From: Kitasatospora sp. NBC_01287
GTDB lineage: Bacteria > Actinomycetota > Actinomycetes > Streptomycetales > Streptomycetaceae
Direction: 5' to 3'
Assembly (NCBI RefSeq): GCF_026340565.1
Contig: NZ_JAPEPB010000002.1
Span: 744,001 to 808,000, forward strand
DNA: 64,000 nucleotides
Shown: positions 1 to 64,000 of the stretch, in pieces
Position numbering within the stretch: the stretch's first letter is position 1
Layout: each line of letters opens with the position of its first letter
Made by a program: the position numbers and the translations under genes
Notes under the pieces: model-generated
Databases searched by the model: none
What the model was told of the DNA's origin: nothing
The model's input: the letters and a program-made list of their open reading frames with translations, nothing else

Positions 1-43
1 CGGGCTGGTAGACCTGGTCGCCCATCAACGCTTCTTCCGACAT
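1..43 (-). CDS. N-terminal end of a small protein, DUF5709-like (partial)
   Basis: Fourteen codons from an ATG at 43 run off the left edge (reads MSEEALMGDQVYQP). A strong GAGGAGG ribosome binding site lies just upstream on the minus strand. The acidic start followed by a DxVYQP motif resembles small Streptomyces DUF5709 proteins, whose function is unknown. The assignment rests on very few residues and is an inference. Confidence 0.4.
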   Translation of the reverse strand, partial: MSEEALMGDQVYQP

Positions 44-150
44 CCCATCCTCCTCGCCGGACGCGGCCCCGCACAGACTCCACACGCCCAGCCTGGACCC
101 CCGTCCAGCGGATCGCAGCCCGAGCGCCCCTCCGGGCCGCGATCCACGCC

Positions 151-234
151 CGACAGCTCACGGCCGGCAGCTCACGGTCAGCAGCCACCGGCCAGCAGCT
201 ACCGGCCAGCAGCTATCGGTCAGCAGCCGGGACC
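151..234. repeat. 14-bp tandem repeat, six degenerate copies
   Basis: Six consecutive 14-bp units (151, 165, 179, 193, 207, 221) follow the pattern CAGCAGCTACCGGC with 1-4 changes each. They lie in intergenic DNA upstream of the LuxR-type gene. No function can be assigned. Confidence 0.75.
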
Positions 235-426
235 AGGACGCCGCGTGCCGAGGTTGAGAACCAGCCAAAAGGACCGACGACCACCGGGGCGGAACTGACG
301 GACGGTCAGCAGTGGTGAAGGAGTGAGAAGAACGGCCGGATGACGCCCCCGGAGGGCGTTCCCCGCAATACCACGGGAAGGCCGAAAACGGATCAAGCCG
401 ACCTTGACGCCACTGGGCGATCGGGC

Positions 427-464
427 CATCCTCTTTCGGAGGATGCTCTCCGTTTTGCGGAGAG
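427..464 (+). promoter_or_regulatory. Two adjacent stem-loops in the LuxR-gene leader
   Basis: CATCCTC (427-433) pairs with GAGGATG (439-445) across a 5-nt loop. Directly abutting, CTCTCCG (446-452) pairs with CGGAGAG (458-464) across TTTTG. Both 7-bp stems are perfect. They lie about 60 nt before the ATG at 524, so they could be an RNA leader structure or a protein-binding site. They lack a T-tract, so a simple terminator is less likely. Confidence 0.5.
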
Positions 465-523
465 AAGCGCTCCACCGGTACACCTCACCGTCACATTCGC
501 CGCGGATCAGCGGAAGGCCGTTC

Positions 524-877
524 ATGCGCCCGGAGAATGCCGAATCGGACACCGAGAACCGCTGCGTGTGCAGCGCCGGCAGACTCAGGGGGCGGGCGGT
601 CGCGCCCACCCTGACCGCACTGGCGCGGCTGTCGGAGCGCGAGCGGGAGGTGCTGCTGCTGATCGCCTCGGCCTACAGCGACGCGGAGATCGCCACCCGG
701 CTCTTCATCAGCCACCGCACCGTCCGCGCGCACGTCAGCGCCATCTTCGACAAGCTCGCGCTGGGCAGCCGGGTCGAGGCGGCGGTGGTCGGCACCTACG
801 GGCTGCTGGGCTGCGCCCATGCCACCGAGGCGCTGCGGCCGGACGGCGCCGGACTGCCCGTCCTCGACCTCGTCTGA
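524..877 (+). CDS. Short LuxR-type helix-turn-helix regulator
   Basis: A 117-residue protein. Its C-terminal half is a GerE/LuxR DNA-binding domain: LSEREREVLLLIA begins the scaffold and IATRLFISHRTVRAHVSAIF holds the recognition helix. There is no receiver, PAS or LAL ATPase domain, so it is close to a DNA-binding domain alone. ATG 524 is chosen because GGAAGG lies 7 nt upstream; an in-frame ATG at 404 lacks such a site. It is the first gene of the polyketide locus, reads toward it and is separated from it by a terminator, so pathway-specific regulation is plausible but inferred. Confidence 0.8.
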   Translation: MRPENAESDTENRCVCSAGRLRGRAVAPTLTALARLSEREREVLLLIASAYSDAEIATRLFISHRTVRAHVSAIFDKLALGSRVEAAVVGTYGLLGCAHATEALRPDGAGLPVLDLV

Positions 878-1304
878 GCGCCGGCCCCGGGCACGACGGG
901 GCAACGGTCGGGCAGGACTGTCAGAAGTGACGATGACGACTCTCTGACATAGCCATGACGATAGAGGCAGTGAAACCCGGCCGGGCGCCCGGACGGGTGG
1001 CACTGCCTTTTTCCCTGCCCGCTCCGTCTCCTCCCTGCCTTTCCGCGCTCCCTTATCCGCTTTCCCGGGCCTGCCGCCCGCCTGTTCCCGGCAACCGTCG
1101 GCGGCATTGTGCCGCCCCCGGATCGCGGCTGCCCGAATTCCGACCGGCACCGATTCCGACCGGCAATGATTCCGGCTGCCCGGATCCAGGCCGCCGCCCG
1201 GATTCGCCTCTCGAATCCGCCTCTCGAATTCGAGCGCCATCGCGCTTCCACGGCAGCACGACAGCACAGCAGCGCGGCCAATTCCTGACGACCTTGGGTG
1301 ACCC
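878..1304. other. Intergenic region: terminator plus repeats before the PKS genes
   Basis: After the terminator at 965-1012 the region is non-coding. It contains two 16-bp direct copies of an ATTCCGACCGGCA-type unit (1137-1152, 1153-1168) with a third partial copy, and a repeated GCCTCTCGAAT segment near 1205-1235. The promoter of the acyltransferase operon should lie here; no clear -10/-35 was recognised. Confidence 0.5.
965..1012 (+). terminator. Rho-independent terminator after the LuxR-type gene
   Basis: AGGCAGTG (965-972) pairs with CACTGCCT (1001-1008), with an inner ACCCG/CGGGT stem (975-979, 994-998), and runs into TTTTT (1008-1012). A T-tract of this kind is uncommon in such GC-rich DNA and makes the call solid. 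Confidence 0.8.
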
Positions 1305-2447
1305 ATGCGCACACTGCTCCTCTTCGACGGTCTGGGCGGCTCCTGCGCCGACCTGATCACGGACCTGCGCGAGCGCTACCGGCAACCGGAGAACCGCGCC
1401 TTCTTCAGCGCGGTCTGCGAGGCGGTGGAGTGCGCGCTCGACCACGTCGGCGGCGAGACCTACCGCCGGCTGCTGCCCGCCGGGCTGCCGCTGCGGTCCT
1501 GGCTGCGGGCACCGGCCGCACCACCGGTGGCTCCGAGCGACTCGATCAGCGCGGGTGTCTGCACCCACGCGCTCCAGCTCTGCCAGCTGCAGCCGACCGG
1601 CCGGCAGGCCGTGCCGGGCGCGACGGCGGTGGGTGCGCTCGGCCTGAGCCTGGGCCTGCAGGCCGCGATCGTCGCGGGGCTCGACGCCCGCCGACCCGGC
1701 ACCTTCCTCGACCTGTGCGGCCGCTCCATGCGGCTGGTCGTGCTCGCCCTGGTCCGGGGCCACCAGCTGACGGCAGCGGACACCGTGGACCCGGCGCTGG
1801 TCGGCCGGTACGCGCGCGGCCGGCCCGGCGCCCAGCCGCCCGCGCCGATGGCCTCGGTGACCGGCGTCGGCCACCGGGCCCTGGCGGAGGCGGTGGCGCG
1901 CCACAACACCCGCCACAACACCCGCCGCCCCGCCCCGGCGACCGCCGGGCGCGCCGTCGAGGTGGGGCTGGTCGCCTCGCCGCGCACCCAACTGCTGAGC
2001 GGGCACACCGAGGACCTGCTGGACTTCCACTTCGCCCACCAGCGGCTGCTCGACGGGCCCGGCGCGGGGTGGAGCTTCCTGCGCAACACGCTGCCGTTCC
2101 ACAGCGCCCGGCTGGCGCCGGCGGTGCGCTGGGACGCGCGCGACCGCGGCTTCCTCGGCGCCGGACCGAGCGGCGCCCAGCTGCGGTTCCCGGTCTACGC
2201 CACCGACGCCCCGCGCGACCTGCGGGAATCGCCCGATCTGAGCGCCGAGTTCGTCAACCTCATGCTGGTGCGCCCGGTGGACTGGCCGGCCACCGTGGCG
2301 CACGTGATGGACGCGAGCGCGCCCGAGCGCGCCATCGACTTCGGCCCGGGCCCGGCCGCGCGGATGTTCACCCGGGACTGCCTGCGCCCCGGCGGCCGCC
2401 GGCTGCGCTTCGACTCCGGCCCACGGGCCTCGTTGCAGGGAGGGTGA
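1305..2447 (+). CDS. Acyltransferase resembling starter-unit ACP transacylase (SAT) domains
   Basis: A 380-residue stand-alone protein with an acyltransferase fold. The nucleophile motif is GLSLG (Ser115), and a PFHS motif supplies His266 of the expected Ser-His dyad. The N-terminus (LLFDGLGGS) resembles the glycine-rich first strand of FabD/SAT proteins. It differs clearly from the second acyltransferase next door and is longer than FabD (~310). Family knowledge suggests it loads an acyl starter onto an ACP, but the substrate cannot be read from sequence. It is followed after 3 nt by the malonyl-type AT gene, whose ribosome binding site lies inside it, so the two are translationally coupled. 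A proofreading acyl hydrolase is an alternative. Confidence 0.65.
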   Translation: MRTLLLFDGLGGSCADLITDLRERYRQPENRAFFSAVCEAVECALDHVGGETYRRLLPAGLPLRSWLRAPAAPPVAPSDSISAGVCTHALQLCQLQPTGRQAVPGATAVGALGLSLGLQAAIVAGLDARRPGTFLDLCGRSMRLVVLALVRGHQLTAADTVDPALVGRYARGRPGAQPPAPMASVTGVGHRALAEAVARHNTRHNTRRPAPATAGRAVEVGLVASPRTQLLSGHTEDLLDFHFAHQRLLDGPGAGWSFLRNTLPFHSARLAPAVRWDARDRGFLGAGPSGAQLRFPVYATDAPRDLRESPDLSAEFVNLMLVRPVDWPATVAHVMDASAPERAIDFGPGPAARMFTRDCLRPGGRRLRFDSGPRASLQGG

Positions 2448-2450
2448 CCG

Positions 2451-3287
2451 ATGCACTGCCTACTGTTCCCCGGGCAAGGCGTCCAGCGCCGCGGTATGGG
2501 CGCGGGACTGTTCGAGGAGTACCCCGAGCTCACCGCGGCGGCGAGCGAGGCGCTCGGCGAGCCGATCGACGAGCTCTGCCTGCGCGACGAGCGGCGGCGG
2601 CTGCGGGACACCCGCTACGCCCAGCCTGCCATCTTCTTCGTCAACGCCCTGCTCGGCCTCAGGGCGCTGGCGGCCGACCCGGACGCCTACGCCTACCTCG
2701 CCGGGCACAGCCTGGGCGAGTACAACGCGCTGGTGCTGGGCGGCTGGCTGGACCTGCGGCAGGCCCTGACGCTGGTCGTGCGGCGCGCCGAGCTGATGGC
2801 GCAGGTGACCGGCGGTGGCATGGCCGCGGTGCTCGGCGTGCCGGGCGTGCTGGTCGAACGCGCCCTGCGGGAGACCCAGCTGTCCAAGGTCTACATCGCC
2901 AACCGGAACGCCGACACGCAGACCACCATCGCCGGTGACAGCGCCGAACTCCAGGCCGCCGCCCGGGCGATGGCGGCGCTGCCCGGCGCCCGGGTGGTCC
3001 GGATCAACGTCAGCGGGCCCTTCCACACGCCGCTGATGGAGCCGGTCCAGGCCGCGCTCGCCGAACTGCTGCGCGACTGCGCCTTCAGCACCGGTCGGCT
3101 GCCGGTGGTGTCGAGCGTCACCGGCGAACCCTTCGCGGCCGCGCACGCGGTCGAGCTGCTCAGCCGGCAGGTCTCGGCCCCGGTGGAGTGGACCCGCGCC
3201 GTGCGCACCCTGCGTGCGGCGGGGGTCTCGCACTTCGACGAGGTCAACGGCCGGACCCTGACGTCCCTCACGGAAGGAATCCGTTGA
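2451..3287 (+). CDS. Discrete malonyl-type trans-acyltransferase
   Basis: 278 residues, FabD-like: FPGQG at the N-terminus, GHSLGEYNAL around Ser87, a conserved RRAELM arginine segment and GPFHTP with His192. A GxFH-type motif with Phe before the catalytic His is the malonyl-type signature (methylmalonyl ATs have YASH). The EYNAL sequence after the nucleophile is common in trans-acting ATs of trans-AT polyketide synthases. It probably loads malonyl units onto the neighbouring PKS, which has no AT of its own. It overlaps the PKS start by 4 nt if the TTG at 3284 is used. Confidence 0.85.
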   Translation: MHCLLFPGQGVQRRGMGAGLFEEYPELTAAASEALGEPIDELCLRDERRRLRDTRYAQPAIFFVNALLGLRALAADPDAYAYLAGHSLGEYNALVLGGWLDLRQALTLVVRRAELMAQVTGGGMAAVLGVPGVLVERALRETQLSKVYIANRNADTQTTIAGDSAELQAAARAMAALPGARVVRINVSGPFHTPLMEPVQAALAELLRDCAFSTGRLPVVSSVTGEPFAAAHAVELLSRQVSAPVEWTRAVRTLRAAGVSHFDEVNGRTLTSLTEGIR

Positions 3288-6200
3288 GCCCCATGAGCCC
3301 TGTCAGCCCTGTCAGCCCTGACACCAGCGCCCCGAACACCGGCGGCCCGAACACCGGCGCCCCGAACACGGACCTCGCCATCGTCGGCATCGGCATCGAA
3401 CTACCCGGCGCCCACGACATCGAGGCGTACTGGCGGATCATCAGCTCCGGCACCAGCCTCACCCGGCCCTTCCCCGCCGACCGGGGCCAGCTGCTGACCG
3501 AGTACGTCCGCTACCTGCGGGCGACCACCGTCGAACCGGTCGCCGACACCGGGGTCGACTACTACGACGGCTGCTACCTGGACGAGGTGGACGGCTTCGA
3601 CCACGCCGTCTTCGGGATGAACCCCAAGCAGGCCGCCACCACCGACCCGCACCAGCGGCTGGCCCTGCGCACCATGTACCGCGCCATGGAGGACGCGGGC
3701 CACACCGGCGACCGGGTGCGCGGCAGCCGCACCGGCGTCTTCGTCGGCTTCGCCACCAACCCCGGCTCCACCTACCTGGACTACATCTGCCGGACCGACC
3801 CGGCGCTGGCCCAGCTCGCGCTGACCGGCAACATCCCGACCATGATGGCCAACCGGCTCTCCCACGTGCTCGACCTGCGCGGCCCCAGCCTGGTGGTCGA
3901 CACCGCCTGCTCCGCCTCGCTGGTCGCCGTCCACCAGGCCAAGAACGCGCTGCGCGCGGGCGACTGCGACCTCGCCGTGGTCGGCGGGGCCCGGATCGTC
4001 TTCGCGCCCGTGCGGCACCCGCACACCAGGATCGGCATCGAGGCGGCGGACGGGATCACCCGCACCTTCGACGAGTCCGCCGACGGCACCGGCTTCGGCG
4101 AGGGCGCGGGCGCGGTGGTGCTCAAGCGGCTGGCCGACGCGATCGCCGACGGCGACCGGATCCACGCCGTGCTCAAGGGCACGGCGGTCAACCACGACGG
4201 CCGCACCGAGGGGATCACCAACCCCGACTCCGACTCCCAGGCCGAACTCCTGCTGGCCGCCTGGCGTGACGCGGGCGTCGAGGGGCGCAGCATCGGCTAC
4301 CTGGAGGCGCACGGCACCGCCACCAGCGTCGGCGACCCGGTCGAGTACGAGGGCCTGCGCCGCGCCTTCGCCCGGCAGACCGCCGACCTGGGGTTCTGCG
4401 CGGTGGGCGCGGTCAAGGCCAACATCGGCCACCTCTTCGAGAGTTCCGGCGTGGTGGGGCTGATCAAGGCCGCGCTCACGCTCAAGTACCGCACCATCCC
4501 GCCACTGGCCAACTTCAAGGTCGCCAACCCGAGCATCGACTTCGCGGCCGGGCCGCTCTACGTGCCCACCGCCGCCGAACCCTGGACCGCCGAGGACGGG
4601 CCGCGGCGCAGCGGCGTCAGCGCGTTCGGCCTGGGCGGCACCAACGCCCATGCGGTGCTGGAGGAGTACACGGCCCCGCCGGCGCCGCCCGCCGCGCCCG
4701 GGCCGCGGCTCTTCGCGCTCAGCGCGGCGACCCCGGCCTCGCTGGAGCAGTTGGTCCGGCGCTACCTCGCGCTGATCGACCGCGGCGGGCTGGGCGGCGT
4801 CGAGTTCGCCGACGTCTGCCACACCGCCCGGGTGTCGCGCGCCGCGCACCGGCACCGGCTGGCGGTGATCGCCGGTGACCTGGCCCAACTGCGCGCCGGG
4901 CTCGCCCAGGGCACCGCCGGCACGCTGACCGACCTGACGACCGACCCGACCGACCCGACCGACCCGACCGCCCTCGACGATCCCCACTCCCCGCACGCCG
5001 CCGCCACCACCGCCGCCACTGCCTGGCTGGCCGGCGGCACGCTCGCGCCGCTGCCCGAGCCGGACGGCCGGCTGCCGCGGATCGTGGACCTGCCCGGCTA
5101 CGTGTACGACGACGCCACCGGCTGGATCGCCTTCCCGGACGACTGGCGCGAGCGGCTCGCCATCGCGCCCGAGGAGCGGCACCCGGCCACCCACAGCGTG
5201 GAGTTCCGCCCGGCCCCCGCGCCCGGCGCCCCGCAGGCGCCGGTGCGCGTCCTCGCCCTGGTCGGCCCCGAGGGCCCGGGCGGCGACGCGCGGGCCGCCC
5301 TCACCGCGGCCGCGGGCGGGCACGAGCTGCGGGTGCTGCGGCTGGCCGAGCCGGGCTCGCCGCAGGCCGAGGAGCCCGACCGGTTCACCCTGGACCCGGC
5401 CTCGCTGGACCGGATCGCCGAGCTGGTGCTGGACCACGACTACACCCACGTGGTGCACGCGCTCGCCTTCGAGCGCGGCCCGGCCGCCTCCGTCGACGAG
5501 CTCGACCGCCGGGTGCGGACCAACCTGCGCAGCCTCTTCCTGCTCGCCAAGTCCCTGATGACGCACGGGGTGAAGACCACCCTCGCGGTGCTCAGCCGCC
5601 AGGCCGTGCCCGCCGAGCAGGGCGAGGTCTGCGCGGTGGAGAACGCCTCGCTGGTGGGCCTGGCCAAGGCGGTCACCCGCGAGTACCCGTACCTGAGCAC
5701 CCTGGTGGTCGACGTCGACGACGCGGTGCCGGCCGAAGCGCTGGGCGCCCGGCTGCTCGCCCCGGAGCCGGGCGTCTTCGTGCTGCGCGGCGAGCGCGAA
5801 CTGCGCGAGTTCTTCGCCGAGTTGCCCGAGGTGCCGGCCGATGGACCCGCCGAGTACCTGCGGCCCGGCGGCGTCTACCTCATCACCGGCGGCACCGGGG
5901 CGCTCGGCCTGGCGGTGGCCCGCTGGTTCGCCGAACGGCAGTCCGGGCTGACCCTGGTGCTGCTCAGCCGCTCCGGCCTGCCGCCGCGCGAGCAGTGGCC
6001 CGCCGTGGTCGCCGCCGGCCCCGAACACCCGATGGCCGAGCGGGTCCTGGCCGTCCAGGAGCTGGCGGAGCTGGGCGCCACCGTCGAGGTGCGCGCCACC
6101 GACGCGGGCGACCCGGCCGCGCTGGCCGCCGCCGCCACCGAACTGCTGGACCGGTACGGGCGGATCGACGGCATCGTGCACGCGGCCGGCCTGCCCGGCG

Positions 6201-7111
6201 GCAGCACCCTGATCTTCCGCGAGCCGGACGACTTCGACGCGGTCCTGCGGCCCAAGATGCACGGCGCCTTCGTGCTCGACCAGGCGACCCGGGACAACCG
6301 CCCCGACTTCGTCGTGCACTTCTCCTCGGTCGCCGCCGTCTTCCCCGCCCCCGGGCAGGGCGACTACGCGGCCGCCAACTACTACCTGGACGCGCTGGCC
6401 GCGGCCAACGCCGACCGGCGCTGCCACGTGCTGGCCGTCGACTGGGTGGCCTGGCGGGAGATCGGCATGGCGGTGACGTACGGCAGCAACGGCGACACCA
6501 CCTTCAAGAGCCTGCCCACCGCGACCGCCCTGTCGATCATGGACGCCGGGCTCAGGTCCCGCACCAGCCGGATCTTCGCCGGCGAGGCCCACTACGGCGG
6601 CGAACTGATCCACCTGCTCGACTCCTTCGACGTCGCCCTCGCTCCCGAGGTCGGGGCCAAGGTGACGGCCGCGGTCGCCGCCGCCGAGGGCCGGCTGCGC
6701 CAGGCCGCCGACCGGATCAGGAGCGCGGTGGCCGCCGTCACCGTCGAGCTCACCGGCCGGCCGGAGGGCGACTACACCCCGGTGGAGCGCACCATCGCCC
6801 GCTGCATGGCCCAGGCCTTCGGCTACGCCGCGCTGGACCTGGAGGACGACTTCTTCGACCTCGGCGGCGACTCGATCATGGCCGCCTCGGTGGCGGGCAC
6901 CATCTCGGCCTGCCTGGGCGTCCGGTTCGACGTGGCCGACCTGCTGGCCGACCGGACGATCTCGGAGATCGCCTACCACCTCGAATCCTCCGGCGAGCTG
7001 CCCTTCGACGCCGACACCGACATCGACGCCTACACCGACACAACCGCCTGCACGAACACCCACACGAACACCCACACGAACACCGACTCCGACGCCAACT
7101 CCGACGCCTAG
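3284..7111 (+). CDS. Single-module trans-AT polyketide synthase (KS-KR-ACP)
   Basis: About 1275 residues. A ketosynthase covers roughly residues 25-450, with Cys209 in DTACSAS, His343 in EAHGTA and His383 in NIGHL. No AT follows. A linker ends in a GYVYDDATGWI segment, then come the KR structural subdomain and catalytic KR (GGTGALGL NADPH site, Ser1015, Tyr1028, Asn1032). An ACP follows with GGDS at Ser1197. There is no DH, ER or thioesterase. The C-terminus ends in a low-complexity Thr/Asn/His/Asp tail. TTG 3284 sits 6 nt after GGAAGG and overlaps the previous stop; ATG 3293 is the alternative. The enzyme probably performs one condensation and ketoreduction, or works iteratively, using acyl groups from the two upstream ATs. 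Confidence 0.9.
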   Translation: MSPMSPVSPVSPDTSAPNTGGPNTGAPNTDLAIVGIGIELPGAHDIEAYWRIISSGTSLTRPFPADRGQLLTEYVRYLRATTVEPVADTGVDYYDGCYLDEVDGFDHAVFGMNPKQAATTDPHQRLALRTMYRAMEDAGHTGDRVRGSRTGVFVGFATNPGSTYLDYICRTDPALAQLALTGNIPTMMANRLSHVLDLRGPSLVVDTACSASLVAVHQAKNALRAGDCDLAVVGGARIVFAPVRHPHTRIGIEAADGITRTFDESADGTGFGEGAGAVVLKRLADAIADGDRIHAVLKGTAVNHDGRTEGITNPDSDSQAELLLAAWRDAGVEGRSIGYLEAHGTATSVGDPVEYEGLRRAFARQTADLGFCAVGAVKANIGHLFESSGVVGLIKAALTLKYRTIPPLANFKVANPSIDFAAGPLYVPTAAEPWTAEDGPRRSGVSAFGLGGTNAHAVLEEYTAPPAPPAAPGPRLFALSAATPASLEQLVRRYLALIDRGGLGGVEFADVCHTARVSRAAHRHRLAVIAGDLAQLRAGLAQGTAGTLTDLTTDPTDPTDPTALDDPHSPHAAATTAATAWLAGGTLAPLPEPDGRLPRIVDLPGYVYDDATGWIAFPDDWRERLAIAPEERHPATHSVEFRPAPAPGAPQAPVRVLALVGPEGPGGDARAALTAAAGGHELRVLRLAEPGSPQAEEPDRFTLDPASLDRIAELVLDHDYTHVVHALAFERGPAASVDELDRRVRTNLRSLFLLAKSLMTHGVKTTLAVLSRQAVPAEQGEVCAVENASLVGLAKAVTREYPYLSTLVVDVDDAVPAEALGARLLAPEPGVFVLRGERELREFFAELPEVPADGPAEYLRPGGVYLITGGTGALGLAVARWFAERQSGLTLVLLSRSGLPPREQWPAVVAAGPEHPMAERVLAVQELAELGATVEVRATDAGDPAALAAAATELLDRYGRIDGIVHAAGLPGGSTLIFREPDDFDAVLRPKMHGAFVLDQATRDNRPDFVVHFSSVAAVFPAPGQGDYAAANYYLDALAAANADRRCHVLAVDWVAWREIGMAVTYGSNGDTTFKSLPTATALSIMDAGLRSRTSRIFAGEAHYGGELIHLLDSFDVALAPEVGAKVTAAVAAAEGRLRQAADRIRSAVAAVTVELTGRPEGDYTPVERTIARCMAQAFGYAALDLEDDFFDLGGDSIMAASVAGTISACLGVRFDVADLLADRTISEIAYHLESSGELPFDADTDIDAYTDTTACTNTHTNTHTNTDSDANSDA

Positions 7112-7124
7112 CCAGGGACATCCC

Positions 7125-8519
7125 ATGACGGACCTGACCGAGGGCCCCGTGCTCTCCCGGATCGTCGGCTTCGCCCTGCCGCTGACCCTGGCCGACCTGC
7201 TGCAGCAGGGCTACCTGCTGGTCGACAGCATCATCGTGGGCCGCTACGTCGGCATCGACGGCCTCGCGGCCGTCGGTGCCGGCCAGCCGCTCTTCTACCT
7301 GATGAACGCCATGTTCATCGGCATCGGCACCGCCTTCACCATCCGACTGGCCCACCTCACGGGCGCCCGGGAGGGCACCGAGGTCCGCGCCGTCGCCCGC
7401 TCGCTCACCCTCTTCACCGTCGCCTGGAGCCTGGGCGCGATGCTGCTGACCGTGCTGCTCGCCCGCTTCGCCTTCGACCTGATCGGCATCCACGGCCAAC
7501 TGGTCCACCAGAGCCGCCAGTTCCTGGACACCCTGGCGCTCGGCTTCCCGGCGATCTTCGGCGGCGCGGCGGTCAGCGCGTTCCTGCGCGGCTTCGGCGC
7601 CTCGCGGGCGGCGATGTGGATCCAGGGCCTGGGCAGCGTGGTGAACGCCGCGCTGGCCTGGTTCTTCGTCGCCGGGCTCCACCTGGGCGTGGCGGGCGCG
7701 GCGCTGGCCACGGTCGCGGCCGCCACGCTGGCCCTGGCGGTCGGCGGGGTGCACCTGCGCCGCGCCTACCGGCTGGGCCCGCGCACGGGCGAACCCGCCG
7801 TGCGCAAGGAGCTGACCGAGGCGCTGCGGCTGGGCGCGCCACTGGCGATCCAGCACATCGGCCTGGCCCTGGGCATCATGGTGCTGGTCTGGATCATCGC
7901 GGGCTTCGGCCCGGTCTGCCTGGCCGCCTTCACCGTGGTGGGCCGGCTGGAGCTGTTCACCTCGCTGCTCTTCCTCGACCTCTCCGGCGGCCTGTGCGCG
8001 TTCGTCGCGCAGAACCTGGGCGCGGGCCGCGCCGAGCGCATCCGCGCCGGACTGCGGCAGGCCGTGCTGCTCACCGTCGGCCTCACCGTGCTGGTCTCGG
8101 CCCTGGTGCTGCTCGGCCGCACCCCGATCGCCGACCTGTTCACCGCCGATCGGCAGGCCCGGGCACTGACGGTGCGCTACCTCCTGATCACCTATCCCTT
8201 CTTCGCCTGCTACACCGTGATGGTGGTGGTCCACGGCTACCTCAACGGCGCCCGGCGCACCGCCGTCCCGCTGGTCTGCACCGTGCTCGCCTTCGGGCTG
8301 ACCCAGGTCCCCGCCGCCTACCTGCTGCACCGGCCGCTCGGGATCGACGGGGTGATGTGGGCGGTGGTGCTGGGCTGGAGCGTCGGGCTGGCCTACACGC
8401 TCTTCTCGGTGCGCCACCAACTGCGCCCGGTGCCGGCCGGCGCGGCGGTGGACGCGCCCGCTCCGGACCCGGCCCACCCCACGGAACAGGCCGAGGAGGC
8501 TGCCACATGGGCGACATGA
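7125..8519 (+). CDS. MATE-family efflux transporter
   Basis: 464 residues of alternating hydrophobic segments, about 12 membrane spans in two similar halves. The N-terminal half carries the MATE pattern of a first helix followed by LVDSIIVGRYVG and LAAVGAGQP. MATE proteins export small organic molecules using Na+ or H+ gradients. It begins 13 nt after the PKS stop and overlaps the next gene by 13 nt, so it belongs to the same operon and probably exports the product. The substrate is unknown. Confidence 0.88.
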   Translation: MTDLTEGPVLSRIVGFALPLTLADLLQQGYLLVDSIIVGRYVGIDGLAAVGAGQPLFYLMNAMFIGIGTAFTIRLAHLTGAREGTEVRAVARSLTLFTVAWSLGAMLLTVLLARFAFDLIGIHGQLVHQSRQFLDTLALGFPAIFGGAAVSAFLRGFGASRAAMWIQGLGSVVNAALAWFFVAGLHLGVAGAALATVAAATLALAVGGVHLRRAYRLGPRTGEPAVRKELTEALRLGAPLAIQHIGLALGIMVLVWIIAGFGPVCLAAFTVVGRLELFTSLLFLDLSGGLCAFVAQNLGAGRAERIRAGLRQAVLLTVGLTVLVSALVLLGRTPIADLFTADRQARALTVRYLLITYPFFACYTVMVVVHGYLNGARRTAVPLVCTVLAFGLTQVPAAYLLHRPLGIDGVMWAVVLGWSVGLAYTLFSVRHQLRPVPAGAAVDAPAPDPAHPTEQAEEAATWAT

Positions 8520-10090
8520 CGGTCCGTCAGATCGACTTCTCCGGCGGCCGCTCCCGCACCGTGCCGCTCGCCTGGGGGCAGCGCACCGCCTGGGAGGACA
8601 TCGGCCACTACCTGCCCGAGCTGAAGGCCTTCTTCGTCCTCACCCGGCGGGTACCGGTCCCCGCGGGCCTCGGCCTGGCGGCCATCACCGACGCGCTGCG
8701 GGTGCTGCTGGAGCGCCACGAGTCGCTGCGCAGCCGCTACCGCGCCCTGCCGGCGGCAACCGGCACCACGCCCGGCACCGCACCCGACATCATGCCCGGC
8801 GCCGCACCCGCCAGCGGTCCCGGCACGGCCGAGCGGCAGGTGGTCCAGCAGGTGCTGCCCGCCGGCCTGGTGCCGCTCACCTTGGTCGAGTGGGGGCCCA
8901 CGGACCCGCTGCCCTTCGCGGCCGCCGTCGAGCGGGCCGAACAGGCGATGGTCGGCGCCCGCATCGAGCACGCGAGCGAGCCGCCCGTCCGGTTCCGCGT
9001 GGTGACCCGCGCGGGCGAGGCGGCACTGGTGCTCCTCGGGGTCTCGCACCTGGCCGCCGACGCGCGGGCCGTCGACCTGCTGATGGCCGAACTGGCCGGC
9101 CTGCTCGCCGCGGCGGCCGCGGGCGCACCCACCCCGCCGCCGTGGACCAGCTGGCAGCCCGCCGACCAGGTGGCCTTCGAGCAGTCACCGGCCGGCATGC
9201 TGCGCAACGCGGCGTCGCTGCGGCGGCTGCGCGGGCAACTGGCTTCCGCCACAGCGGCGTTCCCCGAGCCGCTACCGCCGCCGCGCCATCCCGGGCATCC
9301 GCGCTACCTGTGCGGCCGCCTGGAGTCGCGGGCCGTCCCGCTCGCGCTGCGGGTGCTCGCCCGCCGCCACCGCACCGGCGGCTCGGCCGTGCTGCTCGCC
9401 GCCACCGCCGCCCTCACCCGCGCGCTGACCGGCGCCGAGCGGTGCACCTTCGCCCTGGTGGCGGCCGGACGCACCGACCCGCGCGCCGCCCAGTTCGCCG
9501 TCTCCAGCCTCAGCCAGACCACCTGGGCCACCCTGGACACCGCCGTGGACAGCTTCGCCGAACTGACCGCGGCCGCCGCCACCGCCCTCGCGGAGGCCGA
9601 CCGGCACTGCCCGTACGATCCGCTGGCCGCCCGGGCCCTGGTCCGCGACCTGGAGCGGCGGCGCGGCACGGCGCTCGACCTGGGCTGCCGTTTCAACGAC
9701 ATGTGGGCCTGGACCAGGAAGCAGCCCGTCCGCGAGCTGCCCGACCACGCCGCCGTCCAGGCAGCCACGTCCGCCGGCCGCCTGTGCTGGCCGGCCGACC
9801 AGGCCACCGACAACGACCGGATCACCCTCTCGGTGAACGTCTACGGCACCGCGGACCGGATCATCCTCGACGCGCTCGCCGACACCTTCCGCCTGCCCCG
9901 CCCGCGCCTGGCCGCACTGCTGCTCGGCTACGAGCGGCTGCTGGTGGAGCTGGTCGCCCGCGACGTGCCACCGGCCGAGACCGCCCGCCTGCTGGAAGGA
10001 GACCGCAGGTGTTCACCCGGGTTTCCCGGGCAGACGGGAGTCAACAGCGGAAACGTCTCGCGCCTGCTGTGCGGGCCGGAGTCGGAGTGA
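8507..10090 (+). CDS. Stand-alone NRPS condensation-domain-like enzyme
   Basis: 527 residues with the layout of a condensation (C) domain: an early LRVLLERHESLRSRY segment, then SHLAAD (His181, Asp185) where canonical C domains have HHxxxDG, then C-terminal segments of the second CAT-like lobe. The second, catalytic His and the structural Asp are kept; the first His is Ser and the Gly is Ala. No adenylation or carrier domain is attached. ATG 8507 follows GAGGAGG by 7 nt and overlaps the MATE gene. In this locus it could release the ACP-bound polyketide by forming an ester or amide, since no thioesterase is present. That role is inferred. Confidence 0.75.
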   Translation: MGDMTVRQIDFSGGRSRTVPLAWGQRTAWEDIGHYLPELKAFFVLTRRVPVPAGLGLAAITDALRVLLERHESLRSRYRALPAATGTTPGTAPDIMPGAAPASGPGTAERQVVQQVLPAGLVPLTLVEWGPTDPLPFAAAVERAEQAMVGARIEHASEPPVRFRVVTRAGEAALVLLGVSHLAADARAVDLLMAELAGLLAAAAAGAPTPPPWTSWQPADQVAFEQSPAGMLRNAASLRRLRGQLASATAAFPEPLPPPRHPGHPRYLCGRLESRAVPLALRVLARRHRTGGSAVLLAATAALTRALTGAERCTFALVAAGRTDPRAAQFAVSSLSQTTWATLDTAVDSFAELTAAAATALAEADRHCPYDPLAARALVRDLERRRGTALDLGCRFNDMWAWTRKQPVRELPDHAAVQAATSAGRLCWPADQATDNDRITLSVNVYGTADRIILDALADTFRLPRPRLAALLLGYERLLVELVARDVPPAETARLLEGDRRCSPGFPGQTGVNSGNVSRLLCGPESE

Positions 10091-10096
10091 GCAGAG

Positions 10097-10567
10097 ATGA
10101 GTGTGAGTGACCTGGAGGCCGTCGCCCTCGCGGTGCTGCCCGATCTGCCGGCGCACGGGCAGATCCGCCGGCTCGCCCTGAGCGGCACCGCAGGGACGGT
10201 CGGACGCGCCCGCGACCACACCCGCCGCGCCCTGCACGACTGGGGTTGGCTGCCGACCCAGGACCCGGACCAGCGGGCCCGCGCCGACGACGTCCTGCTC
10301 CTCGTCTCCGAACTCGTCACCAACGCCTGCCGCCACACCGACGGGCCCGAGCACCTCACCCTGCGTGCCACCCCCACCCGGCTGCGCATCGAGGTCACCG
10401 ACACCGACCCCACCCACCCCGCGCCCCGCCGCCCCCACCTCGCCACCAGTCTCGGCGGCCACGGCCTGCACACCGTCGCCCTCCTCGCCAGCCGCTGGGG
10501 CAGCGCCCCCCACCCCGACCGACCCGGCAAGACCGTCTGGGCCGAGATCGACCTCCCCACCCCCTGA
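10097..10567 (+). CDS. RsbW-like anti-sigma factor / GHKL ATP-binding protein
   Basis: 156 residues with a HATPase_c fold of the anti-sigma type. The N-box is SELVTNACRHT, and a GGHGLHTVALLAS segment gives the ATP lid and G-box. No transmembrane or receiver segment is present. Proteins of this family bind and inhibit SigB/F-type sigma factors or phosphorylate anti-sigma antagonists. It starts 7 nt after the condensation-like gene and faces a SigB/F-type sigma gene across a shared terminator. The pairing is suggestive but unproven, because actinomycetes carry dozens of such ATPases. Confidence 0.75.
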   Translation: MSVSDLEAVALAVLPDLPAHGQIRRLALSGTAGTVGRARDHTRRALHDWGWLPTQDPDQRARADDVLLLVSELVTNACRHTDGPEHLTLRATPTRLRIEVTDTDPTHPAPRRPHLATSLGGHGLHTVALLASRWGSAPHPDRPGKTVWAEIDLPTP

Positions 10568-10618
10568 ACCCCCCACCAGCTGAACCACCGCACATCACGC
10601 GCGCAGCACGCCGGACAT

Positions 10619-10667
10619 GCCGAGCGCCCGTCCACCCGACCAGGAACCGGGTGGACGGGCGCTCGGC
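10619..10667. terminator. Bidirectional hairpin terminator
   Basis: A perfect 19-bp inverted repeat (10619-10637 with 10649-10667) with an 11-nt loop lies between the converging stops of the RsbW-like gene and the sigma factor gene. No T-tract is present. Confidence 0.8.
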
Positions 10668-10675
10668 GCGTCGGC

Positions 10676-11608
10676 TCACTCCTCGGCGAGCAGCGCGGTG
10701 CGCAGCGAGCCGAGCGTGCGGTTGAGCAGCCGGGAGACGTGCATCTGGGAGATGCCCAGCTGCTTGCCGATCTGCGCCTGGGTGAGGTCGGCACCGAAGC
10801 GCAGCGAGAGGATCGTCCGGTCGCGCTCGGGCAGCGCGGCGATCAGCGGCTTCAGCGCGTGCAGGCCCAGGATCAGCTCGTAGCGGGACTCCTCGGTGGT
10901 GAGCCGGTCGGCCATCGGCTGCGGGCTGCCGCCGCGCGGGTCGTCCTGGACGGGCGGAGCGTCCAGCGAACGGGTGCTCTGCGCCTGGGCGGCGGTCAGG
11001 CCCTCGGCCACCTCGGCCTCGGTCAGCTCCAGGTGCTCGGCCAGCTCGGCGGTGGTGGGGACCCGGTCCAGCGCCTGCTCCAGCGCGTCGGAGGCCTTGG
11101 CCAGTTCGAGGCGCAGCTCCTGCAGGCGGCGCGGCACGTGGACCATCCAGCCGGTGTCGCGGAAGAAGCGCTTGATCTCGCCGCTGATGGTGGGGATGGC
11201 GAAGGTGGAGAACTCCACCTCGTAAGCGGGATCGAACCGGTCGATGGCCTTGATCAGCCCGACCACGCCGACCTGGACGATGTCCTCCTGCGGCTCGCTG
11301 CGGTGCCGGAAGCGCGAGGCGGCGAACTTCACCAGCGCCATGTTCAGCTCGATCAGCGTGGCCCGGACGTAGGAGTACTCGTCGGTGCCCTCCTCGGCCG
11401 CGCGCAGGCGGGCGAAGAGCACCTTCGACAGCGCGCGGGCGTCGGTCGGGCAGACCCGCGCCAGATCGTCCTCGACCGCGATCCCGATCCGTGAGGCGGC
11501 GTCCCGCAGGTCGCGGGCACCCTCGATCGCCCCCTGCGCGGCGGCCGGGCCCTGGACCTCGTGATCGACGCGGACGTCGGACTGGGCGACAGTCGCTGTG
11601 GCCGGCAT
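10676..11608 (-). CDS. SigB/SigF-family RNA polymerase sigma factor
   Basis: 310 residues. Region 2 is visible as a LIELNMALVKFAASRF to FSTFAIPTISGEIKRFFRDTGW stretch. Region 3 follows with VHVPRRLQELRLEL, and region 4 ends with LTQAQIGKQLGISQMHVSRLL. These match stress and sporulation sigma factors of the SigB/F/G group. ATG 11608 is chosen because AGAGGAGAG precedes it; longer in-frame starts lack such a site. It is convergent with the RsbW-like kinase gene. A large regulon for envelope or osmotic stress is typical of the family, and the neighbouring MscS channel would fit. Confidence 0.88.
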   Translation of the reverse strand: MPATATVAQSDVRVDHEVQGPAAAQGAIEGARDLRDAASRIGIAVEDDLARVCPTDARALSKVLFARLRAAEEGTDEYSYVRATLIELNMALVKFAASRFRHRSEPQEDIVQVGVVGLIKAIDRFDPAYEVEFSTFAIPTISGEIKRFFRDTGWMVHVPRRLQELRLELAKASDALEQALDRVPTTAELAEHLELTEAEVAEGLTAAQAQSTRSLDAPPVQDDPRGGSPQPMADRLTTEESRYELILGLHALKPLIAALPERDRTILSLRFGADLTQAQIGKQLGISQMHVSRLLNRTLGSLRTALLAEE

Positions 11609-11760
11609 GCTCTCTCCTCTGGCTACGGGCCCGCTCGGGGCCGCTGACGTGACGCGGGACCGCCTCCCCGCTTCACGCCACACCATGTCCGACTCCACGA
11701 AATAGCCAGGGGCTTTTCACATAGCCATCACATCCGACCGAGGTTCTTCATCGATTCCCT

Positions 11761-11832
11761 CAGCTCCATCAGCTCCGTCAGCTCCGTCAGCTCCGTCAGC
11801 TCCGTCAGCTCCGTCAGCTCCGTCAGCTCCAT
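11761..11832. repeat. 9-bp tandem repeat, eight copies
   Basis: Eight head-to-tail copies of CAGCTCCGT (first and last end in CAT) run from 11761 to 11832. They stop exactly at the last base of the MscS stop codon. They lie in the gap between the MscS and sigma factor genes. Copy number may vary between strains. Confidence 0.9.
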
Positions 11833-12881
11833 CAGTCGCCCACCGCCGACCCCCGATAGGTGAGGTCGATCCGGGGCAGCGCCTCGGGCGCGTGCTCGCG
11901 CAGGTAGGCGATCAGCCGCTCGCGGATCCAGCAGCGCAGCTCGAAGGCGTCCGCGGCGTTGCGGGCGGTCATCAGCGCGCGCACCACGATGGTGCTGGGG
12001 GTGGTGTCGACCAGTTGCAGGGCGCTGCCGACCCCGTCCCACCACTGGCACTCCTTCAGCAGCCGGTCGAACTCGGCGCGCAGCTCGTCCAGCGGTGCCC
12101 GGTGGTCCAGGTGGAGCAGGGCGGTGCCGGTGATCGCGGGGTCGCTCCGGGACCAGTTCTCGAACGGCTTGCCGACGAAGTAGGAGACCGGCATGACGAT
12201 CCGCCGCTGGTCCCAGGTCGCGATCACCACAGAGGTCAGGGTGACCTCCTCGACCACACCCCAGTCCCCCGCGACCACCACGTTGTCGCCCAGGCGGACC
12301 ATGTCGCCGAAGGCCAGCTGGATGCCGGCGAACAGGTTGGCCAGGGTGCTCTGCGCGGCGACCCCGACCACCAGGGTCACCAGGCCCGCCGAGGCGAGCA
12401 GGCTGGCGCCCACCGAGCGGACCGCCGGGAAGGTCATCAGCGCGCTCGCCAGCGCCACCACGGCGATGGCGGCCGCGCTCAGCCGGCGCAGCATGCCGGT
12501 CTGGGTGCGCACCCGGCGTATCCGGGCCGGGTCGCGGCGGTCGGTCGCGTACCGGGCCAGCGAGGTGTCGATCAGCAGCGCCAGCAGCCGGGCGAGCAGC
12601 CAGGCACCGGCGGCCATGGCGGCGAGCAGCAGCGCGTGGCGGATCGGACCGCGGGCGGCGCCCGGCAGGCCCGCGCCCGGCTCGGCGGCCAGCAGCAGCA
12701 TGCTGGCCAGGGTGGCCAGGGTGGGCACCCGGCAGCCGCGCAGCAGCCGGCGCAGTTGCTGGCCGGGCCGCCGGCCGGGCAGGTGGCGGGCCAGCAGCAG
12801 CACGGCGCGGTCGAGCGCGGCGGTCGCCAGGGCGACCCCGCCGGCCAGCGCGAGCGGCCTGAGCAGGCTCCAGAGAGACAT
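11832..12881 (-). CDS. MscS-family mechanosensitive ion channel
   Basis: 349 residues with four or five hydrophobic N-terminal segments. The conserved pore-lining helix and first beta domain follow: SAGLVTLVVGVAAQSTLANL, FAGIQLAFGDMVRLGD, then a DWGVVEEVTLTSVVIATWDQRRI motif typical of the MscS beta domain. A soluble C-terminal alpha/beta domain completes it. MscS channels open under membrane tension to release solutes during osmotic downshock. ATG 12881 is preceded by AGGAG. The channel gene is followed by the sigma factor gene on the same strand. Confidence 0.88.
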   Translation of the reverse strand: MSLWSLLRPLALAGGVALATAALDRAVLLLARHLPGRRPGQQLRRLLRGCRVPTLATLASMLLLAAEPGAGLPGAARGPIRHALLLAAMAAGAWLLARLLALLIDTSLARYATDRRDPARIRRVRTQTGMLRRLSAAAIAVVALASALMTFPAVRSVGASLLASAGLVTLVVGVAAQSTLANLFAGIQLAFGDMVRLGDNVVVAGDWGVVEEVTLTSVVIATWDQRRIVMPVSYFVGKPFENWSRSDPAITGTALLHLDHRAPLDELRAEFDRLLKECQWWDGVGSALQLVDTTPSTIVVRALMTARNAADAFELRCWIRERLIAYLREHAPEALPRIDLTYRGSAVGD

Positions 12882-13124
12882 CCGACTCCTCATCGGTCGT
12901 GGCGCACGGCGGGCGGTCGCGGTTCGCCTGTCCGCACCCGGTGCCGGCAAACCGCTGCCGGCCCCAGCGGGCTCCCCCGCCCCGGGCCGGCCGGTCCGAA
13001 TCGGCGGCGGCGGATCGGCATGGACCGCCCGGCACCGGGCAGACGGGCCAGCCGAGGGGCGGGGCCGACCCGGTCCGGGGCCGACCGCGCCCAGACCACC
13101 GAAGCGCCACCGGGAGGCCGGGCC

Positions 13125-13568
13125 ATGCCAGAGACAGTCGAGTACCTCACCTCCGGACGACTCGCCGGCCCGCTGCCGCGCACCCTGCGGCTCGCGCTGC
13201 GCTACCGCGCCGACGACCCCTACGCCGTGAACCTCTGCTTCCCCGGCCCCGCCCTGCTGGGCGAGGGCCTGGTCGTCGAGGACGGCGGCCCGGCGGCGGA
13301 CGGGCTGCACTGGACGGTCGGCCGGGAGCTGCTGGAGGAGGGCACCCGGCGGGCGGCCGGCCTGGGCGACCTGCGGATCCGGCCCGGCGCGGACGACACG
13401 GTCCGCCTGGAGTTCCACGCGGCGGACGGCTACGCCGCCTTCCACCTGGACCACGCCGACCTGCGCGGCTTCCTGGACGCGAGCTACCGCCTGGTGCCGC
13501 CGGGCACCGAGGACGAGCGGTGCGCCTGGCCGGCGACGGCCGAGGAGTTCGCCAACCGCCTCTTCTGA
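13125..13568 (+). CDS. SsgA-family sporulation/cell-division regulator
   Basis: 147 residues. The protein has the SsgA-like (SALP) pattern: LALRYRADDPYAVNLCF near the start, WTVGRELLEEG in the centre and an acidic FANRLF end. SALPs are confined to morphologically complex actinomycetes and control septum placement and spore-wall synthesis. ATG 13125 follows GGGAGG. The gene stands alone, divergent from the MscS gene. Which SALP subgroup it belongs to cannot be decided by eye. Confidence 0.85.
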   Translation: MPETVEYLTSGRLAGPLPRTLRLALRYRADDPYAVNLCFPGPALLGEGLVVEDGGPAADGLHWTVGRELLEEGTRRAAGLGDLRIRPGADDTVRLEFHAADGYAAFHLDHADLRGFLDASYRLVPPGTEDERCAWPATAEEFANRLF

Positions 13569-13600
13569 GCGCTCCCGCGCCGGATCCGCCCGGCCTGCCA

Positions 13601-13686
13601 CGGCCCCGCGCGAGGGGATCGCACCAGAGCAGCGGCGAGCGGAGGGCGATCCCGGTGGCCGCGGCCCCGCGCGACGGGATCGCACC
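13601..13686. repeat. 25-bp direct repeat pair
   Basis: CGGCCCCGCGCGAGGGGATC... at 13601-13625 recurs at 13662-13686 with one mismatch, 61 bp apart, in the 234-nt gap between the SsgA-like gene and the YihY gene. The copies could be regulator sites for the YihY promoter or simple duplication. Confidence 0.65.
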
Positions 13687-13802
13687 CCGGCCGAGCGGGG
13701 GAAATCACCGGCCCCGGCGCATGACCGCACCCGGAGCGGGGATGCGCAGGGGAGGAAGGTGGTCGAAATGGGTGCTCCGCTGATCGCACGAGGGTGTCCG
13801 GC

Positions 13803-14726
13803 ATGCCCCGGGCCCGGCCGCTGAACGGCACCCGCACCGCCGTGCTCGACCGCGCCGCGCTGGCCGCCGGGGCCGCGGTGACAGCCGGACGGGCGCTGCT
13901 CGCCGCGCTGCCCGGCGCCGGGCAGGCACTGCGGGCGGCCGCCGCCGAGCTGTGGCAACGGGGGCGCGAGGTCGAACTGCTGCAGCGGTCGATGGCCTTC
14001 GCGGCCCTCTTCTTCGTGACCCTGGTGCCGCTGCTGGTGGTGATCGCCGCCGCCTCACCGGCCGGCGGCGACGGCATCACCGGCTGGATCACCGACGGCC
14101 TGGGCCTGAGCAGCCGCGGCACCGAGGCGGTCAGCGCGCTCTTCGCCTCCCAGCACGAGGTGCTCAGCACCACCACGGGCTTCAGCCTGGCCGCACTCGC
14201 CTTCTTCGGACTGTCGCTGATCGCCTCGATGCAGACCGCCTACGAGCGGATCTGGCAGCTGCCGCGCGGCCCCTGGCACACCGCGTGGCGGCAGGCGGTG
14301 GGCCTGGCGGGGGTGATCGGCTACGTGGTGATCGCCGCCTGGAGCGGCGAGCCGTTCAGCGGCAGCGCCGCGCAGCCCACCCTGCGGATCGCGGCCACGG
14401 TGCTCGGCGGCGCGCTGCTCTTCTGGTGGCTGCAGCGCCTGCTGCTCTCCGCCCGGGTGCCGTGGCGCACCCTGCTGCCCGGGGCGCTGGCCACCATGGC
14501 GGCGCTGGCGGGCCTGCGGTTCTTCTCCCGGCTGGTCTTCGCGCCGCTGCTGGTCTCCAACGCCGTCTCCTACGGCACGGTGGGCACGGTGCTGGTGGTC
14601 CAGTCCTGGCTGATCGGGGTCGGGTTCACCGTCTACGGCGGCGCGCTGGCCGGCCGCGCGCTGCACGCCCGATCCGCCCCTCCCGAGCGGCCGGAGCGGC
14701 CCGAGCGCACCGACGTGGCGGGCTGA
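13803..14726 (+). CDS. YihY/BrkB-family inner-membrane protein
   Basis: About 307 residues with six hydrophobic segments. They begin at SMAFAALFFVTLVPLLVVIA and include an LIASMQTAYERIWQLP motif characteristic of YihY/UPF0761 proteins, then VSYGTVGTVLVVQSWLIGVG near the end. Function is poorly defined; older annotations as ribonuclease BN are wrong. ATG 13803 is preferred because GAGGG lies 8 nt upstream; GTG 13794 lacks a site. It converges on the TetR gene with only 16 nt between stops. Confidence 0.8.
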   Translation: MPRARPLNGTRTAVLDRAALAAGAAVTAGRALLAALPGAGQALRAAAAELWQRGREVELLQRSMAFAALFFVTLVPLLVVIAAASPAGGDGITGWITDGLGLSSRGTEAVSALFASQHEVLSTTTGFSLAALAFFGLSLIASMQTAYERIWQLPRGPWHTAWRQAVGLAGVIGYVVIAAWSGEPFSGSAAQPTLRIAATVLGGALLFWWLQRLLLSARVPWRTLLPGALATMAALAGLRFFSRLVFAPLLVSNAVSYGTVGTVLVVQSWLIGVGFTVYGGALAGRALHARSAPPERPERPERTDVAG

Positions 14727-14742
14727 GCCCGGCCGGCCCGAC

Positions 14743-15339
14743 TCAGCGCGCGGGGTGCGGGGCGCGCAGCCCGTCCAGGTGGAGGTCCAGGTGGCGCCGC
14801 CAGGCGTCCGCCGGGACGGCGTCACCCGCGTCCACGATGCCGCGCAGCGCCCAGGCGGTCGCCTGGATGTCGGCCAGGACGGCGTCCGGGCGGATCGCGC
14901 CGTGCCGCTGGGCCTGGGCCAGGAGCTCGGTCAGCAGCGCCCGCAGCCGCTCGGTGTACTCGGGCTGCGGGCGGCCGAAGACCTTGTCGGCGTAGCCGCG
15001 GTGGTCGGCGAAGGACTGCCCGAGCACCCGCAGGAAGCGCTCCAGGCCCCGCCCGTCGGTGCGGCGCAGCTCCGTCTCGGCCGCCTCGATCAGCTCGTCC
15101 AGGATCAGCCGGACCAGCTCGTCGAGCAGGGTCTCCTTGTTCGGGAAGTGCCGGTAGAGGGTGCCCACCCCGACGCCCGCGCGGGAGGCGATCAGCTCCA
15201 TGCTGGCGCCGGATCCGTGCTCGGACATCACCGCCCGGGCGGCGTCGACCACCAGCCGGTGGTTGCGCACGGCATCGCGCCGCACGGTCCGTGTCCCGCT
15301 GCCCCGCACGTTGATCGTCCCTCCTGGCGCGTCCGGCAT
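14743..15339 (-). CDS. TetR-family transcriptional regulator
   Basis: 198 residues. The N-terminal helix-turn-helix is clear: VVDAARAVMSEHGSGASMEL followed by GVGVGTLYRHFPNKETLLDEL. The C-terminal ligand domain is variable, as usual. The gene lies downstream of an MFS exporter on the same strand with a 121-nt gap. Palindromic sites precede the exporter. The regulator probably represses the exporter and, through readthrough, itself, until the exported compound binds. Confidence 0.85.
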   Translation of the reverse strand: MPDAPGGTINVRGSGTRTVRRDAVRNHRLVVDAARAVMSEHGSGASMELIASRAGVGVGTLYRHFPNKETLLDELVRLILDELIEAAETELRRTDGRGLERFLRVLGQSFADHRGYADKVFGRPQPEYTERLRALLTELLAQAQRHGAIRPDAVLADIQATAWALRGIVDAGDAVPADAWRRHLDLHLDGLRAPHPAR

Positions 15340-15460
15340 GCTGCGCAGTCTAGGGTCTGACCTCCCAGGTCACCGCCTTCGCCGCCTCCGCCGCACCGGC
15401 CGCACCGGCCCGCGGGCGCGCTGGGGCGGGTGCGGCGGGGCAGGTGCGGCGGGGCAGGTG

Positions 15461-16939
15461 CTACTCCGGCTTGTCGCCGACCAGGGTGCCGGCGGCCAGC
15501 AGGCCGGATTCGGCGTGGGCGGGCTCGTCGGCGGGCAGCGAGTCCGCCACCCCGCGGGAGCGGCCGGCCACCGGGATCAGCAGCGCCGCGGCGGCGGCCA
15601 CCAGCAGCGCGGCGGCCAGCATGGCGAAGCCGTTGGTGTAGCCGGCCTCGCGCGGCAGCCCGCTGGGGGCCGCGTGCGAGGTGACGACGCTGGCCATCAG
15701 CGCCGCGCCGACCGAGCCGCCGATGGTGCGAATGTTGGCGTTCATGCCGCTGGCCACGCCGGTCTGCGCGGGCGGCACGGCGCTCACGATCAGGCTGGAC
15801 ATCGCCGCGAAGGCGAGCCCGAAGCCGACGCCCATCACGCCGGTGCCGACGTAGATCTCCCAGGCGTGCTGGTGGGCGTAGGCGAAGATCGCCATCGCCG
15901 CCGTGCCGACCAGGCAGCCGAGCAGCACCACGGTCTTGGCGCCGATCCGGCGGGCCAGCCCGCCGGCCGCGGTGCCGACGAAGAACATGGTGATGGTCGC
16001 GGGCAGCAGCATCAGCCCGGAGCGGGTGATGTCGGCGCCGAAGCCGTAGCCGGCCGCCGAGGGGGTCTGCACGAACTCCGGCAGGAAGGCGAAGACGGCG
16101 TACATGCCGACGCCGATCAGCAGCGCCACCAGGTTGTTGGTCCACACCGCGGTCAGCCGCATCATGCCCATGTCGATCAGCGGCGCGGCCGCCCGGCGCT
16201 CGCTCTGCACCCACAGCACGGCCAGCAGCACGGCGGCCACCAGCAGCCCGATCACCTTGCCCGAGCCCCAGCCCCACTCGGGCGCCTCGCTCAGCGCCAC
16301 CAGCAGCGCGACCAGCCAGGCGGAGAGCAGCAGCGCGGGCAACCAGCTGATCCGCCCGGGGGTGCGCACCGGCGAGGCCGGGATCAGGAAGAAGGCGGCG
16401 ATCGCGGCCGCCACGGTCATGATCATCGGCAGCCAGAAGAGCCAGTGCCAGTCCAGCGCGTCCACGATCGGCCCGGCCAGCACGATGCCCAGGCCCGCGC
16501 CGACCGCGCTGAGCGAGGCGATGGTCCCGACCGCGCCGGAGACCTTCTCCTTCGGGTACTCGTCGCGGACGATGCCGAAGGCGAGCGGCAGCACACCGCC
16601 GCCGATGCCCTGGACCGCCCGGGCCACGATCATCAGCGTCACGTTGCCGGCCAGCGCGGCGAGCAGCGAGCCGACCGCGAGCGCTATCAGGGTGACGACG
16701 AAGACCCGCTCCTTGCCGATCATGTCGCCGATCCGCCCCATGATCGGCGTGAAGATCGAGGCGGAGAGCAGGTAGGCGGTGAGCACCCAGGTCACGGTGG
16801 ACTGGGAGGTGTGCAGGTTGGCCTGGATCGTCGGCAGCACCGGGGTGACCAGCGACTGGAGCAGGGCGTACGCGGCCACGCCGGCGGCGAGGACGGCGAA
16901 GGTGACTTGGTGGTGTGTGCGCGGCGCGGCGGACGCCAT
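15461..16939 (-). CDS. MFS drug-efflux transporter, DHA2 type
   Basis: 492 residues with about 14 membrane segments. Motif A reads GRIGDMIGKERV, and motif C lies around VGAGLGIVLAGPIV. The DHA2 group exports drugs or metabolites with proton antiport. ATG 16939 follows GGAGGG. A 16-bp palindrome lies 27 bp upstream of the start and a second, looser inverted repeat about 65 bp upstream, consistent with repression by the TetR protein encoded downstream. Confidence 0.88.
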   Translation of the reverse strand: MASAAPRTHHQVTFAVLAAGVAAYALLQSLVTPVLPTIQANLHTSQSTVTWVLTAYLLSASIFTPIMGRIGDMIGKERVFVVTLIALAVGSLLAALAGNVTLMIVARAVQGIGGGVLPLAFGIVRDEYPKEKVSGAVGTIASLSAVGAGLGIVLAGPIVDALDWHWLFWLPMIMTVAAAIAAFFLIPASPVRTPGRISWLPALLLSAWLVALLVALSEAPEWGWGSGKVIGLLVAAVLLAVLWVQSERRAAAPLIDMGMMRLTAVWTNNLVALLIGVGMYAVFAFLPEFVQTPSAAGYGFGADITRSGLMLLPATITMFFVGTAAGGLARRIGAKTVVLLGCLVGTAAMAIFAYAHQHAWEIYVGTGVMGVGFGLAFAAMSSLIVSAVPPAQTGVASGMNANIRTIGGSVGAALMASVVTSHAAPSGLPREAGYTNGFAMLAAALLVAAAAALLIPVAGRSRGVADSLPADEPAHAESGLLAAGTLVGDKPE

Positions 16940-16965
16940 CGGACCCTCCGGGATCGGCAGTGAAA

Positions 16966-17017
16966 CGGAATGATCATTCCGATACCGACAGCCTAGCTGT
17001 TCAGGAATCAACATTCC
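16966..17017 (-). promoter_or_regulatory. Probable TetR operators upstream of the MFS exporter
   Basis: A perfect 16-bp palindrome CGGAATGATCATTCCG spans 16966-16981. A second inverted repeat GGAAT-CAAC-ATTCC spans 17004-17017. Both share the GGAAT/ATTCC half-site and lie just before the exporter start. Two copies of the same half-site support an operator pair. Confidence 0.7.
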
Positions 17018-17153
17018 GTTTTCTTTGCCGACCCGTGACCGGACTCGAGAATCGCCGGTGCCGCGACGATCACTCGTGGCAAGGTGAGTGGTGTCCACCG
17101 GCGGGGCGCCCAGCCGCTCCCGCCGACCCGCGGGACCAGGCGTCTGGAGACCC

Positions 17154-18050
17154 ATGCACACCCCGCTGGCCGTGCTCTTCGCGCTGCTCACCACGGTCTT
17201 CAACGCGCTGGCGACGGTGCTGCAACGCAAGGCCGCCGGGCGGGTGCCGCTGCGCGGGATGGGCCGGGGGCTGTTCCCCGCGCTGCTGCGCCAGCGGGTC
17301 TGGCTGGGCGGCATGGTCGCGGTGGCCGCCGCCGCCTGCTGCCAGGCACTGGCGCTGGCCAACGGCCCGCTCTCGATCGTGCAGCCGATCTTCGTCCTGG
17401 AGTTGCTGATCGCCCTGCTGCTGGCCGGCCTGATCCTGCGCCGCCCGCTGCCGCCGCGGACCTGGCAGGCGGCCGGCTGGGTCACCGCGGGCCTGGGCGT
17501 GGCGCTCTGGGCGGCGGCGCCCAGCGGCGACGGCCCCTCGGCGGGCTTCACCCGCTGGCTGCTGGCCACGGTCAGCTGCCTGGGACTGGTGGCACTGCTG
17601 ACCGCGGTGGCGGCCCGCCGGGGCGCCGGCCCCGTCCGGGCGGCCTGCCTGGCCCTGGGCGCCGCGCTCTGCTACGCGCTCACCGCGGCGATGCTCAAGG
17701 CCTCGGCGCTGGCCTGGCAGCGCGGCGGCCTGACCGCCTTCCTGACGGTCTGGCAGACCTACGGCTTCGCGCTGATCGGCGTGCTGGCCCTGTTCCTGCT
17801 GGAGAACGCGCTCCAGTCGGGCCAACTGGTCTTCTCCCAGCCCGCGCTGACCCTCGGCGACGCCTGCGCCAGCGTCGCGCTGGGCATGACGCTGTTCGGC
17901 GAGCGGATCCGCACCGGTGGCTGGGTCGCGGTCGAGTTGCTGGGCGTGGCGGCGGTCGCGGTCGGCGTGGTGCTGCTCAGCCAGGTGGCCGGCGCGCAGG
18001 AGCGGGCCGCGGCGGCCGCCCCGGAGCCCGCGGCCGACAGCCGGCGGTGA
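17154..18050 (+). CDS. DMT-superfamily (EamA-like) membrane transporter
   Basis: 298 residues with nine or ten hydrophobic segments in two repeated halves. The pattern ANGPLSIVQPIFVLELLIALL resembles the DMT/EamA and NIPA-like transporters of actinomycetes. ATG 17154 follows GGAGA. The C-terminus is Ala-rich and charged. The gene converges on the F420-type oxidoreductase gene across a hairpin terminator. Substrate is unknown; metabolite export or Mg2+ transport are both possible. Confidence 0.75.
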   Translation: MHTPLAVLFALLTTVFNALATVLQRKAAGRVPLRGMGRGLFPALLRQRVWLGGMVAVAAAACCQALALANGPLSIVQPIFVLELLIALLLAGLILRRPLPPRTWQAAGWVTAGLGVALWAAAPSGDGPSAGFTRWLLATVSCLGLVALLTAVAARRGAGPVRAACLALGAALCYALTAAMLKASALAWQRGGLTAFLTVWQTYGFALIGVLALFLLENALQSGQLVFSQPALTLGDACASVALGMTLFGERIRTGGWVAVELLGVAAVAVGVVLLSQVAGAQERAAAAAPEPAADSRR

Positions 18051-18077
18051 GGGGCCGCGGTGAGGGGCGGCGACCGA

Positions 18078-18111
18078 CCGGGGCGGGGTGCGGTCGGCCA
18101 CCCCGCCCCGG
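18078..18111. terminator. Bidirectional hairpin terminator
   Basis: A perfect 13-bp GC-only stem (18078-18090 with 18099-18111) with an 8-nt loop lies between two converging stop codons. Confidence 0.75.
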
Positions 18112-18117
18112 CGCCCG

Positions 18118-18543
18118 CTACTCGCCCTGCTCGGCGGCGTCCACCGGGTCGAGGACCACCACGGGCAGCACCCGCGAGGTCCCGCTCTGGTACTCGGCGA
18201 ACTTGGGGAACGCCTCCACCATCAGCTCCCAGAGCTCCGCGCGCTCGGCCCCCTCGGCGGTGCGGGCCCGCACGGTGAACTGCCGGGCGCCGACCTGCAC
18301 CCGGATCCGCGGCCGGGCGAGCAGGTTGAGGTACCAGTTGGGGTGGCTGTCGCTGCCGCCGCGCGAGGCGACCAGCACGTAGGCCTCGCCGACCTTGCGG
18401 TAGACGGCCGCGAACTTGCGCTCCTCACCACTGCTGCGGCCGATGGTGGTGAGGATGAGGGTGTAGACCCCGTCGAGCCACTCGTGGCCGATCTCGCCGT
18501 CCGACTCCTCGTAGGCGCGGATGTGCGTCTCCTGGAAGAGCAT
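18118..18543 (-). CDS. Deazaflavin (F420)-dependent nitroreductase-family protein
   Basis: 141 residues matching the Ddn/DUF385 family: an ILTTIGRSSGEERKFAAVY segment, LVASRGGSDSHPNWYLNL as the cofactor-binding stretch, and a beta strand ending RQFTVRART. These small split-barrel proteins use coenzyme F420 to reduce diverse substrates. ATG 18543 follows AGAGAGG. A 7-bp inverted repeat lies upstream in the divergent promoter region. The physiological substrate cannot be inferred. Confidence 0.85.
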   Translation of the reverse strand: MLFQETHIRAYEESDGEIGHEWLDGVYTLILTTIGRSSGEERKFAAVYRKVGEAYVLVASRGGSDSHPNWYLNLLARPRIRVQVGARQFTVRARTAEGAERAELWELMVEAFPKFAEYQSGTSRVLPVVVLDPVDAAEQGE

Positions 18544-18565
18544 GCCGATCCCTCTCTTTCGGTAG

Positions 18566-18588
18566 TGTCACCGCTACCCAAGGTGACA
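18566..18588. promoter_or_regulatory. Inverted repeat in divergent promoter region
   Basis: TGTCACC (18566-18572) and GGTGACA (18582-18588) form a 7-bp inverted repeat with a 9-nt spacer, 22 bp upstream of the F420-type gene start. It could be an operator for that gene or for the divergent MoxR gene. Confidence 0.45.
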
Positions 18589-18764
18589 GGTTCAGGCTAA
18601 CGGCTCACCCGGGTGGAGCAACGGCCGTTCCGGGTCGGCGCTTCGTTCGACCCGGTAGGGTCACCCGGACGGGGCGGCGCACACGGGCGTCGCGCGCGAG
18701 CGGCGCACCTGAACGGTGCACGTGAACAGTGCACATGACGGCGTACGGGGCGGGAGTTGACGGC

Positions 18765-19640
18765 ATGACCGATCAGCGGGAGGCGGGCTTCTTCGGCTCC
18801 GTCGAGGAGGTGTCGGCCCGGCTGGCCGAGGCGGGCTACCTGGCCTCCACTGCGGTGGCGACCACGGTCTTCCTGGCCGACCGGCTGGGCAAGCCGCTGC
18901 TGGTGGAGGGCCCGGCCGGGGTCGGCAAGACCGAGCTGGCCAAGGCGGTGGCCGCCGTGGCCGGCGCCCGGCTGGTGCGGCTGCAGTGCTACGAGGGGGT
19001 GGACGAGTCCCGCGCGCTCTACGAGTGGAACCACGCCAAGCAGCTGCTGCGGATCACCGCCGGGCGGGCGGAGAGCTGGGAGGCGACCAGGACCGACATC
19101 TTCAGCGAGGAGTTCCTGCTCCCCCGCCCGCTGCTGACCGCGATCCGCGGCAGCGAGCCGACCGTGCTGCTGATCGACGAGACCGACAAGGCCGACGTCG
19201 AGGTGGAGGGGCTGCTCCTGGAGGTGCTCAGCGACTTCCAGGTGACGATCCCGGAGCTGGGCACGATCACCGCCGAGCGCCGCCCCTTCGTGCTGCTCAC
19301 CTCCAACGCGACCCGCGAGCTCTCCGAGGCGCTGCGCCGGCGCTGCCTCTTCCTGCACCTCGACTTCCCCGACCCGGAGCTGGAGGTGCGGATCGTCCGC
19401 TCCCGGGTGCCGGAGCTCGACCAGGCGCTGGCCGAGTCGGTGGTCAAGGTGATCGGCGCGCTGCGGGCGATGGAGCTGCGCAAGGCACCCTCGGTGGCGG
19501 AGGCGATCGACTGGGCCCGCACCCTGCTCGCGCTCGGCGCCGACACACTGACCGACGCGGTGGTCCGGGACAGCCTCGGCGTGATCCTCAAGCACCAGGA
19601 GGACCTGCGCCGGGCCGCCGAGAAGCTGACCCTGGCGTGA
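18765..19640 (+). CDS. MoxR-family AAA+ ATPase
   Basis: 291 residues. Walker A is GPAGVGKTE (Lys55), Walker B is VLLIDETDKAD, and a sensor LLTSNATRELSEALRRRC with arginine finger follows. MoxR ATPases act as chaperones that help load cofactors or assemble complexes, working with VWA-domain partners. The next gene is exactly such a partner, starting within the stop codon. ATG 18765 has GGGAG 8 nt upstream. This subgroup often accompanies CO-dehydrogenase-type genes, none of which is present here. Confidence 0.87.
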   Translation: MTDQREAGFFGSVEEVSARLAEAGYLASTAVATTVFLADRLGKPLLVEGPAGVGKTELAKAVAAVAGARLVRLQCYEGVDESRALYEWNHAKQLLRITAGRAESWEATRTDIFSEEFLLPRPLLTAIRGSEPTVLLIDETDKADVEVEGLLLEVLSDFQVTIPELGTITAERRPFVLLTSNATRELSEALRRRCLFLHLDFPDPELEVRIVRSRVPELDQALAESVVKVIGALRAMELRKAPSVAEAIDWARTLLALGADTLTDAVVRDSLGVILKHQEDLRRAAEKLTLA

Positions 19641-21073
19641 GCGAGCGGCAGCGGCAGGCACTGGCCGAGCGGCTGACCGCCTTCGTGCACGCGCTGCGCG
19701 CGAACGCCCTGCGGGTCGGCCCGGCCGAGACGGTGGACGCCGCCCAGGTGCTCGCCGTGCTCGGGCTGGCCGACCGGGAGCGGCTGCGCGAGGGCCTGGC
19801 CGCGGCCCTGCTGCGCGCGCACGGCCAGCGTTCCGTCTTCGACGCGACCTTCGACCTCTACTTCCCCGGCCGGGTCGGCGAGCCCGAGGCGGCGCGGCAG
19901 GCCGGCGATCCAGCGGCCACCGCTCAGGCGACCGGCGCTCAGGCGACCGGCGGTCCGACGGTCGAGCAGCTGCGCGAGGAGCTGGCCGCGGCGCTCGCGG
20001 CCGGCGACAGCGCCGCCATGGCGCAGCTGGCCGCGCGAGCCGTGGGCGCGCTCGGCGCGTTCGGCCAGGCGCCCGGGGCACCCGGCGCCGGCGGCTGGTC
20101 GGCGCACCAGACGCTGGACCGGCTGCGCCCGCAGATCCTGCTGGCCCGGGTGCTCGCCGCGCTGCGCGAGAGCCGGGGGCAGCGGCGCCCGGCCGAGGTC
20201 CTGGAACGGATCGAGCCGGACGAGATCCGCCGCCGGATCGAGGCCTTCCGCGCCCTGGTCGCCACCGAGGCCCGCCGCCGCAGCGCCGAGCTGCGCGGCA
20301 CCGAGGAGATCGCCCGGCGGGCAGTGGCACCCAGCGTCGACCAGATCGACTTCCTGTTCGCGGGCCGCGAGCAACTCGCCGAACTGCGCCGTTCGGTGCG
20401 CCCACTCGCCCGCAAGCTGGCCACCCGGCTGGCGGCCCGCCGGCGCCGGGCGGCCCGCGGGCAGATCGACCTCCGCCGCACGGTGCGGCGCTCGCTGGGC
20501 ACCGGCGGGGTGCCGCTGCGGCCCGCCTACCGGCGCCGCCGTCCGCAGCGGCCCGAACTGGTGCTGCTCTGCGACGTGTCCAGCTCGGTCGCCGGGTTCT
20601 CGGACTTCACCATGCTGCTGGTCCAGGCGCTGCGCGAGGAGTTCAGCCGGGTGCGGGTGTTCGCCTTCGTCAACCGGACCGACGAGGTGACCCACCTGCT
20701 CGGCAGCGGCGGCGACCCCGGTGACCTGGCCCGCCGGATCCCCGCCGAGGCCACGGTGCTCGGCCACCACCCGTACAGCGACTACGGCTCCTCGCTCGGC
20801 GAGTTCGTCGAGCGCTACCGGGAGGCGGTGGGTCCGCGCAGTTCGGTGCTGATCCTGGGCGACGCCCGCAACAACAACCGCGACCCCAACCTGCCTGCCC
20901 TGGCCCAACTGGCCCGGCAGGCCCGCCGGGTGCACTGGCTCAACCCCGAGCAGCCCGGCTCCTGGTCGACCGGCGACTCGGCGGCCCTCGCCTACGCGGG
21001 CGTGGTCCCGATGCACCCGTGCCGCAACGCACGCCAGTTGGGCGAGCTGATCACCCGTCTGCTGCCGCTCTGA
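19637..21073 (+). CDS. VWA-domain protein, CoxE-like
   Basis: 478 residues, GTG start overlapping the MoxR stop by 4 nt. The N-terminal half is helical and Ala/Arg rich. The C-terminal half is a CoxE-type von Willebrand A domain with a MIDAS motif: ELVLLCDVSSSV (Asp313, then Ser-x-Ser), with later HHPYSDYGSSLGEF and ILGDARNNN segments. MoxR-VWA pairs act together in protein maturation. A strong terminator follows, so the two genes form a closed operon. Confidence 0.87.
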   Translation: MSERQRQALAERLTAFVHALRANALRVGPAETVDAAQVLAVLGLADRERLREGLAAALLRAHGQRSVFDATFDLYFPGRVGEPEAARQAGDPAATAQATGAQATGGPTVEQLREELAAALAAGDSAAMAQLAARAVGALGAFGQAPGAPGAGGWSAHQTLDRLRPQILLARVLAALRESRGQRRPAEVLERIEPDEIRRRIEAFRALVATEARRRSAELRGTEEIARRAVAPSVDQIDFLFAGREQLAELRRSVRPLARKLATRLAARRRRAARGQIDLRRTVRRSLGTGGVPLRPAYRRRRPQRPELVLLCDVSSSVAGFSDFTMLLVQALREEFSRVRVFAFVNRTDEVTHLLGSGGDPGDLARRIPAEATVLGHHPYSDYGSSLGEFVERYREAVGPRSSVLILGDARNNNRDPNLPALAQLARQARRVHWLNPEQPGSWSTGDSAALAYAGVVPMHPCRNARQLGELITRLLPL

Positions 21074-21096
21074 GCGGCCGCTCCCCGCGGCGAACT

Positions 21097-21140
21097 AGCG
21101 GTCCGCGCCCTGCGGCACCCTGCGCAGGGCGCGGACCGCT
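21097..21140 (+). terminator. Strong hairpin terminator after the MoxR-VWA operon
   Basis: A perfect 18-bp stem (21097-21114 with 21123-21140) with an 8-nt loop begins 24 nt after the VWA stop codon. No T-tract is present. Confidence 0.82.
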
Positions 21141-21611
21141 GACCCCGGTCGGATCTTGACGCAACGTCAGGCCGATTGCCAGCCCCGCAGAGCTCTGAGA
21201 TTCCTCTGAAAGACCACGGAGTTCCGCGCGCCCAATTCCCGTCCCGACTTCCCGTCCCGACTTCCCGTCCCGACTTCTCACCTCGGCCCAACTTCTCAGT
21301 TCTCTCTGAATATCGGCGCCACCCCGGTCCGGAAGCGCACGCCCGTTGACCCCCATTCGTCAACTCTGCTTTGCTTCAGCCAGCGAACGGCGCACCACCT
21401 GATCTTCCAACGGACCCGGGGACGAACATCCCCGCGGACAGCCCACGCCGTACCTCCAGACGTCCCCCAGCCGGGCTTCGCCCTGCGCGGAAACGGCGTG
21501 CGCCGCGCCCACCGTGCGCACTCCGGTGCGTCTCGCTGCCCTGCCCCCAGAGCCGATCGCCCGCGCCAACCGGTGCCGGGCGATCAGCAGCAGAGAGGAT
21601 CCCCCCACAGA
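21141..21611. other. Long untranslated region before secreted protein gene
   Basis: No gene is supported in this 471-nt stretch. It contains the inverted repeat TGACG-CAA-CGTCA (21157-21169) followed by GG, which recurs before the paralogous gene at 23601. It also holds three perfect copies of a 13-bp unit CCCGTCCCGACTT (21238-21276). A regulatory leader is possible, but no known riboswitch was recognised. Confidence 0.5.
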
Positions 21612-23522
21612 ATGGGTACCCCCCGCTTCCGCAGCGCGGCGCGAGTCGGTCTGACCGGCCTCGCGTCACTGTCCCTGGCCACCGGAGCCCTGCTCGCCGC
21701 CGCCGCACCCCAGGCAGTGGCCCAGCCGGCCCCGCACCAGACGCAGAGCAGCACCGTCACCGACCCCTACAGCCCCGCGTACCAGCACGCGTACCGGCAC
21801 GGGGCGCTGCCGACCATCCAGCAGAACGACAAGATGAAGGCGTGGTCGGCGACGCAGTCCTCGCCCAGCGTGGCGACCGGGCCCGAGACCCTCTCCTACG
21901 GCGGTGGCGTCGACGGCATCGGCGTCAACGACGGCAAGTCGCAGGTCTACCTGGTGTTCTACGGCAACCAGTGGGGCACGCAGAGCACCGACAGCAACGG
22001 GAACGCCAAGTTCTCGGGTGACGCGGACGGCGCGGCGGGTGCCGCGCAGCAGATGTTCAAGGGCATCGGCACCGGGAACGAGCTGTGGTCGGCCGACCTG
22101 ACCCAGTGGTGTGACGGTCCCAACGTGGCCACCGGCGCCACCAGTTGCCCCTCGAACGCCAGCTTCGTGCCCTACCAGGCCGGCGGCGTGCTCTCGGGCG
22201 TCTGGTACGACAACGCGGCCGCCTCGCCCAGTGCCGCGACCGGTCACCAGCTGGGCCAGGAGGCCGTCAACGCGGCCGCCCACTTCGGCAACACCACGGC
22301 CGCGGCCAACCGGCACGCGTACTACGTGATCCTGTCGCCGCACGGCACCAACCCGGACAGCTACCAGGGCCAGTACTGCGCCTGGCACGACTACAACGGT
22401 GACAGCACGCTCACCGGCGGCGCGGTCACCTCGCCCTACGGCGACGTCGCGTTCAGCAACCAGCCGTACAACATGGACTCGGGCGCGGGCTGCGGCGTCG
22501 GCTTCGTCAACTCCCCCGGCACCCTCGACGGTTTCACCATGACGCTCGGCCACGAGTGGCACGAGATGATGTCGGACCAGAACCCGGCCGGCGGCTGGAC
22601 CAACCAGACCGGTGACGCCACCTACAACGGCCAGGAGAACTCCGACGAGTGCGCCTGGCTGAGCCCCGGCACCGCCGGCGGCGCGGCCAACATCACCATG
22701 GGCACCGGCACCTTCGCCGAGCAGGCCAGCTGGTCCAACGACACCAACGCGTGCGCCATCTCGCACCCGATCGTCGGCGGCGGCTCGACCGGCAACACGG
22801 TGACGGTCACCAACCCGGGCACCCAGAGCACCACCGTGAACACCCCGGTCTCCCTGCAGGTCAGCGGCAGTGACTCGGGCTCCGGCCAGACCCTGACCTA
22901 CTCGGCCACCGGTCTGCCCACCGGCCTGTCGATCAGCTCCTCGGGCCTGATCAGCGGCACGCCGAGCGCGGCCGGCAGCTACAGCGTCACCGTCAAGGCC
23001 ACCGACGGCACCGGCGCCAGCGGCTCCGCCTCCTTCACCTGGACCGTCAGCAGCGGCACCGGCGGCGGCTGCACCGCCGCCCAGCTGCTCGGCAACCCCG
23101 GCTTCGAGACCGGCTCCGCCTCGCCGTGGACCGCCACCGCCGGCGTCATCGACAACTCCTCCAGCGAGCCTGCCCACTCCGGCAGTTGGAAGGCCTGGCT
23201 GGACGGCTACGGCAGCACCCACACCGACACGCTGAGCCAGAGCGTCACCATCCCGGCCGGCTGCCACGCCTCGCTCTCGTTCTACCTGCACATCGACACC
23301 GCCGACACCAGCTCGACCGCCCACGACACCCTCAAGGTGACGGCCGGCTCCAGCACGGTGGCGTCCTTCTCCAACACCAACAAGAACACCGGCTACACCC
23401 TCTACACCTACGACCTGTCCTCGTTCGCCGGGCAGAGCGTCACCCTGAAGTTCACCGGCACCGAGAACTCCTCGCTGCAGACCAGCTTCGTGATCGACGA
23501 CACCGCCATCACCACCTCCTGA
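21612..23522 (+). CDS. Secreted HExxE protein with Ig-like and jelly-roll C-terminal domains
   Basis: 636 residues. A signal peptide ends near AQPAP at about residue 40. The catalytic-like core (about 95-390) includes [10 protein letters not shown] and [11 protein letters not shown], with His314-Glu-x-x-Glu in place of HExxH, then NSDEC. A putative-Ig (He_PIG) domain with [19 protein letters not shown] follows, then a Cys-bounded galactose-binding-like domain beginning NPGFETGS. The HExxE, NSDEC and paired cysteines suggest a zincin-like extracellular peptidase, but no activity is established. The gene at 23732 is a shorter paralogue of the core. ATG 21612 begins the signal peptide. Confidence 0.75.
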
Positions 23523-23549
23523 CACCGGTGTCCAGCGCTTGACCAGTAA

Positions 23550-23582
23550 CCGTGGGGGCGGGCCGTCGGCCCGCCCCCACGG
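23550..23582 (+). terminator. Hairpin terminator between the secreted paralogues
   Basis: A perfect 15-bp GC-rich inverted repeat (23550-23564 with 23568-23582) lies 27 nt after the stop codon of the larger secreted protein. Confidence 0.78.
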
Positions 23583-23600
23583 GCGCGCCCCGTCAATTCA

Positions 23601-23613
23601 TGACGGATCGTCA
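23601..23613. promoter_or_regulatory. Inverted repeat shared with the paralogue's upstream region
   Basis: TGACG-GAT-CGTCA followed by GG lies 119 bp before the ATG of the second secreted protein. The same TGACG-N3-CGTCAGG arrangement is found at 21157-21171 upstream of the first. A common regulator site is a reasonable inference. Confidence 0.5.
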
Positions 23614-23731
23614 GGTCCTTCTCCGAGCAGCGGGATTCATACAGAACCCGTCGGGGAGACACCGGCGAAACCTGATGACGAATCCGCAATGAGCGCCGTT
23701 CACCCCCCCCTTGAGTTCGGGAGAACCCACC

Positions 23732-24664
23732 ATGCGCATCCGCCCCTCCTCGCTCACCGCGCGGGCCCTGGCCGCCGTCGGCCTCGCCGCCCTCGGTACC
23801 GCCTCCCTGGCCGGGGCCGGGCCGGCCTCCGCCGCCACCGGCAACGCCCACCACGGCGTCAAGCCGATCCACCAGGGCGTCCACCCGCTGGCATCGAGCA
23901 ACACCCTGAAGGTCGGCTCCAGCGCCACCCAGGGCGTGGTCTCGCCCACACCGAAGGTCTACCTGGTGTTCTGGGGCTCGCAGTGGTCCTCCGACCCGGC
24001 CGGTGTCGCCCCCGACCTGCAGAACCTCTTCAAGGGCCTGTACGGCAGCCAGGACACCTGGGGCACCATCCTGTCGCAGTACTGCGAAGGCGTCGCGAAG
24101 GGCACCAGCAACTGCGGCACCAAGGGCACCCACGTCGTCCACCCGACCAGCACCCCGCTGGCCGGCACCTGGTTCGACAACACGGCCGCGACGCCCGCGA
24201 ACGCCACCGCCGCCCAGCTGGCCGCCGAGGCCGTCAAGGCCGCCGGCCACTTCGGCAACACGACCCAGAGCCCGAACCTGAACGCCCAGTACGTCATCGT
24301 CTCCCCCACCGGCGCCCACCCCGACGGGTTCCCCAGCAGCGGCTTCTGCGCCTGGCACGACTACACCACCTCGTCGTACGGCAACCTCGCCTACACCAAC
24401 CTGCCCTACGTCCCGGACACCGGTGTGGACGGCTGCACCACCCTGACCGACGGCCGAGCGCTGTCCGGCATCGAATCCACCGAGACCCACGAGTACGCCG
24501 AGACGGTCACCGACACCTGGCCCAGCATCGGCTGGAACGGCGGCGGCGGCGAGATCGGCGACGAGTGCGAGAACCTCGACGCCTTCGTCCCGCTCAGCAC
24601 CGGCAGCTTCGACCTGCAGGGCCTGTGGTCCAACAGCGCTGCCAAGTGCGTGACGCACGGCTGA
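23732..24664 (+). CDS. Secreted HExxE protein, core-only paralogue
   Basis: 310 residues with a signal peptide (hydrophobic ALAAVGLAALGTASLAGAG, cleavage near ASA). It shares with its neighbour YLVFWGSQW, GxWFDN, a CAWHDY segment and the active-site-like ETHEYAET (His253-Glu-x-x-Glu), followed by EIGDEC and a C-terminal LWSNSAAKC. It lacks the Ig-like and jelly-roll domains. ATG 23732 follows GGGAGA by 7 nt. Tandem duplication followed by domain gain or loss is the simplest history. Function is unproven; an extracellular metallopeptidase is the leading guess. Confidence 0.75.
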   Translation: MRIRPSSLTARALAAVGLAALGTASLAGAGPASAATGNAHHGVKPIHQGVHPLASSNTLKVGSSATQGVVSPTPKVYLVFWGSQWSSDPAGVAPDLQNLFKGLYGSQDTWGTILSQYCEGVAKGTSNCGTKGTHVVHPTSTPLAGTWFDNTAATPANATAAQLAAEAVKAAGHFGNTTQSPNLNAQYVIVSPTGAHPDGFPSSGFCAWHDYTTSSYGNLAYTNLPYVPDTGVDGCTTLTDGRALSGIESTETHEYAETVTDTWPSIGWNGGGGEIGDECENLDAFVPLSTGSFDLQGLWSNSAAKCVTHG

Positions 24665-24707
24665 CCTCGCCCGTCGGGCAGCTGCGGTAACCTCGCCGAC
24701 CTGGGCC

Positions 24708-24747
24708 GGTGCGGGCGGGACGACGCGCCGTCGGTGTCGCCCGCACC
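24708..24747 (+). terminator. Imperfect long hairpin, probable terminator
   Basis: GGTGCGGGCG (24708-24717) pairs with CGCCCGCACC (24738-24747). Inside, ACGACG/CGTCG adds an inner stem with small bulges. It lies 44 nt after the stop of the second secreted protein. Confidence 0.55.
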
Positions 24748-24791
24748 GCCCGCACCCCTCCCCCGTCGCCCCAGGAATCGCAGGGACCCCC

Positions 24792-25517
24792 ATGGACAGC
24801 GCAACCGACGTCGACCGGCCACGGCGGCGGATCCTGGTCGTCGACGACGAACCCGACCTGGTCGAGGTGCTCTGCGCCGCGGTGGGCTACGAGGGCTGGG
24901 AGGCCCGCGCGGCGACGACGGGACCGGCCGCCGTCGCCGCGGCCGCCGCCTGGCACCCGGACGCGGTGGTCCTGGACATCATGCTGCCCGAGTTCGACGG
25001 TGTGGAGGTGCTCCGGCGCATCCAGGCCGAGCGGCCCGAGGTGCGGGTGCTCTTCCTCACCGCGAGGGACACGGTCCAGGAGCGGATCGCCGGGCTGGCC
25101 GCCGGAGGCGACGACTACGTCACCAAGCCGTTCAGCCTGGGCGAGGTGATGGCCAGGCTGCACAGCCTGCTGCGCCGGACGGGACCCGCCACCGACGGCC
25201 CGGCCGGGCCGCCCGAAGGAGCCCTGGCGGTGGGCGGCCTGGTCCTGGACGACCAGGCCCGCGAGGTGACCCGGGACGGTCGGCCGATCGAGCTGAGCCC
25301 CACCGAGTACGCGCTGCTGCGCTACCTGATGCAGCATCCGCGCCAGGTGCTGAGCAAGGCGGAGATCCTGAACGCCGTCTGGTCCTACGACTTCGGCGGC
25401 CAGGCCCACGTGGTGGAGCTCTACATCAGCTACCTGCGCAAGAAGTTGGACCACGGCCACCCGCCGCTGATCCACACCGTGCGGGGCGCCGGCTACGTCC
25501 TGCGAGTGCCGCGGTGA
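24792..25517 (+). CDS. OmpR/PhoB-family response regulator
   Basis: 241 residues. The receiver domain carries the acidic pair in VVDDEPD, phosphoacceptor Asp62 in VVLDIMLPE, a Thr in LFLTARD and Lys in YVTKPFS. The winged-helix output domain runs from about 140, with LSPTEYALLRYLMQHP and a C-terminal HTVRGAGYVLRV. The gene overlaps the sensor kinase start by 4 nt, so the pair is co-translated. The genes it controls cannot be read here; the secreted paralogues just upstream are candidates. Confidence 0.93.
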   Translation: MDSATDVDRPRRRILVVDDEPDLVEVLCAAVGYEGWEARAATTGPAAVAAAAAWHPDAVVLDIMLPEFDGVEVLRRIQAERPEVRVLFLTARDTVQERIAGLAAGGDDYVTKPFSLGEVMARLHSLLRRTGPATDGPAGPPEGALAVGGLVLDDQAREVTRDGRPIELSPTEYALLRYLMQHPRQVLSKAEILNAVWSYDFGGQAHVVELYISYLRKKLDHGHPPLIHTVRGAGYVLRVPR

Positions 25518-27073
25518 GCGTCCGGATCCGGTGCCGTCCGGCGGCCTGGACGCTGCGCACCCGGCTGATCGCCGGCATGCTCACCCTGCTGGTGCTCACC
25601 TGCGCCGGGGTCGGCCTGACCACCACCGGCATGCTGCGCCACTTCCTGACCGTCCGGCTCGACCAGCAGCTCTCCGACACCGGCGCCCGCTTCGCCGCCA
25701 GCCTGGAGCGCCGCGACGCCGGGGGCGCCCACGGCACCGACGGACAGTCCGGCGCGACGGGCGACAGCGGCGACACCAGGGCCCAGACCCCCGGCACCTT
25801 CGGCGCCCGACTCAAGGGCGGGGTCGTCACCGACGCCGGCCTGGTCGACGGCGACGCCACCGACGCCGCGGTGGAGGCCGGCGACCTGCCTCCCGACGCC
25901 AAGGACCTGGTCCGCCTGACGACCCGTGACCGCCAGGCGCTGGCCGCGCTGCCGGTCGGCGGACCGCCCGCCGACGTCAACCTCTCCTCACTGCACCGCT
26001 ACCGGCTGCACGCGGTCACCGGCCAGGACGGCGACGTGCTGGTCACCGGCCTGCCGCTGCGCCCGGTGGAGGAGACCGTGCACCGGTTGGCCACGGTGGA
26101 ACTGCTGGTGTTCGGCGTGGCACTCGTCCTGGCCGGCGTCGGCGGAGCGCTCTGGATCCGCTGGTCGCTGCGCCCGCTGGGCCGGGTGGTCGCCACCGCC
26201 GAGGCGGTCAGCACCCTCCCGCTGTCCAACGGCGCGGTGGCCCTGACGGCCCGCGCACCGGACGACGACCCGCGCACCGAGGTCGGCCTGGTCGGCAGCG
26301 CCCTCAACCGGATGCTCGGCCACCTGGAGGACGCCCTGGCCCAGCGCCAGGCCGTGGAGGAGCGGCTGCGGGCCTTCACCGCGGACGCCGGCCATGAACT
26401 GCGCACCCCGCTCGCCAACGTGCGCGGGCACACCGAACTCGCCCTGCGCCACCCCGACCCGCTCCCCTCGGCCGTCCGGCACTCACTGACCCGCATCGAC
26501 GCCGAGTCCCAGCGGATGGGCCGACTGGTCGAGGACCTGCTCCTGCTGGCCAGGCTGGACAGCGGCCGCCCGCCGACCTTCGCCGAGGTCGACCTGACCC
26601 GGATCACCCTGGACTGCGCCACCGACGCCCGTGCCGCGGGACCCGAGCACCGCTGGCGCCTGGCGCTGCCCGAGCAGCCCGTCCTGGTCCACGGCGACGC
26701 CGACCGACTGCGCCAGGTGGTGGGCAACCTGCTGACCAACGCCCGCACCCACACCCCGCGGGGCACCGAGGTGACACTGCGCCTGACAACCTCGCACGAG
26801 GGAGCGCCCCCGGGCCGGCCGGTGCGGCTCACGGTCACCGACACCGGTCCCGGCATCGGTCTCCAGCCACCCGAGCGGGCCTTCGAACGCTTCGTCCGCG
26901 GCGACGAGGCCCGCTCCCGCAGCTCCGGCACCACCGGTCTGGGCCTGGCCATCGCCCACACCGTGGTCGAGGCCCACGGCGGCACCCTCACCGTCGCCAG
27001 CCGCCCGGGGCACACCGCCTTCACCGTCCTGCTGCCCCCGGGGGAAGAGCCGCCTTCCGCACGGGGCCGATGA
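25514..27073 (+). CDS. Sensor histidine kinase
   Basis: 519 residues, GTG start inside the regulator's stop codon. A first membrane helix (about 17-40) and a second (about 195-220) enclose a roughly 150-residue extracellular sensor rich in Asp and Gly. A HAMP segment, the HisKA box AGHELRTPLANVRGH (His294) and a HATPase domain with NLLTNARTHTPRG and DTGPGIG follow. The extracellular sensor has no recognised fold. Confidence 0.93.
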   Translation: MSVRIRCRPAAWTLRTRLIAGMLTLLVLTCAGVGLTTTGMLRHFLTVRLDQQLSDTGARFAASLERRDAGGAHGTDGQSGATGDSGDTRAQTPGTFGARLKGGVVTDAGLVDGDATDAAVEAGDLPPDAKDLVRLTTRDRQALAALPVGGPPADVNLSSLHRYRLHAVTGQDGDVLVTGLPLRPVEETVHRLATVELLVFGVALVLAGVGGALWIRWSLRPLGRVVATAEAVSTLPLSNGAVALTARAPDDDPRTEVGLVGSALNRMLGHLEDALAQRQAVEERLRAFTADAGHELRTPLANVRGHTELALRHPDPLPSAVRHSLTRIDAESQRMGRLVEDLLLLARLDSGRPPTFAEVDLTRITLDCATDARAAGPEHRWRLALPEQPVLVHGDADRLRQVVGNLLTNARTHTPRGTEVTLRLTTSHEGAPPGRPVRLTVTDTGPGIGLQPPERAFERFVRGDEARSRSSGTTGLGLAIAHTVVEAHGGTLTVASRPGHTAFTVLLPPGEEPPSARGR

Positions 27074-27104
27074 CCACGCGGGGCCGAGGAGCGCCCGACG
27101 CGGA

Positions 27105-27506
27105 CTACTTCCCCCAGCGGCGCGCGCAGAGCACCAGGCGGTAGCCGTCGGGGTCGGTGACGGTGACACCGAACTCGTCCCAGTACGGGTTGTGCGCGGG
27201 CACCCGGGTGCCGCCGGCGGCGAGCAGCCGGTCGACGAGGTCCTGCTCGACCGGGGCGCCGAGGTAGAGCACGAAGAGGTCGTCGACGGTGGGCGTGGGC
27301 TCCAGCGGGTGCTCGGGGTCGCGGGTCAGCTCGAAGTGCCAGGCCCCGTCGGCCGGCCCGAGCATCACAAGGTCGTGCTCGCCGGAGACCCGCTCGGTGG
27401 TCCGCCAGAGCACGTCGAGCCCGAGTCCGGCCACGTAGAACCGCTCGGCGGCGGCCAGGTCGCGGGAGGGGCGGGCAATCCGGATGGGCGTCGTGGAATC
27501 GATCAT
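27105..27506 (-). CDS. VOC/glyoxalase-fold protein
   Basis: 133 residues with two beta-alpha-beta-beta-beta units: RIARPSRDLAAAERFYVAGL opens the first and DLFVLYLGAPVEQDLVDRL the second, ending VTVTDPDGYRLVLCAR. VOC proteins include glyoxalases, dioxygenases and antibiotic-binding resistance proteins; the substrate is not evident. It is divergent from an MFS exporter, so a detoxification role is possible. ATG 27506 is chosen because the domain starts directly; no strong ribosome binding site is seen. Confidence 0.8.
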   Translation of the reverse strand: MIDSTTPIRIARPSRDLAAAERFYVAGLGLDVLWRTTERVSGEHDLVMLGPADGAWHFELTRDPEHPLEPTPTVDDLFVLYLGAPVEQDLVDRLLAAGGTRVPAHNPYWDEFGVTVTDPDGYRLVLCARRWGK

Positions 27507-27621
27507 GACCGGAGCATAGCGATGCACGGAAAGCCGGTCGAACACATTCGCTACCGAATATGTCTGTCATCGATGTAATCTGATAGCGACAGATCCGCTC
27601 CGCGACAGAAACGGCCCATCC

Positions 27622-29085
27622 ATGTCCGTACGCGAGCGCCAGGCTCCGCCGCACCCGGCCCCGGGCCCTCGGCTGCGCACGCTGCTCACCACCGAACGGG
27701 CCAGGCCCGACGCCGTGCGCGCGCACCCGTGGGCCTGGCGGCTCGCGGTGGGCACGGTCTGCTTCGGGGCCTTCATGGGCCAGCTGGACGCCAGCATCGT
27801 CACACTCACCTACCAGCCGCTGCGCGCCGAGTTCCACAGCACGCCGGCCGCGGTGGAGTGGGTCTCGCTCAGCTACTTGCTGGCCCTGGTGGCCTTCCTG
27901 GTCCCGGTCGGGCGGATCTCCGACGCGCGCGGCCGCAAGCTCATGTACCTCTACGGCTTCGCGGTCTTCACCGCCGCCTCCGCCGCCTGCGGCCTGGCGC
28001 CCGGGCTGGGCGTCCTGGTGGCCTTCCGGGTGGTGCAGGCGATCGGCGCGGCCATGATGCAGGCCAACAGCGTGGCCCTGGTCACCACCATTGCCCCGCC
28101 GGGCCGGATGCGGGCCGCGCTCGGCATCCAGGCGGCCGGCCAGGCGGTCGGCCTCGCCCTGGGCCCCACCATCGGCGGCGCGCTGGTCAGCACCCTCGGC
28201 TGGCGCTGGGTCTTCGGGGTCAACGTCCCGATCGGCATCCTCGCGCTGGTGGCGGGCCACTACCTGCTGCCGCGCACCCGGCAGTGCGCGAGCGGCTCCC
28301 GGATCGACGCGCGCGGCGTGCTGCTGCTCGGCAGCTCGACCACCGCCGCGCTGCTGGCCCTCTCGGTCGCCTCGGGCCTGGGCCCGCCGGCCTGGACCGC
28401 CGTGCTGCCGGGCCTGGCGGCGCTCGCCGCGGGCCGGGCGTTCCTGCGCCGCCAGCGGCGCTGCGCCCATCCACTGGTCGACCTCGCGCTGCTGCGCGCC
28501 GGCCGGCTCGGCCCCGGGCTGCTGGGCGGGCTCTGCGGCTACCTGGTGCTCTTCGGTCCGCTGGTGCTGGTCCCCGCCGAGCTGGCCCGCCGCGGCGGCG
28601 GCGCGCTGGCCACCGGCCTGGTGCTCACCGCGCTCCCCTGCGGCTTCGCCCTCGCCGCGACCACCGCCGACCGCCTGCTGCCCAGTGCCTGGAGCGACCG
28701 GCTGCGCAGCCGGATCGGTGCCGCGGGCTGCGTGCCGGCCCTGGCCCTGCTGGCCCTGCTGCCCCCGGTGACCGCCCTGCTGCCGATCCCGCTGGCGCTG
28801 CTCGGCCTCTCGCTGGGCGTCTTCGTACCGGCCAACAACGCGCTGGTGATGCGGGCGATCCCGGCCACCTCGGCGGGCACCGGCGGCGGCATGGTCAACA
28901 TGACCCGCGGTCTGGGCACCGCGATCGGGGTCGCCGCCGTCACCCTCGCGCTGCACCTGGCCGGCGCCGGGGCCGGGGCCCGTGTGGCGGCGCTCACCAT
29001 GCTGGCCTTCGCGCTGCTCGCGCTGGGCACCACGCTGCCCCGGCGGGCCGGGGCAGCGTGGTGGTCCCGGCTCGGCCGGGGGTGA
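27622..29085 (+). CDS. MFS efflux transporter
   Basis: 487 residues with about 12-14 membrane segments. Motif A reads GRISDARGRKLMY and motif C AGQAVGLALGPTIGG, marking a drug:H+ antiporter. DASIVTLTYQPLRAEF after the first helix is typical of the DHA2 group. The 115-bp region shared with the divergent VOC gene contains CGCTA/TAGCG and CTGTC/GACAG half-sites around a CATCGATG core, a candidate operator. No ribosome binding site of good quality precedes ATG 27622. Confidence 0.87.
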   Translation: MSVRERQAPPHPAPGPRLRTLLTTERARPDAVRAHPWAWRLAVGTVCFGAFMGQLDASIVTLTYQPLRAEFHSTPAAVEWVSLSYLLALVAFLVPVGRISDARGRKLMYLYGFAVFTAASAACGLAPGLGVLVAFRVVQAIGAAMMQANSVALVTTIAPPGRMRAALGIQAAGQAVGLALGPTIGGALVSTLGWRWVFGVNVPIGILALVAGHYLLPRTRQCASGSRIDARGVLLLGSSTTAALLALSVASGLGPPAWTAVLPGLAALAAGRAFLRRQRRCAHPLVDLALLRAGRLGPGLLGGLCGYLVLFGPLVLVPAELARRGGGALATGLVLTALPCGFALAATTADRLLPSAWSDRLRSRIGAAGCVPALALLALLPPVTALLPIPLALLGLSLGVFVPANNALVMRAIPATSAGTGGGMVNMTRGLGTAIGVAAVTLALHLAGAGAGARVAALTMLAFALLALGTTLPRRAGAAWWSRLGRG

Positions 29086-29136
29086 CGGGGACCGGCCTGG
29101 CGGGGCAGCGTCGCGTCCGGCCCGCCGGAGAGTGGC

Positions 29137-30495
29137 TCAGGCCCGGCCCGCGGCCTTCTGGGTGCGCCGCGCCAGCGAGTCGATGACCACCGCGGCCAGC
29201 AGCACCGCGCCGGTGATCATGAACTGGATCGCGTTGCTCAGCCCCTCGATGTTCATGCCCGACTGGATCGAGCCGATCACCAGCGCACCCAGCAGCGCCG
29301 ACCAGGTCGTACCGCGCCCGCCGAACAGGCTGGTGCCGCCGATCACCGCGGCGGCGATCGCGTTCATCAGCAGGTTGCCGCCGCCGGAGGTCTGGCTCGC
29401 GGACTGGATCTGCGCGGCCAGGAAGAGGCCGCCGACCGCCGCCATGGTCGAGCAGACGGTGAAGACCGAGATCCGGATCCAGGGCACGTTGATGCCCGCC
29501 CGCCGGGCGCCCTCGATGTTGCCGCCGAGCGCGAAGACCTTGCGCCCGTAACCGGTGCGGCGCAGCACGAAGTCCAGCACCACGATGAAGATCAGGAAGA
29601 CCAGCAGCGCCAGCGGCAGGCCCTTGTACTGGTTCAGCGTGTAGGCGGCCAGGTAGGCGATCACCGCGAGTGCCGCGGTGCGCAGCGCGATCTCGGCGAT
29701 CGGCCGCGAGGGCACCTGGGCCCGCCGGCGCCGGGCGGCGTCCAGCAGCGAGGCGCCCAGGAAGAGCAGCACGCCGATCGTGGCCGCCCCGTAGGCGGCG
29801 ATCTGCTGGCTGAAGATCGTGCTGTAGAGCCGGGAGACGATGTCCGTGCCGGAGAGGTTGACCGTCCCGCTGGAGCCGAGCACCTGCAGCATCAGGCCGT
29901 TCCAGCCCAGGTTGCCGGCCAGGGTGACGACGAAGGCCGGCACCCCCACCCTGGCGAAGAAGAAGCCCTGGATGAAGCCGACGACCGCGCCGCCGACCAG
30001 CGCGCAGAGCAGTGCCACCCACTGGTTGACCCCGTGGGTGACCTCCAGCACCGCGTAGATCGCCGCGCAGAGCCCGCTGACCGAGCCGACCGACAGGTCG
30101 ATCTCGCCCAGCAGCAGCACGAAGACCACGCCGATCGCGATCATCCCGGTGCCGACGATCTGCTGCGAGAGGTTGGAGAGGTTCTGTGCCGAGAGGAAAC
30201 TGCTGTTCAGGCTGCCGAAGACGGCCCAGATCACGATCAGCGCCAGCACCACCGGCAGCGAGCCGAGCTCACCGCTGCTCACCCGGCGGCGGAACTCGCC
30301 GAGGTAGCCCTTGACGCCTTCCTGGCGCACGATCAGCCGCGGGTCCACCGCCGGGGTCGCCTCGGCGGCCACCGGAACGGGCGCGTTGACGCCGCCCTGC
30401 GGCATCGCGTCCTCGGGCAGCCGGTGGCGCGCCTGCTCGTGCCGCCCTTCGGTGAAGGGTTCCTCCTCGTGCGGGGTGTTGGGGTCGTCGCTCAC
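29137..30495 (-). CDS. Sugar ABC transporter permease, XylH-like
   Basis: 452 residues. A 90-residue polar cytoplasmic N-terminus precedes about ten membrane segments. Motifs include GEIDLSVGSVSG and VIGGTSLFGGRGT, the EAA-like signature of BPD_transp_2 permeases such as XylH/RbsC. The GTG start overlaps the ATPase stop. It forms the channel of a CUT2-type importer with the two neighbouring genes. Pentose transport is suggested by similarity only. Confidence 0.88.
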   Translation of the reverse strand: MSDDPNTPHEEEPFTEGRHEQARHRLPEDAMPQGGVNAPVPVAAEATPAVDPRLIVRQEGVKGYLGEFRRRVSSGELGSLPVVLALIVIWAVFGSLNSSFLSAQNLSNLSQQIVGTGMIAIGVVFVLLLGEIDLSVGSVSGLCAAIYAVLEVTHGVNQWVALLCALVGGAVVGFIQGFFFARVGVPAFVVTLAGNLGWNGLMLQVLGSSGTVNLSGTDIVSRLYSTIFSQQIAAYGAATIGVLLFLGASLLDAARRRRAQVPSRPIAEIALRTAALAVIAYLAAYTLNQYKGLPLALLVFLIFIVVLDFVLRRTGYGRKVFALGGNIEGARRAGINVPWIRISVFTVCSTMAAVGGLFLAAQIQSASQTSGGGNLLMNAIAAAVIGGTSLFGGRGTTWSALLGALVIGSIQSGMNIEGLSNAIQFMITGAVLLAAVVIDSLARRTQKAAGRA

Positions 30496-31277
30496 TGGGG
30501 GCCCTCCGTCCCGCGGGCCTGGCGGCGGGTCACGGCGTTGTCCGTGGCGCCGGTGATGGCCGAGATGATCTGTTCCTGGGAGGTCGACCGGCGGTCGAAG
30601 ACCCCGTTGTTGCGGCCCAGCCGGAGCACCGCGACCCGGTCCGCGACGGCCATCACGTCGGCCATGTTGTGGCTGATAAGGATCACCCCGAGGCCCTGCT
30701 CGCGCAGCCGCTCGACCAGGTCGAGCACCTGCGCGGTCTGCTCGACGCCGAGCGCGGCGGTCGGCTCGTCCAGGATGACCACCTTGGGCGAGCCGATCAG
30801 CGAGCGGGCGATCGCCACCACCTGGCGCTGGCCACCGGAGAGCGAGGCGATCGGGATCCGCACGCTGGGGATCCGGATCGAGAGGGTGTCCAGCAGCGTC
30901 CGCGAGCGCTGCTCCATCGCGACCTCGTCCAGCACCCCGAACCGCTTCAGTTCGCGCCCGAGGAAGAGGTTGCCGACCACGTCAAGGTTGTCGCAGAGCG
31001 CGAGGTCCTGGTAGACGGTGGCGATGCCCAACTGCTGGGCGTCCTGCGGCCGGTGGACGGTGACCGGGCGGCCCTGCCACTCGATCACCCCCTCGTCGGG
31101 CTGGTTGACCCCGGCGATCGACTTGACCAGTGTCGACTTGCCCGCGCCGTTGTCACCCACCAGGGCGAGCACCTCGCCCGAGTACACCTCCAGCTCGATG
31201 TCGGTCAGCGCCTGGACCGCGCCGAACCGCTTGGAGACCCCGCGCAGGGCCAGCACCGGTTGACCTTCGTCTGCCAT
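30492..31277 (-). CDS. Sugar ABC transporter ATPase, single domain
   Basis: 261 residues with one ABC domain: Walker A GDNGAGKST, Q-loop in YQDLALCDN, signature LSGGQRQ, Walker B VVILDEPT and a switch His in LISHNMADV. Classical CUT2 ATPases (XylG, RbsA, MglA) are fused double domains near 500 residues; this one is half-length and must dimerise. AGGGAG precedes ATG 31277. It lies between the binding-protein and permease genes. Confidence 0.9.
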   Translation of the reverse strand: MADEGQPVLALRGVSKRFGAVQALTDIELEVYSGEVLALVGDNGAGKSTLVKSIAGVNQPDEGVIEWQGRPVTVHRPQDAQQLGIATVYQDLALCDNLDVVGNLFLGRELKRFGVLDEVAMEQRSRTLLDTLSIRIPSVRIPIASLSGGQRQVVAIARSLIGSPKVVILDEPTAALGVEQTAQVLDLVERLREQGLGVILISHNMADVMAVADRVAVLRLGRNNGVFDRRSTSQEQIISAITGATDNAVTRRQARGTEGPQ

Positions 31278-31294
31278 GGCGGCCGCTCCCTTCT

Positions 31295-31342
31295 GACAGA
31301 TCGTCCGACAGATCGTCCGACAGATCGTTCGACAGATCGTCC
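31295..31342. repeat. 12-bp tandem repeat, four copies
   Basis: Four head-to-tail copies of GACAGATCGTCC (third copy has one change) fill half of the 95-nt gap between the sugar-binding protein gene and the ATPase gene. The position could let them affect transcript stability between the two genes; this is inference. Confidence 0.88.
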
Positions 31343-31372
31343 GACCGTCGGATCACGCTGCTGCGGGGACGG

Positions 31373-32473
31373 TCACTGCAGGCCGGCGGCCGAGCAGTCG
31401 GCGGCGTAGTCGGGGGTGCAGATCTGCGGCACGGTGTAGAGGCCGTCGGCCACCACGGTGGTCTTGATGTTGTCCTTGGTGAGCACGATCGGGGTGATCA
31501 GCATGGAAGGCACCTTGGTGTTGCTGCCACTGGTCGCCGTGGTCGGCACCACGTCGGACGGCAGCGACTTGCCCTCGGCCAGGTCGACCGCCATGGAGCC
31601 GGCCGCGTCCGCCTCCGGCTTGTAGGGCTTGTAGATCGACATGGTCTGGGTGCCCGCCAGGATCCGCTGCACGGCGTCGAGCTGGGCGTCCTGGCCGGTC
31701 AGCGGCACGCTCAGGTTGGCGGCCTTGAGCGCGGTGGCGATGCCCGCGGCCATCCCGTCGTTCGCCGAGTAGACGCCCACCACGTTCGAGCCGCCGATCG
31801 CGGTGATCGCGGCGGCGGCCTCCTGGTTGGCGTTGTTCGGGTCCCAGTTCGGGGTGTCGTACTCCTTGCCGATCTTCAGCTTGCCGTCGATCGCGCTGTG
31901 CGCGCCGGCCTTGAACTCGCCGGCGTTCGGGTCGGTGGGCGAGCCGTTGATCATGATGATCTGGCCGCTGCCCGACTTGTCGCCCACCGCCGCCACCAGC
32001 GCCTGGCCCTGCAGCTGGCCGACCTTGTCGTTGTCGAAGGAGACGTAGGAATCCACCGGACCCTGCGCCAGCCGGTCGTAGGCGACCACCTTCACGTGGG
32101 CGTCGTGGGCCTTCTGGACCGAGGACTGGATCGCCTTGGCGTCCACGGCGTCCAAAATCAGCACCTGGTCGCCCTTGGTGAGAGCGGTGTCCACCTGGGT
32201 CTGCTGGGTGGTCGCGTCCTGGTTGGCGTTGTAGTAGTCGACCGTCGCGTTCGGGGCCAGCGCCTTGATCTGGGCCTCGATCAGCGGCTTGTCGAACTGC
32301 TCGTACCGGGTGGTCTTGGTCTCCGGGAGCAGCAGGCCGATCTTCAGCGCCGAGGTCGAGCTGCTGGCGCCCGAACTGGTGCTGGAGCTCTTGGCGCTGC
32401 CGCAGCCGGCGGCCGTGGCCGCCAAGCCGAGAACGGTGGCGGCCACGGCCGTCCGGCGCAGAACAGTCTTCAT
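31373..32473 (-). CDS. Sugar-binding lipoprotein of ABC transporter
   Basis: 366 residues. A lipoprotein signal ends in the lipobox ATAAGC, followed by a Ser/Thr linker. The periplasmic-binding-protein type 1 fold (Peripla_BP_4) shows KIGLLLPETKTTRYEQFD, VLILDAVDAKAIQ and VGVYSANDGMAAGI, as in xylose- and ribose-binding proteins. ATG 32473 follows GGAAGG. It is the first gene of the importer operon and is anchored outside the membrane to capture the sugar. Confidence 0.9.
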   Translation of the reverse strand: MKTVLRRTAVAATVLGLAATAAGCGSAKSSSTSSGASSSTSALKIGLLLPETKTTRYEQFDKPLIEAQIKALAPNATVDYYNANQDATTQQTQVDTALTKGDQVLILDAVDAKAIQSSVQKAHDAHVKVVAYDRLAQGPVDSYVSFDNDKVGQLQGQALVAAVGDKSGSGQIIMINGSPTDPNAGEFKAGAHSAIDGKLKIGKEYDTPNWDPNNANQEAAAAITAIGGSNVVGVYSANDGMAAGIATALKAANLSVPLTGQDAQLDAVQRILAGTQTMSIYKPYKPEADAAGSMAVDLAEGKSLPSDVVPTTATSGSNTKVPSMLITPIVLTKDNIKTTVVADGLYTVPQICTPDYAADCSAAGLQ

Positions 32474-32617
32474 GAGGATGCCTTCCCTGGTCCCGTCACC
32501 CCCGGCTTCCGAGTCTGCGAAGCCAGGGACGGCGATCACCAGCCGGGCTGCGCCGAACGGGGAGCGCCGTCCCCCGGTTGATGGCGGATCAGGAGCTGGT
32601 GGTGCGTCAGGAGGCCC

Positions 32618-33379
32618 TCAGGAGCGCGGGCCGAGCGCGGCGGCCGCCTTGTCCCAGTTGGCGTGCAGGTTGCTCAGGTAGGAGCCGGCCTGCGGGCCCA
32701 CCGAGGTGCCGCGGGCGAAGGCGAGCATGTTGCCGGCCCCGGCGTTGTATCCCAGTGCCAGCAGCTCGTCCTCGGTGAGGGAGGTGCTGGGGTGCGCGGG
32801 CAGCTGGGCGGCCAGGTCGTGCAGGAACCAGGCGGCCGCCTCGATCGCGAGGTCGGGGTCGTCGGGCAGCTCGTCCCAGTCGCGCCCGGCGAAGTCCCGG
32901 CCCGCCTTGGTGTCGTCGAAGGCGGCCTTGTGCATGTTGGCGATGCCGAAGGCGGCGTCCGGCTTGAGCTGCTGCCAGGCGCGCTCGGCGGCGGGGTCGT
33001 GCGGCTTGTAGGACTCGTTGTAGAGGATCGCCATCAGCAGCTGGGGGTCGATCCCGGCCTGGGTGGCACGGGTGCGGACCTGGGCGGCGAAGTGGGCGGG
33101 GTCGTAGTCGCCGGCGGTGGCGCCGGCGGTGGCAGTGGCGGTGGCGCCGGCGGTGGCGGACGGGCTCCCGGTGGGGGTGGCGCCCGGGGCGCCGGGGGTG
33201 GCGGCCGCCGGGCTCGCGCCGCCGACGGGGCGGGCCGCCCCCGCGGTGCCCTGGCCGCCGCCGTGCACGCTGTGCACCGCGATCCCGAAGGCCAGCACCG
33301 CGACCACGCCGACCACCGCTCGCCCGTACCTGCGCAACTCCCCCACCCTGCCCTCCGTCGACCCGACCAGCTCTGCCAT
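32618..33379 (-). CDS. Lytic transglycosylase-like cell-wall protein
   Basis: 253 residues. One N-terminal membrane anchor (YGRAVVGVVAVLAFGIAVHSV) and an Ala/Thr/Pro/Gly linker precede an SLT-like domain. That domain has QLLMAILYNESYKP with the candidate catalytic Glu, FGIANMHKAAFDD and ALGYNAGAGNMLAF. SLT enzymes cleave peptidoglycan glycan strands. The family's usual ES-x-FNP is changed to ESYKP, so activity is not certain. ATG 33379 follows GGCAGG. Confidence 0.72.
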   Translation of the reverse strand: MAELVGSTEGRVGELRRYGRAVVGVVAVLAFGIAVHSVHGGGQGTAGAARPVGGASPAAATPGAPGATPTGSPSATAGATATATAGATAGDYDPAHFAAQVRTRATQAGIDPQLLMAILYNESYKPHDPAAERAWQQLKPDAAFGIANMHKAAFDDTKAGRDFAGRDWDELPDDPDLAIEAAAWFLHDLAAQLPAHPSTSLTEDELLALGYNAGAGNMLAFARGTSVGPQAGSYLSNLHANWDKAAAALGPRS

Positions 33380-33437
33380 CCTGCCTGATCCGCCCGGGTG
33401 GTGCGGATCACCCCCCGGGGCCGCCGGGCGGTGACCG

Positions 33438-33971
33438 TCAGCTCGCGGCAGGCCGGCGCATGCGCAGGTTCGGCAGGCGCTCACGCCAGAGCTCCCGCTC
33501 ACCGGTGGGGTGGAAGCCGTGGCGGCGGTAGAAGCGCAGGGCCTGCTCGTTGTACGCGGTGGCCCAGAGCACGATGGCGTCGGGCTCCGCCCAGGCCAGC
33601 AGCTCCACCATCAACTGCCGCCCGAGGCCGCGGCCCTGGTCCGCCGCGCGCAGGTACATCGGCCCGAGGGTCACCTCCCGCTCGGCCGGCGGCCGGGCGC
33701 GGCTGCCGCAGATCACACCGGCGATCGCCGCCCGCGGGCCCCGGCGCACCACGCGGCAGAAGGCGTGCTCCGGCTCATCGGCCGCCCGCTCGATGAACTC
33801 ACGCCAGCGGGCCGCCCCCTCGGGCGTGGCCGGCTCGCCCCGCTGGGCGCGGATCCACTGCTCGTCGATGCCGGCCGCCGGGTTCGGATAGGTCTCCAGC
33901 CAGGCCGCCAGCTGCATCTGCCCGATCGCGAGGGCGTCGTCGCGGTCCGGTGGTTCGATCACATGGCGCAT
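33438..33971 (-). CDS. GNAT-family N-acetyltransferase
   Basis: 177 residues. The acetyl-CoA-binding motif A reads LGPMYLRAADQGRGLGRQLM, and motif B is ATAYNEQALRFYRRHGF. An N-terminal beta-alpha unit begins AIGQMQLAAWLETYPN. The protein is full length for the family. Substrate is unknown; small-molecule, antibiotic and protein N-terminal acetylation all occur in the family. No strong ribosome binding site is seen before ATG 33971. Confidence 0.85.
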   Translation of the reverse strand: MRHVIEPPDRDDALAIGQMQLAAWLETYPNPAAGIDEQWIRAQRGEPATPEGAARWREFIERAADEPEHAFCRVVRRGPRAAIAGVICGSRARPPAEREVTLGPMYLRAADQGRGLGRQLMVELLAWAEPDAIVLWATAYNEQALRFYRRHGFHPTGERELWRERLPNLRMRRPAAS

Positions 33972-34142
33972 CGGTGGATCATCGGCTGCGACGGGCGGGG
34001 CGGGCAACCCCGCCCCGCGGATCGGCCGGGTCCGCGCGCCGTGCCCGCCCGGCGGCGTCGCGCGCCCATACGGTGGGTCTCCGGGGCCGCCACCCCCGGG
34101 CCGCCCCGACCCCACCGTGACTCGGACAGACCTGGAGGACGC

Positions 34143-34697
34143 ATGAGCAGCACCCCGCTCACCGAGCTGACCGGCGAGTACGTCTTGGACCCCGCCCACA
34201 CCAGGATCGGCTTCGTGGCCCGGCACGCGATGGTGACCAAGGTCCGCGGCTTCTTCAAGGAGTTCGAGGGCGGCGCGCACCTGGACGGGAGCGACCCGGC
34301 CAGGTCGAGCACGACCGTCACGATCAAGGCCGCGAGCATCGACACCGGCAACGAGCAGCGTGACGGCCACCTGCGCAACAACGACTTCCTGGACGCGCCG
34401 GCCTTCCCCGACATCGTCTTCAGCTCCACCGGCATCGAGGCGCTGGGCGGCGACAAGTACCGGCTGAACGGCACCTTGACGATCAAGGACACGACCCACC
34501 CGATCAGCCTGGACGTCGAGTACGACGGCAGCGCCCGCGATCCCTACGGCAACCTGCGGGTGGGCTTCGAGGGCTCCACCACGATCAGCCGCAAGGACTA
34601 CGGCATCACCTGGAACGCCGCGCTGGAGGGCGGCGGCGTGCTGGTCGGCGACAAGGTGGTGCTGGAGTTCGACGTCTCGGCGGTCCGCCAGGACTGA
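34143..34697 (+). CDS. YceI-family lipocalin-like protein
   Basis: 184 residues beginning with the YceI signature (GEYVLDPAHTRIGFVARH), then VRGFFKEFEGGA and HLRNNDFLDAPAFPDIVFSS. YceI proteins form a beta barrel that binds long-chain isoprenoid-like lipids. Most are secreted; this one has no signal peptide and is probably cytoplasmic, as is common in Streptomyces. ATG 34143 follows GGAGGAC. Confidence 0.9.
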   Translation: MSSTPLTELTGEYVLDPAHTRIGFVARHAMVTKVRGFFKEFEGGAHLDGSDPARSSTTVTIKAASIDTGNEQRDGHLRNNDFLDAPAFPDIVFSSTGIEALGGDKYRLNGTLTIKDTTHPISLDVEYDGSARDPYGNLRVGFEGSTTISRKDYGITWNAALEGGGVLVGDKVVLEFDVSAVRQD

Positions 34698-34826
34698 GCC
34701 GCACCGACGGGTCGCCTCCGGCGTCCGCGGACGCCTGAGGACGCCTGCGGACGCGTGAGGACGCCTGCGGACGTCGGGGCGGCCTGGGGTCGGTCCCCGG
34801 GCCGGGGGTGCCGGGCATGGCCCGGT

Positions 34827-34832
34827 TACCAT
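34827..34832 (+). promoter_or_regulatory. Probable -10 box of a leaderless promoter
   Basis: TACCAT ends 6 nt before the GTG at 34839, the spacing expected when transcription begins at the start codon. No ribosome binding site precedes that codon, which supports a leaderless mRNA. A -35 box was not recognised. Confidence 0.5.
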
Positions 34833-34838
34833 CTCCCG

Positions 34839-35405
34839 GTGGCCCTGACCCAGCGCGCTCAGCGCGCCCTGCAGACCCTGCCCGCGCCGGTGCGCTGGCT
34901 GGCGGCACCCCTGGTGCTGCTCGCCTGCACCGGCGCGGTGCTGATGTCCGGCGGCAGCTACCAACCGCCGATCACGGCCCCCCACCCCGACCCGATGGCG
35001 CTCGGCCCCTGCGCCGCGCTGATGAAGGCGCTGCCGTCGGCCATGCTCGGCCACCCGCGGGCCGACCCGCCGAACTCCCCCTACGTCGCCGTCTGGCGGA
35101 CCACCCCGCGCACCGTCCTGCGGTGCGGGGTGGCGCGGCCGGCGTCGCTGCGCATCGTGGCGAACCAGATGTCGACCGGGCCCAATGTCGACGGCGTCCA
35201 GTGGTACCTGGAGCAGGACGGCCACGGCGGCTACCGGTACACGCTCACCCAGCACGCGCTCTACGTCGAGGTGGCCGCGCCGGCCGGGGCCACGGTCAAC
35301 GCGACCGACGCGCTCGGCATCGTCTCACCGGCCGTCCTGGCCACCATCCCCGACCTGAACGGCCAACTCGGCCAGGGCTCGGACAGCGACCAGCCCGGGC
35401 AGTAG
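34839..35405 (+). CDS. DUF3515-family membrane-anchored protein
   Basis: 188 residues. One membrane segment (WLAAPLVLLACTGAVLM) near the N-terminus is followed by an extracellular domain with HPDPMALGPCAALMKALP, VLRCGVARP and VQWYLEQ, the pattern of DUF3515. Two cysteines could pair. Function is unknown; homologues are conserved across Streptomyces and lie near cell-wall genes. GTG 34839 is favoured because a TACCAT -10 box lies just before it. The stop lies inside a 16-bp tandem repeat. Confidence 0.78.
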   Translation: MALTQRAQRALQTLPAPVRWLAAPLVLLACTGAVLMSGGSYQPPITAPHPDPMALGPCAALMKALPSAMLGHPRADPPNSPYVAVWRTTPRTVLRCGVARPASLRIVANQMSTGPNVDGVQWYLEQDGHGGYRYTLTQHALYVEVAAPAGATVNATDALGIVSPAVLATIPDLNGQLGQGSDSDQPGQ

Positions 35406-35444
35406 CCAGGACGGGCAGTAGCCAGGACGGGCAGTAGCCAGGAC
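35397..35444. repeat. 16-bp tandem repeat, three copies across a stop codon
   Basis: Three perfect copies of GGGCAGTAGCCAGGAC start at 35397, 35413 and 35429. The TAG of the first copy is the stop codon of the DUF3515 gene. Confidence 0.9.
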
Positions 35445-35482
35445 GGGCGGCGGGGAGGAGTGCGGCTGCGGCCCGGCGGGTG

Positions 35483-36394
35483 TCACAGCGGGTCCCCGAG
35501 GGGTCCGTGCCGCTCCTCCAGGTGCTCGGCCCAGTGGGCGGCGAAGTCCGGCCGGGTGCCGTCGGTGTCGGTGAAGCCGTACTCCCGGTAGAGGCCCCAG
35601 GTGGCCAGGGCCCGTCCGGTCCTGGCCATGATCCGGGGGTCGGCGGCCAGCGCGACGACGGCCCGGCCCAGGTACGCGGGCGTCTCGGAATGGGCGAAGT
35701 CCGGATCCTCGGCCACGCCGTCGCGCCAGTTGTCCTCGGTGACGCCCAGGTGCTCCAGCACGGCCTCCGAGCGCAGGAAGCCGGGTGTGAGCGCCACGGC
35801 CGCGACGCCGTAGGGCCGGAGTTCGGCAGCCTGCGCGACGGCGAGCCGGATGACCGCCGACTTCGCCAGGTCGTAGAAGAACGAGCCCCGGTAGCGGGCG
35901 GTGTTGCCGTCGGTCACCTCCACGACCAGCCCGCTCCGGCGGGCGACCATCAGCGGCAGCGCGAACCGGCTGGTGATCACATGGGTCTCCACCGCCTGGC
36001 GCAGCAGCCGGAGACCGGTCTCCAGGTCCTGCTCCCACAAGGGGTGCTCCCAGTCGGTCAGCGGGTCCGCGCCCCAGACGGAGTTGACCAGGACGTCGAG
36101 CCGTCCGCCCTGTTCGGCGGCGATCCGCTCGACCAGGGCCCGCACCTCCTCGGGACGGCTGTGGTCGGTGCGGACGGGGATGCCCAGGCCGCCCGCGGCG
36201 GTCACCTGCCCGGCCGTCTCCTCGATGGTCTCCGGACGGCCCAGCTCGGAGCGCCCGCCGGCACTGCTGCGACCGGTGACGTACACCGTCGCACCGGCGG
36301 CGCCGAGTTCGACGGCGATGCCCCGGCCGCCGCCCCGGGTGCCGCCGGCGACCAGGGCCACCTTTCCTGCCAGCGGGCGGGTGTCAGCCGTCAT
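35483..36394 (-). CDS. Short-chain dehydrogenase/reductase
   Basis: 303 residues. The N-terminal nucleotide-binding motif is AGGTRGGGRGIAVEL, a variant of TGxxxGxG. The catalytic motif YDLAK supplies Tyr and Lys. SDR enzymes reduce or oxidise carbonyl/hydroxyl groups with NAD(P)H; the substrate is unknown. AGGAGG precedes ATG 36394. It follows a truncated TetR gene on the same strand by 30 nt, so that regulator originally controlled it. Loss of the regulator's DNA-binding part may leave this gene derepressed. Confidence 0.85.
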   Translation of the reverse strand: MTADTRPLAGKVALVAGGTRGGGRGIAVELGAAGATVYVTGRSSAGGRSELGRPETIEETAGQVTAAGGLGIPVRTDHSRPEEVRALVERIAAEQGGRLDVLVNSVWGADPLTDWEHPLWEQDLETGLRLLRQAVETHVITSRFALPLMVARRSGLVVEVTDGNTARYRGSFFYDLAKSAVIRLAVAQAAELRPYGVAAVALTPGFLRSEAVLEHLGVTEDNWRDGVAEDPDFAHSETPAYLGRAVVALAADPRIMARTGRALATWGLYREYGFTDTDGTRPDFAAHWAEHLEERHGPLGDPL

Positions 36395-36410
36395 GGTTCC
36401 TCCTGCTCGT

Positions 36411-36482
36411 CGCCTTGGCGTTGGTCATGGCCTTGGCGTTGCTCGTGGCCTTGGCGTTGCTCGTGGCCTTGGTGTTGGCGTT
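36411..36482. repeat. 18-bp tandem repeat at the TetR-remnant 3' end
   Basis: Copies of GGCCTTGGCGTTGCTCGT at 36429 and 36447, with diverged copies on either side, run through the stop codon of the truncated TetR gene. They encode the repeated Pro/Arg/Ala/Thr tail of that protein. Confidence 0.75.
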
Positions 36483-36772
36483 GGCGCTCTCACCGGTCGG
36501 GGCGCTCGCAGGGGCGGGATGTGCGGCGACAGTACGGTGACGAGTTCGTGGCGCAGCCGCTGTTCGAGGGTGCCCCGGCGTTCGAGGGCCCAGGTCAGGC
36601 CCACACCGGCGGTGATCGCCCGCACGGTGCGGGCCAACGCCGCCGCATCCGTTCCGGCGCGGAGCTCCTGCGCACCCGCGGCCAGCGTGAGCCCCGCGGG
36701 ACCCACCCGGCCCATGACCCGCACCGCCGCACGCAGGATCACCGCGTCCTCGATCCCTCGGGGGCGTCCCAC
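36425..36772 (-). pseudogene. TetR-family regulator with large internal in-frame deletion
   Basis: 115 residues remain of an expected ~200. The start GTG 36772 follows GAGGACG. The N-terminus GRPRGIEDAVILRAAVRVMG plus PAGLTLAA is the first helix pair of a TetR domain. It then joins directly to GAQELRAGTDAAALARTV, which belongs near the C-terminal end of such proteins. The recognition helix and most of the ligand domain are missing, yet the frame is kept. The C-terminus has been extended by an 18-bp repeat encoding Pro/Arg/Ala/Thr units. It is unlikely to bind DNA by itself; dominant-negative or decayed states are both possible. Confidence 0.7.
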
Positions 36773-36784
36773 CGCACCGTCCTC

Positions 36785-36812
36785 GTTAGTAAATGAACGT
36801 TCATTTACTAAC
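36785..36812. promoter_or_regulatory. Perfect 28-bp palindrome, ancestral TetR operator
   Basis: GTTAGTAAATGAAC joined to its exact reverse complement GTTCATTTACTAAC lies 12 bp upstream of the truncated TetR start. AT-rich half-sites of this kind are typical TetR autoregulatory operators. The palindrome is intact although the encoded regulator is not. Confidence 0.8.
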
Positions 36813-36878
36813 TCATGCGACCTGCCCCGAGGCAAGCCCCGGCGCTGCCCGGGTGGTGCCGGGAGTGCCGGGGCTGCT

Positions 36879-36914
36879 GTGGGTGCGGTGGGTGCCGTGG
36901 GTGCCGTGGGTGCC
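36879..36914. repeat. 9-bp tandem repeat, four copies
   Basis: Four near-identical GTGGGTGCC units lie 9 bp downstream of the NmrA-like stop codon. Confidence 0.75.
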
Positions 36915-36923
36915 CGACCCCGG

Positions 36924-37679
36924 TCAGGCGGCGGCGTCGGGGCGGGCGCGGAGCCACTGCTCGTAGGCCTGCGTGCCCCGCAGCTCCGGGTGGTCGACGC
37001 TGAGCGCCCCGGCGCGCAGCGCCCGACCGAGGCTGCCGGGCAGCGGTAGCCGGAGCAGCGGGACGCGGCGGCCGGTGGCGGTGCGCCAGGCGCGGGCCAG
37101 CTCGTGGAGGTCGGTCGGTCGCGGGCCGACCAGATCGATCCGCCGCAGCGCGGGCGGGGCCTCGACCAGGTCGGCCGCGTAGGTCGCCGCCTCGGCGCAG
37201 GCGATCGGGCGCAACCGGACGCGCGGCAACGGGAGCAGCCGCAGCCGGGCGGTGGACTCAAGGGTGTCGGTGACCAGTTCGTGGAACTGGGTGGCCCGCA
37301 GGATGGTCCAGGGCACCGGCCCCTGCTCGACCACCTGCTCCTGTGCGACCTTCACCCGGAAGTAGGCGAGCGGCACCCGCTCGCAGCCGACGATCGACAC
37401 GCAGACGTGGTGCCCCACGCCGGCGCGCCGCTCGGCCTCCAGCAGCAGCCGGTTGCCTGCCACCAGGGTCCGTTCGGCCTTCCTGGTCCGGTCGTTGCTG
37501 GCGTCCACCACCGCCTCGCAGCCCGTCAGTGCCTCGATCAGACCCACTCCGGTGCGCAGGTCGACCGGGTACTCGGCCGAGCCCCGACTGAGCACCCGCA
37601 CCTGGTGCCCGCGGGCCCGCAGCTCCTCGGTCAGGGGCCGGCCGAGGGTTCCTGTTCCGCCTATGATCGCGATTCTCAT
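36924..37679 (-). CDS. NmrA-like NAD(P)-binding protein
   Basis: 251 residues starting with a Rossmann motif MRIAIIGGTGTLGRPL. The atypical-SDR pattern continues with GCEAVVDASN, HHVCVSIVGCERVPLAYFRV and TILRATQFHE. The YxxxK catalytic motif is replaced by YFRVK, retaining Tyr and Lys. Related proteins are NAD(P)H sensors, quinone reductases or isoflavone-reductase-like enzymes. ATG 37679 opens the Rossmann fold; an in-frame ATG at 37715 is the alternative, though GGAGGGG abuts it too closely. Confidence 0.8.
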   Translation of the reverse strand: MRIAIIGGTGTLGRPLTEELRARGHQVRVLSRGSAEYPVDLRTGVGLIEALTGCEAVVDASNDRTRKAERTLVAGNRLLLEAERRAGVGHHVCVSIVGCERVPLAYFRVKVAQEQVVEQGPVPWTILRATQFHELVTDTLESTARLRLLPLPRVRLRPIACAEAATYAADLVEAPPALRRIDLVGPRPTDLHELARAWRTATGRRVPLLRLPLPGSLGRALRAGALSVDHPELRGTQAYEQWLRARPDAAA

Positions 37680-37743
37680 GCCCGTAGGACTGAGCAGCGG
37701 CGCGGACTGTGACATCCCCTCCGGCGGCGGACCGGCGAACGGC

Positions 37744-37832
37744 CGGATGGCGAGATGGCGGGGCGGGAGTGGCGAACGGCAGGGCGGGAGCGGCGAACGG
37801 CAGGGCGGCGAACAGCGGGGCGGCGAACGGCT
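37744..37832. repeat. Degenerate GGCGAACGGC repeats
   Basis: GGCGAACGGC-type segments separated by GGGCGGGA-type spacers recur five times between the NmrA-like gene start and the LacI stop. The array touches the LacI stop codon region. Confidence 0.55.
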
Positions 37833-38900
37833 TCAGGTGGAGTCGCGGACCACCAGTTCGGTGCCGAGGACCAGTTGCCGCCGGGGCCGGCCCGGGTCGG
37901 CTATCTCGTCCAGCAGCAGGCGCACCATCGTGCGGCCCAGCTCAGCGATCGGCTGGCGCACGCTGGTCAGCGCCGGCTCGGTGTGCCGGGCCACGATCGA
38001 GTCGTCGAAGCCGACCAGCGCGACATCCTCGGGTACCCGGCGGCCGGCCGCGCGCAGCGCCCGCAGGGCGCCGGCGGCCAGCACGTCGGAGGCGCAGAAG
38101 ACCGCGTCCAGGTCGGGCACCCGCGCCAGCAGCTCACGCATCGCCGCCCGGCCGCCCTCCTCGGTGAAGTCGGCCAGGGCCACCAGCTCCTCCCGGTGCG
38201 CCCACCCGGCCTCGGTCAGCGCGTCGCGGTAGCCGGCCAGTCGCGCCTCGGCCACCTCCATGTCCAGCGGTCCGGTGATGGTGGCGATCCGCTGCCGGCC
38301 GCGGGCCAGCAGGTGCCGCACCGCCGCCCGCGCGCCGCCCGCGTTGTCGGCGGCGACGTAGCCGAGCGTCTCATGGTCACCGCGCCGCCCAGCCAGCACC
38401 GCGGGGATCCGCAGCTCCTCCAACGCGGTCGGCAGCGGGTCCTCGCGGTGCACCGCGACCAGCAGCACGCCGTCCACCCGCTGGGCCCGCAGGTAGGTCG
38501 AGAGCCGCTCGCGCTCGCGCTCGTTGCGGACCAGCACGAGCAGCAACTGCAGCTCCGTCTCGGCCAGTTCGGCGCAGACACCACTGATGATGTCAGCGAA
38601 GTACGGCTCCGAGAAGAGCCGGGTCTCGGCCTCGGGAACCACCAGCGCGATGGAGTCCGTCCGCGAGGTGACCAGGGTGCGGGCGGCCCGGTTGGGCACG
38701 TAGCCGAGCTCGGCCACCGCCTGCTCGACGGCCGCCCTGGTCTGCTCGCTGACCCGGGGCGAGCCGTTGATCACCCGGGAGACGGTGCCCCGGCCAACAC
38801 CCGCCAACACGGCCACCTCCTCCAGGGTCGGCCGGCGCACGCCGCGCCCCTCAGCCGCGACGGTGGGTGGCCCGGTGGGATGTTGGGCGGTGGGGCTCAT
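37833..38900 (-). CDS. LacI-family transcriptional repressor
   Basis: 355 residues. The helix-turn-helix LEEVAVLAGVGRGTVSRVIN and hinge helix NRAARTLVTSRTDSIALV are classical. The periplasmic-binding-like effector domain has SEPYFADIISGV, AADNAGGARAAVRHLL and DVALVGFDDS. GAGGTG precedes ATG 38900. The sugar ABC operon lies 5 kb away and is not adjacent, so the regulated genes are unknown. Confidence 0.92.
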   Translation of the reverse strand: MSPTAQHPTGPPTVAAEGRGVRRPTLEEVAVLAGVGRGTVSRVINGSPRVSEQTRAAVEQAVAELGYVPNRAARTLVTSRTDSIALVVPEAETRLFSEPYFADIISGVCAELAETELQLLLVLVRNERERERLSTYLRAQRVDGVLLVAVHREDPLPTALEELRIPAVLAGRRGDHETLGYVAADNAGGARAAVRHLLARGRQRIATITGPLDMEVAEARLAGYRDALTEAGWAHREELVALADFTEEGGRAAMRELLARVPDLDAVFCASDVLAAGALRALRAAGRRVPEDVALVGFDDSIVARHTEPALTSVRQPIAELGRTMVRLLLDEIADPGRPRRQLVLGTELVVRDST

Positions 38901-39087
38901 CGATCACCTCGTGCGACGGTCGCGGGCCTGGGCAGGACTAGCAGGACTGGCAGGGCCAGGGCCGGACGGGCCAGGCCGGGGGACATTGTGGCAGGCCAAC
39001 CTGACAGCTGGCCGAGCGTCACCCCGGCAGCGCTGCGGCGGCCACGCGCCGGAGCCGGATCGACCCGCCGGGCCGTTCCACCGGGCC

Positions 39088-39139
39088 GTTCCACCGAGCC
39101 GACCTGCCGGGCGGTTCCACCGAGCCGACCTGCCGGGCC
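39088..39139. repeat. 26-bp direct tandem duplication
   Basis: GTTCCACCGAGCCGACCTGC plus GGGCG occurs at 39088-39113 and again at 39114-39139 with a single change, inside the 273-nt gap between the LacI start and the PadR stop. The rest of the gap shows no gene. Confidence 0.8.
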
Positions 39140-39173
39140 GATCCGCAGAGCCGGCCCGAGTGGCCCGTGACCG

Positions 39174-39713
39174 TCAGGGCCGTGCGCCGTCCGGTAGTTC
39201 GGCCAGTGCCTCGGTGAGCCACTGGATCCAGAACGTCTCCAGCCCGATCCCGGCCCGCAGCACCAGGTGCTGCAAGCGGTCCGCCCCGGCCATCCGCTCA
39301 GGCGGGAAATCCTTGCGCTCGATCGCCTGGTACTGCGCCAACTGCTCCTGGTGCAGGATGAGATGACGCTCCATCTCGGCCCGCAGGCCGGGAGCTCCGA
39401 CCACTGCGGCCGCCCGCACCCGCAGCAGCAGCGGCTCCCGGGCGGCCTTCGGGTCCTGGCTCTCGCCCACCCAGTCGACCAGCGCCGCCCGGCCGGGCGC
39501 CAGCACCTCGTACTCCTTGCGCTGGCCTCGACTCGGCGGCTGCGGGACGGCCCGGATCAGCCCCGCCTGCTCCAGCTTGCCCAGCTCGCGGTAGATCTGC
39601 TGGTGCGTGGCGGACCAGAAGAAGCCGATCGACTTGTCGAAACGCCGCGTCAACTCCAGCCCGGAGGAGGGCTTCTCCAGCAGGGCGGTGAGGATGGCGT
39701 GCGGCAGCGACAT
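39174..39713 (-). CDS. PadR-family transcriptional regulator
   Basis: 179 residues. The winged helix reads HAILTALLEKPSSGLELTRR and then ATHQQIYRELGKLEQAGLI. The C-terminal helical VIR-like domain is present with ERKDFPPERM. PadR proteins repress stress or detoxification genes and respond to aromatic ligands. The gene lies downstream of a flavin enoate reductase on the same strand. The reductase promoter region has an AACTAGTT palindrome that may be its operator. Confidence 0.88.
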   Translation of the reverse strand: MSLPHAILTALLEKPSSGLELTRRFDKSIGFFWSATHQQIYRELGKLEQAGLIRAVPQPPSRGQRKEYEVLAPGRAALVDWVGESQDPKAAREPLLLRVRAAAVVGAPGLRAEMERHLILHQEQLAQYQAIERKDFPPERMAGADRLQHLVLRAGIGLETFWIQWLTEALAELPDGARP

Positions 39714-40004
39714 GGCGGGACCGGTCTCCTGGAGGGCGCGCGGGTACTGCTTGGCATCCTAGGCGAGCCGGGCCCGACGTCCGGGTGGCCGACCGAACCG
39801 GCGGACCGGGCCGCTCGGCCACCCGGACGTCGGAGTTGGACGGCGGACTCAGACGCCGGACTCAGACGCCGGAACCAGACAACCGTTCCAGACAACCGTT
39901 CCAGGCAGTCGTCTCAGACCTTTGTCTCAGACCGTCGATTCAGACAGCTGAATGAGACAACGGTCTGAGACAGTGCCCTGAGACGACGGTCTGAGACCGC
40001 TGAC
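39714..40004. other. Intergenic region with CAGAC/GTCTGAG repeats
   Basis: No gene is seen. From about 39842 to 40004, TCAGAC- and CCAGAC-type units recur roughly every 13-16 bp, including two TTCCAGACAACCG-like copies. They are then mirrored by inverted GTCTGAGAC units. The region separates the enoate reductase stop from the PadR start and may act as terminator, repeat filler or binding array. Confidence 0.5.
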
Positions 40005-42080
<2,076 letters not shown>

Positions 42081-42086
42081 CTATGC

Positions 42087-42094
42087 AACTAGTT
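42087..42094. promoter_or_regulatory. AACTAGTT palindrome upstream of the reductase
   Basis: AACTAGTT lies inside an ACTAGTTGCATAGAG-like stretch on the minus strand, 61 bp before the FadH-like start. AT-rich short palindromes like this are used by PadR regulators. The link to the adjacent PadR gene is inference. Confidence 0.45.
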
Positions 42095-42210
42095 TCAAAA
42101 GAACGAGGACGCAGAGCGCCCGACACAGGAGCCCGCGAGCGCGGGACGGCGAGACGGCGGGACAGCGGGACAGCGGGACGGCGGGACGGCGGTACTGCGT
42201 GGAGTCGCAG

Positions 42211-42621
42211 TCAGGAGTGCGTCCGGTCGTAGCCCCGCTGGGCCACCTCGATCTCCGGCATCCGCGCCTCGACCAGGGAGATCAGCTCGTACAGCCGCTC
42301 GGCGACCTCGTGCCCCAGCTCGGTGAGGCGGTAGTCGACCCGGGGCGGGTTGGTCAGCTGTGCCTCGCGGTGCACCAACCCGTCGCGCTCCAGCGCCTGC
42401 AGGGTCTGCGACAGCATCTTCTCGCTCACCCCGTCGACGCGTCGGCGCAGCTCGTTGAAGCGGAAGCTGCCGTCCCGCAGGGCCGCGAGGGTCAGGCTGC
42501 CCCAGGCGTGGGTGATGTCCTTCAGCACGTGCCGGGAGGGACAGGCGCGCCCGAACACGCTGAAGCACAGCCCCTCCGCCTCACGGCCGACCGCGGCCTC
42601 GACGGTGCTCTCAGTCGTCAT
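42211..42621 (-). CDS. HxlR-family transcriptional regulator
   Basis: 136 residues. A conserved cysteine lies in the CPSRHVLKDI segment. The winged helix follows with LAALRDGSFRFNELRRR and GVSEKMLSQTLQALERDGLV. HxlR proteins sense oxidants, aldehydes or quinones through the N-terminal cysteine. ATG 42621 is used; TTG 42630 is possible. It is divergent from a flavodoxin-fold reductase gene, the classical arrangement for this family, so it probably represses that gene. Confidence 0.88.
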   Translation of the reverse strand: MTTESTVEAAVGREAEGLCFSVFGRACPSRHVLKDITHAWGSLTLAALRDGSFRFNELRRRVDGVSEKMLSQTLQALERDGLVHREAQLTNPPRVDYRLTELGHEVAERLYELISLVEARMPEIEVAQRGYDRTHS

Positions 42622-42662
42622 GGCAGCCAAGTGTACGCGCGGGTAGCGCTAACCATGGGGTT

Positions 42663-42687
42663 GCACTGTCAAAACGAAAGTGCTTTC
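42663..42687. promoter_or_regulatory. Overlapping inverted repeats between HxlR and flavoprotein genes
   Basis: GCACT (42663-42667) pairs with AGTGC (42679-42683), and GAAAG (42676-42680) pairs with CTTTC (42683-42687). Both lie in the 157-bp divergent promoter region. They are candidate HxlR sites. Confidence 0.4.
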
Positions 42688-42778
42688 CTTTCACCAGCGC
42701 TTACCAATCGGCACCTGCTGATCCGCAGCCGTAAGAATCCGCACCGACTTACTCGGTCGAACGCCCCAGGAGCACCCT

Positions 42779-43369
42779 GTGACCAGCCCCGTCATCTCCA
42801 TCGCCGTCCACTCCGGCTTCGGCCACACCGCCGTCATCGCCGAAGCCGTGCGCACCGGCGCCCTGGAGGCCGGCGCCACCGTCCACCTGATCAAGGTCGA
42901 CGAGATCACCGAGGCCCAGTGGGAGCTGCTGGACGCGTCGGACGCGATCGTCTTCGGCTCGCCGACCTACATGGGCGGCGCTTCGGGCGCCTTCCACACC
43001 TTCGCCGAGGCCAGCGCGAAGCGCTGGTTCGCCTCGGCCTGGAAGGACAAGCTGGCGGCCGGCTTCAGCAACTCCGGTTCGAAGAGCGGCGACAAGCTCG
43101 CCACCCTGCAGTTCCTCAGCAACTTCGCCGCCCAGCACGGCATGACCTGGATCAGCCTGGGCCTGCACCCGGGTTGGAACCTCAGCACCGCTTCCGAGAA
43201 CGACCTCAACCGCCTGGGCTTCTTCCTCGGCGCGGGCGCCCAGTCCAACAACGACCAGGGCACCGAGGGTGTGCACAAGGCGGACATCGCCACCGCGGAG
43301 CACCTGGGCCGCCGGGTGGCCGAGCAGACATCGGTCTTCCTGGCGGGCAAGGCGAGCCTGGCCGCCTGA
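42779..43369 (+). CDS. Flavodoxin-fold NAD(P)H:quinone oxidoreductase (WrbA-like)
   Basis: 196 residues. The FMN phosphate-binding loop is HSGFGHTAVIAEAV, followed by VFGSPTYMGGASGAF and GFSNSGSKSGD. WrbA/flavodoxin-like enzymes reduce quinones by two electrons to avoid radical formation. GTG 42779 follows AGGAG. The gene is divergent from the HxlR gene, so induction by quinones or aldehydes is likely. Confidence 0.86.
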   Translation: MTSPVISIAVHSGFGHTAVIAEAVRTGALEAGATVHLIKVDEITEAQWELLDASDAIVFGSPTYMGGASGAFHTFAEASAKRWFASAWKDKLAAGFSNSGSKSGDKLATLQFLSNFAAQHGMTWISLGLHPGWNLSTASENDLNRLGFFLGAGAQSNNDQGTEGVHKADIATAEHLGRRVAEQTSVFLAGKASLAA

Positions 43370-43472
43370 AACCGGACGCCATCGACGCACTGACGCGCCG
43401 ACGGTCAACTCCCCGGCGGGAGCGGACCGCCGGCGCGTTGGCGCGTTGGCGCGTCTGGGTGCCCGTGCCCGT

Positions 43473-43688
43473 TCAGGGCGCGTGCGCCAGGCGGCGGCGC
43501 CCGAGAAGCCGCGCTCCAGCAGGGCGAAGGCCTCGTGCAGCGCGCGCCGCGGCGGGCCGACCCGCCAACCGGACGCGTAGCAGCACGAAGTGGGAACTCA
43601 TCGCGCCCTTGGAGCCCTTGCACCGGCTGACGGACCGCCCGGCGTACCGTCCGGCGGTCAGCACGTGCTCGCGCAGCCGCACCTGATC
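43473..43688 (-). pseudogene. Probable IS701/SRSO17-type transposase fragment
   Basis: About 70 codons without a start read RYAGRSVSRCKGSKGAMSSH then FVLLRVRLAGR. As I recall the family, this is close to the central region of actinomycete IS701-type transposases, which have a VSRRKGSKGAM-SxFV-RVRPAG pattern. Sequence on both sides loses similarity. No terminal inverted repeats were found. The reading is from memory of the family and should be confirmed by search. Confidence 0.42.
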
Positions 43689-43791
43689 AGTCAGCTCTCG
43701 ACAGGACCTGGTGGACGGTTCGCCGGACACGGTCGAGGACCCGGCCGCTACTCTGTCGGAATCCGGTAGGCCGATGGGGGATGGGTGATCC

Positions 43792-44310
43792 GTGCGGAAC
43801 TTCAGATCAGGCACCGGACGGCTCGTCGGTGTGCTGGGAGTGACCGCTCTGGCCATCGCGACGCTCGCCGGCTGTGGTTCCAACGGGCCCACAGGATCAG
43901 CCGACCAGGTCAAGGCGAAGATCACCGCAGACGTCACTCAGGTGACACAAGAGCTTCGGTCGCGCCCCCCGTATTCCGACGGCGAGATCACCGCGAGCAC
44001 CACTGGCCCGGCGGCTCCGTCCTGCACCAACAAAAAGAGAAGCAGCGCGTATTCGCTGTCCTGGACGTTCACATCGGACGCCTACGCCGTATCCGACATC
44101 TACAACGACTTCGCCCATCGCGGCTCGGGATTCCTGGACAGTCTGGGCTACCACTGGGCCGCGGAGAGCGGCGCCATGTCGCCCACGTTCGAAGGCAACG
44201 CCAACAACAGGAAGTTCGGCCTTCACGCCGTGCTCAGGATGACCGCCGACGGCTCCGGCGTGGGGGCCAAGGTCCACGTCGAGGTCTCCGCCACCGCCGA
44301 CTGCCGGTAG
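43792..44310 (+). CDS. Putative lipoprotein of unknown function
   Basis: 172 residues. A lipoprotein signal peptide (GVLGVTALAIATLAGC) ends in the lipobox LAGC. The mature part has no recognised domain; it contains SYSLSWTFTSDAY-like polar stretches and two cysteines that could pair (in APSCTNKK and the terminal ADCR). GTG 43792 is the start, with a G-rich stretch upstream. It is probably anchored outside the membrane and stands alone. Confidence 0.72.
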   Translation: MRNFRSGTGRLVGVLGVTALAIATLAGCGSNGPTGSADQVKAKITADVTQVTQELRSRPPYSDGEITASTTGPAAPSCTNKKRSSAYSLSWTFTSDAYAVSDIYNDFAHRGSGFLDSLGYHWAAESGAMSPTFEGNANNRKFGLHAVLRMTADGSGVGAKVHVEVSATADCR

Positions 44311-44458
44311 CGGACGCCTCCGCGGGCAACCAGCCGGACGCTCGAGATCAAGCTGAGCTGAGGCAGAACACCTGACCTGATCAGTCACGATCGCCTCTTG
44401 TCGCGCGAGTTGTCGGCTCAGCGTCACCAACTCAGCACGGGTTGCTCAGCATGGCTGA

Positions 44459-45186
44459 TCAGCACGGGCGCCCGAGGTCCTTGGTGAAGCCGCGAGTTCG
44501 GCTGTACTGCTGGAAGCCGAGGGACTCGTAGACGAGCTTGGGGACCGGGTATCCGGCATCGCCACGCGGACAGACCGTGGCCAGCCTGCCGCCCGCGGCC
44601 GCGAAGGCGTGCAGCACCGCGATGCCGGTGGCCCGCGACAGGCCGAGCCGGCGGAAGTCGGGTGCGGTGCCGACGGGTTCGAACAGGCCGATGCCGCTGG
44701 GCCCGTCGTACCAGCCCTGGCAGTAGGCGGCCGCCTTGCCCTGCGGGGAGAACGCCGTCAGGTCGAACTCGGCTCGGTAGGGCCAGAGTTCCCGCATCGC
44801 CAGGTGCCGCTCCGCGGTGCTCCGCTGAGCCGGGGCGCCGCCTCCGCCTCGGCGGGATCGGCGGGATCGGCGGGATCAGCGGGATCGGCGGTCCGAGTGG
44901 CGGTGGCGGCCCGCTATGCCCAGGCCAGGACCTCGTCGGCGAGGTCCGGATGGGCTGGGTCCACCTGCATGGTCAGCTCGTCCGGCGACTCCAGCCACCC
45001 CCAGGCAGCGGTGACCTCGCCGACGGTCCAGAGCGCGGTCAGGCGGGTGTCGGGCGCGGACTCGGCGCAGGCGGCAGCCCACGCGAGGTCACCGGAGTGC
45101 CGCCCGCCGGCCTCCGGGAAAACGCGACTCGCGAGGCTCTGCATCGCACGCAGCGCCACCGGCCCCTGGTATTCGTATCGCCGCAC
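44459..45186 (-). pseudogene. Two-domain GNAT acetyltransferase, split by deletion and frameshift
   Basis: The N-terminal part (45186 down to 44914, 90 codons from GTG 45186) reads YEYQGPVALRAMQSLASRVF to VDPAHPDLADEVLAWA, then stops. The C-terminal part (44797 or upstream to 44459) resumes in another frame with RELWPYRAEFDLTAFSPQGK, then VEPVG-like LFEPVGTAPDFRRLGL and VPKLVYESLGF. Full-length actinomycete homologues are about 300 residues; roughly 100 central residues are missing. A 9-bp tandem repeat occupies the join. The gene is almost certainly inactive, though the C-terminal GNAT domain could be expressed alone. Confidence 0.72.
44853..44888. repeat. 9-bp tandem repeat at the GNAT break
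   Basis: Four head-to-tail copies of CGGGATCGG (third copy has one change) lie exactly between the two halves of the broken acetyltransferase gene. Confidence 0.85.
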
Positions 45187-45200
45187 AGTCGGTGACTGTG
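45184..45200. promoter_or_regulatory. Inverted repeat at the GNAT-remnant start
   Basis: CACAGTC-GGT-GACTGTG is a perfect 7-bp inverted repeat overlapping the GTG start of the broken acetyltransferase. It may be an operator or a hairpin in the leader. Confidence 0.45.
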
Positions 45201-45322
45201 CCCGGTCCGGGAGCGGACGACAACCGAAATTCGCCGCACCGGCCCGCGAGGCCCGGTCGGGCTGGCAAGCTGTCCCGGTCGGGACGCCGCCGGGCGGCCC
45301 GTGAGCGAGGGGGAGGTCCGCA

Positions 45323-46351
45323 GTGGGTGGTGGAGGTAAGCCGTGGGAGCACGGCCCTGCCGCAGCGGCTCCGCCCGCGCCTCCCGTCGACCCGGAGCTG
45401 GCCACCGTGCTGGCGGCCATGGGCACGGCGGCACGGGAGCCCGTCACCCCGGAGGGTCTCGCGGCCAGGCAGCAGCGGGATGCCACGGCCCGGCCCAGGC
45501 CGACCCTCCACGAACTGCGCGCCGACGGCCGGTTCGAGGTGGCGGAGTTGCGTGCGCCGGGCGGTCGGGGCGGGCCGGAGGTCACCCTCGTCAGCGCACG
45601 GCCCGCCGGGACGGCCGGACCGCTGCCGCTCCTGTACTACCTGCACGGCGGCGGGCTGATCATGGGCAACGCCTGGTCCGTGCTGCCACGGGTGCTCAGC
45701 GACTGGGCCCTCCCGCTGGGGCTCGCCGTCATCTCCGTCGAGTACCGGCTGGCGCCGCGGGCGCGGTACCTCGACCCCGTGGAGGACTGCTACGCCGGGC
45801 TCGCCTGGGCCGCCGGCCACGCGGCCGAACTGGGTCTCGACGCGGATCGGATCATCCTCGGCGGGAAGAGCGCGGGTGCCGGACTCGCCGCGGGGCTCGC
45901 CCTGTTGACCCGCGACCGAGGCGGGCCGGTGCCGATCGGCCAGTTGCTGCTGAGCCCGATGCTCGACGACCGCAACGACACCTTCTCCAGCCACCAGATG
46001 GCCGGCCACGACACCTGGGACCGGGCCTCCAACACCACCGCTTGGCAGGCGCTGCTGGGCGACCGGTACGGCACCGCCGACCTGTCGCCCTACGCGGCCG
46101 CCGCCCGCGCCACGGACCTGTCCCGGCTCCCCCCGGCCTACATCGAGGTCGGGTCGGCCGAGACCTTCCGGGACGAGGCCGTCGGCTACGCCGATGCGAT
46201 CTGGCGGGCCGGCGGCGAGGCCGAACTGCACGTCTGGCCAGGCGCGTTCCACGGCTTCGACACCCTCGCACCGCAGGCCACCCTGAGCCAGGAGGCCGGC
46301 GAGGCCCGCTCCCGCTGGCTGCGGCGGATCACCGGACGGACCGGACGCTGA
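45323..46351 (+). CDS. Alpha/beta-hydrolase esterase, HSL (GDXG) type
   Basis: 342 residues. The oxyanion-hole motif HGGG is at about 109-111, the nucleophile elbow is GKSAGAG (Ser183), and Asp284 (ETFRDE) and His310 (FHGFD) complete the triad. The family's GDSAGG elbow is changed to GKSAGA, an unusual Lys beside the nucleophile. A ~65-residue N-terminal cap precedes the fold. GTG 45323 follows GGGGGAGG. Substrates are short-chain esters or lactones in general; the specific one is unknown. Confidence 0.85.
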   Translation: MGGGGKPWEHGPAAAAPPAPPVDPELATVLAAMGTAAREPVTPEGLAARQQRDATARPRPTLHELRADGRFEVAELRAPGGRGGPEVTLVSARPAGTAGPLPLLYYLHGGGLIMGNAWSVLPRVLSDWALPLGLAVISVEYRLAPRARYLDPVEDCYAGLAWAAGHAAELGLDADRIILGGKSAGAGLAAGLALLTRDRGGPVPIGQLLLSPMLDDRNDTFSSHQMAGHDTWDRASNTTAWQALLGDRYGTADLSPYAAAARATDLSRLPPAYIEVGSAETFRDEAVGYADAIWRAGGEAELHVWPGAFHGFDTLAPQATLSQEAGEARSRWLRRITGRTGR

Positions 46352-46415
46352 GTCTGCGGCGACAGCGACAGCGACTCGACGGGACACCGCCACCCCGCCA
46401 CCCCACCACCGCTGT

Positions 46416-46916
46416 TCAGCCCGTCGGCAGGCCGATCCCGTCACGTTCCAGCACGGCGCGGAGCCGCGCGAAGGTCTGCGCGACGGCCGGCAGCGGGGAC
46501 GTCCCGCTCGTCTCCGCGAAGAGTTCGGCGAGCCGCTCCGAGAACGTCCCGGCCGCCGCCTCGACCAGCGCCAGGCCGTCATCGGTCAGGGCGAGCAGTG
46601 AGGACCGGCGGTCCGCCGGATTCGGCTGCCGGACGACCCAGCCCAGTTTCTCCAGGCGGTCGACGCCCTTGCTGGTCGCCCCGATCCCGATGGCGAACTC
46701 GGCGGCGAGGTCCGCCACCCGGGACCCGGGTTGGTCGCGGAGGTGGCTCAGGAACTCGAACTGCGAGGTGACGATCCCGTGCCGCTCGCGGAGGCGTTCG
46801 TTGAGCGCGTTGTAGAGCCGCGTCTCGCAGCGGACGAGGTCGGCGAAGAGGCCCGGCAGGTCGAGCATGCCGTCACTCGCGTCACTCGCCGCGCCATCGC
46901 TTGATTTAGATGCCAT
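46416..46916 (-). CDS. MarR-family transcriptional regulator
   Basis: 166 residues. The winged helix reads RVADLAAEFAIGIGATSKGV, then DRLEKLGWVVRQPNPADRRS with the characteristic wing. A preceding dimerisation helix includes RHGIVTSQFEFLSHL. ATG 46916 lacks a ribosome binding site but a TACACT -10 box lies 7 nt upstream, so a leaderless mRNA is probable. It is divergent from an esterase gene and probably represses both. Confidence 0.87.
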   Translation of the reverse strand: MASKSSDGAASDASDGMLDLPGLFADLVRCETRLYNALNERLRERHGIVTSQFEFLSHLRDQPGSRVADLAAEFAIGIGATSKGVDRLEKLGWVVRQPNPADRRSSLLALTDDGLALVEAAAGTFSERLAELFAETSGTSPLPAVAQTFARLRAVLERDGIGLPTG

Positions 46917-46929
46917 GGCATATAGTGTA
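46901..46929. promoter_or_regulatory. Overlapping divergent promoters with MarR operator
   Basis: A perfect 12-bp palindrome ATGCCATGGCAT (46910-46921) covers the MarR start codon. On the minus strand TACACT (complement of 46924-46929) is a -10 box for a leaderless MarR transcript. On the plus strand TATAGT (46921-46926) is a good -10 for the esterase. Binding at the palindrome would block both. Confidence 0.55.
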
Positions 46930-46956
46930 CTGGCATTCACTTCGAGAGGGGCAACG

Positions 46957-47877
46957 ATGAGCAGGGAACAACGCGCCGAGGTCGATGCCATGCTCCGGCA
47001 GCCCAGGCCCGAGGGCCCTCGCACGGTCGAGGCGATCCGCGCCGGTTTCCGGGCACTGATGGCGCAGATGATCGTCCCGGACGGGATCCGCACCGAGGAG
47101 ACGGCGCTCGGCGGCCGGCCCGCGCTGCTCGTCGAACCGGTCGACGGCCCGCAGCCCGGCACGATCCTCTACTTCCACGGCGGCGCCTACGTCTTCGGCT
47201 CGCCCGCGACCGCACTGTCGCTGACCGGGAACCTGGTGGCCAGGACCGGCTTCAGGGCGCTCTCCCCGGACTACCGGCTCGCCCCCGAGCACCCGTTCCC
47301 GGCCGCGATCGAGGACACGCTGCGCGCCTACCGCGCGCTGCTCGACAGCGGCGAGGATCCGTCGGCCATCGTCTTCGCCGGGGACTCCGCAGGTGGCGGC
47401 CTCTCCGTCACGACCTGTCTCGCCGCCCGCGAGGCCGGCCTGCCGCTCCCCGCCGCGATCGTCTGCTTCTCCCCCGGACTCGACGCCACTCGCACCGGCG
47501 AGAGCATGGACGCCAAGGCCGGCATCGATCCGATCTTCACCCGCGAATCCCTGGCCCACACCGGCGCGATGTACCTCGGCGGACACGACCCGCACCACCC
47601 CATGCTCAGCCCCGCCGTCCTGGCGGACCTCGCCGGCTTCCCCCCGCTGCTCCTCCAGGCGGGCGCCAACGAAGTCCTCCTGGACGACTCCACCCGCCTG
47701 GCCGCCCGCGCGAGAGCAGCCGGTGTGAACGTGATCCTCGACGTCACCGCCGACGTGCCGCACGTGTTCCAGTCCTTCGCCGGAGTGCTCGACGAGGCCG
47801 ACGAGGCCCTGGACCGCGCGGCCCTCTTCCTCACCCAGCACCTCCGCGCCCGGACGGGCGACCACGCCGGCAGGTAA
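46957..47877 (+). CDS. Alpha/beta-hydrolase esterase, HSL (GDXG) type
   Basis: 306 residues. HGGA (about 74-77) forms the oxyanion hole, GDSAGG holds Ser144, and Asp243 (NEVLLDD) and His269 (DVPHVF) complete the triad. All canonical motifs are intact, unlike the esterase at 45323. GAGAGGGG precedes ATG 46957. It is divergent from a MarR gene with shared operator sequence, so expression is probably induced by its substrate or a related compound. Confidence 0.88.
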   Translation: MSREQRAEVDAMLRQPRPEGPRTVEAIRAGFRALMAQMIVPDGIRTEETALGGRPALLVEPVDGPQPGTILYFHGGAYVFGSPATALSLTGNLVARTGFRALSPDYRLAPEHPFPAAIEDTLRAYRALLDSGEDPSAIVFAGDSAGGGLSVTTCLAAREAGLPLPAAIVCFSPGLDATRTGESMDAKAGIDPIFTRESLAHTGAMYLGGHDPHHPMLSPAVLADLAGFPPLLLQAGANEVLLDDSTRLAARARAAGVNVILDVTADVPHVFQSFAGVLDEADEALDRAALFLTQHLRARTGDHAGR

Positions 47878-47910
47878 CCCGCCTGCTCGTCCGGCGGAAG
47901 GAGCGGGCCA

Positions 47911-48306
47911 GTGATCCAACTGCCAAGGGGGTCATGGTGGGACTGGGACGTCGTCGCCTGGAACCCCGGCCAACTGCGGCTCGGCGCCGGGCACGACCTC
48001 ACGTACGCCCACGGCCTGGAGTTGGTCTTCAGCGACCCGGTCCTCGTCAGATGCCCATCGGCCTTCCAGGACCCGGTCTTCCGTGAGCCGACACCGAGCG
48101 AACTCCAGCTCGTTGAGCGGCAGTTGGGTGAGATGCCCGCCGTGCTGATCGCCTTCGAGGCCGACGCGGGCGGGACGACCCTCGCAAGCGGCCTGGTCGC
48201 GGCCGGACGGCTCGACATCGTGCAGGGCACCGTCTTCCGCTACTGGCGCGAGGAGTTGGCCGCCGGCGAGCGGCTGGCCTCCTGGGTGAGACCGCCGGCC
48301 ACGTGA
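47911..48306 (+). CDS. Hypothetical protein
   Basis: 131 residues, not recognised. The sequence begins MIQLPRGSWWDWDVVAWNPG and includes a central acidic beta-rich stretch and a C-terminal helix with YWREELAAGERL. There is no signal peptide or membrane segment. GTG 47911 follows GGAAGGAG by 8 nt, and codon use matches its neighbours, so it is probably real. It starts 33 nt after the esterase and may be co-transcribed with it. Confidence 0.65.
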   Translation: MIQLPRGSWWDWDVVAWNPGQLRLGAGHDLTYAHGLELVFSDPVLVRCPSAFQDPVFREPTPSELQLVERQLGEMPAVLIAFEADAGGTTLASGLVAAGRLDIVQGTVFRYWREELAAGERLASWVRPPAT

Positions 48307-48417
48307 TCGCCCTCAGACGTTTCACTGTGGCGGTAGCCTGGATTGCTTCGCTGCCGAATCGGGCCACCCAGTTCTCCCACTCCGAAAGCACACGTCGCCA
48401 CCTGCGGAGTTGTCCTC

Positions 48418-49140
48418 ATGCCTGCCGAGAAGACGTTCACCCGCATCACCGACCACTACCGACGGCTGATACTGTCCGGCACCCTCCCCGCGGGCTCGAA
48501 GCTGCCCAGCAACAAGGAGCTGGCCGGCACTTGGGGCGTGGCGGTCGAGACGGTGCGGAAGGCGCTCTCCCAGCTCCAGGTCGAGAAGTTGATCCGCACC
48601 AGCCCGCGAGGCACCTTCGTGGTGGACGAGACTCCGGCCACCGCGAGTCCGGCCGATCGGCTCGCGGCCGTGCGGAACACCATGCGGACGTCCATGGACG
48701 GGGAGACCAGCATCGTGACGGCGGCTCAGCTGGTGGTGCCGCCGGTCTACGTCGCCGATCTGTTCGACCTCGACCACGGTGACCAGATCGTCAGGCGCGA
48801 GTATGTCGCTGGACGGAGCAGCGTGCGGACCCTGTTCGCGGTGGACTGGTTCCCCGCACCGTTCGCGGTGCTCGTCCCGGACCTGCTCAGCACCTCGGCC
48901 AGCAAGAACGACGGTCTGACGGCGCGGGTGCTCGAAGCCGCGAAGCGGACCATCAGCACCGCCCGCGACGACATGCACGGCCGCGCCGCCGACGCGCGCG
49001 AGGCGGCTGCCCTCGGGCTCGCCATCGGCGCGCCCATTCTTGCCGGGGCCACCCGTTGGGGCGACGCGACCGGGGTCATCCAGTACTCCGAGTGGTGCCT
49101 GCCGACACGGCTCACCATCGGTTACGAGTACGGGATCTGA
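48418..49140 (+). CDS. GntR-family regulator with UTRA-type effector domain
   Basis: 240 residues. The winged helix reads ITDHYRRLILSGTLPAGSKL then LPSNKELAGTWGVAVETVRK. The C-terminal domain matches the UTRA fold of HutC-type regulators, with DQIVRREYVAGRSSVRTLFA and LGLAIGAPILAGATRW. HutC-type regulators respond to sugars, amino acids or aromatic acids. GGAG precedes ATG 48418. The target is unknown; the gene converges on the kinase gene. Confidence 0.88.
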   Translation: MPAEKTFTRITDHYRRLILSGTLPAGSKLPSNKELAGTWGVAVETVRKALSQLQVEKLIRTSPRGTFVVDETPATASPADRLAAVRNTMRTSMDGETSIVTAAQLVVPPVYVADLFDLDHGDQIVRREYVAGRSSVRTLFAVDWFPAPFAVLVPDLLSTSASKNDGLTARVLEAAKRTISTARDDMHGRAADAREAAALGLAIGAPILAGATRWGDATGVIQYSEWCLPTRLTIGYEYGI

Positions 49141-49169
49141 GGGCGCCCCCTTCACAACCCCTCCCGGGC

Positions 49170-51260
49170 TCAGGGGATGCGCCACTCCTGGGAGTCGTTG
49201 CCCGGGGTGCAGGTGTTCAGGGTGAGCTGCTTGCCCGCGCCGTTGTCGGTCAGGCAGTCGATGCTGTCGGCGTCCTTGATGTAGACGCCGGAGGGTGCGG
49301 AGACCACCGTCCAGTCGTAGGCCCCCACGGAGTGGGCGAGGAGTTGGGCGCCCGAACCGCCGTAGTACACCATGCCGAGCGGACTGTCGTTCAGGTTGCA
49401 GGCGTTGAAGGTGCTCCACTGGCTGGTCGCGTGCACCCAGCCGTACGAGGTGTTGCCGCCCATGATCACCGCGCCGCTGCCCGAGGGGTCGCCGTCGGAC
49501 AGACCGACCTTGAGGCCGTCTCCGACGTTGGTGACGGCGCCCCAGCCCGCGCCGCCGCAGCCCGCGGGCGGGCCGGCGACCGGTGGCGGCGGTGCGGAGC
49601 TGGGCTGGGGGTTCGGGGCGGGCGTGGTCGGTTGGGTGACGGGGGCCGGGGCGCCGCCGCCCGTCGTGGGGGCGGAGCCGCTGCCCGAGGTTCCGGTGCC
49701 GCCTGCGGCACTGCCGCCGCCGCTGCTGCCACCGCCGGTGCCCGTACCGCCTGCGGCACTGCCGCCGCTGGTGCTGCCGCCGCCGGTGGCACTCCCGCCG
49801 CCCTTCCCGCCGCCCTGCGGGGTACCGCCGGACGCCGTGCCGCCGGTGCGGGTGGTGGTGCTGCCGCCCGAGCTGCCACCGCTCCCGCCACCGCTCCCGC
49901 CACCGCCGCTGCGCTCCGGCGGAGCCGCCGCGCTGGGCGACGGGGGGCCCGATGAGGCCGCGCTGCTCGCCGAGGCGGACGCCGAGGCCGAGGCGCTCGG
50001 CGTCGCGGAGGCCGACGGGGACCCCGAGGCCGTTGCCGAGGCCGAACCCGAGGCCGACGCCGAGCCGACGGCGCCGGTCAGCGGGCTGCCGACGACCGTC
50101 ACGGTCGGGTGCGGCTCGGGGACGGCCGCGTCCGAACTGAACGGGGTCTGGTCGATGAGCAGGGCCGAGCCCACGGCCACCGTCACGGCGCACGGGATCA
50201 GTACGGGCAGCACGAACCGGCGCCTGGTCCAGGGCCGGCGCGGTGCCACGTCGGGACGCGTCTGCGCCGCGTCAGCGGCGACGGCAGCCTCAGCGGCGAC
50301 AGCAGCCTCAGCGGCGACAGCAGCCTCAGCCGCAACAGCAACGGCAGCCACTGCCTCAGGGACCTCGGCGGCCCTTGCCGCCCCCGCGAGCGCCAGCGGC
50401 AGGGTCCGGGAGACCGCCTCCGCGATCGGCACACCCTCGGCCGCGCCGCGCGCCGCGGCGGCCATCACGGCGGCGTCGGCGAACCGGTCCTCGGGCTGCT
50501 TGGCGAGCGCGGTGGCCACCAGGTCGCGCACCGGCTCGGTGAAGCTGTCGGGCAGCGCGGGCGCTGGCTCGCGGACGTGCTTCAGCACGATCTCCAGCGC
50601 CGTCTCGCCGGTGAACGGCGGCTCGCCGATGAGCATCTCGTAGCAGAGCACGCCGAGCGAGTAGAGGTCGGCGGCCGGGTTGGCGGCGGCCCCTTCGGCG
50701 CGCTCGGGGGCGACGTAGAGGGCGGTGCCGAGCACGGCGTGCGAGGAGGTGATCCGGGTGCCGGCCATGGCGCTGGCGATGCCGAAGTCGGTCACCGCGA
50801 CCCGGCCGTCCTCCCGGAGCATCAGGTTCGACGGCTTGATGTCGCGGTGCACGATGCCCCGCTGGTGGGCGGCGTGCAGCGCGTCCAGCGCCTGGGCCAG
50901 GATGCCCAGCGCGCGGTCGGCGGCCAGCGGCGCGCTCTCGGTGAGGACCTGGTCCAGCGGCCGGCCGGTGATCAGCTCCATCACGATGTAGGCGACGGGG
51001 CTGCCGGAGTCGCCGTCGCTCTCGCCGTAGTCGTGCACCTCGACGATGCCGGGGTGGTTGATCGAGGCGAGCAGCCGGGCCTCGCGGCGGAAGCGCTCCA
51101 TGAAGGTGGCGTCGTCCAGCAGCGCCGGGAGCAGGATCTTGACCGCCACCTGGCGCCCCAGCACGCCGTCATCGGCGCGCCAGACCTCGCCCATCGCCCC
51201 GCCGCCGAGCCGCTCGACGAGCGTGTAGCGCCCGCCGAGTTCGGTTCCCCGACCCCACAT
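49170..51260 (-). CDS. Membrane Ser/Thr protein kinase with long Ser/Gly external stalk
   Basis: 696 residues. The kinase domain (10-270) shows Lys41, catalytic Asp140 in HRDIKPSN and DFG at 158-160. An AVAAEA repeat and a membrane helix (about 348-369) follow. Then comes a ~190-residue external stalk of Ser/Ala, then Gly/Ser, then Pro-rich sequence. A C-terminal domain of ~110 residues ends CLTDNGAGKQLTLNTCTPGN then DSQEWRIP, like the last repeat of a ricin-B lectin. ATG 51260 begins the typical MWGRGTxLGGRY start. It lacks PASTA repeats, so the external ligand may be a carbohydrate rather than muropeptide. Confidence 0.87.
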   Translation of the reverse strand: MWGRGTELGGRYTLVERLGGGAMGEVWRADDGVLGRQVAVKILLPALLDDATFMERFRREARLLASINHPGIVEVHDYGESDGDSGSPVAYIVMELITGRPLDQVLTESAPLAADRALGILAQALDALHAAHQRGIVHRDIKPSNLMLREDGRVAVTDFGIASAMAGTRITSSHAVLGTALYVAPERAEGAAANPAADLYSLGVLCYEMLIGEPPFTGETALEIVLKHVREPAPALPDSFTEPVRDLVATALAKQPEDRFADAAVMAAAARGAAEGVPIAEAVSRTLPLALAGAARAAEVPEAVAAVAVAAEAAVAAEAAVAAEAAVAADAAQTRPDVAPRRPWTRRRFVLPVLIPCAVTVAVGSALLIDQTPFSSDAAVPEPHPTVTVVGSPLTGAVGSASASGSASATASGSPSASATPSASASASASASSAASSGPPSPSAAAPPERSGGGGSGGGSGGSSGGSTTTRTGGTASGGTPQGGGKGGGSATGGGSTSGGSAAGGTGTGGGSSGGGSAAGGTGTSGSGSAPTTGGGAPAPVTQPTTPAPNPQPSSAPPPPVAGPPAGCGGAGWGAVTNVGDGLKVGLSDGDPSGSGAVIMGGNTSYGWVHATSQWSTFNACNLNDSPLGMVYYGGSGAQLLAHSVGAYDWTVVSAPSGVYIKDADSIDCLTDNGAGKQLTLNTCTPGNDSQEWRIP

Positions 51261-51410
51261 GCCCCGTCCCCCCGTCAGGCCTGGCATGACAGTTCGTCAG
51301 CCGACAGCGACAGTGTGCCAGAGCTCTCGCAATGGTCCAAGATGGACTGTGCAAACAGGTTCGACGCGACGGGCTCGGCGCACGGGGTTCAGCGCGAACG
51401 GGGACAGCCT

Positions 51411-51506
51411 CAGAACATCACCGGCCCAGAACACCACCAGCTCAGAACACCACCAGCTCAGAACACCACCGGCTCAGAACACCACCGGCTCAGAACACCA
51501 CCAGCG
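51411..51506. repeat. 16-bp tandem repeat, six copies
   Basis: Six 16-bp copies of CAGAACACCACCAGCT (some with GG for AG; the first is degenerate) run from 51411 to 51506. They enter the 3' end of the alcohol dehydrogenase gene; its stop codon (51490-51492) is part of the array. Confidence 0.9.
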
Positions 51507-52569
51507 AGCGCCCGCCCTGCCCCGCGCGCATCCGCTCGAACGCTGCCGGGATCCCGTCCAGCGTGATCCGGTCGGTGATCAGCGCCTCCAGGTCCAGCCG
51601 CCCGGCCCGCACGTGCTCGGCCAGCAGCGGGACGTCCTGGGCCGGGTCGCTGTTGCCGTAGACGCAGGCGCTGAGCGTGCGGGCGAAGTGGAACAGCTCC
51701 AACGAGGAGAAGGAGACCAGGTCGTCCTTGCCACCGATGCCGACCACCGTGGTCCGCCCGCCGCGCCGGGTGGTGGACCAGGCGGCCCGGATCGTGCTCC
51801 CCCGCCCGACGCACTCGAAGGCCTGGTCCGCGCCGTGACCCTCCGTCAACTTCCGTACCGAGCGAGCGAGCTGATCGTCCGCCAGGAGGAAGTCGGTGGC
51901 ACCGTGGCGGCGTGCCAGCTCCTCCTTCCGCGGGCTGACGTCCACCGCGATGATCGGGCCCGCGCCGGCGATCCGGGCCGCCTGGAGCACCGCCAGGCCC
52001 ACGCCACCCAGGCCCAGCACCACCACCGACTCACCCGCCTTGACCCGGGCCGCGTTGTGCACCGCACCGTAGCCGGTCAGCACCGCGCAGCCGAGCAGCG
52101 CGGCCGAGGTGAGCGGGACACCGGCCGGCACCGGCAGCAGCGCGCGCTCGGCGACCACGGTCTCCTCGGCGAAGGCGGCCACCCCGAGGCCGGGGTGCAC
52201 GGGAGTGCCGTCCGCGAGCGTGCCGTAGGCCGTCCCGTAGGCGTCGGCCGCGCGCTCGCAGAGCCACGGCTCGCCGAGCCCGCAGAGGTGGCAGGATCCG
52301 CAGGCCGGTGCCCAGTTGAGCACCACCTGGTCGCCGACCCGGACGCTGCTGACTCCCTCCCCGACGGCGGCCACGGTGCCCGCGCCCTCGTGGCCCAGCA
52401 CCACCGGGGTCGGGGCGCGCAGCACGCCGGTGGCCAGCGACAGGTCGGAGTGGCAGACGCCGGCGGCGGCCAGCTTGACCCGGACCTGGCCGGGGCCGGG
52501 CTCGGGCAGCTCGATCTCGGTCAGCTCCAGCGGAGCGCCAACGGCGGTGAGCAGGGCGGCGCGAACCAT
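51490..52569 (-). CDS. Zinc-dependent alcohol dehydrogenase
   Basis: 359 residues of the medium-chain family. Catalytic zinc ligands appear in GVCHSD and GHEGAG. A structural zinc lobe CGSCHLCGLGEPWLC is present, and the NAD-binding motif is LGLGGVGLAV. It resembles class III or mycothiol-type dehydrogenases. It is the last gene of the amine-catabolic operon, 56 nt after the aldehyde dehydrogenase, so it may reduce or oxidise the aldehyde/alcohol intermediate. The final codons and stop have been overrun by a 16-bp tandem repeat. Confidence 0.9.
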   Translation of the reverse strand: MVRAALLTAVGAPLELTEIELPEPGPGQVRVKLAAAGVCHSDLSLATGVLRAPTPVVLGHEGAGTVAAVGEGVSSVRVGDQVVLNWAPACGSCHLCGLGEPWLCERAADAYGTAYGTLADGTPVHPGLGVAAFAEETVVAERALLPVPAGVPLTSAALLGCAVLTGYGAVHNAARVKAGESVVVLGLGGVGLAVLQAARIAGAGPIIAVDVSPRKEELARRHGATDFLLADDQLARSVRKLTEGHGADQAFECVGRGSTIRAAWSTTRRGGRTTVVGIGGKDDLVSFSSLELFHFARTLSACVYGNSDPAQDVPLLAEHVRAGRLDLEALITDRITLDGIPAAFERMRAGQGGRSLVVF

Positions 52570-52625
52570 CGTGTTCCTCTCGGTCGGTCCAGTGCGTGCG
52601 GTCGGTACGGAGGGTGGCGGAGGAC

Positions 52626-54044
52626 TCAGAACTGCAGCGACTTGGTCTGCAGGAACTCCGCCAGCCCGTGCCGTCCCAACTCCCGGCCGATCCCGGAGGA
52701 CTTGTAGCCGCCGAACGGCGCCAGCGGGTTGAACGGCCCGCCGTTGATGTGCACCTGGCCGGTGTCCATCCGGCGGGCGAACGCGACGGCGCTCTCCCGG
52801 TCCGCGGCCCAGACGCCGCCCGCCAGGCCGTACTCGGTGCCGTTGGCGATCTCCAGGGCGTGCTCCTCGTCGCGGTAGGCGAGGATCGAGAGCACCGGGC
52901 CGAAGATCTCCTCCTGCGCGACCGCCATCGCGGGCGTGACGTCGGCCAGCACGGTGGGGCGCACGTAGTAGCCGGTGGGCAGGTCGTCCGGGGCCTCGGC
53001 GCCGCCGGCCACCAGCCGGGCGCCCTGGGCCAGCCCGCTCTCGATGTAGCCGCGCACCCGCTCGCGTTGCCTGGCGCTGACCAGCGGACCCATCCGGGTC
53101 TGCGGCTCGGCCGGGTCGCCCGGCTGGTACTTGGCGGCGGCCTTCGCGGCCAGCGCGACAGCCTCCTCGTACTGGTCCTGGTGGACCAGCAGCCGGGTCC
53201 AGGCGGTGCAGGTCTGGCCGGAGTTGCTGAAGACGTTGGCCGCGTTGACGTTGACCGCGCGGGCCAGGTCCGCGCCGGGCAGCACCACGTTGGCGGACTT
53301 GCCGCCCAGCTCCAGGGCCACCTTCTTGACCCCGCGCCCGGCCACCGCGCCGATCTCCCGGCCCACCGCGGTGGAGCCGGTGAAGGAGACCAGGTCGACC
53401 TCCGGGTGGGCGGCCAGCGCCGCGCCGACCACCGCGCCCAGACCGGTGACCAGGTTGAAGACCCCGGCCGGGAAGCCGGCGGCGGCCACGATCTCGGCGA
53501 ACAGCCGGGCCACCAGCGGGGTGTCCTCGGCGGGCTTGAGCACGACCGTGCAGCCGGCCGCCAGCGCCGGGACCACCTTGGCGACGATCTGGTGCAGCGG
53601 GTAGTTCCACGGCGTGATCGCGCCGACCACCCCGGCCGGCTCGGCGAGGACGGTGGAGTTGCCCACCTGCTCCTCGAACTCGTAGCCGGCCAGCAGCTCC
53701 AGGTAGGAGGAGGCGACCGCGAGCGGCAGCCCGGCCTGCACGCTGAGCGCGAAACCGATCGGACTGCCCTGCTCGGCGCTGACCGTCTCGGCGATCTCCT
53801 GCTGCCGGGCGGCCAGGCCCTCCCGCAGCCGGGTCAGCGGGGCCAGCCGCTCCTCGCGGGTGGTGGCGCCCCAGGCGCGGGCGGCGGCGCGGGCGGCGGC
53901 CACGGCGGCGTCGATGTCGGCGCGGGTGCCGGCCGGAACGGTGGCGATCACCCGCTCGGTGGCGGGGTTGACCACCGCCAGCGGCTCGCCGCCCAGGCTC
54001 GGCCGCCAAGCGCCGTCGATGTACTGGTCCGCATGCTGCTGCAC
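52626..54044 (-). CDS. Aldehyde dehydrogenase (NAD(P)-dependent)
   Basis: 472 residues. The NAD-binding segment is TPWNYPLHQI and FTGSTAVGREIG; the general base Glu lies in LELGGKSANV and the nucleophilic Cys in NSGQTCTAW. It oxidises an aldehyde to the acid. GTG 54044 follows GAGAGGA. The 92-nt gap to the upstream SDR gene is the widest in the operon and could contain a secondary promoter. A second aldehyde dehydrogenase lies two genes upstream. Confidence 0.93.
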   Translation of the reverse strand: MQQHADQYIDGAWRPSLGGEPLAVVNPATERVIATVPAGTRADIDAAVAAARAAARAWGATTREERLAPLTRLREGLAARQQEIAETVSAEQGSPIGFALSVQAGLPLAVASSYLELLAGYEFEEQVGNSTVLAEPAGVVGAITPWNYPLHQIVAKVVPALAAGCTVVLKPAEDTPLVARLFAEIVAAAGFPAGVFNLVTGLGAVVGAALAAHPEVDLVSFTGSTAVGREIGAVAGRGVKKVALELGGKSANVVLPGADLARAVNVNAANVFSNSGQTCTAWTRLLVHQDQYEEAVALAAKAAAKYQPGDPAEPQTRMGPLVSARQRERVRGYIESGLAQGARLVAGGAEAPDDLPTGYYVRPTVLADVTPAMAVAQEEIFGPVLSILAYRDEEHALEIANGTEYGLAGGVWAADRESAVAFARRMDTGQVHINGGPFNPLAPFGGYKSSGIGRELGRHGLAEFLQTKSLQF

Positions 54045-54136
54045 GGGTGGGTCCTCTCCTGGCCATGGCGCCGGGGCGTTTAACTACCAGTGCTAGTCAA
54101 CGCCCCGGCGCGATCCCGCGCAAGCATGCCAGGCGG

Positions 54137-54904
54137 CTACTGCGGGGTGACGTACGCCCCCGAGATGCCGCCGTCCACCAGGAAGGTGTTCGCCGTCATG
54201 AACGAGGAGTCGTCGCTGGCCAGGAAGGCCACGGCGGCGGCGATCTCGCTCGGCTCGGCGAACCGGCCCAGCGGGATGTGCACCAGGCGGCGGGCCGCGC
54301 GCTCCGGGTCCTTGGCGAAGAGCTCCTGGAGCAGCGGGGTGTTCACCGGCCCGGGGCAGAGCGCGTTCACCCGGATCCCCTCGCGGGCGAACTGCACGCC
54401 CAACTCGCGCGACATCGACAGCACGCCGCCCTTTGAGGCGCTGTAGGAGATCTGCGAGGTGGCCGCGCCCATCACCGCGACGAAGGAGGCGGTGTTGATG
54501 ATCGAGCCCTTGCCCTGGCGCTGCATGTGCGGGATCGCGTACTTGCAGCAGAGGTAGACACTGGTCAGGTTGACGTCCTGGACCCGCTTCCAGGCCTCCA
54601 GGCCGGTGGTGAGGATCGAGTCGTCGTCGGGCGGCGAGATGCCGGCGTTGTTGAAGGCGATGTCCAGGCGGCCGTACTCGGCGACCGCCGCCTCGTACAT
54701 CGCCTTGACGGCCTCCTCGTCGGTCACGTCGGCGCGCACGAAGAGCCCGCCGACCTCCGCGGCGGCGGCCTTGCCGCTGTTCTCGTCCAGGTCGACGCAG
54801 ACGACCTTGGCTCCCTCGCTCGCCAGGCGGCGGGCGCTGGCCAGACCGATTCCACTACCCGCACCGGTGATCACGGCCACCCGGCCGTCGAGACGGTTGG
54901 TCAT
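54137..54904 (-). CDS. Short-chain dehydrogenase/reductase (FabG-like)
   Basis: 255 residues of a classical SDR: TGAGSGIGLASA cofactor motif, NNAGIS, catalytic YSASKGG and a VDGGIS C-terminal signature. It uses NAD(H) or NADP(H), with the Asp in VCVDLDEN favouring NAD. GGAG precedes ATG 54904. It lies 4 nt after the aldehyde dehydrogenase stop, so it is part of the operon. The substrate may be a hydroxy intermediate of the amine pathway. Confidence 0.9.
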   Translation of the reverse strand: MTNRLDGRVAVITGAGSGIGLASARRLASEGAKVVCVDLDENSGKAAAAEVGGLFVRADVTDEEAVKAMYEAAVAEYGRLDIAFNNAGISPPDDDSILTTGLEAWKRVQDVNLTSVYLCCKYAIPHMQRQGKGSIINTASFVAVMGAATSQISYSASKGGVLSMSRELGVQFAREGIRVNALCPGPVNTPLLQELFAKDPERAARRLVHIPLGRFAEPSEIAAAVAFLASDDSSFMTANTFLVDGGISGAYVTPQ

Positions 54905-54908
54905 CTGA

Positions 54909-56285
54909 CTACTCCTCCGTGGAGATGAAGACGTTCTTGGTTTCGGTGAAGGCACTGAGGGCGTCGGGGCCCAGCTCGCGGCCGAGACCCGACTGCTTGA
55001 AGCCGCCGAACGGCGTGGTGTAGCGGACCGAGGAGTGCGAGTTGACCGAGAGGTTGCCGGCCTCCACGCCCTGGGCCACCCGCAGCGCGCGGCCCAGGTC
55101 CCTGGTCCAGATCGAGCCGGCCAGGCCGTACTCGGTGGCGTTGGCGATCCGCAGCGCGTCCGCCTCGTCGGTGAACGGGACGACGGCGACCACCGGACCG
55201 AAGACCTCCTCGGTGAAGACCCGCGCGCCCTGGTCCACCGGGGTCAGCACGGTGGGCGGGAACCAGAAGCCCCTGCCCTCGGGCACCTTGCCCTGCAGGT
55301 GGATCGAGACGTCGTCGGTCAGGTAGGCGCTGACCCGGGCATGGTGCGCGGCCGAGATCAGCGGTCCCATCTCGGTGGCCTCGTCGCGCGGGTCGCCCAC
55401 CTTGACCCCGAGCACGGCCGGCTCCAGCAGCGCCAGGAACTCGTCCAGCGCGCTCTCCTGGACCAGGATCCGGGACCGCGCGCAGCAGTCCTGGCCCGCG
55501 TTGTCGAAGACGGCGTACGGCGCGGTGGCGGCCGCCCTGGCCAGGTCGGCGTCGGCGAAGACGATGTTGGCGCTCTTGCCGCCGAGCTCCAGGGTGACCG
55601 GCTTGACCTGCTCGGCGCAGCCGGCCGCGATCTCCTTGCCGACCCGGGTGGAGCCGGTGAAGACCACCTTGCGCACGTCGGGATGGGTGACGAAGCGGCG
55701 CCCGACCACCGGGCCGTGGCCGGGCAGCACCTGGAAGACACCCTCGGGGATGCCCGCGGCGAGCGCGAGCTCGGCCAGCCGCAGCGCGGTCAGCGGGGTG
55801 AGCTCGGCGGGCTTGAGCACCACCGTGTTGCCGGCCGCCAGCGCCGGGGCCAGGCCCCAGGCGGCGATCGGCAGCGGGAAGTTCCACGGCACGATGACGC
55901 CGACCACGCCCAGCGGTTCCTGGAAGGTGACGTCGATCCCGCCGGCCACCGGGATCTGCCGGCCGAAGAGCCGCTCGGGCGCGGCGGCGTAGTACTCGAT
56001 GACGTCGCGGGCGTTGCCCGCCTCCCAGCGGGCGTTGCCGATGGTGTGGCCCGCGTTGGCCACCTCCAGCTGGGCCAGGTGCTCGCGGTCGGCGTCCACG
56101 GCGGCGGCGAAGGCGCGCAGCAGCCGGGCCCGGTCGGCCGGGCTGACCCGGCGCCAGCTCTCGAAGGCGGCCCTGGCCCGGGCGATGGCGGCGTCGGTCC
56201 TGGCCAGGTCGGCCATCTCGACTCGCTCGATCACCTCCTCGGTGGCGGGGTTGACCACCTCGTAGAGGTCGGCGGTGTCGGTCAC
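54909..56285 (-). CDS. Aldehyde dehydrogenase (NAD(P)-dependent)
   Basis: 458 residues. PWNFPLPIAAWG and FTGSTRVGKEI form the cofactor site, the base Glu is in LELGGKSANI and the nucleophile in NAGQDCCARS, where two cysteines are adjacent. The GTG start overlaps the preceding stop. In the γ-glutamyl pathway such enzymes oxidise a γ-glutamyl-aminoaldehyde to the acid. It is distinct from the second aldehyde dehydrogenase of the operon. Confidence 0.93.
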   Translation of the reverse strand: MTDTADLYEVVNPATEEVIERVEMADLARTDAAIARARAAFESWRRVSPADRARLLRAFAAAVDADREHLAQLEVANAGHTIGNARWEAGNARDVIEYYAAAPERLFGRQIPVAGGIDVTFQEPLGVVGVIVPWNFPLPIAAWGLAPALAAGNTVVLKPAELTPLTALRLAELALAAGIPEGVFQVLPGHGPVVGRRFVTHPDVRKVVFTGSTRVGKEIAAGCAEQVKPVTLELGGKSANIVFADADLARAAATAPYAVFDNAGQDCCARSRILVQESALDEFLALLEPAVLGVKVGDPRDEATEMGPLISAAHHARVSAYLTDDVSIHLQGKVPEGRGFWFPPTVLTPVDQGARVFTEEVFGPVVAVVPFTDEADALRIANATEYGLAGSIWTRDLGRALRVAQGVEAGNLSVNSHSSVRYTTPFGGFKQSGLGRELGPDALSAFTETKNVFISTEE

Positions 56286-56998
56286 GGGGTCTTCTCCTCA
56301 ACGGCGTCGACGAAGGATCTGAAGAGTCTCGGGTCACCGGGGTCGGCCTCCGGGTGCCACTGGACGCCCAGCGCGAAGCGCGCGCCGGGCAGTTCGAGGG
56401 CCTCCACGGTGCCGTCGGCGGCGAAGGCCACCGGGCGCAGGCCGGTGCCGATCCGGTCCACCGCCTGGTGGTGGTAGCAGAGCACCTCGGGGCGCTCGCC
56501 CAGGATGCCGGCCAGCCGGCTCTCCGGCTCCACCCGCACCGGGCGGCGGTGGAAGGTGGCCGGGGCGCTCTGGTGGCTCTCGTCGCCGATCCGGTCGGGC
56601 AGGTGCTGGACCAGGTCGCCGCCGAGCGCCGCGTTGAGCACCTGCAGGCCGCGGCAGACCCCGAGCAGCGGCAGGTCCACGGCCAGCGCCGCCCGCACCA
56701 GCTCGAACTCCCAGGCGTCGCGCACCGGATGGGGTGCGCCGGTGCGGTGGTGCGGCTCGGCCCGGTAGCGTGCCGGGTCGACATCCGGGCCACCGGCCAG
56801 CACCAACCCGTCCAGCCGGGCCAGCAGGGCCCGCGCCACCGGGCCGGCCGGCTGCGGCGGCAGCAGCACCGGCACCGCGCCCGCTCCGATGACCGCGTCC
56901 ACGTACAACTGCGGTACGAGTGCCGCCGGTTGGTTCCAGACACCCCAACTGGCCTGCTCCAGGTAGCTGGTGATCCCCACCAGCGGCAGCCCGGTCAC
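56282..56998 (-). CDS. Class I glutamine amidotransferase-like γ-glutamyl hydrolase (PuuD-like)
   Basis: 238 residues. A Peptidase C26 fold with nucleophile Cys115 in LLGVCRGLQ and His215/Glu217 in QWHPE. An early GITSYLEQASWGVW matches γ-glutamyl-γ-aminobutyrate hydrolases. The enzyme would release glutamate from the oxidised γ-glutamyl intermediate. It overlaps the ligase stop by 4 nt. Together with the ligase it implies a Puu-like or ethanolamine-type γ-glutamylation route. Confidence 0.9.
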   Translation of the reverse strand: MTGLPLVGITSYLEQASWGVWNQPAALVPQLYVDAVIGAGAVPVLLPPQPAGPVARALLARLDGLVLAGGPDVDPARYRAEPHHRTGAPHPVRDAWEFELVRAALAVDLPLLGVCRGLQVLNAALGGDLVQHLPDRIGDESHQSAPATFHRRPVRVEPESRLAGILGERPEVLCYHHQAVDRIGTGLRPVAFAADGTVEALELPGARFALGVQWHPEADPGDPRLFRSFVDAVEEKTP

Positions 56999-58353
56999 AG
57001 CCGCTCGAACCCGCGCCGGCGCTCCCAGTCGGTCACCGCGGCGTCGAAGGCGGCCAGTTCGACCCGGCCGGCGTGGCTGTAGTGGCGCACCACGTCCTTG
57101 CCGAACGCGAGGGCGGCGACCTCGCTGGCCTCGAAGGCGCTCACCGCGTCGCGCAGCGTGGCCGGCACCCGGGGTGCGTCGGAGGCGTACGCGTTTCCGG
57201 TGAACTCGGGCTCCAGCTCCAGCTGTTGCTCCAGCCCGTGCAGCCCGGCCGCGATCAGCGCGGCGACCGCGAGGTACGGGTTGACGTCGCCGCCGGGCAC
57301 CCGGTTCTCGAAGCGCAGCGAGGAGCCGTGGCCGACCACCCGCAGCGCGCAGGTGCGGTTGTCTCGGCCCCAGGCGATCGCGGTGGGCGCGAAGCTGCCC
57401 GGCACGTAGCGCTTGTAGGAGTTGACGGTCGGGGCCAGCAGGAGCGCGAAGTCGGCCAGGCAGGCGAGCTGTCCGGCCAGGAAGTGCTCCATCAGCTCGG
57501 AGAAGCCGTGCGGCCCCTCCCCCGCCAGCACCGGCGTACCGTCCGCGTCGCGCAGGCTCAGGTGGACGTGGCAGGAGTTGCCCTCGCGCTCGTTGTACTT
57601 GGCCATGAAGGTCAGGCTGACCTCCTCCTGCGCGGCGATCTCCTTGGCGCCGGTCTTGTAGACCGAGTGGTCGTCGCAGGCCTTCAGCGCGGTGGCGTAC
57701 TTGAAGGCGATCTCGTGCTGGCCGAGGTTGCACTCGCCCTTGGCCGACTCGACGGTGAGCCCGGCGCCGGTCATCTCCCGGCGCAACCTGCGCAGCAGCG
57801 GCTCGATCCGCGCGGTGCCCAGGATCGAGTAGTCCACGTTGTACTGGTTGACCGGGGTGAGCTGCCGGTAGTCCTTGTCCCAGGCCTGCTCGTAGCTGTC
57901 CCGGAAGACGATGAACTCCAACTCGGTTCCCACGTAGGCCTGCCAGCCATAGGCTGCCAGGCGGTCCAGCTGCCGTTGCAGGATCTGCCGGGGCGAGACC
58001 GCCACCGGCGTGCCGTCCTGGTGCGCCAGGTCGCACTGCACCATCGCGGTGCCCGGGTGCCAGGGCACCGACCGCAGCGTGTCGAGGTCGGGCACCATGG
58101 CCAGGTCGCCGTAGCCGCTCTCCCAGGAGGAGACCTCGTAACCGTCGACGGTGTTCATCTCGATGTCCACCGCGAGCAGGTAGCCGCAGCCCTCGGCGGC
58201 GTGCCCCAGCACGTCGTTGAGGAAGTACTCGGCGTCCAGCCGCTTGCCCTGCAGCCGGCCCTGCATGTCGGTGATCGCCAGCACGACGGTGTCGATACTG
58301 CCGTCGGCGACGCGGGCGCGGAGCTGCTCCAGAGTCAGCCGTGCGCTGCTCAT
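56995..58353 (-). CDS. Glutamine synthetase-like γ-glutamyl-amine ligase
   Basis: 452 residues. The GS fold is complete: ELEFIVFRD (metal Glu), ESAKGECNLGQHEIAFKYA and HVHLSLRD. The catalytic-loop region runs PTVNSYKRYVPGSFAPTAIA, with SLRFENRVPGGDVNPYLAVA at the C-terminus. No adenylylation-loop NLYDLP tyrosine motif is seen. Such enzymes (PuuA, Streptomyces GlnA2/3/4) attach glutamate to polyamines or ethanolamine using ATP instead of making glutamine. ATG 58353 follows GGAGGAG and overlaps the permease stop by 4 nt. Which amine is used cannot be decided by eye. Confidence 0.9.
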   Translation of the reverse strand: MSSARLTLEQLRARVADGSIDTVVLAITDMQGRLQGKRLDAEYFLNDVLGHAAEGCGYLLAVDIEMNTVDGYEVSSWESGYGDLAMVPDLDTLRSVPWHPGTAMVQCDLAHQDGTPVAVSPRQILQRQLDRLAAYGWQAYVGTELEFIVFRDSYEQAWDKDYRQLTPVNQYNVDYSILGTARIEPLLRRLRREMTGAGLTVESAKGECNLGQHEIAFKYATALKACDDHSVYKTGAKEIAAQEEVSLTFMAKYNEREGNSCHVHLSLRDADGTPVLAGEGPHGFSELMEHFLAGQLACLADFALLLAPTVNSYKRYVPGSFAPTAIAWGRDNRTCALRVVGHGSSLRFENRVPGGDVNPYLAVAALIAAGLHGLEQQLELEPEFTGNAYASDAPRVPATLRDAVSAFEASEVAALAFGKDVVRHYSHAGRVELAAFDAAVTDWERRRGFERL

Positions 58354-59520
58354 CCGTTCTCCTCCGAGGGGGTCGGGTCGGTCATGTCCTGGATCCGCGG
58401 GCCGGTGAACCAGCGTCGCGCCGAGCTGAACCACCAGAGGGCCGCGAAGCCGAGCACCACCGCGATGGCGACACTGGTGTAGTTGAAGTTCTTGGCGGTG
58501 ATCGGGTCGAGCGTGGGGAGCATGAAGAGCACCGTGATCAGCGCGGTCCAGCCGACCGCCACGATGCCGATCGGCCGACTCCAGCGTCCCAGGTGCCAGG
58601 GCCCGCGTCGGAACTCCTCGCCCTGACGCAGCCTCAGGTACACCGGGATGACGTAGGCCAGGTAGAGGCCGATCACCGAGACCGAGGTGACGGCGGCGAA
58701 GGCGGTGGTGTTCCACAGGGCGGGCAGTCCGAGCAGGAAGGCGCCGCAGGTGGCCAGCCAGATCGCGTTGTTGGGGGTCTGGGTGCGCGGCGCGATCCGG
58801 TGCCAGAGCCGCGAGCCGGGCAGCGCGCCGTCCCGCGAGAAGGCGTAGATCATCCGGGAGTTGGCGGTGACCGAGGCCATCCCGCAGAAGAACTGGGCGC
58901 CGATCACGATGATCAGCAGGAACTCGGCGCCGTTGCGGCCGATCGCGTCCAGGAAGATCTGCGCGGGCGGCTCGCCGGTGGCGCTGTTCACCTCACCGCT
59001 GTAGTCCTGGATCGCGAAGGTCAGGCCGATCAGCAGGATCCAGCCTGCCACCAGCGAGACCAGGATCGAGTTGACGATGCCGCGCGGCCCGGACCGGGCG
59101 GCGTCCCTGGTCTCCTCGGTCATGTGGGCCGAGGCGTCGTAGCCGGTCAGGGTGTACTGGGCGAGCAGCAGCCCGAGCAGCGACACGTAGAACGAGCTGT
59201 GGAAGCCGGTCTGGTTGACGAAGTGTCCGAAGACGAAGGAGACCGAGGTGTGGTGCTGCGGCACGATCGCCAGCACGCCGACGATGATCGCCACCCCCAG
59301 CAGGTGCCACCAGACGCTGACCGTGTTGAAGAGCGCGACCAGTTGGACGCCGAAGCTGTTCAGCAGCCCGTGCAGGACCAGGATCACCGCGAAGATGATG
59401 ATCGTGTGGGGTGCGGTGGCGCTGAAGCCGAACCACAGGTCGAACAGTGCGTTGGTGAAGGTGGCCGCGCCGTAGTCGACGCTCGCGGTGACCGCGACCT
59501 GGCCCATGAAGTTGCACCAG
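58350..59520 (-). pseudogene. APC-family amine/amino-acid permease, N-terminal end removed by insertion
   Basis: About 390 C-terminal residues remain of a usual ~500-530. They begin at WCNFMGQVAVTASVDYGA, which in intact APC permeases lies after the first three or four helices. About eight helices follow, including GYDASAHMTEETRDAARSGP, a permease signature, and a polar C-terminus. The sequence stops matching the family at about 59520, where the integrative element begins. An internal ATG at 59507 could start a 385-residue fragment, but a fragment missing its early substrate-binding helices should not transport. The missing part should lie at the far end of the element. Confidence 0.8.
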
Positions 59521-59535
59521 GTCGTTAAGCCATAG
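59505..59535. other. Probable left attachment junction (att site) in the permease gene
   Basis: Permease similarity ends near GTTGCACCA (59511-59519), and unrelated DNA leading to the integrase begins just after. The 2-bp crossover dinucleotide and short core used by serine integrases cannot be fixed without the opposite junction, which is outside the window. The position within about 15 bp is supported. Confidence 0.6.
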
Positions 59536-59573
59536 CGGGGCATGTTGTCAGCGCAGGCGAGTAGCGTGACGCC

Positions 59574-61100
59574 ATGGCTACCCGCATCCTCCCCCGTCGC
59601 GACACCCCCTACCGAGCCGCGCTCTACGGGCGCGCCAGCAGCGACCCCAAGAAGCGGGGCCGCTCGATCCGCGACCAGTTCGCCGTCGGCGAGGTCGAAT
59701 GCGACGACCACAGCTGGGCGATCGTCGACTATTACGAGGATCGGGACCGATCCGCAAGTCGGGCCGCCAAGCAGGAGCGCGAAGACTTCAACCGGCTCGT
59801 CAGCGACATCAAGGCCGGCCTGGTCGACATCGTCGTCTACGCGGAGCGCTCCCGTGCGTCCCGGCGTCTCGATGTATCCCTCGAGCTGCGCACGTTGTGC
59901 GAGGACACGAACGTGCTGCTGTGCTACGACGGGCGCATCTACAACATGCATGTCCCCGCGGACCGTAAGGAGTTCACGCGGGACGCCGTGCAGTCCGAGG
60001 AGGAGGCCGAGAGCATCATCGGCCGCAGCCAGAGGACCGCTCGACTCAACGCGCAACGGGGGGCTCCTCACTCCTACGCCCCGTTCGGCTACACGCGGCG
60101 GTACGACCCGGAGGATGGTCATCTTCTGGGTCAGTTCCCGCATCCTACTCAGGCCGTGGACGTCGTCGAGATGTTTGAGCGCGTCGCATCAGGTGAGTCG
60201 ATTAGCTCGGTGGTTTCCACGTTGCAGAAGCACCGACCGCGGGCGTCTCTGACGAGCCTGCGGGTCATCTTGAAGAACCGTTCGTACCTGGGCGTCCGCA
60301 TGTACAAGGGCCAGGAAATGCCGAACTGCCAGTGGGAGCCCATCACTGACGACCCTGACTGGCCGGAGCTCTTCGAGCAGGTGCAGCACATCCTGAAGGA
60401 CTCCAGCCGGAAGACGATGCGCGAGAACCGGCTCGTGCACCTGCTGTCTGGCCTTGCGTGGTGTGCCCCCTGCCTCAAGGCGGGCAAGCGCCTCCCGGAG
60501 TCTGTGCTGCGTGTGTCGCGCCGTCAGGGCGCCGCCCGCTACCGGTGCCCTACCGCGAGTGGCCACGTCATGATCCTGAAGGAGGTTCTGGATGCGTACG
60601 TGGAGGCCTCAGTCATCGAGTGGCTGTCGTCACCGGCCGCCACGGCTGCACTGGGACCCAAGCAGGACGTCTCGCAGATCAGGAAGCTGCAGAACCGGAT
60701 TGTCAGCATGAAGGAGCAGCTCGAAACGGCGAGGTCGATGGCCGGGGAGCTGGATGACGATGGCCGTCCGCGGCTGTCGATCGCATCGCTCGCGACGACT
60801 GAGAGGCTCCTTTTGCCGCAGGTCGAGCGGGATGAGATCGAGTTGAGCCGGCTCCTCACTCCCCAGGACGCTCTCCTGGGCCGGCTCGCAGGCGTTCCTG
60901 TCAAGGAGCTCCACAGGACCTGGGGTCAGCTGAAGCTCTCGGAGCAGCGGCGGGTCCTCAGGTCGGTGGTCAACATCGAGCTGCGGCCTGCGTCGAGCCA
61001 TGGGGAGCGGCGGTTTCGTTCCGAGCGGGTTGGCCTGACGTTTCGTGGCGCACCTGGGTTCGTCTCGCCATCTGATCGCTCTGGGGTAGGCCGGGATTGA
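59574..61100 (+). CDS. Large serine integrase
   Basis: 508 residues. The resolvase catalytic domain (about 12-160) has ALYGRASSD with nucleophile Ser22 and the conserved Arg pattern SIRDQ and YAERSRASRR. The Recombinase domain (about 180-290) has APFGYTRRYDPED and KNRSYLGVRMYKG. A zinc-ribbon domain follows with CAPC and a later YRCP. A coiled-coil and basic C-terminus complete a typical large serine integrase. It catalyses attP x attB recombination and reads inward from the junction. ATG 59574 lacks a ribosome binding site, and TAGCGT lies 6 nt upstream, so a leaderless transcript is possible. Confidence 0.93.
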   Translation: MATRILPRRDTPYRAALYGRASSDPKKRGRSIRDQFAVGEVECDDHSWAIVDYYEDRDRSASRAAKQEREDFNRLVSDIKAGLVDIVVYAERSRASRRLDVSLELRTLCEDTNVLLCYDGRIYNMHVPADRKEFTRDAVQSEEEAESIIGRSQRTARLNAQRGAPHSYAPFGYTRRYDPEDGHLLGQFPHPTQAVDVVEMFERVASGESISSVVSTLQKHRPRASLTSLRVILKNRSYLGVRMYKGQEMPNCQWEPITDDPDWPELFEQVQHILKDSSRKTMRENRLVHLLSGLAWCAPCLKAGKRLPESVLRVSRRQGAARYRCPTASGHVMILKEVLDAYVEASVIEWLSSPAATAALGPKQDVSQIRKLQNRIVSMKEQLETARSMAGELDDDGRPRLSIASLATTERLLLPQVERDEIELSRLLTPQDALLGRLAGVPVKELHRTWGQLKLSEQRRVLRSVVNIELRPASSHGERRFRSERVGLTFRGAPGFVSPSDRSGVGRD

Positions 61101-61104
61101 GGTG

Positions 61105-61626
61105 CTAGGGGTTGGGCTGCCGCGCCGGGTTCGCCAGGGGGGCGCCGGTAGGGCGTCGGTCGGCCAGGTAGATCAGAGATCCGGCCGGGATGTTGACGCC
61201 CTCTTTGTGTATGCCGTTCCGCTCGTTGAGGGCCCCGATCTCGTATGCCTTGCAGAGCTCCTGGGCCCGGGTGTTTTCGAATTCATCTCGCATGTCTGCT
61301 ATCGCCTCGGTGAGGCGCTCCTCGTTGCGAGCCTCTTCCTCGGCCGCGGCGACGCGGAGGCGGTTGCGTGCGGCGATGTTTGCCATGTGGGAGGCCTGGC
61401 TTTGTGCAGTGCGCTCGGCGAGGCCCCGGCGCTCCTCGGTGGTATCGGTGAGGTGTTCCTCGAGGTGTGCGAGCCAGCGGCGTATGAAGATGAGCACGGT
61501 GATCGTGCATCCCACGATTGCGGTTGAGATTTCGGCGCCGCTGGGGTTGACGGTGTAGATCAGGATCGTGAATGCCCCCGCTGCCGCTGCCATTAGGGCT
61601 GTGCGGCCCCACGATCGCCTGTACAT
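61105..61626 (-). CDS. Membrane and coiled-coil protein of the element
   Basis: 173 residues. Two N-terminal membrane segments (TALMAAAAGAFTILIYTV and ISTAIVGCTITVLIFI) are followed by a long charged helix rich in Glu and Arg, a likely coiled coil, and a short Pro-rich end. No family was recognised. ATG 61626 follows AGGGGG. The stop lies 4 nt from the integrase stop, and the repressor gene is upstream on the same strand, so it is probably expressed from the repressor transcript during lysogeny. Superinfection exclusion or entry-exclusion is a reasonable guess, nothing more. Confidence 0.7.
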   Translation of the reverse strand: MYRRSWGRTALMAAAAGAFTILIYTVNPSGAEISTAIVGCTITVLIFIRRWLAHLEEHLTDTTEERRGLAERTAQSQASHMANIAARNRLRVAAAEEEARNEERLTEAIADMRDEFENTRAQELCKAYEIGALNERNGIHKEGVNIPAGSLIYLADRRPTGAPLANPARQPNP

Positions 61627-61642
61627 TTTTGACCCCCTGAGG

Positions 61643-62089
61643 TCAGCCGTCCTGTGCCGCGCTCTCGATGGTGTCGGAGGTGTCGGCGCTTGGCTCAGCG
61701 AGGCGCTGGAAGAGGGCGTGCACCATCTCGCGGCCGAAGGGGTCGAGCCTCCAGGCATCTGCCACATCATCAGGAGTGATAGGAGGCGATGCTACTGGCT
61801 CCGGGAGCGTTTGTGACCGCTCTTCGGCTGGGAGGATTCCGGATTCGCGGAACAGCTCAAGGGGGTCCTTCCCGAGGGCGCGTGCGAGGCCGGTGAAGTA
61901 CTCGGCTCGTGGCATGCGCTCGCCGAGGATGAGTCGGCTGACTGTGGACTGGGACATGCCTGCGGCGGCGGCGAGGCGCTTGATGGCGCCGCTGTTGATG
62001 CGGTCGACCTCGTAGCCGGCGTCCAGGGCCGCTTGGCGGATGTAGTCGGCGAATTGCTTGAGTGACGTGTTCACGGTGGGACCGTCCAT
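61643..62089 (-). CDS. XRE-family repressor of the element
   Basis: 148 residues. The helix-turn-helix reads IKRLAAAAGMSQSTVSRLIL within residues 40-75, and a short acidic C-terminal part follows. ATG 62089 has no ribosome binding site; a TAGCAT -10 box 6 nt upstream with GTGACA at -35 predicts a leaderless mRNA, as in many phage repressors. It is divergent from a Cro-like gene. It probably binds the GCATGA sites between them and maintains the integrated state. Confidence 0.85.
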   Translation of the reverse strand: MDGPTVNTSLKQFADYIRQAALDAGYEVDRINSGAIKRLAAAAGMSQSTVSRLILGERMPRAEYFTGLARALGKDPLELFRESGILPAEERSQTLPEPVASPPITPDDVADAWRLDPFGREMVHALFQRLAEPSADTSDTIESAAQDG

Positions 62090-62095
62090 GTGGTG

Positions 62096-62125
62096 ATGCT
62101 AGCTAGCTCGCATGACGCCTGTCAC
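62096..62125 (-). promoter_or_regulatory. Repressor promoter (leaderless)
   Basis: On the minus strand GTGACA (complement of 62120-62125) and TAGCAT (complement of 62096-62101) are 18 bp apart. The -10 box ends 6 nt before the repressor ATG. Two GCATGA-type hexamers overlap or flank this promoter, which would allow autoregulation. Confidence 0.65.
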
Positions 62126-62310
62126 CGGTCATGCTCATAAGCAACTCTACAGGTCAGGCCATCCGTGGCGACATAAGGGAACGTCGGCCATCACCAACTT
62201 GCGTCTGGCATATGCCAACCCATCGAGCATGAAGAACCGCTCCGCGTCTTGCCATCGAGCATGATGCAGGTCTAACGTCATGCCTGTGAGCATGATGCTT
62301 CACGGCATGA
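62110..62310. promoter_or_regulatory. Operator array of GCATGA hexamers
   Basis: GCATGA or its complement TCATGC occurs seven times: 62110, 62129, 62227, 62259, 62278, 62290 and 62305. The pair at 62110-62134 forms GCATGAC-N11-GTCATGC. Two copies share the longer context CATCGAGCATGA. They flank both divergent promoters, as expected for a lysogeny switch. Confidence 0.7.
62249..62278 (+). promoter_or_regulatory. Rightward promoter for the Cro-like operon
   Basis: TTGCCA (62249-62254) and TAACGT (62273-62278) are separated by 18 bp. A GCATGA site lies in the spacer and another abuts the -10 box, so repressor binding would block it. The first gene starts 49 nt downstream. Confidence 0.6.
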
Positions 62311-62326
62311 CGAACGGAGGTGACTC

Positions 62327-62536
62327 ATGAGCAAGACCTTCCACGACAACTTCAAGCGCATCACCGCAGGCCAGAACATCGCGGAGATCACCAAAGCGAC
62401 GGGCCTCGACCAGGGGTCGGTCTCCCGCTACCTGAACGGGAGCCGAGTTCCGCGCCTGCCTCGGCTGCGTCGGATTGCCCGCGCCTACAACGTCAGCGTC
62501 GACGAGCTCGACGAACCGCTCGAGGGTGCGGCATGA
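62327..62536 (+). CDS. Small XRE/Cro-like DNA-binding protein
   Basis: 69 residues, nearly all one helix-turn-helix domain: IAEITKATGLDQGSVSRYLN with a final acidic SVDELDEPLE. A near-ideal ribosome binding site GGAGGTGA precedes ATG 62327. Divergent from the larger repressor gene, it fits the Cro position in the switch, or an excision/replication control protein. Confidence 0.82.
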   Translation: MSKTFHDNFKRITAGQNIAEITKATGLDQGSVSRYLNGSRVPRLPRLRRIARAYNVSVDELDEPLEGAA

Positions 62537-62712
62537 CCCCCGAGGACCACCTGCGCATCCTCGGCCCAGAAATATTGGCCGAGATCCGCCTACTCGTTGC
62601 AGCCGCGCCGCCACCCAGCGCTGAGGTCATCGCGGAGCTGCAGCCGATCCTCGGCCCCGCATACGAGCGCATGCGGGCACTCGAAGCGCTCGGCGCCGCA
62701 GAAGCCGCTTGA
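62533..62712 (+). CDS. Small hypothetical protein
   Basis: 59 residues starting at ATG 62533, which overlaps the Cro-like stop (ATGA). The sequence is mostly helical (HLRILGPEILAEIRLLVAAA) with no recognised family. Translational coupling and lack of any competing frame support it. It may be a partner or structural peptide of the element. Confidence 0.6.
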   Translation: MTPEDHLRILGPEILAEIRLLVAAAPPPSAEVIAELQPILGPAYERMRALEALGAAEAA

Positions 62713-62793
62713 CCGATGAAGCGGGCCGCCCGTGGTGCGACCCACGGAACGGCCCTGACCTACCCCACCAACCATCACGAAAAGGAGCAGGCC

Positions 62794-63084
62794 GTGGACA
62801 AGCCTACCGATCTCCGTCCGACGATCACCGTCGGCACCCTGAACGACCTGAACGACCTGTATCTGACCAACCTGCGCACGCACCGCGGTCTGGCCGTCGG
62901 CAGCCGCGACGAAGTCCGCGACGGCCAGCGGTTCGGCCTGGGCGGCCTGCGGTGGCGCCTGGTCACCACCAGCGCCGTGTACGAGACCTTCACCGGCGAG
63001 GACGAGGTGCTGCCCGATCTGCCGGTGGCCCGCGATGGCTGGCCGTTCGCGATCTCTGACGGCGAGTCGGCGGTGGCGGCATGA
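62794..63084 (+). CDS. Small hypothetical protein
   Basis: 96 residues. GTG 62794 is chosen because AAGGAG lies 6 nt upstream; an in-frame ATG at 62716 has none. Sequence includes TVGTLNDLNDLYLTNLRTHR and a Gly-rich LGGLRWRLV stretch. No family recognised. It overlaps the next start by 4 nt. Confidence 0.62.
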   Translation: MDKPTDLRPTITVGTLNDLNDLYLTNLRTHRGLAVGSRDEVRDGQRFGLGGLRWRLVTTSAVYETFTGEDEVLPDLPVARDGWPFAISDGESAVAA

Positions 63085-63260
63085 ACGCGAGGCCAGCGGA
63101 GCCGTCCGCGAAGGAGTGGCAGCACGAGTTGGCCCTGTTCAAGGCCCTCTGTGACCGCTGCGGGCGGAACCCGCTGACCTGGTCCGTGCAGACCCGTCGC
63201 CTATACCGGAAGCAGGTTCAGCGGTGCCGCAAGCACGACAGGCTCGGCGGTGCGGCGTGA
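63081..63260 (+). CDS. Small Cys/His protein, possible zinc-binding
   Basis: 59 residues from ATG 63081, overlapping the previous stop. Most of the protein is EWQHELALFKALCDRCGRNP followed by TRRLYRKQVQRCRKHDRL. A CxxC pair and a later CxxxxH-type segment could bind one zinc ion, and the basic C-terminus suggests nucleic-acid contact. No family recognised. Confidence 0.6.
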   Translation: MNARPAEPSAKEWQHELALFKALCDRCGRNPLTWSVQTRRLYRKQVQRCRKHDRLGGAA

Positions 63261-63523
63261 ATCTCCTCCATCTTCCCCATCGCCGGCAGAGCGTTTTCGC
63301 TCCGGCCGAGCCGGATCCGTTCGCCTGCCACTGCGTGGTCCACCACCCGGTAACGGTGGCTGAACGTGAGCTGGTTGGTGATCTGTGGCTCCTCGCGCTG
63401 ATCGACGGCGACGAGGACCGGGCCGGCTATCTGCGAACCCAGCTGGCGACGATCTGCCCGGCCGCACAGGTGTGCGGGTGCGGGCGTCCGGTGCACGAGC
63501 ACAACGAGATGAGGGCCGCCTGA
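63257..63523 (+). CDS. Small Cys-rich hypothetical protein
   Basis: 88 residues from GTG 63257, overlapping the previous stop by 4 nt. Two cysteine clusters, FACHCVVHH in the middle and TICPAAQVCGCGRPVHEHN at the end, frame an acidic helix with ERELVGDLWLLALIDGDE. The pattern suggests metal binding. No family recognised; gene order and coupling support it. Confidence 0.6.
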   Translation: MNLLHLPHRRQSVFAPAEPDPFACHCVVHHPVTVAERELVGDLWLLALIDGDEDRAGYLRTQLATICPAAQVCGCGRPVHEHNEMRAA

Positions 63524-63888
63524 TGGGTCATGACGAGAGTCTGCACGCCCGTAATGACGTGGCGCTGCTGAGGGTGGTGCTGCGGGATCGGCTGGTCGCG
63601 GACCAGATGTGGCGTGCACTGGCTGAGGTGTGGCGGGAGCGGCCGGACCTGGTGACGGCTCAGCTCGACATGCTCGCGGACGTCCTACCGGCCCCGGCGG
63701 GTGCGTGGGACGAGGCGGTCGCCTCGATCGAGGGCGAGTTGCAGCTGCCAGAGGCGGAGGCGGAGTTGAGTCCCTCGGACGCCTACCGGCTGGCCTGTGA
63801 GCTGAAGACTGCGGCGGACAGCACGCTCCGGTCTCGGGTCGCGCCACTGTCGGCCTTCCCGCACCAGCAGGACAGGTGGGTCGCGTGA
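63523..63888 (+). CDS. Hypothetical helical protein of the element
   Basis: 121 residues from ATG 63523, sharing one base with the previous stop (TGATG). Predicted mostly helical, acidic and Leu-rich, with RPDLVTAQLDMLADVLP in the centre. No signal, membrane segment or recognised domain. It overlaps the next gene by 4 nt. Confidence 0.6.
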   Translation: MGHDESLHARNDVALLRVVLRDRLVADQMWRALAEVWRERPDLVTAQLDMLADVLPAPAGAWDEAVASIEGELQLPEAEAELSPSDAYRLACELKTAADSTLRSRVAPLSAFPHQQDRWVA

Positions 63889-64000
63889 CCATCACCAGCG
63901 AGGCCGGGGCTTCAGCTCCGGCCGGCCGACGCCGCACCACCAAGCCCGCACCGGTCGGCGAGGAGCGCATCCCGAAGCCCTCGCAGGGCTGGTACCGCGA
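63885..64000 (+). CDS. Partial CDS running off the right edge
   Basis: GTG 63885 overlaps the previous stop (GTGA). The 38 visible codons give an Ala/Arg/Pro-rich start followed by VGEERIPKPSQGWYR. Too little is present to name a family. It continues the coupled gene train of the element. Confidence 0.55.
   Translation, partial: MTITSEAGASAPAGRRRTTKPAPVGEERIPKPSQGWYR

Follow-up and report, generated by a model that had tools for sequence, protein, structure and literature searches.

How could a single polyketide synthase (PKS) module with neither an acyltransferase (AT) nor a thioesterase, preceded by two stand-alone ATs, be primed, extended and unloaded? The question is raised by a locus of Kitasatospora sp. 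NBC_01287 that lies in the window, the 64,000-nucleotide stretch of contig NZ_JAPEPB010000002.1 (positions 744,001 to 808,000) that was analyzed. Our preferred reading, to which we assign a probability of roughly 60%, is that the locus is a self-contained five-gene trans-AT operon. One AT (AT1) would prime the module, a second (AT2) would give malonate, the module would make a 3-hydroxyacyl-ACP, a condensation-like protein (C) would transfer the acyl group and a MATE-family protein would export the product.

A five-gene operon

Gene calls and Pfam searches place five co-directional genes at positions 1305-10090: AT1, AT2, the KS-KR-ACP PKS, the MATE gene and C. The features of the locus are as follows.

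524-877, + strand: LuxR-type HTH protein, probable regulator (Pfam GerE, E = 2.4e-16)
1305-2447, + strand: AT1, free-standing FAS-I-type acyl (acetyl) transferase (380 aa; profile, fold, tree)
2451-3287, + strand: AT2, FabD-like, probable malonyl transferase (Acyl_transf_1, 1.5e-26)
3293-7111, + strand: single AT-less PKS module KS-KR-ACP (Pfam/NCBIfam, catalytic positions)
3371-4852, + strand: KS domain and its C-terminal associated region (PF00109, PF02801, PF16197; tree)
4709-4900, + strand: post-KS linker, CurL-like, also RhiE-like (PF22621, 1.4e-12; PF22336, 2.1e-7)
5870-6460, + strand: KR catalytic subdomain (PF08659, 2.1e-46)
6791-6979, + strand: ACP (PF00550, 1.1e-13)
7125-8519, + strand: MATE-family exporter (PF01554, 2e-47; TIGR00797 above its cut-off)
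8507-10090, + strand: C, free-standing, probable condensation-superfamily protein, probable acyl-ACP to amine/alcohol transferase (sub-cut-off Pfam match, profiles, predicted fold)

Every gene named in the first-pass annotation is present. The annotation had described the genes as tightly coupled, which we accept for the five operon genes because they are separated by gaps of 3, 5 and 13 bases and, between MATE and C, by an overlap of 13 bases. The description does not extend to the LuxR-type gene, which lies 427 bases upstream of AT1. The MATE protein scores 161.3 bits against a Pfam cut-off of 24.9.

Distribution and conservation

A survey of genomes for the same gene order, proposed with the original description, was carried out. 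The C-type order occurs in 10 distinct genomes including this one, which represent six named genera scattered among the actinomycetes. Protein identities are about 34-68% in other genera and about 68-86% in two other genomes of the same genus. Eight further operons retain the first four genes and carry a different protein, X, in place of C. Thus, with 10 C-type and eight X-type operons, the arrangement is not unique. AT1 and AT2 are adjacent and upstream of the PKS in all 18 unbroken operons, and C and X occur together in none of 19 loci, one of which is broken. The catalytic residues that were checked are retained in every aligned row. Because the gene order recurs across genera and these residues are kept, the operon is not a product of chance. 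AT1 has no match among 72,556 plasmid records; relatives of C are found on 19 plasmid records, and the three neighborhoods opened contain no such operon.

A single module without its own acyltransferase

The domain search bears out a KS-KR-ACP module devoid of AT and thioesterase: Pfam finds neither domain in the protein encoded at 3293-7111, nor any AT between KS and KR. DH and ER were likewise not found by domain search. The post-KS linker runs into the KR region without an intervening AT, and in 14 of 14 family members the 450 residues that follow the KS contain no AT motif of the GxSxG type. In the PKS, nine positions with a catalytic or cofactor role are invariant in 9 of 9 rows. The KS residues are Cys206, His340 and His380 (numbering of the protein starting at 3293), those of the KR are Lys988, Ser1012, Tyr1025 and Asn1029, and the phosphopantetheine serine of the ACP is Ser1194 in GGDSIM. 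The NCBIfam model NF045894 (PKS_plus_SDR) matches at 634.9 bits, which does not reach its curated cut-off of 1740. An LDD motif marks B-type KRs and a Trp marks A-type KRs; reading by eye, we saw neither in this KR.

A KS phylogeny had also been suggested as a check on the trans-AT assignment. In the tree, whose references comprise 11 trans and 10 cis domains with the trans references not forming one group, the KS groups with BamA and two Alkalihalophilus KSs, all of them AT-less (support 100/99), and apart from eight cis-AT KSs of the host genome included in the comparison. In a PDB ranking of the KS alone, three chains among the matches listed are named as AT-less, and we take most of the top 15 chains to be AT-less KSs; the ranking is weak support, because certain trans-AT chains, RhiE among them, come low in the list.

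These data bear on whether the gene is an ordinary cis-AT PKS whose AT was lost, with AT1 and AT2 unrelated to it. PKS modules are numerous in the host, and all eight of its own KSs checked have a downstream AT motif. Moreover, two cis-AT-bearing KSs of B. glumae (42.8 and 43.8% identity) are about as close to the KS as is BamA, its nearest AT-less relative (43.9%). However, the grouping with AT-less KSs and the constant pairing of AT1 and AT2 ahead of the PKS in all 18 unbroken operons make such a loss very improbable.

Compared with established trans-AT PKSs, of which the nearest sampled KSs are BamA of bacillomycin D and those of an Alkalihalophilus plasmid cluster, the operon shares an AT-less module, a discrete malonyl-type AT in the cluster, and the type of KS and linker. 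It differs in its single module, in the lack of any thioesterase hit and in its second AT, which comes from a different group. The multimodular layout that is usual for trans-AT systems, and not strictly defining, is thus absent here.

Two acyltransferases from different groups

AT2 is FabD-like. Its best NCBIfam model is fabD (1e-68, 231.9 bits, below the cut-off of 260.9), and Ser87, His192 and Arg112 are retained in 5 of 5 rows. It is probably a malonyl transferase. The proposal that a discrete AT supplies malonate in trans is probably right; the module is AT-less, and the FabD-like AT2 is adjacent in the 18 unbroken operons.

AT1 has no Pfam or NCBIfam match at 1e-3, and no Pfam match even at an E-value of 10. 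Its catalytic residues, Ser115 in GLSLG and His266 in PFHS, are both retained in 12 of 12 rows; the nucleophile motif is GLSLG in three rows, those of the window's lineage, and GHS in the others. Searched against known chains, the AT1 profile matches the fungal fatty acid synthase (FAS) beta subunit at 3.6e-28, compared with 7.1e-11 for the best FabD-type chain, 1.6e-7 for DisD and about 2e-3 for PksE and PksC. The predicted fold agrees, with a VIA Z score of 40.7 to the AT region of FAS beta, 29.7 to the SAT of CTB1, 28.9 to the N-terminal region of M. tuberculosis FAS-I and 27.9 to the best FabD; the fold is shared with the FAS-I AT over about 350 residues. In the AT tree, which contains flagged long branches, AT1 and the FAS-I AT domains lie on one side of a branch with support of 100/99, and AT2, MPT, FabD-like and PKS ATs lie on the other.

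Profile scores within bacteria are more mixed. In three of four bacterial FAS-I frames, the two profiles hit different domains: that of AT1 the N-terminal AT, and that of AT2 an AT-type domain further along, which we take to be the MPT. Local scores of the AT1 profile to parts of two FabD-type proteins (BamD, 43.2 bits; L069, 44.1) exceed those to mycobacterial-type FAS-I ATs (28.2 and 28.6). Only the FAS-I AT of L070 (54.9 bits) tops the FabD-type proteins, and that of L067 gave nothing above the limit. A comparison of AT1 and AT2 (94.9%) indicates that they detectably belong to one superfamily.

Profile, predicted fold and tree together identify AT1 as a stand-alone counterpart of the AT (acetyl-transferase) domain found in type I fatty acid synthases, in the clan of fungal SAT domains. 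The earlier description of two dissimilar stand-alone ATs was correct in that both are present, adjacent and unlike each other, but it understates the difference: as judged from its sequence, AT1 is not a second FabD-like AT but a member of a separate group, which is a new observation. AT1 resembles the FAS-I AT domain (fungal beta subunit, bacterial FAS-I) in fold, Ser and His residues, sequence profile and tree position. However, it is a separate protein of 380 aa partnered with a PKS module, whereas the FAS-I domain is buried in a synthase of 2000-3200 aa. The SAT domains of fungal non-reducing PKSs (CTB1, CazM) have a similar fold (Z 28-30) and would share a starter role. Fungal SATs often use Cys as the nucleophile; AT1 differs in being a bacterial, separate protein with a Ser nucleophile, and its partner module includes a KR.

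The relationship to FAS-I AT domains supports the earlier suggestion that one AT loads a starter, and AT1 likely loads a starter acyl group, the specificity of which is not fixed by this kinship. A competing explanation makes AT1 an editing hydrolase that removes stalled acyl chains from the ACP, with the KS primed by malonyl decarboxylation or by an outside acyl-ACP. Paired ATs are common in trans-AT clusters, and in several of these one of the pair is an editor of the PedC/PksE type. AT1 possesses both Ser and His, and its profile still scores against some FabD-type proteins. However, AT1 is far from PksE (2e-3 versus 3.6e-28 for the FAS AT) and splits from the FabD-like rows of a tree that does not include PksE. 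We consider an editing role unlikely.

Interchangeable probable release proteins

C matches the Pfam Condensation family (PF00668) with an E-value of 1e-6 and 28.2 bits, just below the cut-off of 30.6. In place of HHxxxDG it carries SHLAAD. Within this SHxxAD motif the second His and the Asp are retained in 8 of 8 sequences, Ser takes the place of the first His in all eight, and the Gly is not conserved. Profile searches match a PCP-C didomain (3.8e-13) and SgcC5 (2.3e-9). The best 50 Foldseek rows for the model of C are all related to NRPS or NRPS/PKS proteins, with E-values down to 2e-15, at an rmsd of 10-16 and from a poor model (mean pLDDT 66, pTM 0.45). C probably belongs to the same superfamily as the free-standing condensation enzymes SgcC5 (C-1027) and CmnI (capreomycin). 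It differs from them in its SHxxAD motif, in having a PKS ACP as carrier partner and in its 18-19% identity in Foldseek alignments. C is probably an acyl-ACP to amine or alcohol transferase, and the family matches support the annotated pairing of a free-standing, C-domain-like release or transfer enzyme with a MATE exporter. C is not, however, an obligatory part of the system, because X replaces it in a second lineage.

X adjoins AT1 in the eight operons without C and is absent from the window itself. Two X proteins gave no Pfam match at an E-value of 10 and nothing in NCBIfam, and a PDB profile search returned a single chance-level row, RAD50. PF14399 (BtrH_N) had no match to X at the X loci of four genomes; its cut-off was passed in one genome, elsewhere than in X. 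X compared with a single BtrH_N protein gave a weak match (2.4%). In a one-to-one profile-profile comparison, X matches BtrH_N with 51% probability (E = 1.5e-4), compared with 0.05% for a letter-reversed control; the BtrH_N profile was built from 15 of 20 loci (L104, L110, L111, L112 and L113 were excluded). This moderate match is co-linear, with Cys, His and Asp in register. X is possibly a distant BtrH-like transferase. BtrH of butirosin is described as an ACP:aminoglycoside acyltransferase in PMC10318531, so X and C could perform the same kind of transfer. The analogy consists in a possible Cys-His-Asp order and the co-linear profile match, whereas X falls below Pfam thresholds.

The MATE protein of one X-type Kitasatospora operon (L020) bears a PMT_2 glycosyltransferase-like domain, and proteins of L018 and L019 match this fusion over 921-926 residues.

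Proposed function and alternatives

From the gene content, conservation, families, catalytic residues and C/X exchange, which are seen directly, we infer what AT1 and AT2 do, in which order the steps run, what kind of acceptor is used and that the product is exported. AT1 would load the ACP or KS with an acyl starter, for which acetyl is the default guess, and AT2 would put malonate on the ACP. Condensation by the KS and reduction by the KR would yield a 3-hydroxyacyl-ACP after one round, and iteration of the module would give a longer polyhydroxyacyl chain. C would then transfer the ACP-bound acyl chain to an acceptor produced elsewhere in the cell, at an amine or alcohol group, a step that X may perform in the second lineage, and the MATE protein would export the conjugate.

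The flanks offer no obvious acceptor. Those of C-type operons share little across genera (10 genomes compared; ORFs matching HATPase or LacI references were removed before counting, and L092-L096 are outside the count). The flanks compared hold no conserved candidate acceptor pathway, and gene calls in the loci read show no further PKS gene next to the operon. This lack of conserved neighbors would be explained if the module iterates, or if C joins its own 3-hydroxyacyl products head to tail, to give a linear or cyclic oligoester, because no outside acceptor would then be needed. Proteins of the condensation superfamily can form esters, SgcC5 (matched by the C profile at 2.3e-9) being an example. 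A KR without a DH also fits, since each unit would end in a hydroxyl, and PMC10098928 provides a precedent, mupirocin, for iteration in a trans-AT system. However, X, if BtrH-like, would favor an amine acceptor. Such an oligoester is, in our estimate, distinctly unlikely.

The operon might instead serve as an accessory to some other assembly line, or to a lipid pathway, encoded elsewhere in each genome. The host genome has 94 matches to the ketoacyl-synthase family, and the MATE-PMT_2 fusion of L020, L018 and L019 hints at envelope or glycoside chemistry. Yet the operon has its own exporter and its own transfer enzyme, and its neighbors mostly differ from genus to genus, which leaves an accessory role quite improbable.

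A broader view can be offered tentatively, at somewhat less than even odds. These one-module operons may form a distinct class whose AT-less KS-KR-ACP is served in trans by the two acyltransferase activities of a type I FAS, the starter AT and the malonyl transferase. Release would be an exchangeable cassette, in one lineage a condensation-type transferase and in another an unrelated papain-like acyl-ACP:amine transferase, that puts a short hydroxyacyl group on a cellular molecule for export.

The statement that no product is known for the arrangement stands: no same gene order tied to a characterized product was found in the literature searched, a partial coverage with few subscription papers and no curated cluster database. 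Nor is the operon described in the portions consulted of papers on trans-AT systems with MATE, C-domain, SAT, single-module or unimodular features, including PMC4661987. An amipurimycin-type single-module PKS was considered and set aside; none of the titles and abstract openings retrieved names the operon.

If AT1 loads a starter in trans, the operon would be a very small natural system that divides priming, extension, release and export among separate genes, an arrangement convenient for enzymology and engineering. AT1 would also add a stand-alone bacterial enzyme to a clan whose other members in this analysis are domains of fatty acid synthases and fungal PKSs, and could shed light on the origin of SAT/AT domains. 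The replacement of C by X amounts to a natural experiment in which the release chemistry varies and the core is conserved.

Neighboring genes

The ORF of the LuxR-type protein is open from position 404, and both close homologs (86% and 85%, in L016 and L017) begin at the codon equivalent to 524. Of the loci examined, only those of this genome, G054 and G061 have this gene beside the operon; none was called in the others. The HATPase gene that follows C (10097-10567) was excluded from the operon because it is missing downstream of C in G054 and G061. HATPase-like ORFs do flank the operons of L018 and L064, and ORFs resembling LacI lie near L018 and L019.

A compact operon around one AT-less PKS module

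A KS-KR-ACP module, two free-standing acyltransferases (ATs), a MATE exporter and a condensation-domain-like protein (C) are encoded in one tight array in the window. The genes are as follows.

524-877, +, LuxR-type gene, 427 bases 5' of AT1
1305-2447, +, AT1, predicted relative of the AT domain of type I fatty acid synthase (FAS-I)
2451-3287, +, AT2, FabD-like
3293-7111, +, PKS, with Pfam matches to KS, KR and ACP
7125-8519, +, MATE exporter
8507-10090, +, C

The five operon genes are separated by spacers of 3, 5 and 13 bases, and the last pair overlaps by 13 bases. No Pfam match to an AT or a thioesterase occurs within the PKS protein. Each operon protein is present and conserved: nine catalytic or cofactor positions of PKS are invariant in 9 of 9 aligned rows, as are Ser and His of AT1 (12/12), Ser, His and Arg of AT2 (5/5), and His and Asp of C (8/8).

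The host genome is 9.49 Mb, and the window lies on its contig C2 (864,765 bases). This genome has 94 ketoacyl-synthase-family matches on contigs C1 and C2, with two other groups on the 865-kb, window-bearing C2.

Two operon types, with C or with X

The order AT1-AT2-PKS-MATE-C is found in 10 genomes, each counted once: the window's own, G054, G061, G164, and six named records (L022, L023, L024, L025, L026 and L028). Eight further operons (in genomes G009, G063, G023, G268, G719, G525, G629 and G475) carry near full-length matches to the first four genes and, without C, an orphan protein of ~350-460 aa, termed X. The X gene adjoins AT1 in all eight, divergently in G009, G063 and G023 and co-directionally in the other five. 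C and X were never found together in the 19 locus stretches searched, several of which are bounded by contig ends (tblastn, 1e-5 or 1e-3).

A ninth X locus, in G509, is a decayed operon. AT1 is present and X (region L096 4279-11225) is split by an insert of ~6 kb, in which one ORF looks recombinase-like by eye; the 19.9 kb examined contain no PKS or MATE match.

In three Kitasatospora X-type operons (L018, L019 and L020/L027), the MATE protein is longer. That of L020 (973 aa) has a C-terminal PMT_2 glycosyltransferase-like domain, and those of L018 and L019 match this fusion across 921-926 of its 973 residues.

The C protein matches the condensation superfamily in Pfam at 1e-6, slightly under the cut-off, and its profile reaches 3.8e-13 against a PCP-C didomain and 2.3e-9 against SgcC5, the free-standing condensation enzyme of C-1027. 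Foldseek, with a predicted model of mediocre quality, also matches this superfamily. The C motif is SHxxAD.

Protein X (L027 8621-9898 and homologs, alignment A8) forms a conserved family; the members tested have no Pfam match at E 10 and no NCBIfam match at E 1. Compared with BtrH_N (PF14399) proteins of the genus, the X profile is co-linear, and the Cys, His and Asp positions line up (51% probability, E 1.5e-4 one-to-one, versus 0.05% and E 0.84 for a letter-reversed control). X is possibly a distant BtrH-like papain-fold transferase. Two papers (PMC10318531; PMC8430323) describe BtrH as an acyl carrier protein:aminoglycoside acyltransferase. If X is BtrH-like, C and X would be two solutions for one step, the transfer of an acyl chain from ACP to an amine or alcohol.

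AT1 resembles the AT of FAS-I

AT1 has no Pfam match even at E 10. With the single protein, phmmer returned nine PDB matches, all to the fungal FAS beta subunit (best 2e-5). A 12-row AT1 profile gives 3.6e-28 for the fungal FAS beta AT region, compared with 7.1e-11 for the best FabD-type chain, 1.6e-7 for the trans-AT enzyme DisD and ~2e-3 for PksE and PksC. The predicted AT1 model (pLDDT 83.8, pTM 0.88) matches yeast FAS beta 154-532 with a VIA Z of 40.7, followed by CTB1 SAT (29.7), Mycobacterium tuberculosis FAS-I 42-384 (28.9) and the best FabD (27.9). Fold likeness by itself is no proof of function.

Four bacterial FAS-I frames (2978-3169 aa) were examined. In three, the AT1 profile finds the N-terminal AT, whereas the one for AT2 finds a second domain, from ~residues 1262-1423, which we take to be the malonyl-type transferase domain (MPT); in the fourth, L067, the AT2 profile alone passed 1e-4. 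Counter to the FAS-I reading, the AT1 profile scores higher on parts of two FabD-type proteins, BamD (43.2 bits) and L069 (44.1 bits), than on two FAS-I ATs (28.2 and 28.6 bits). However, the FAS-I AT of L070 exceeds both (54.9 bits). In a 37-row AT tree, AT1 and four FAS-I ATs fall on one side of a branch with support 100/99, and AT2, MPT, FabD-like proteins (including BamD and L069) and PKS ATs fall on the other; the program flagged long branches in this tree, and two PKS AT rows are near-identical. Profiles, tree and model together argue that AT1 is a FAS-I-type AT, and because of this kinship it may have a starter role.

The L070 frame (2978 aa, genome G450, contig C8) comes from a 2.4-Mb genome of the same class as the window. 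No other FAS-I AT in the sample comes as near to AT1 as its AT domain, which joins AT1 in the tree with support 95/86, although its branch is long.

KS placement and proposed pathway

In a 35-row tree whose references were drawn only from plasmid records and the window's genome, the 14 KSs from these operons cluster with AT-less BamA (bacillomycin D) and two Alkalihalophilus KSs (100/99), apart from the eight KSs included from cis-AT modules of the host. In identity, BamA and a Methylosinus KS (43.9% each) are tied with two B. glumae KSs that bear a cis-AT (42.8 and 43.8%), and BamA leads in bit score (399 versus at most 363). Of the two B. glumae KSs, one clusters with the host cis-AT KSs and the other adjoins the operon KSs, a weakly supported placement (82/57).

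In the pathway we propose, with substrates and order of steps both inferred, AT1 would prime, AT2 would load malonate, KS-KR would give a 3-hydroxyacyl-ACP in one or more cycles, C would transfer the acyl chain and MATE would export the product. Iteration is already reported for the trans-AT mupirocin system (PMC10098928), so an iterating module here would have a precedent.

Trans-AT PKSs are known, as are FAS-I ATs and free-standing C domains. No description of the operon was found in the part of the literature searched, mainly titles and abstract openings; as far as the literature was covered, the combination of a trans-AT PKS module, a FAS-I-type AT and a free-standing C is new.

Distribution and flanking genes

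With AT1 as marker, in overlapping samples that count the window's own genome, matches occur in 6 of 70 genomes at genus level, 12 of 394 at family level (E 1e-25), 25 of 394 at class level (E 1e-6; three above 300 bits, the remaining 22 at or below 59.6) and 2 of 396 at phylum level (E 1e-25). In a named genome collection, 62 stretches carry a peptide pattern used for the search, and eight encode relatives: Kitasatospora sp. GAS204B, K. phosalacinea, Umezawaea endophytica, U. tangerina, Saccharothrix sp., Kutzneria viridogrisea, Actinokineospora sp. and a record labelled Streptomyces sp. SID13031. The operon is therefore rare, yet scattered across several genera.

Flanks were compared at 15 loci (L092-L096 left out), after removal of ORFs that matched the HATPase or LacI references. 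Neighbours are common among loci of one genus. Across genera, the only common families are MFS transporters (window region, L016 and L025), one family with a member each in L023 and L028, and ORFs that merely shadow core genes. Because the flanks share so little across genera, the operon itself looks like the unit.

In the window, C is separated from its next conserved neighbour (13794-14726) by a stretch at 10097-13958 with a HATPase gene and two features named by eye, a sigma-factor-like gene and a large ORF on the minus strand. This stretch was either inserted in this genome or lost from G054 and G061, because the neighbour directly follows C in G054 and, by eye, in G061.
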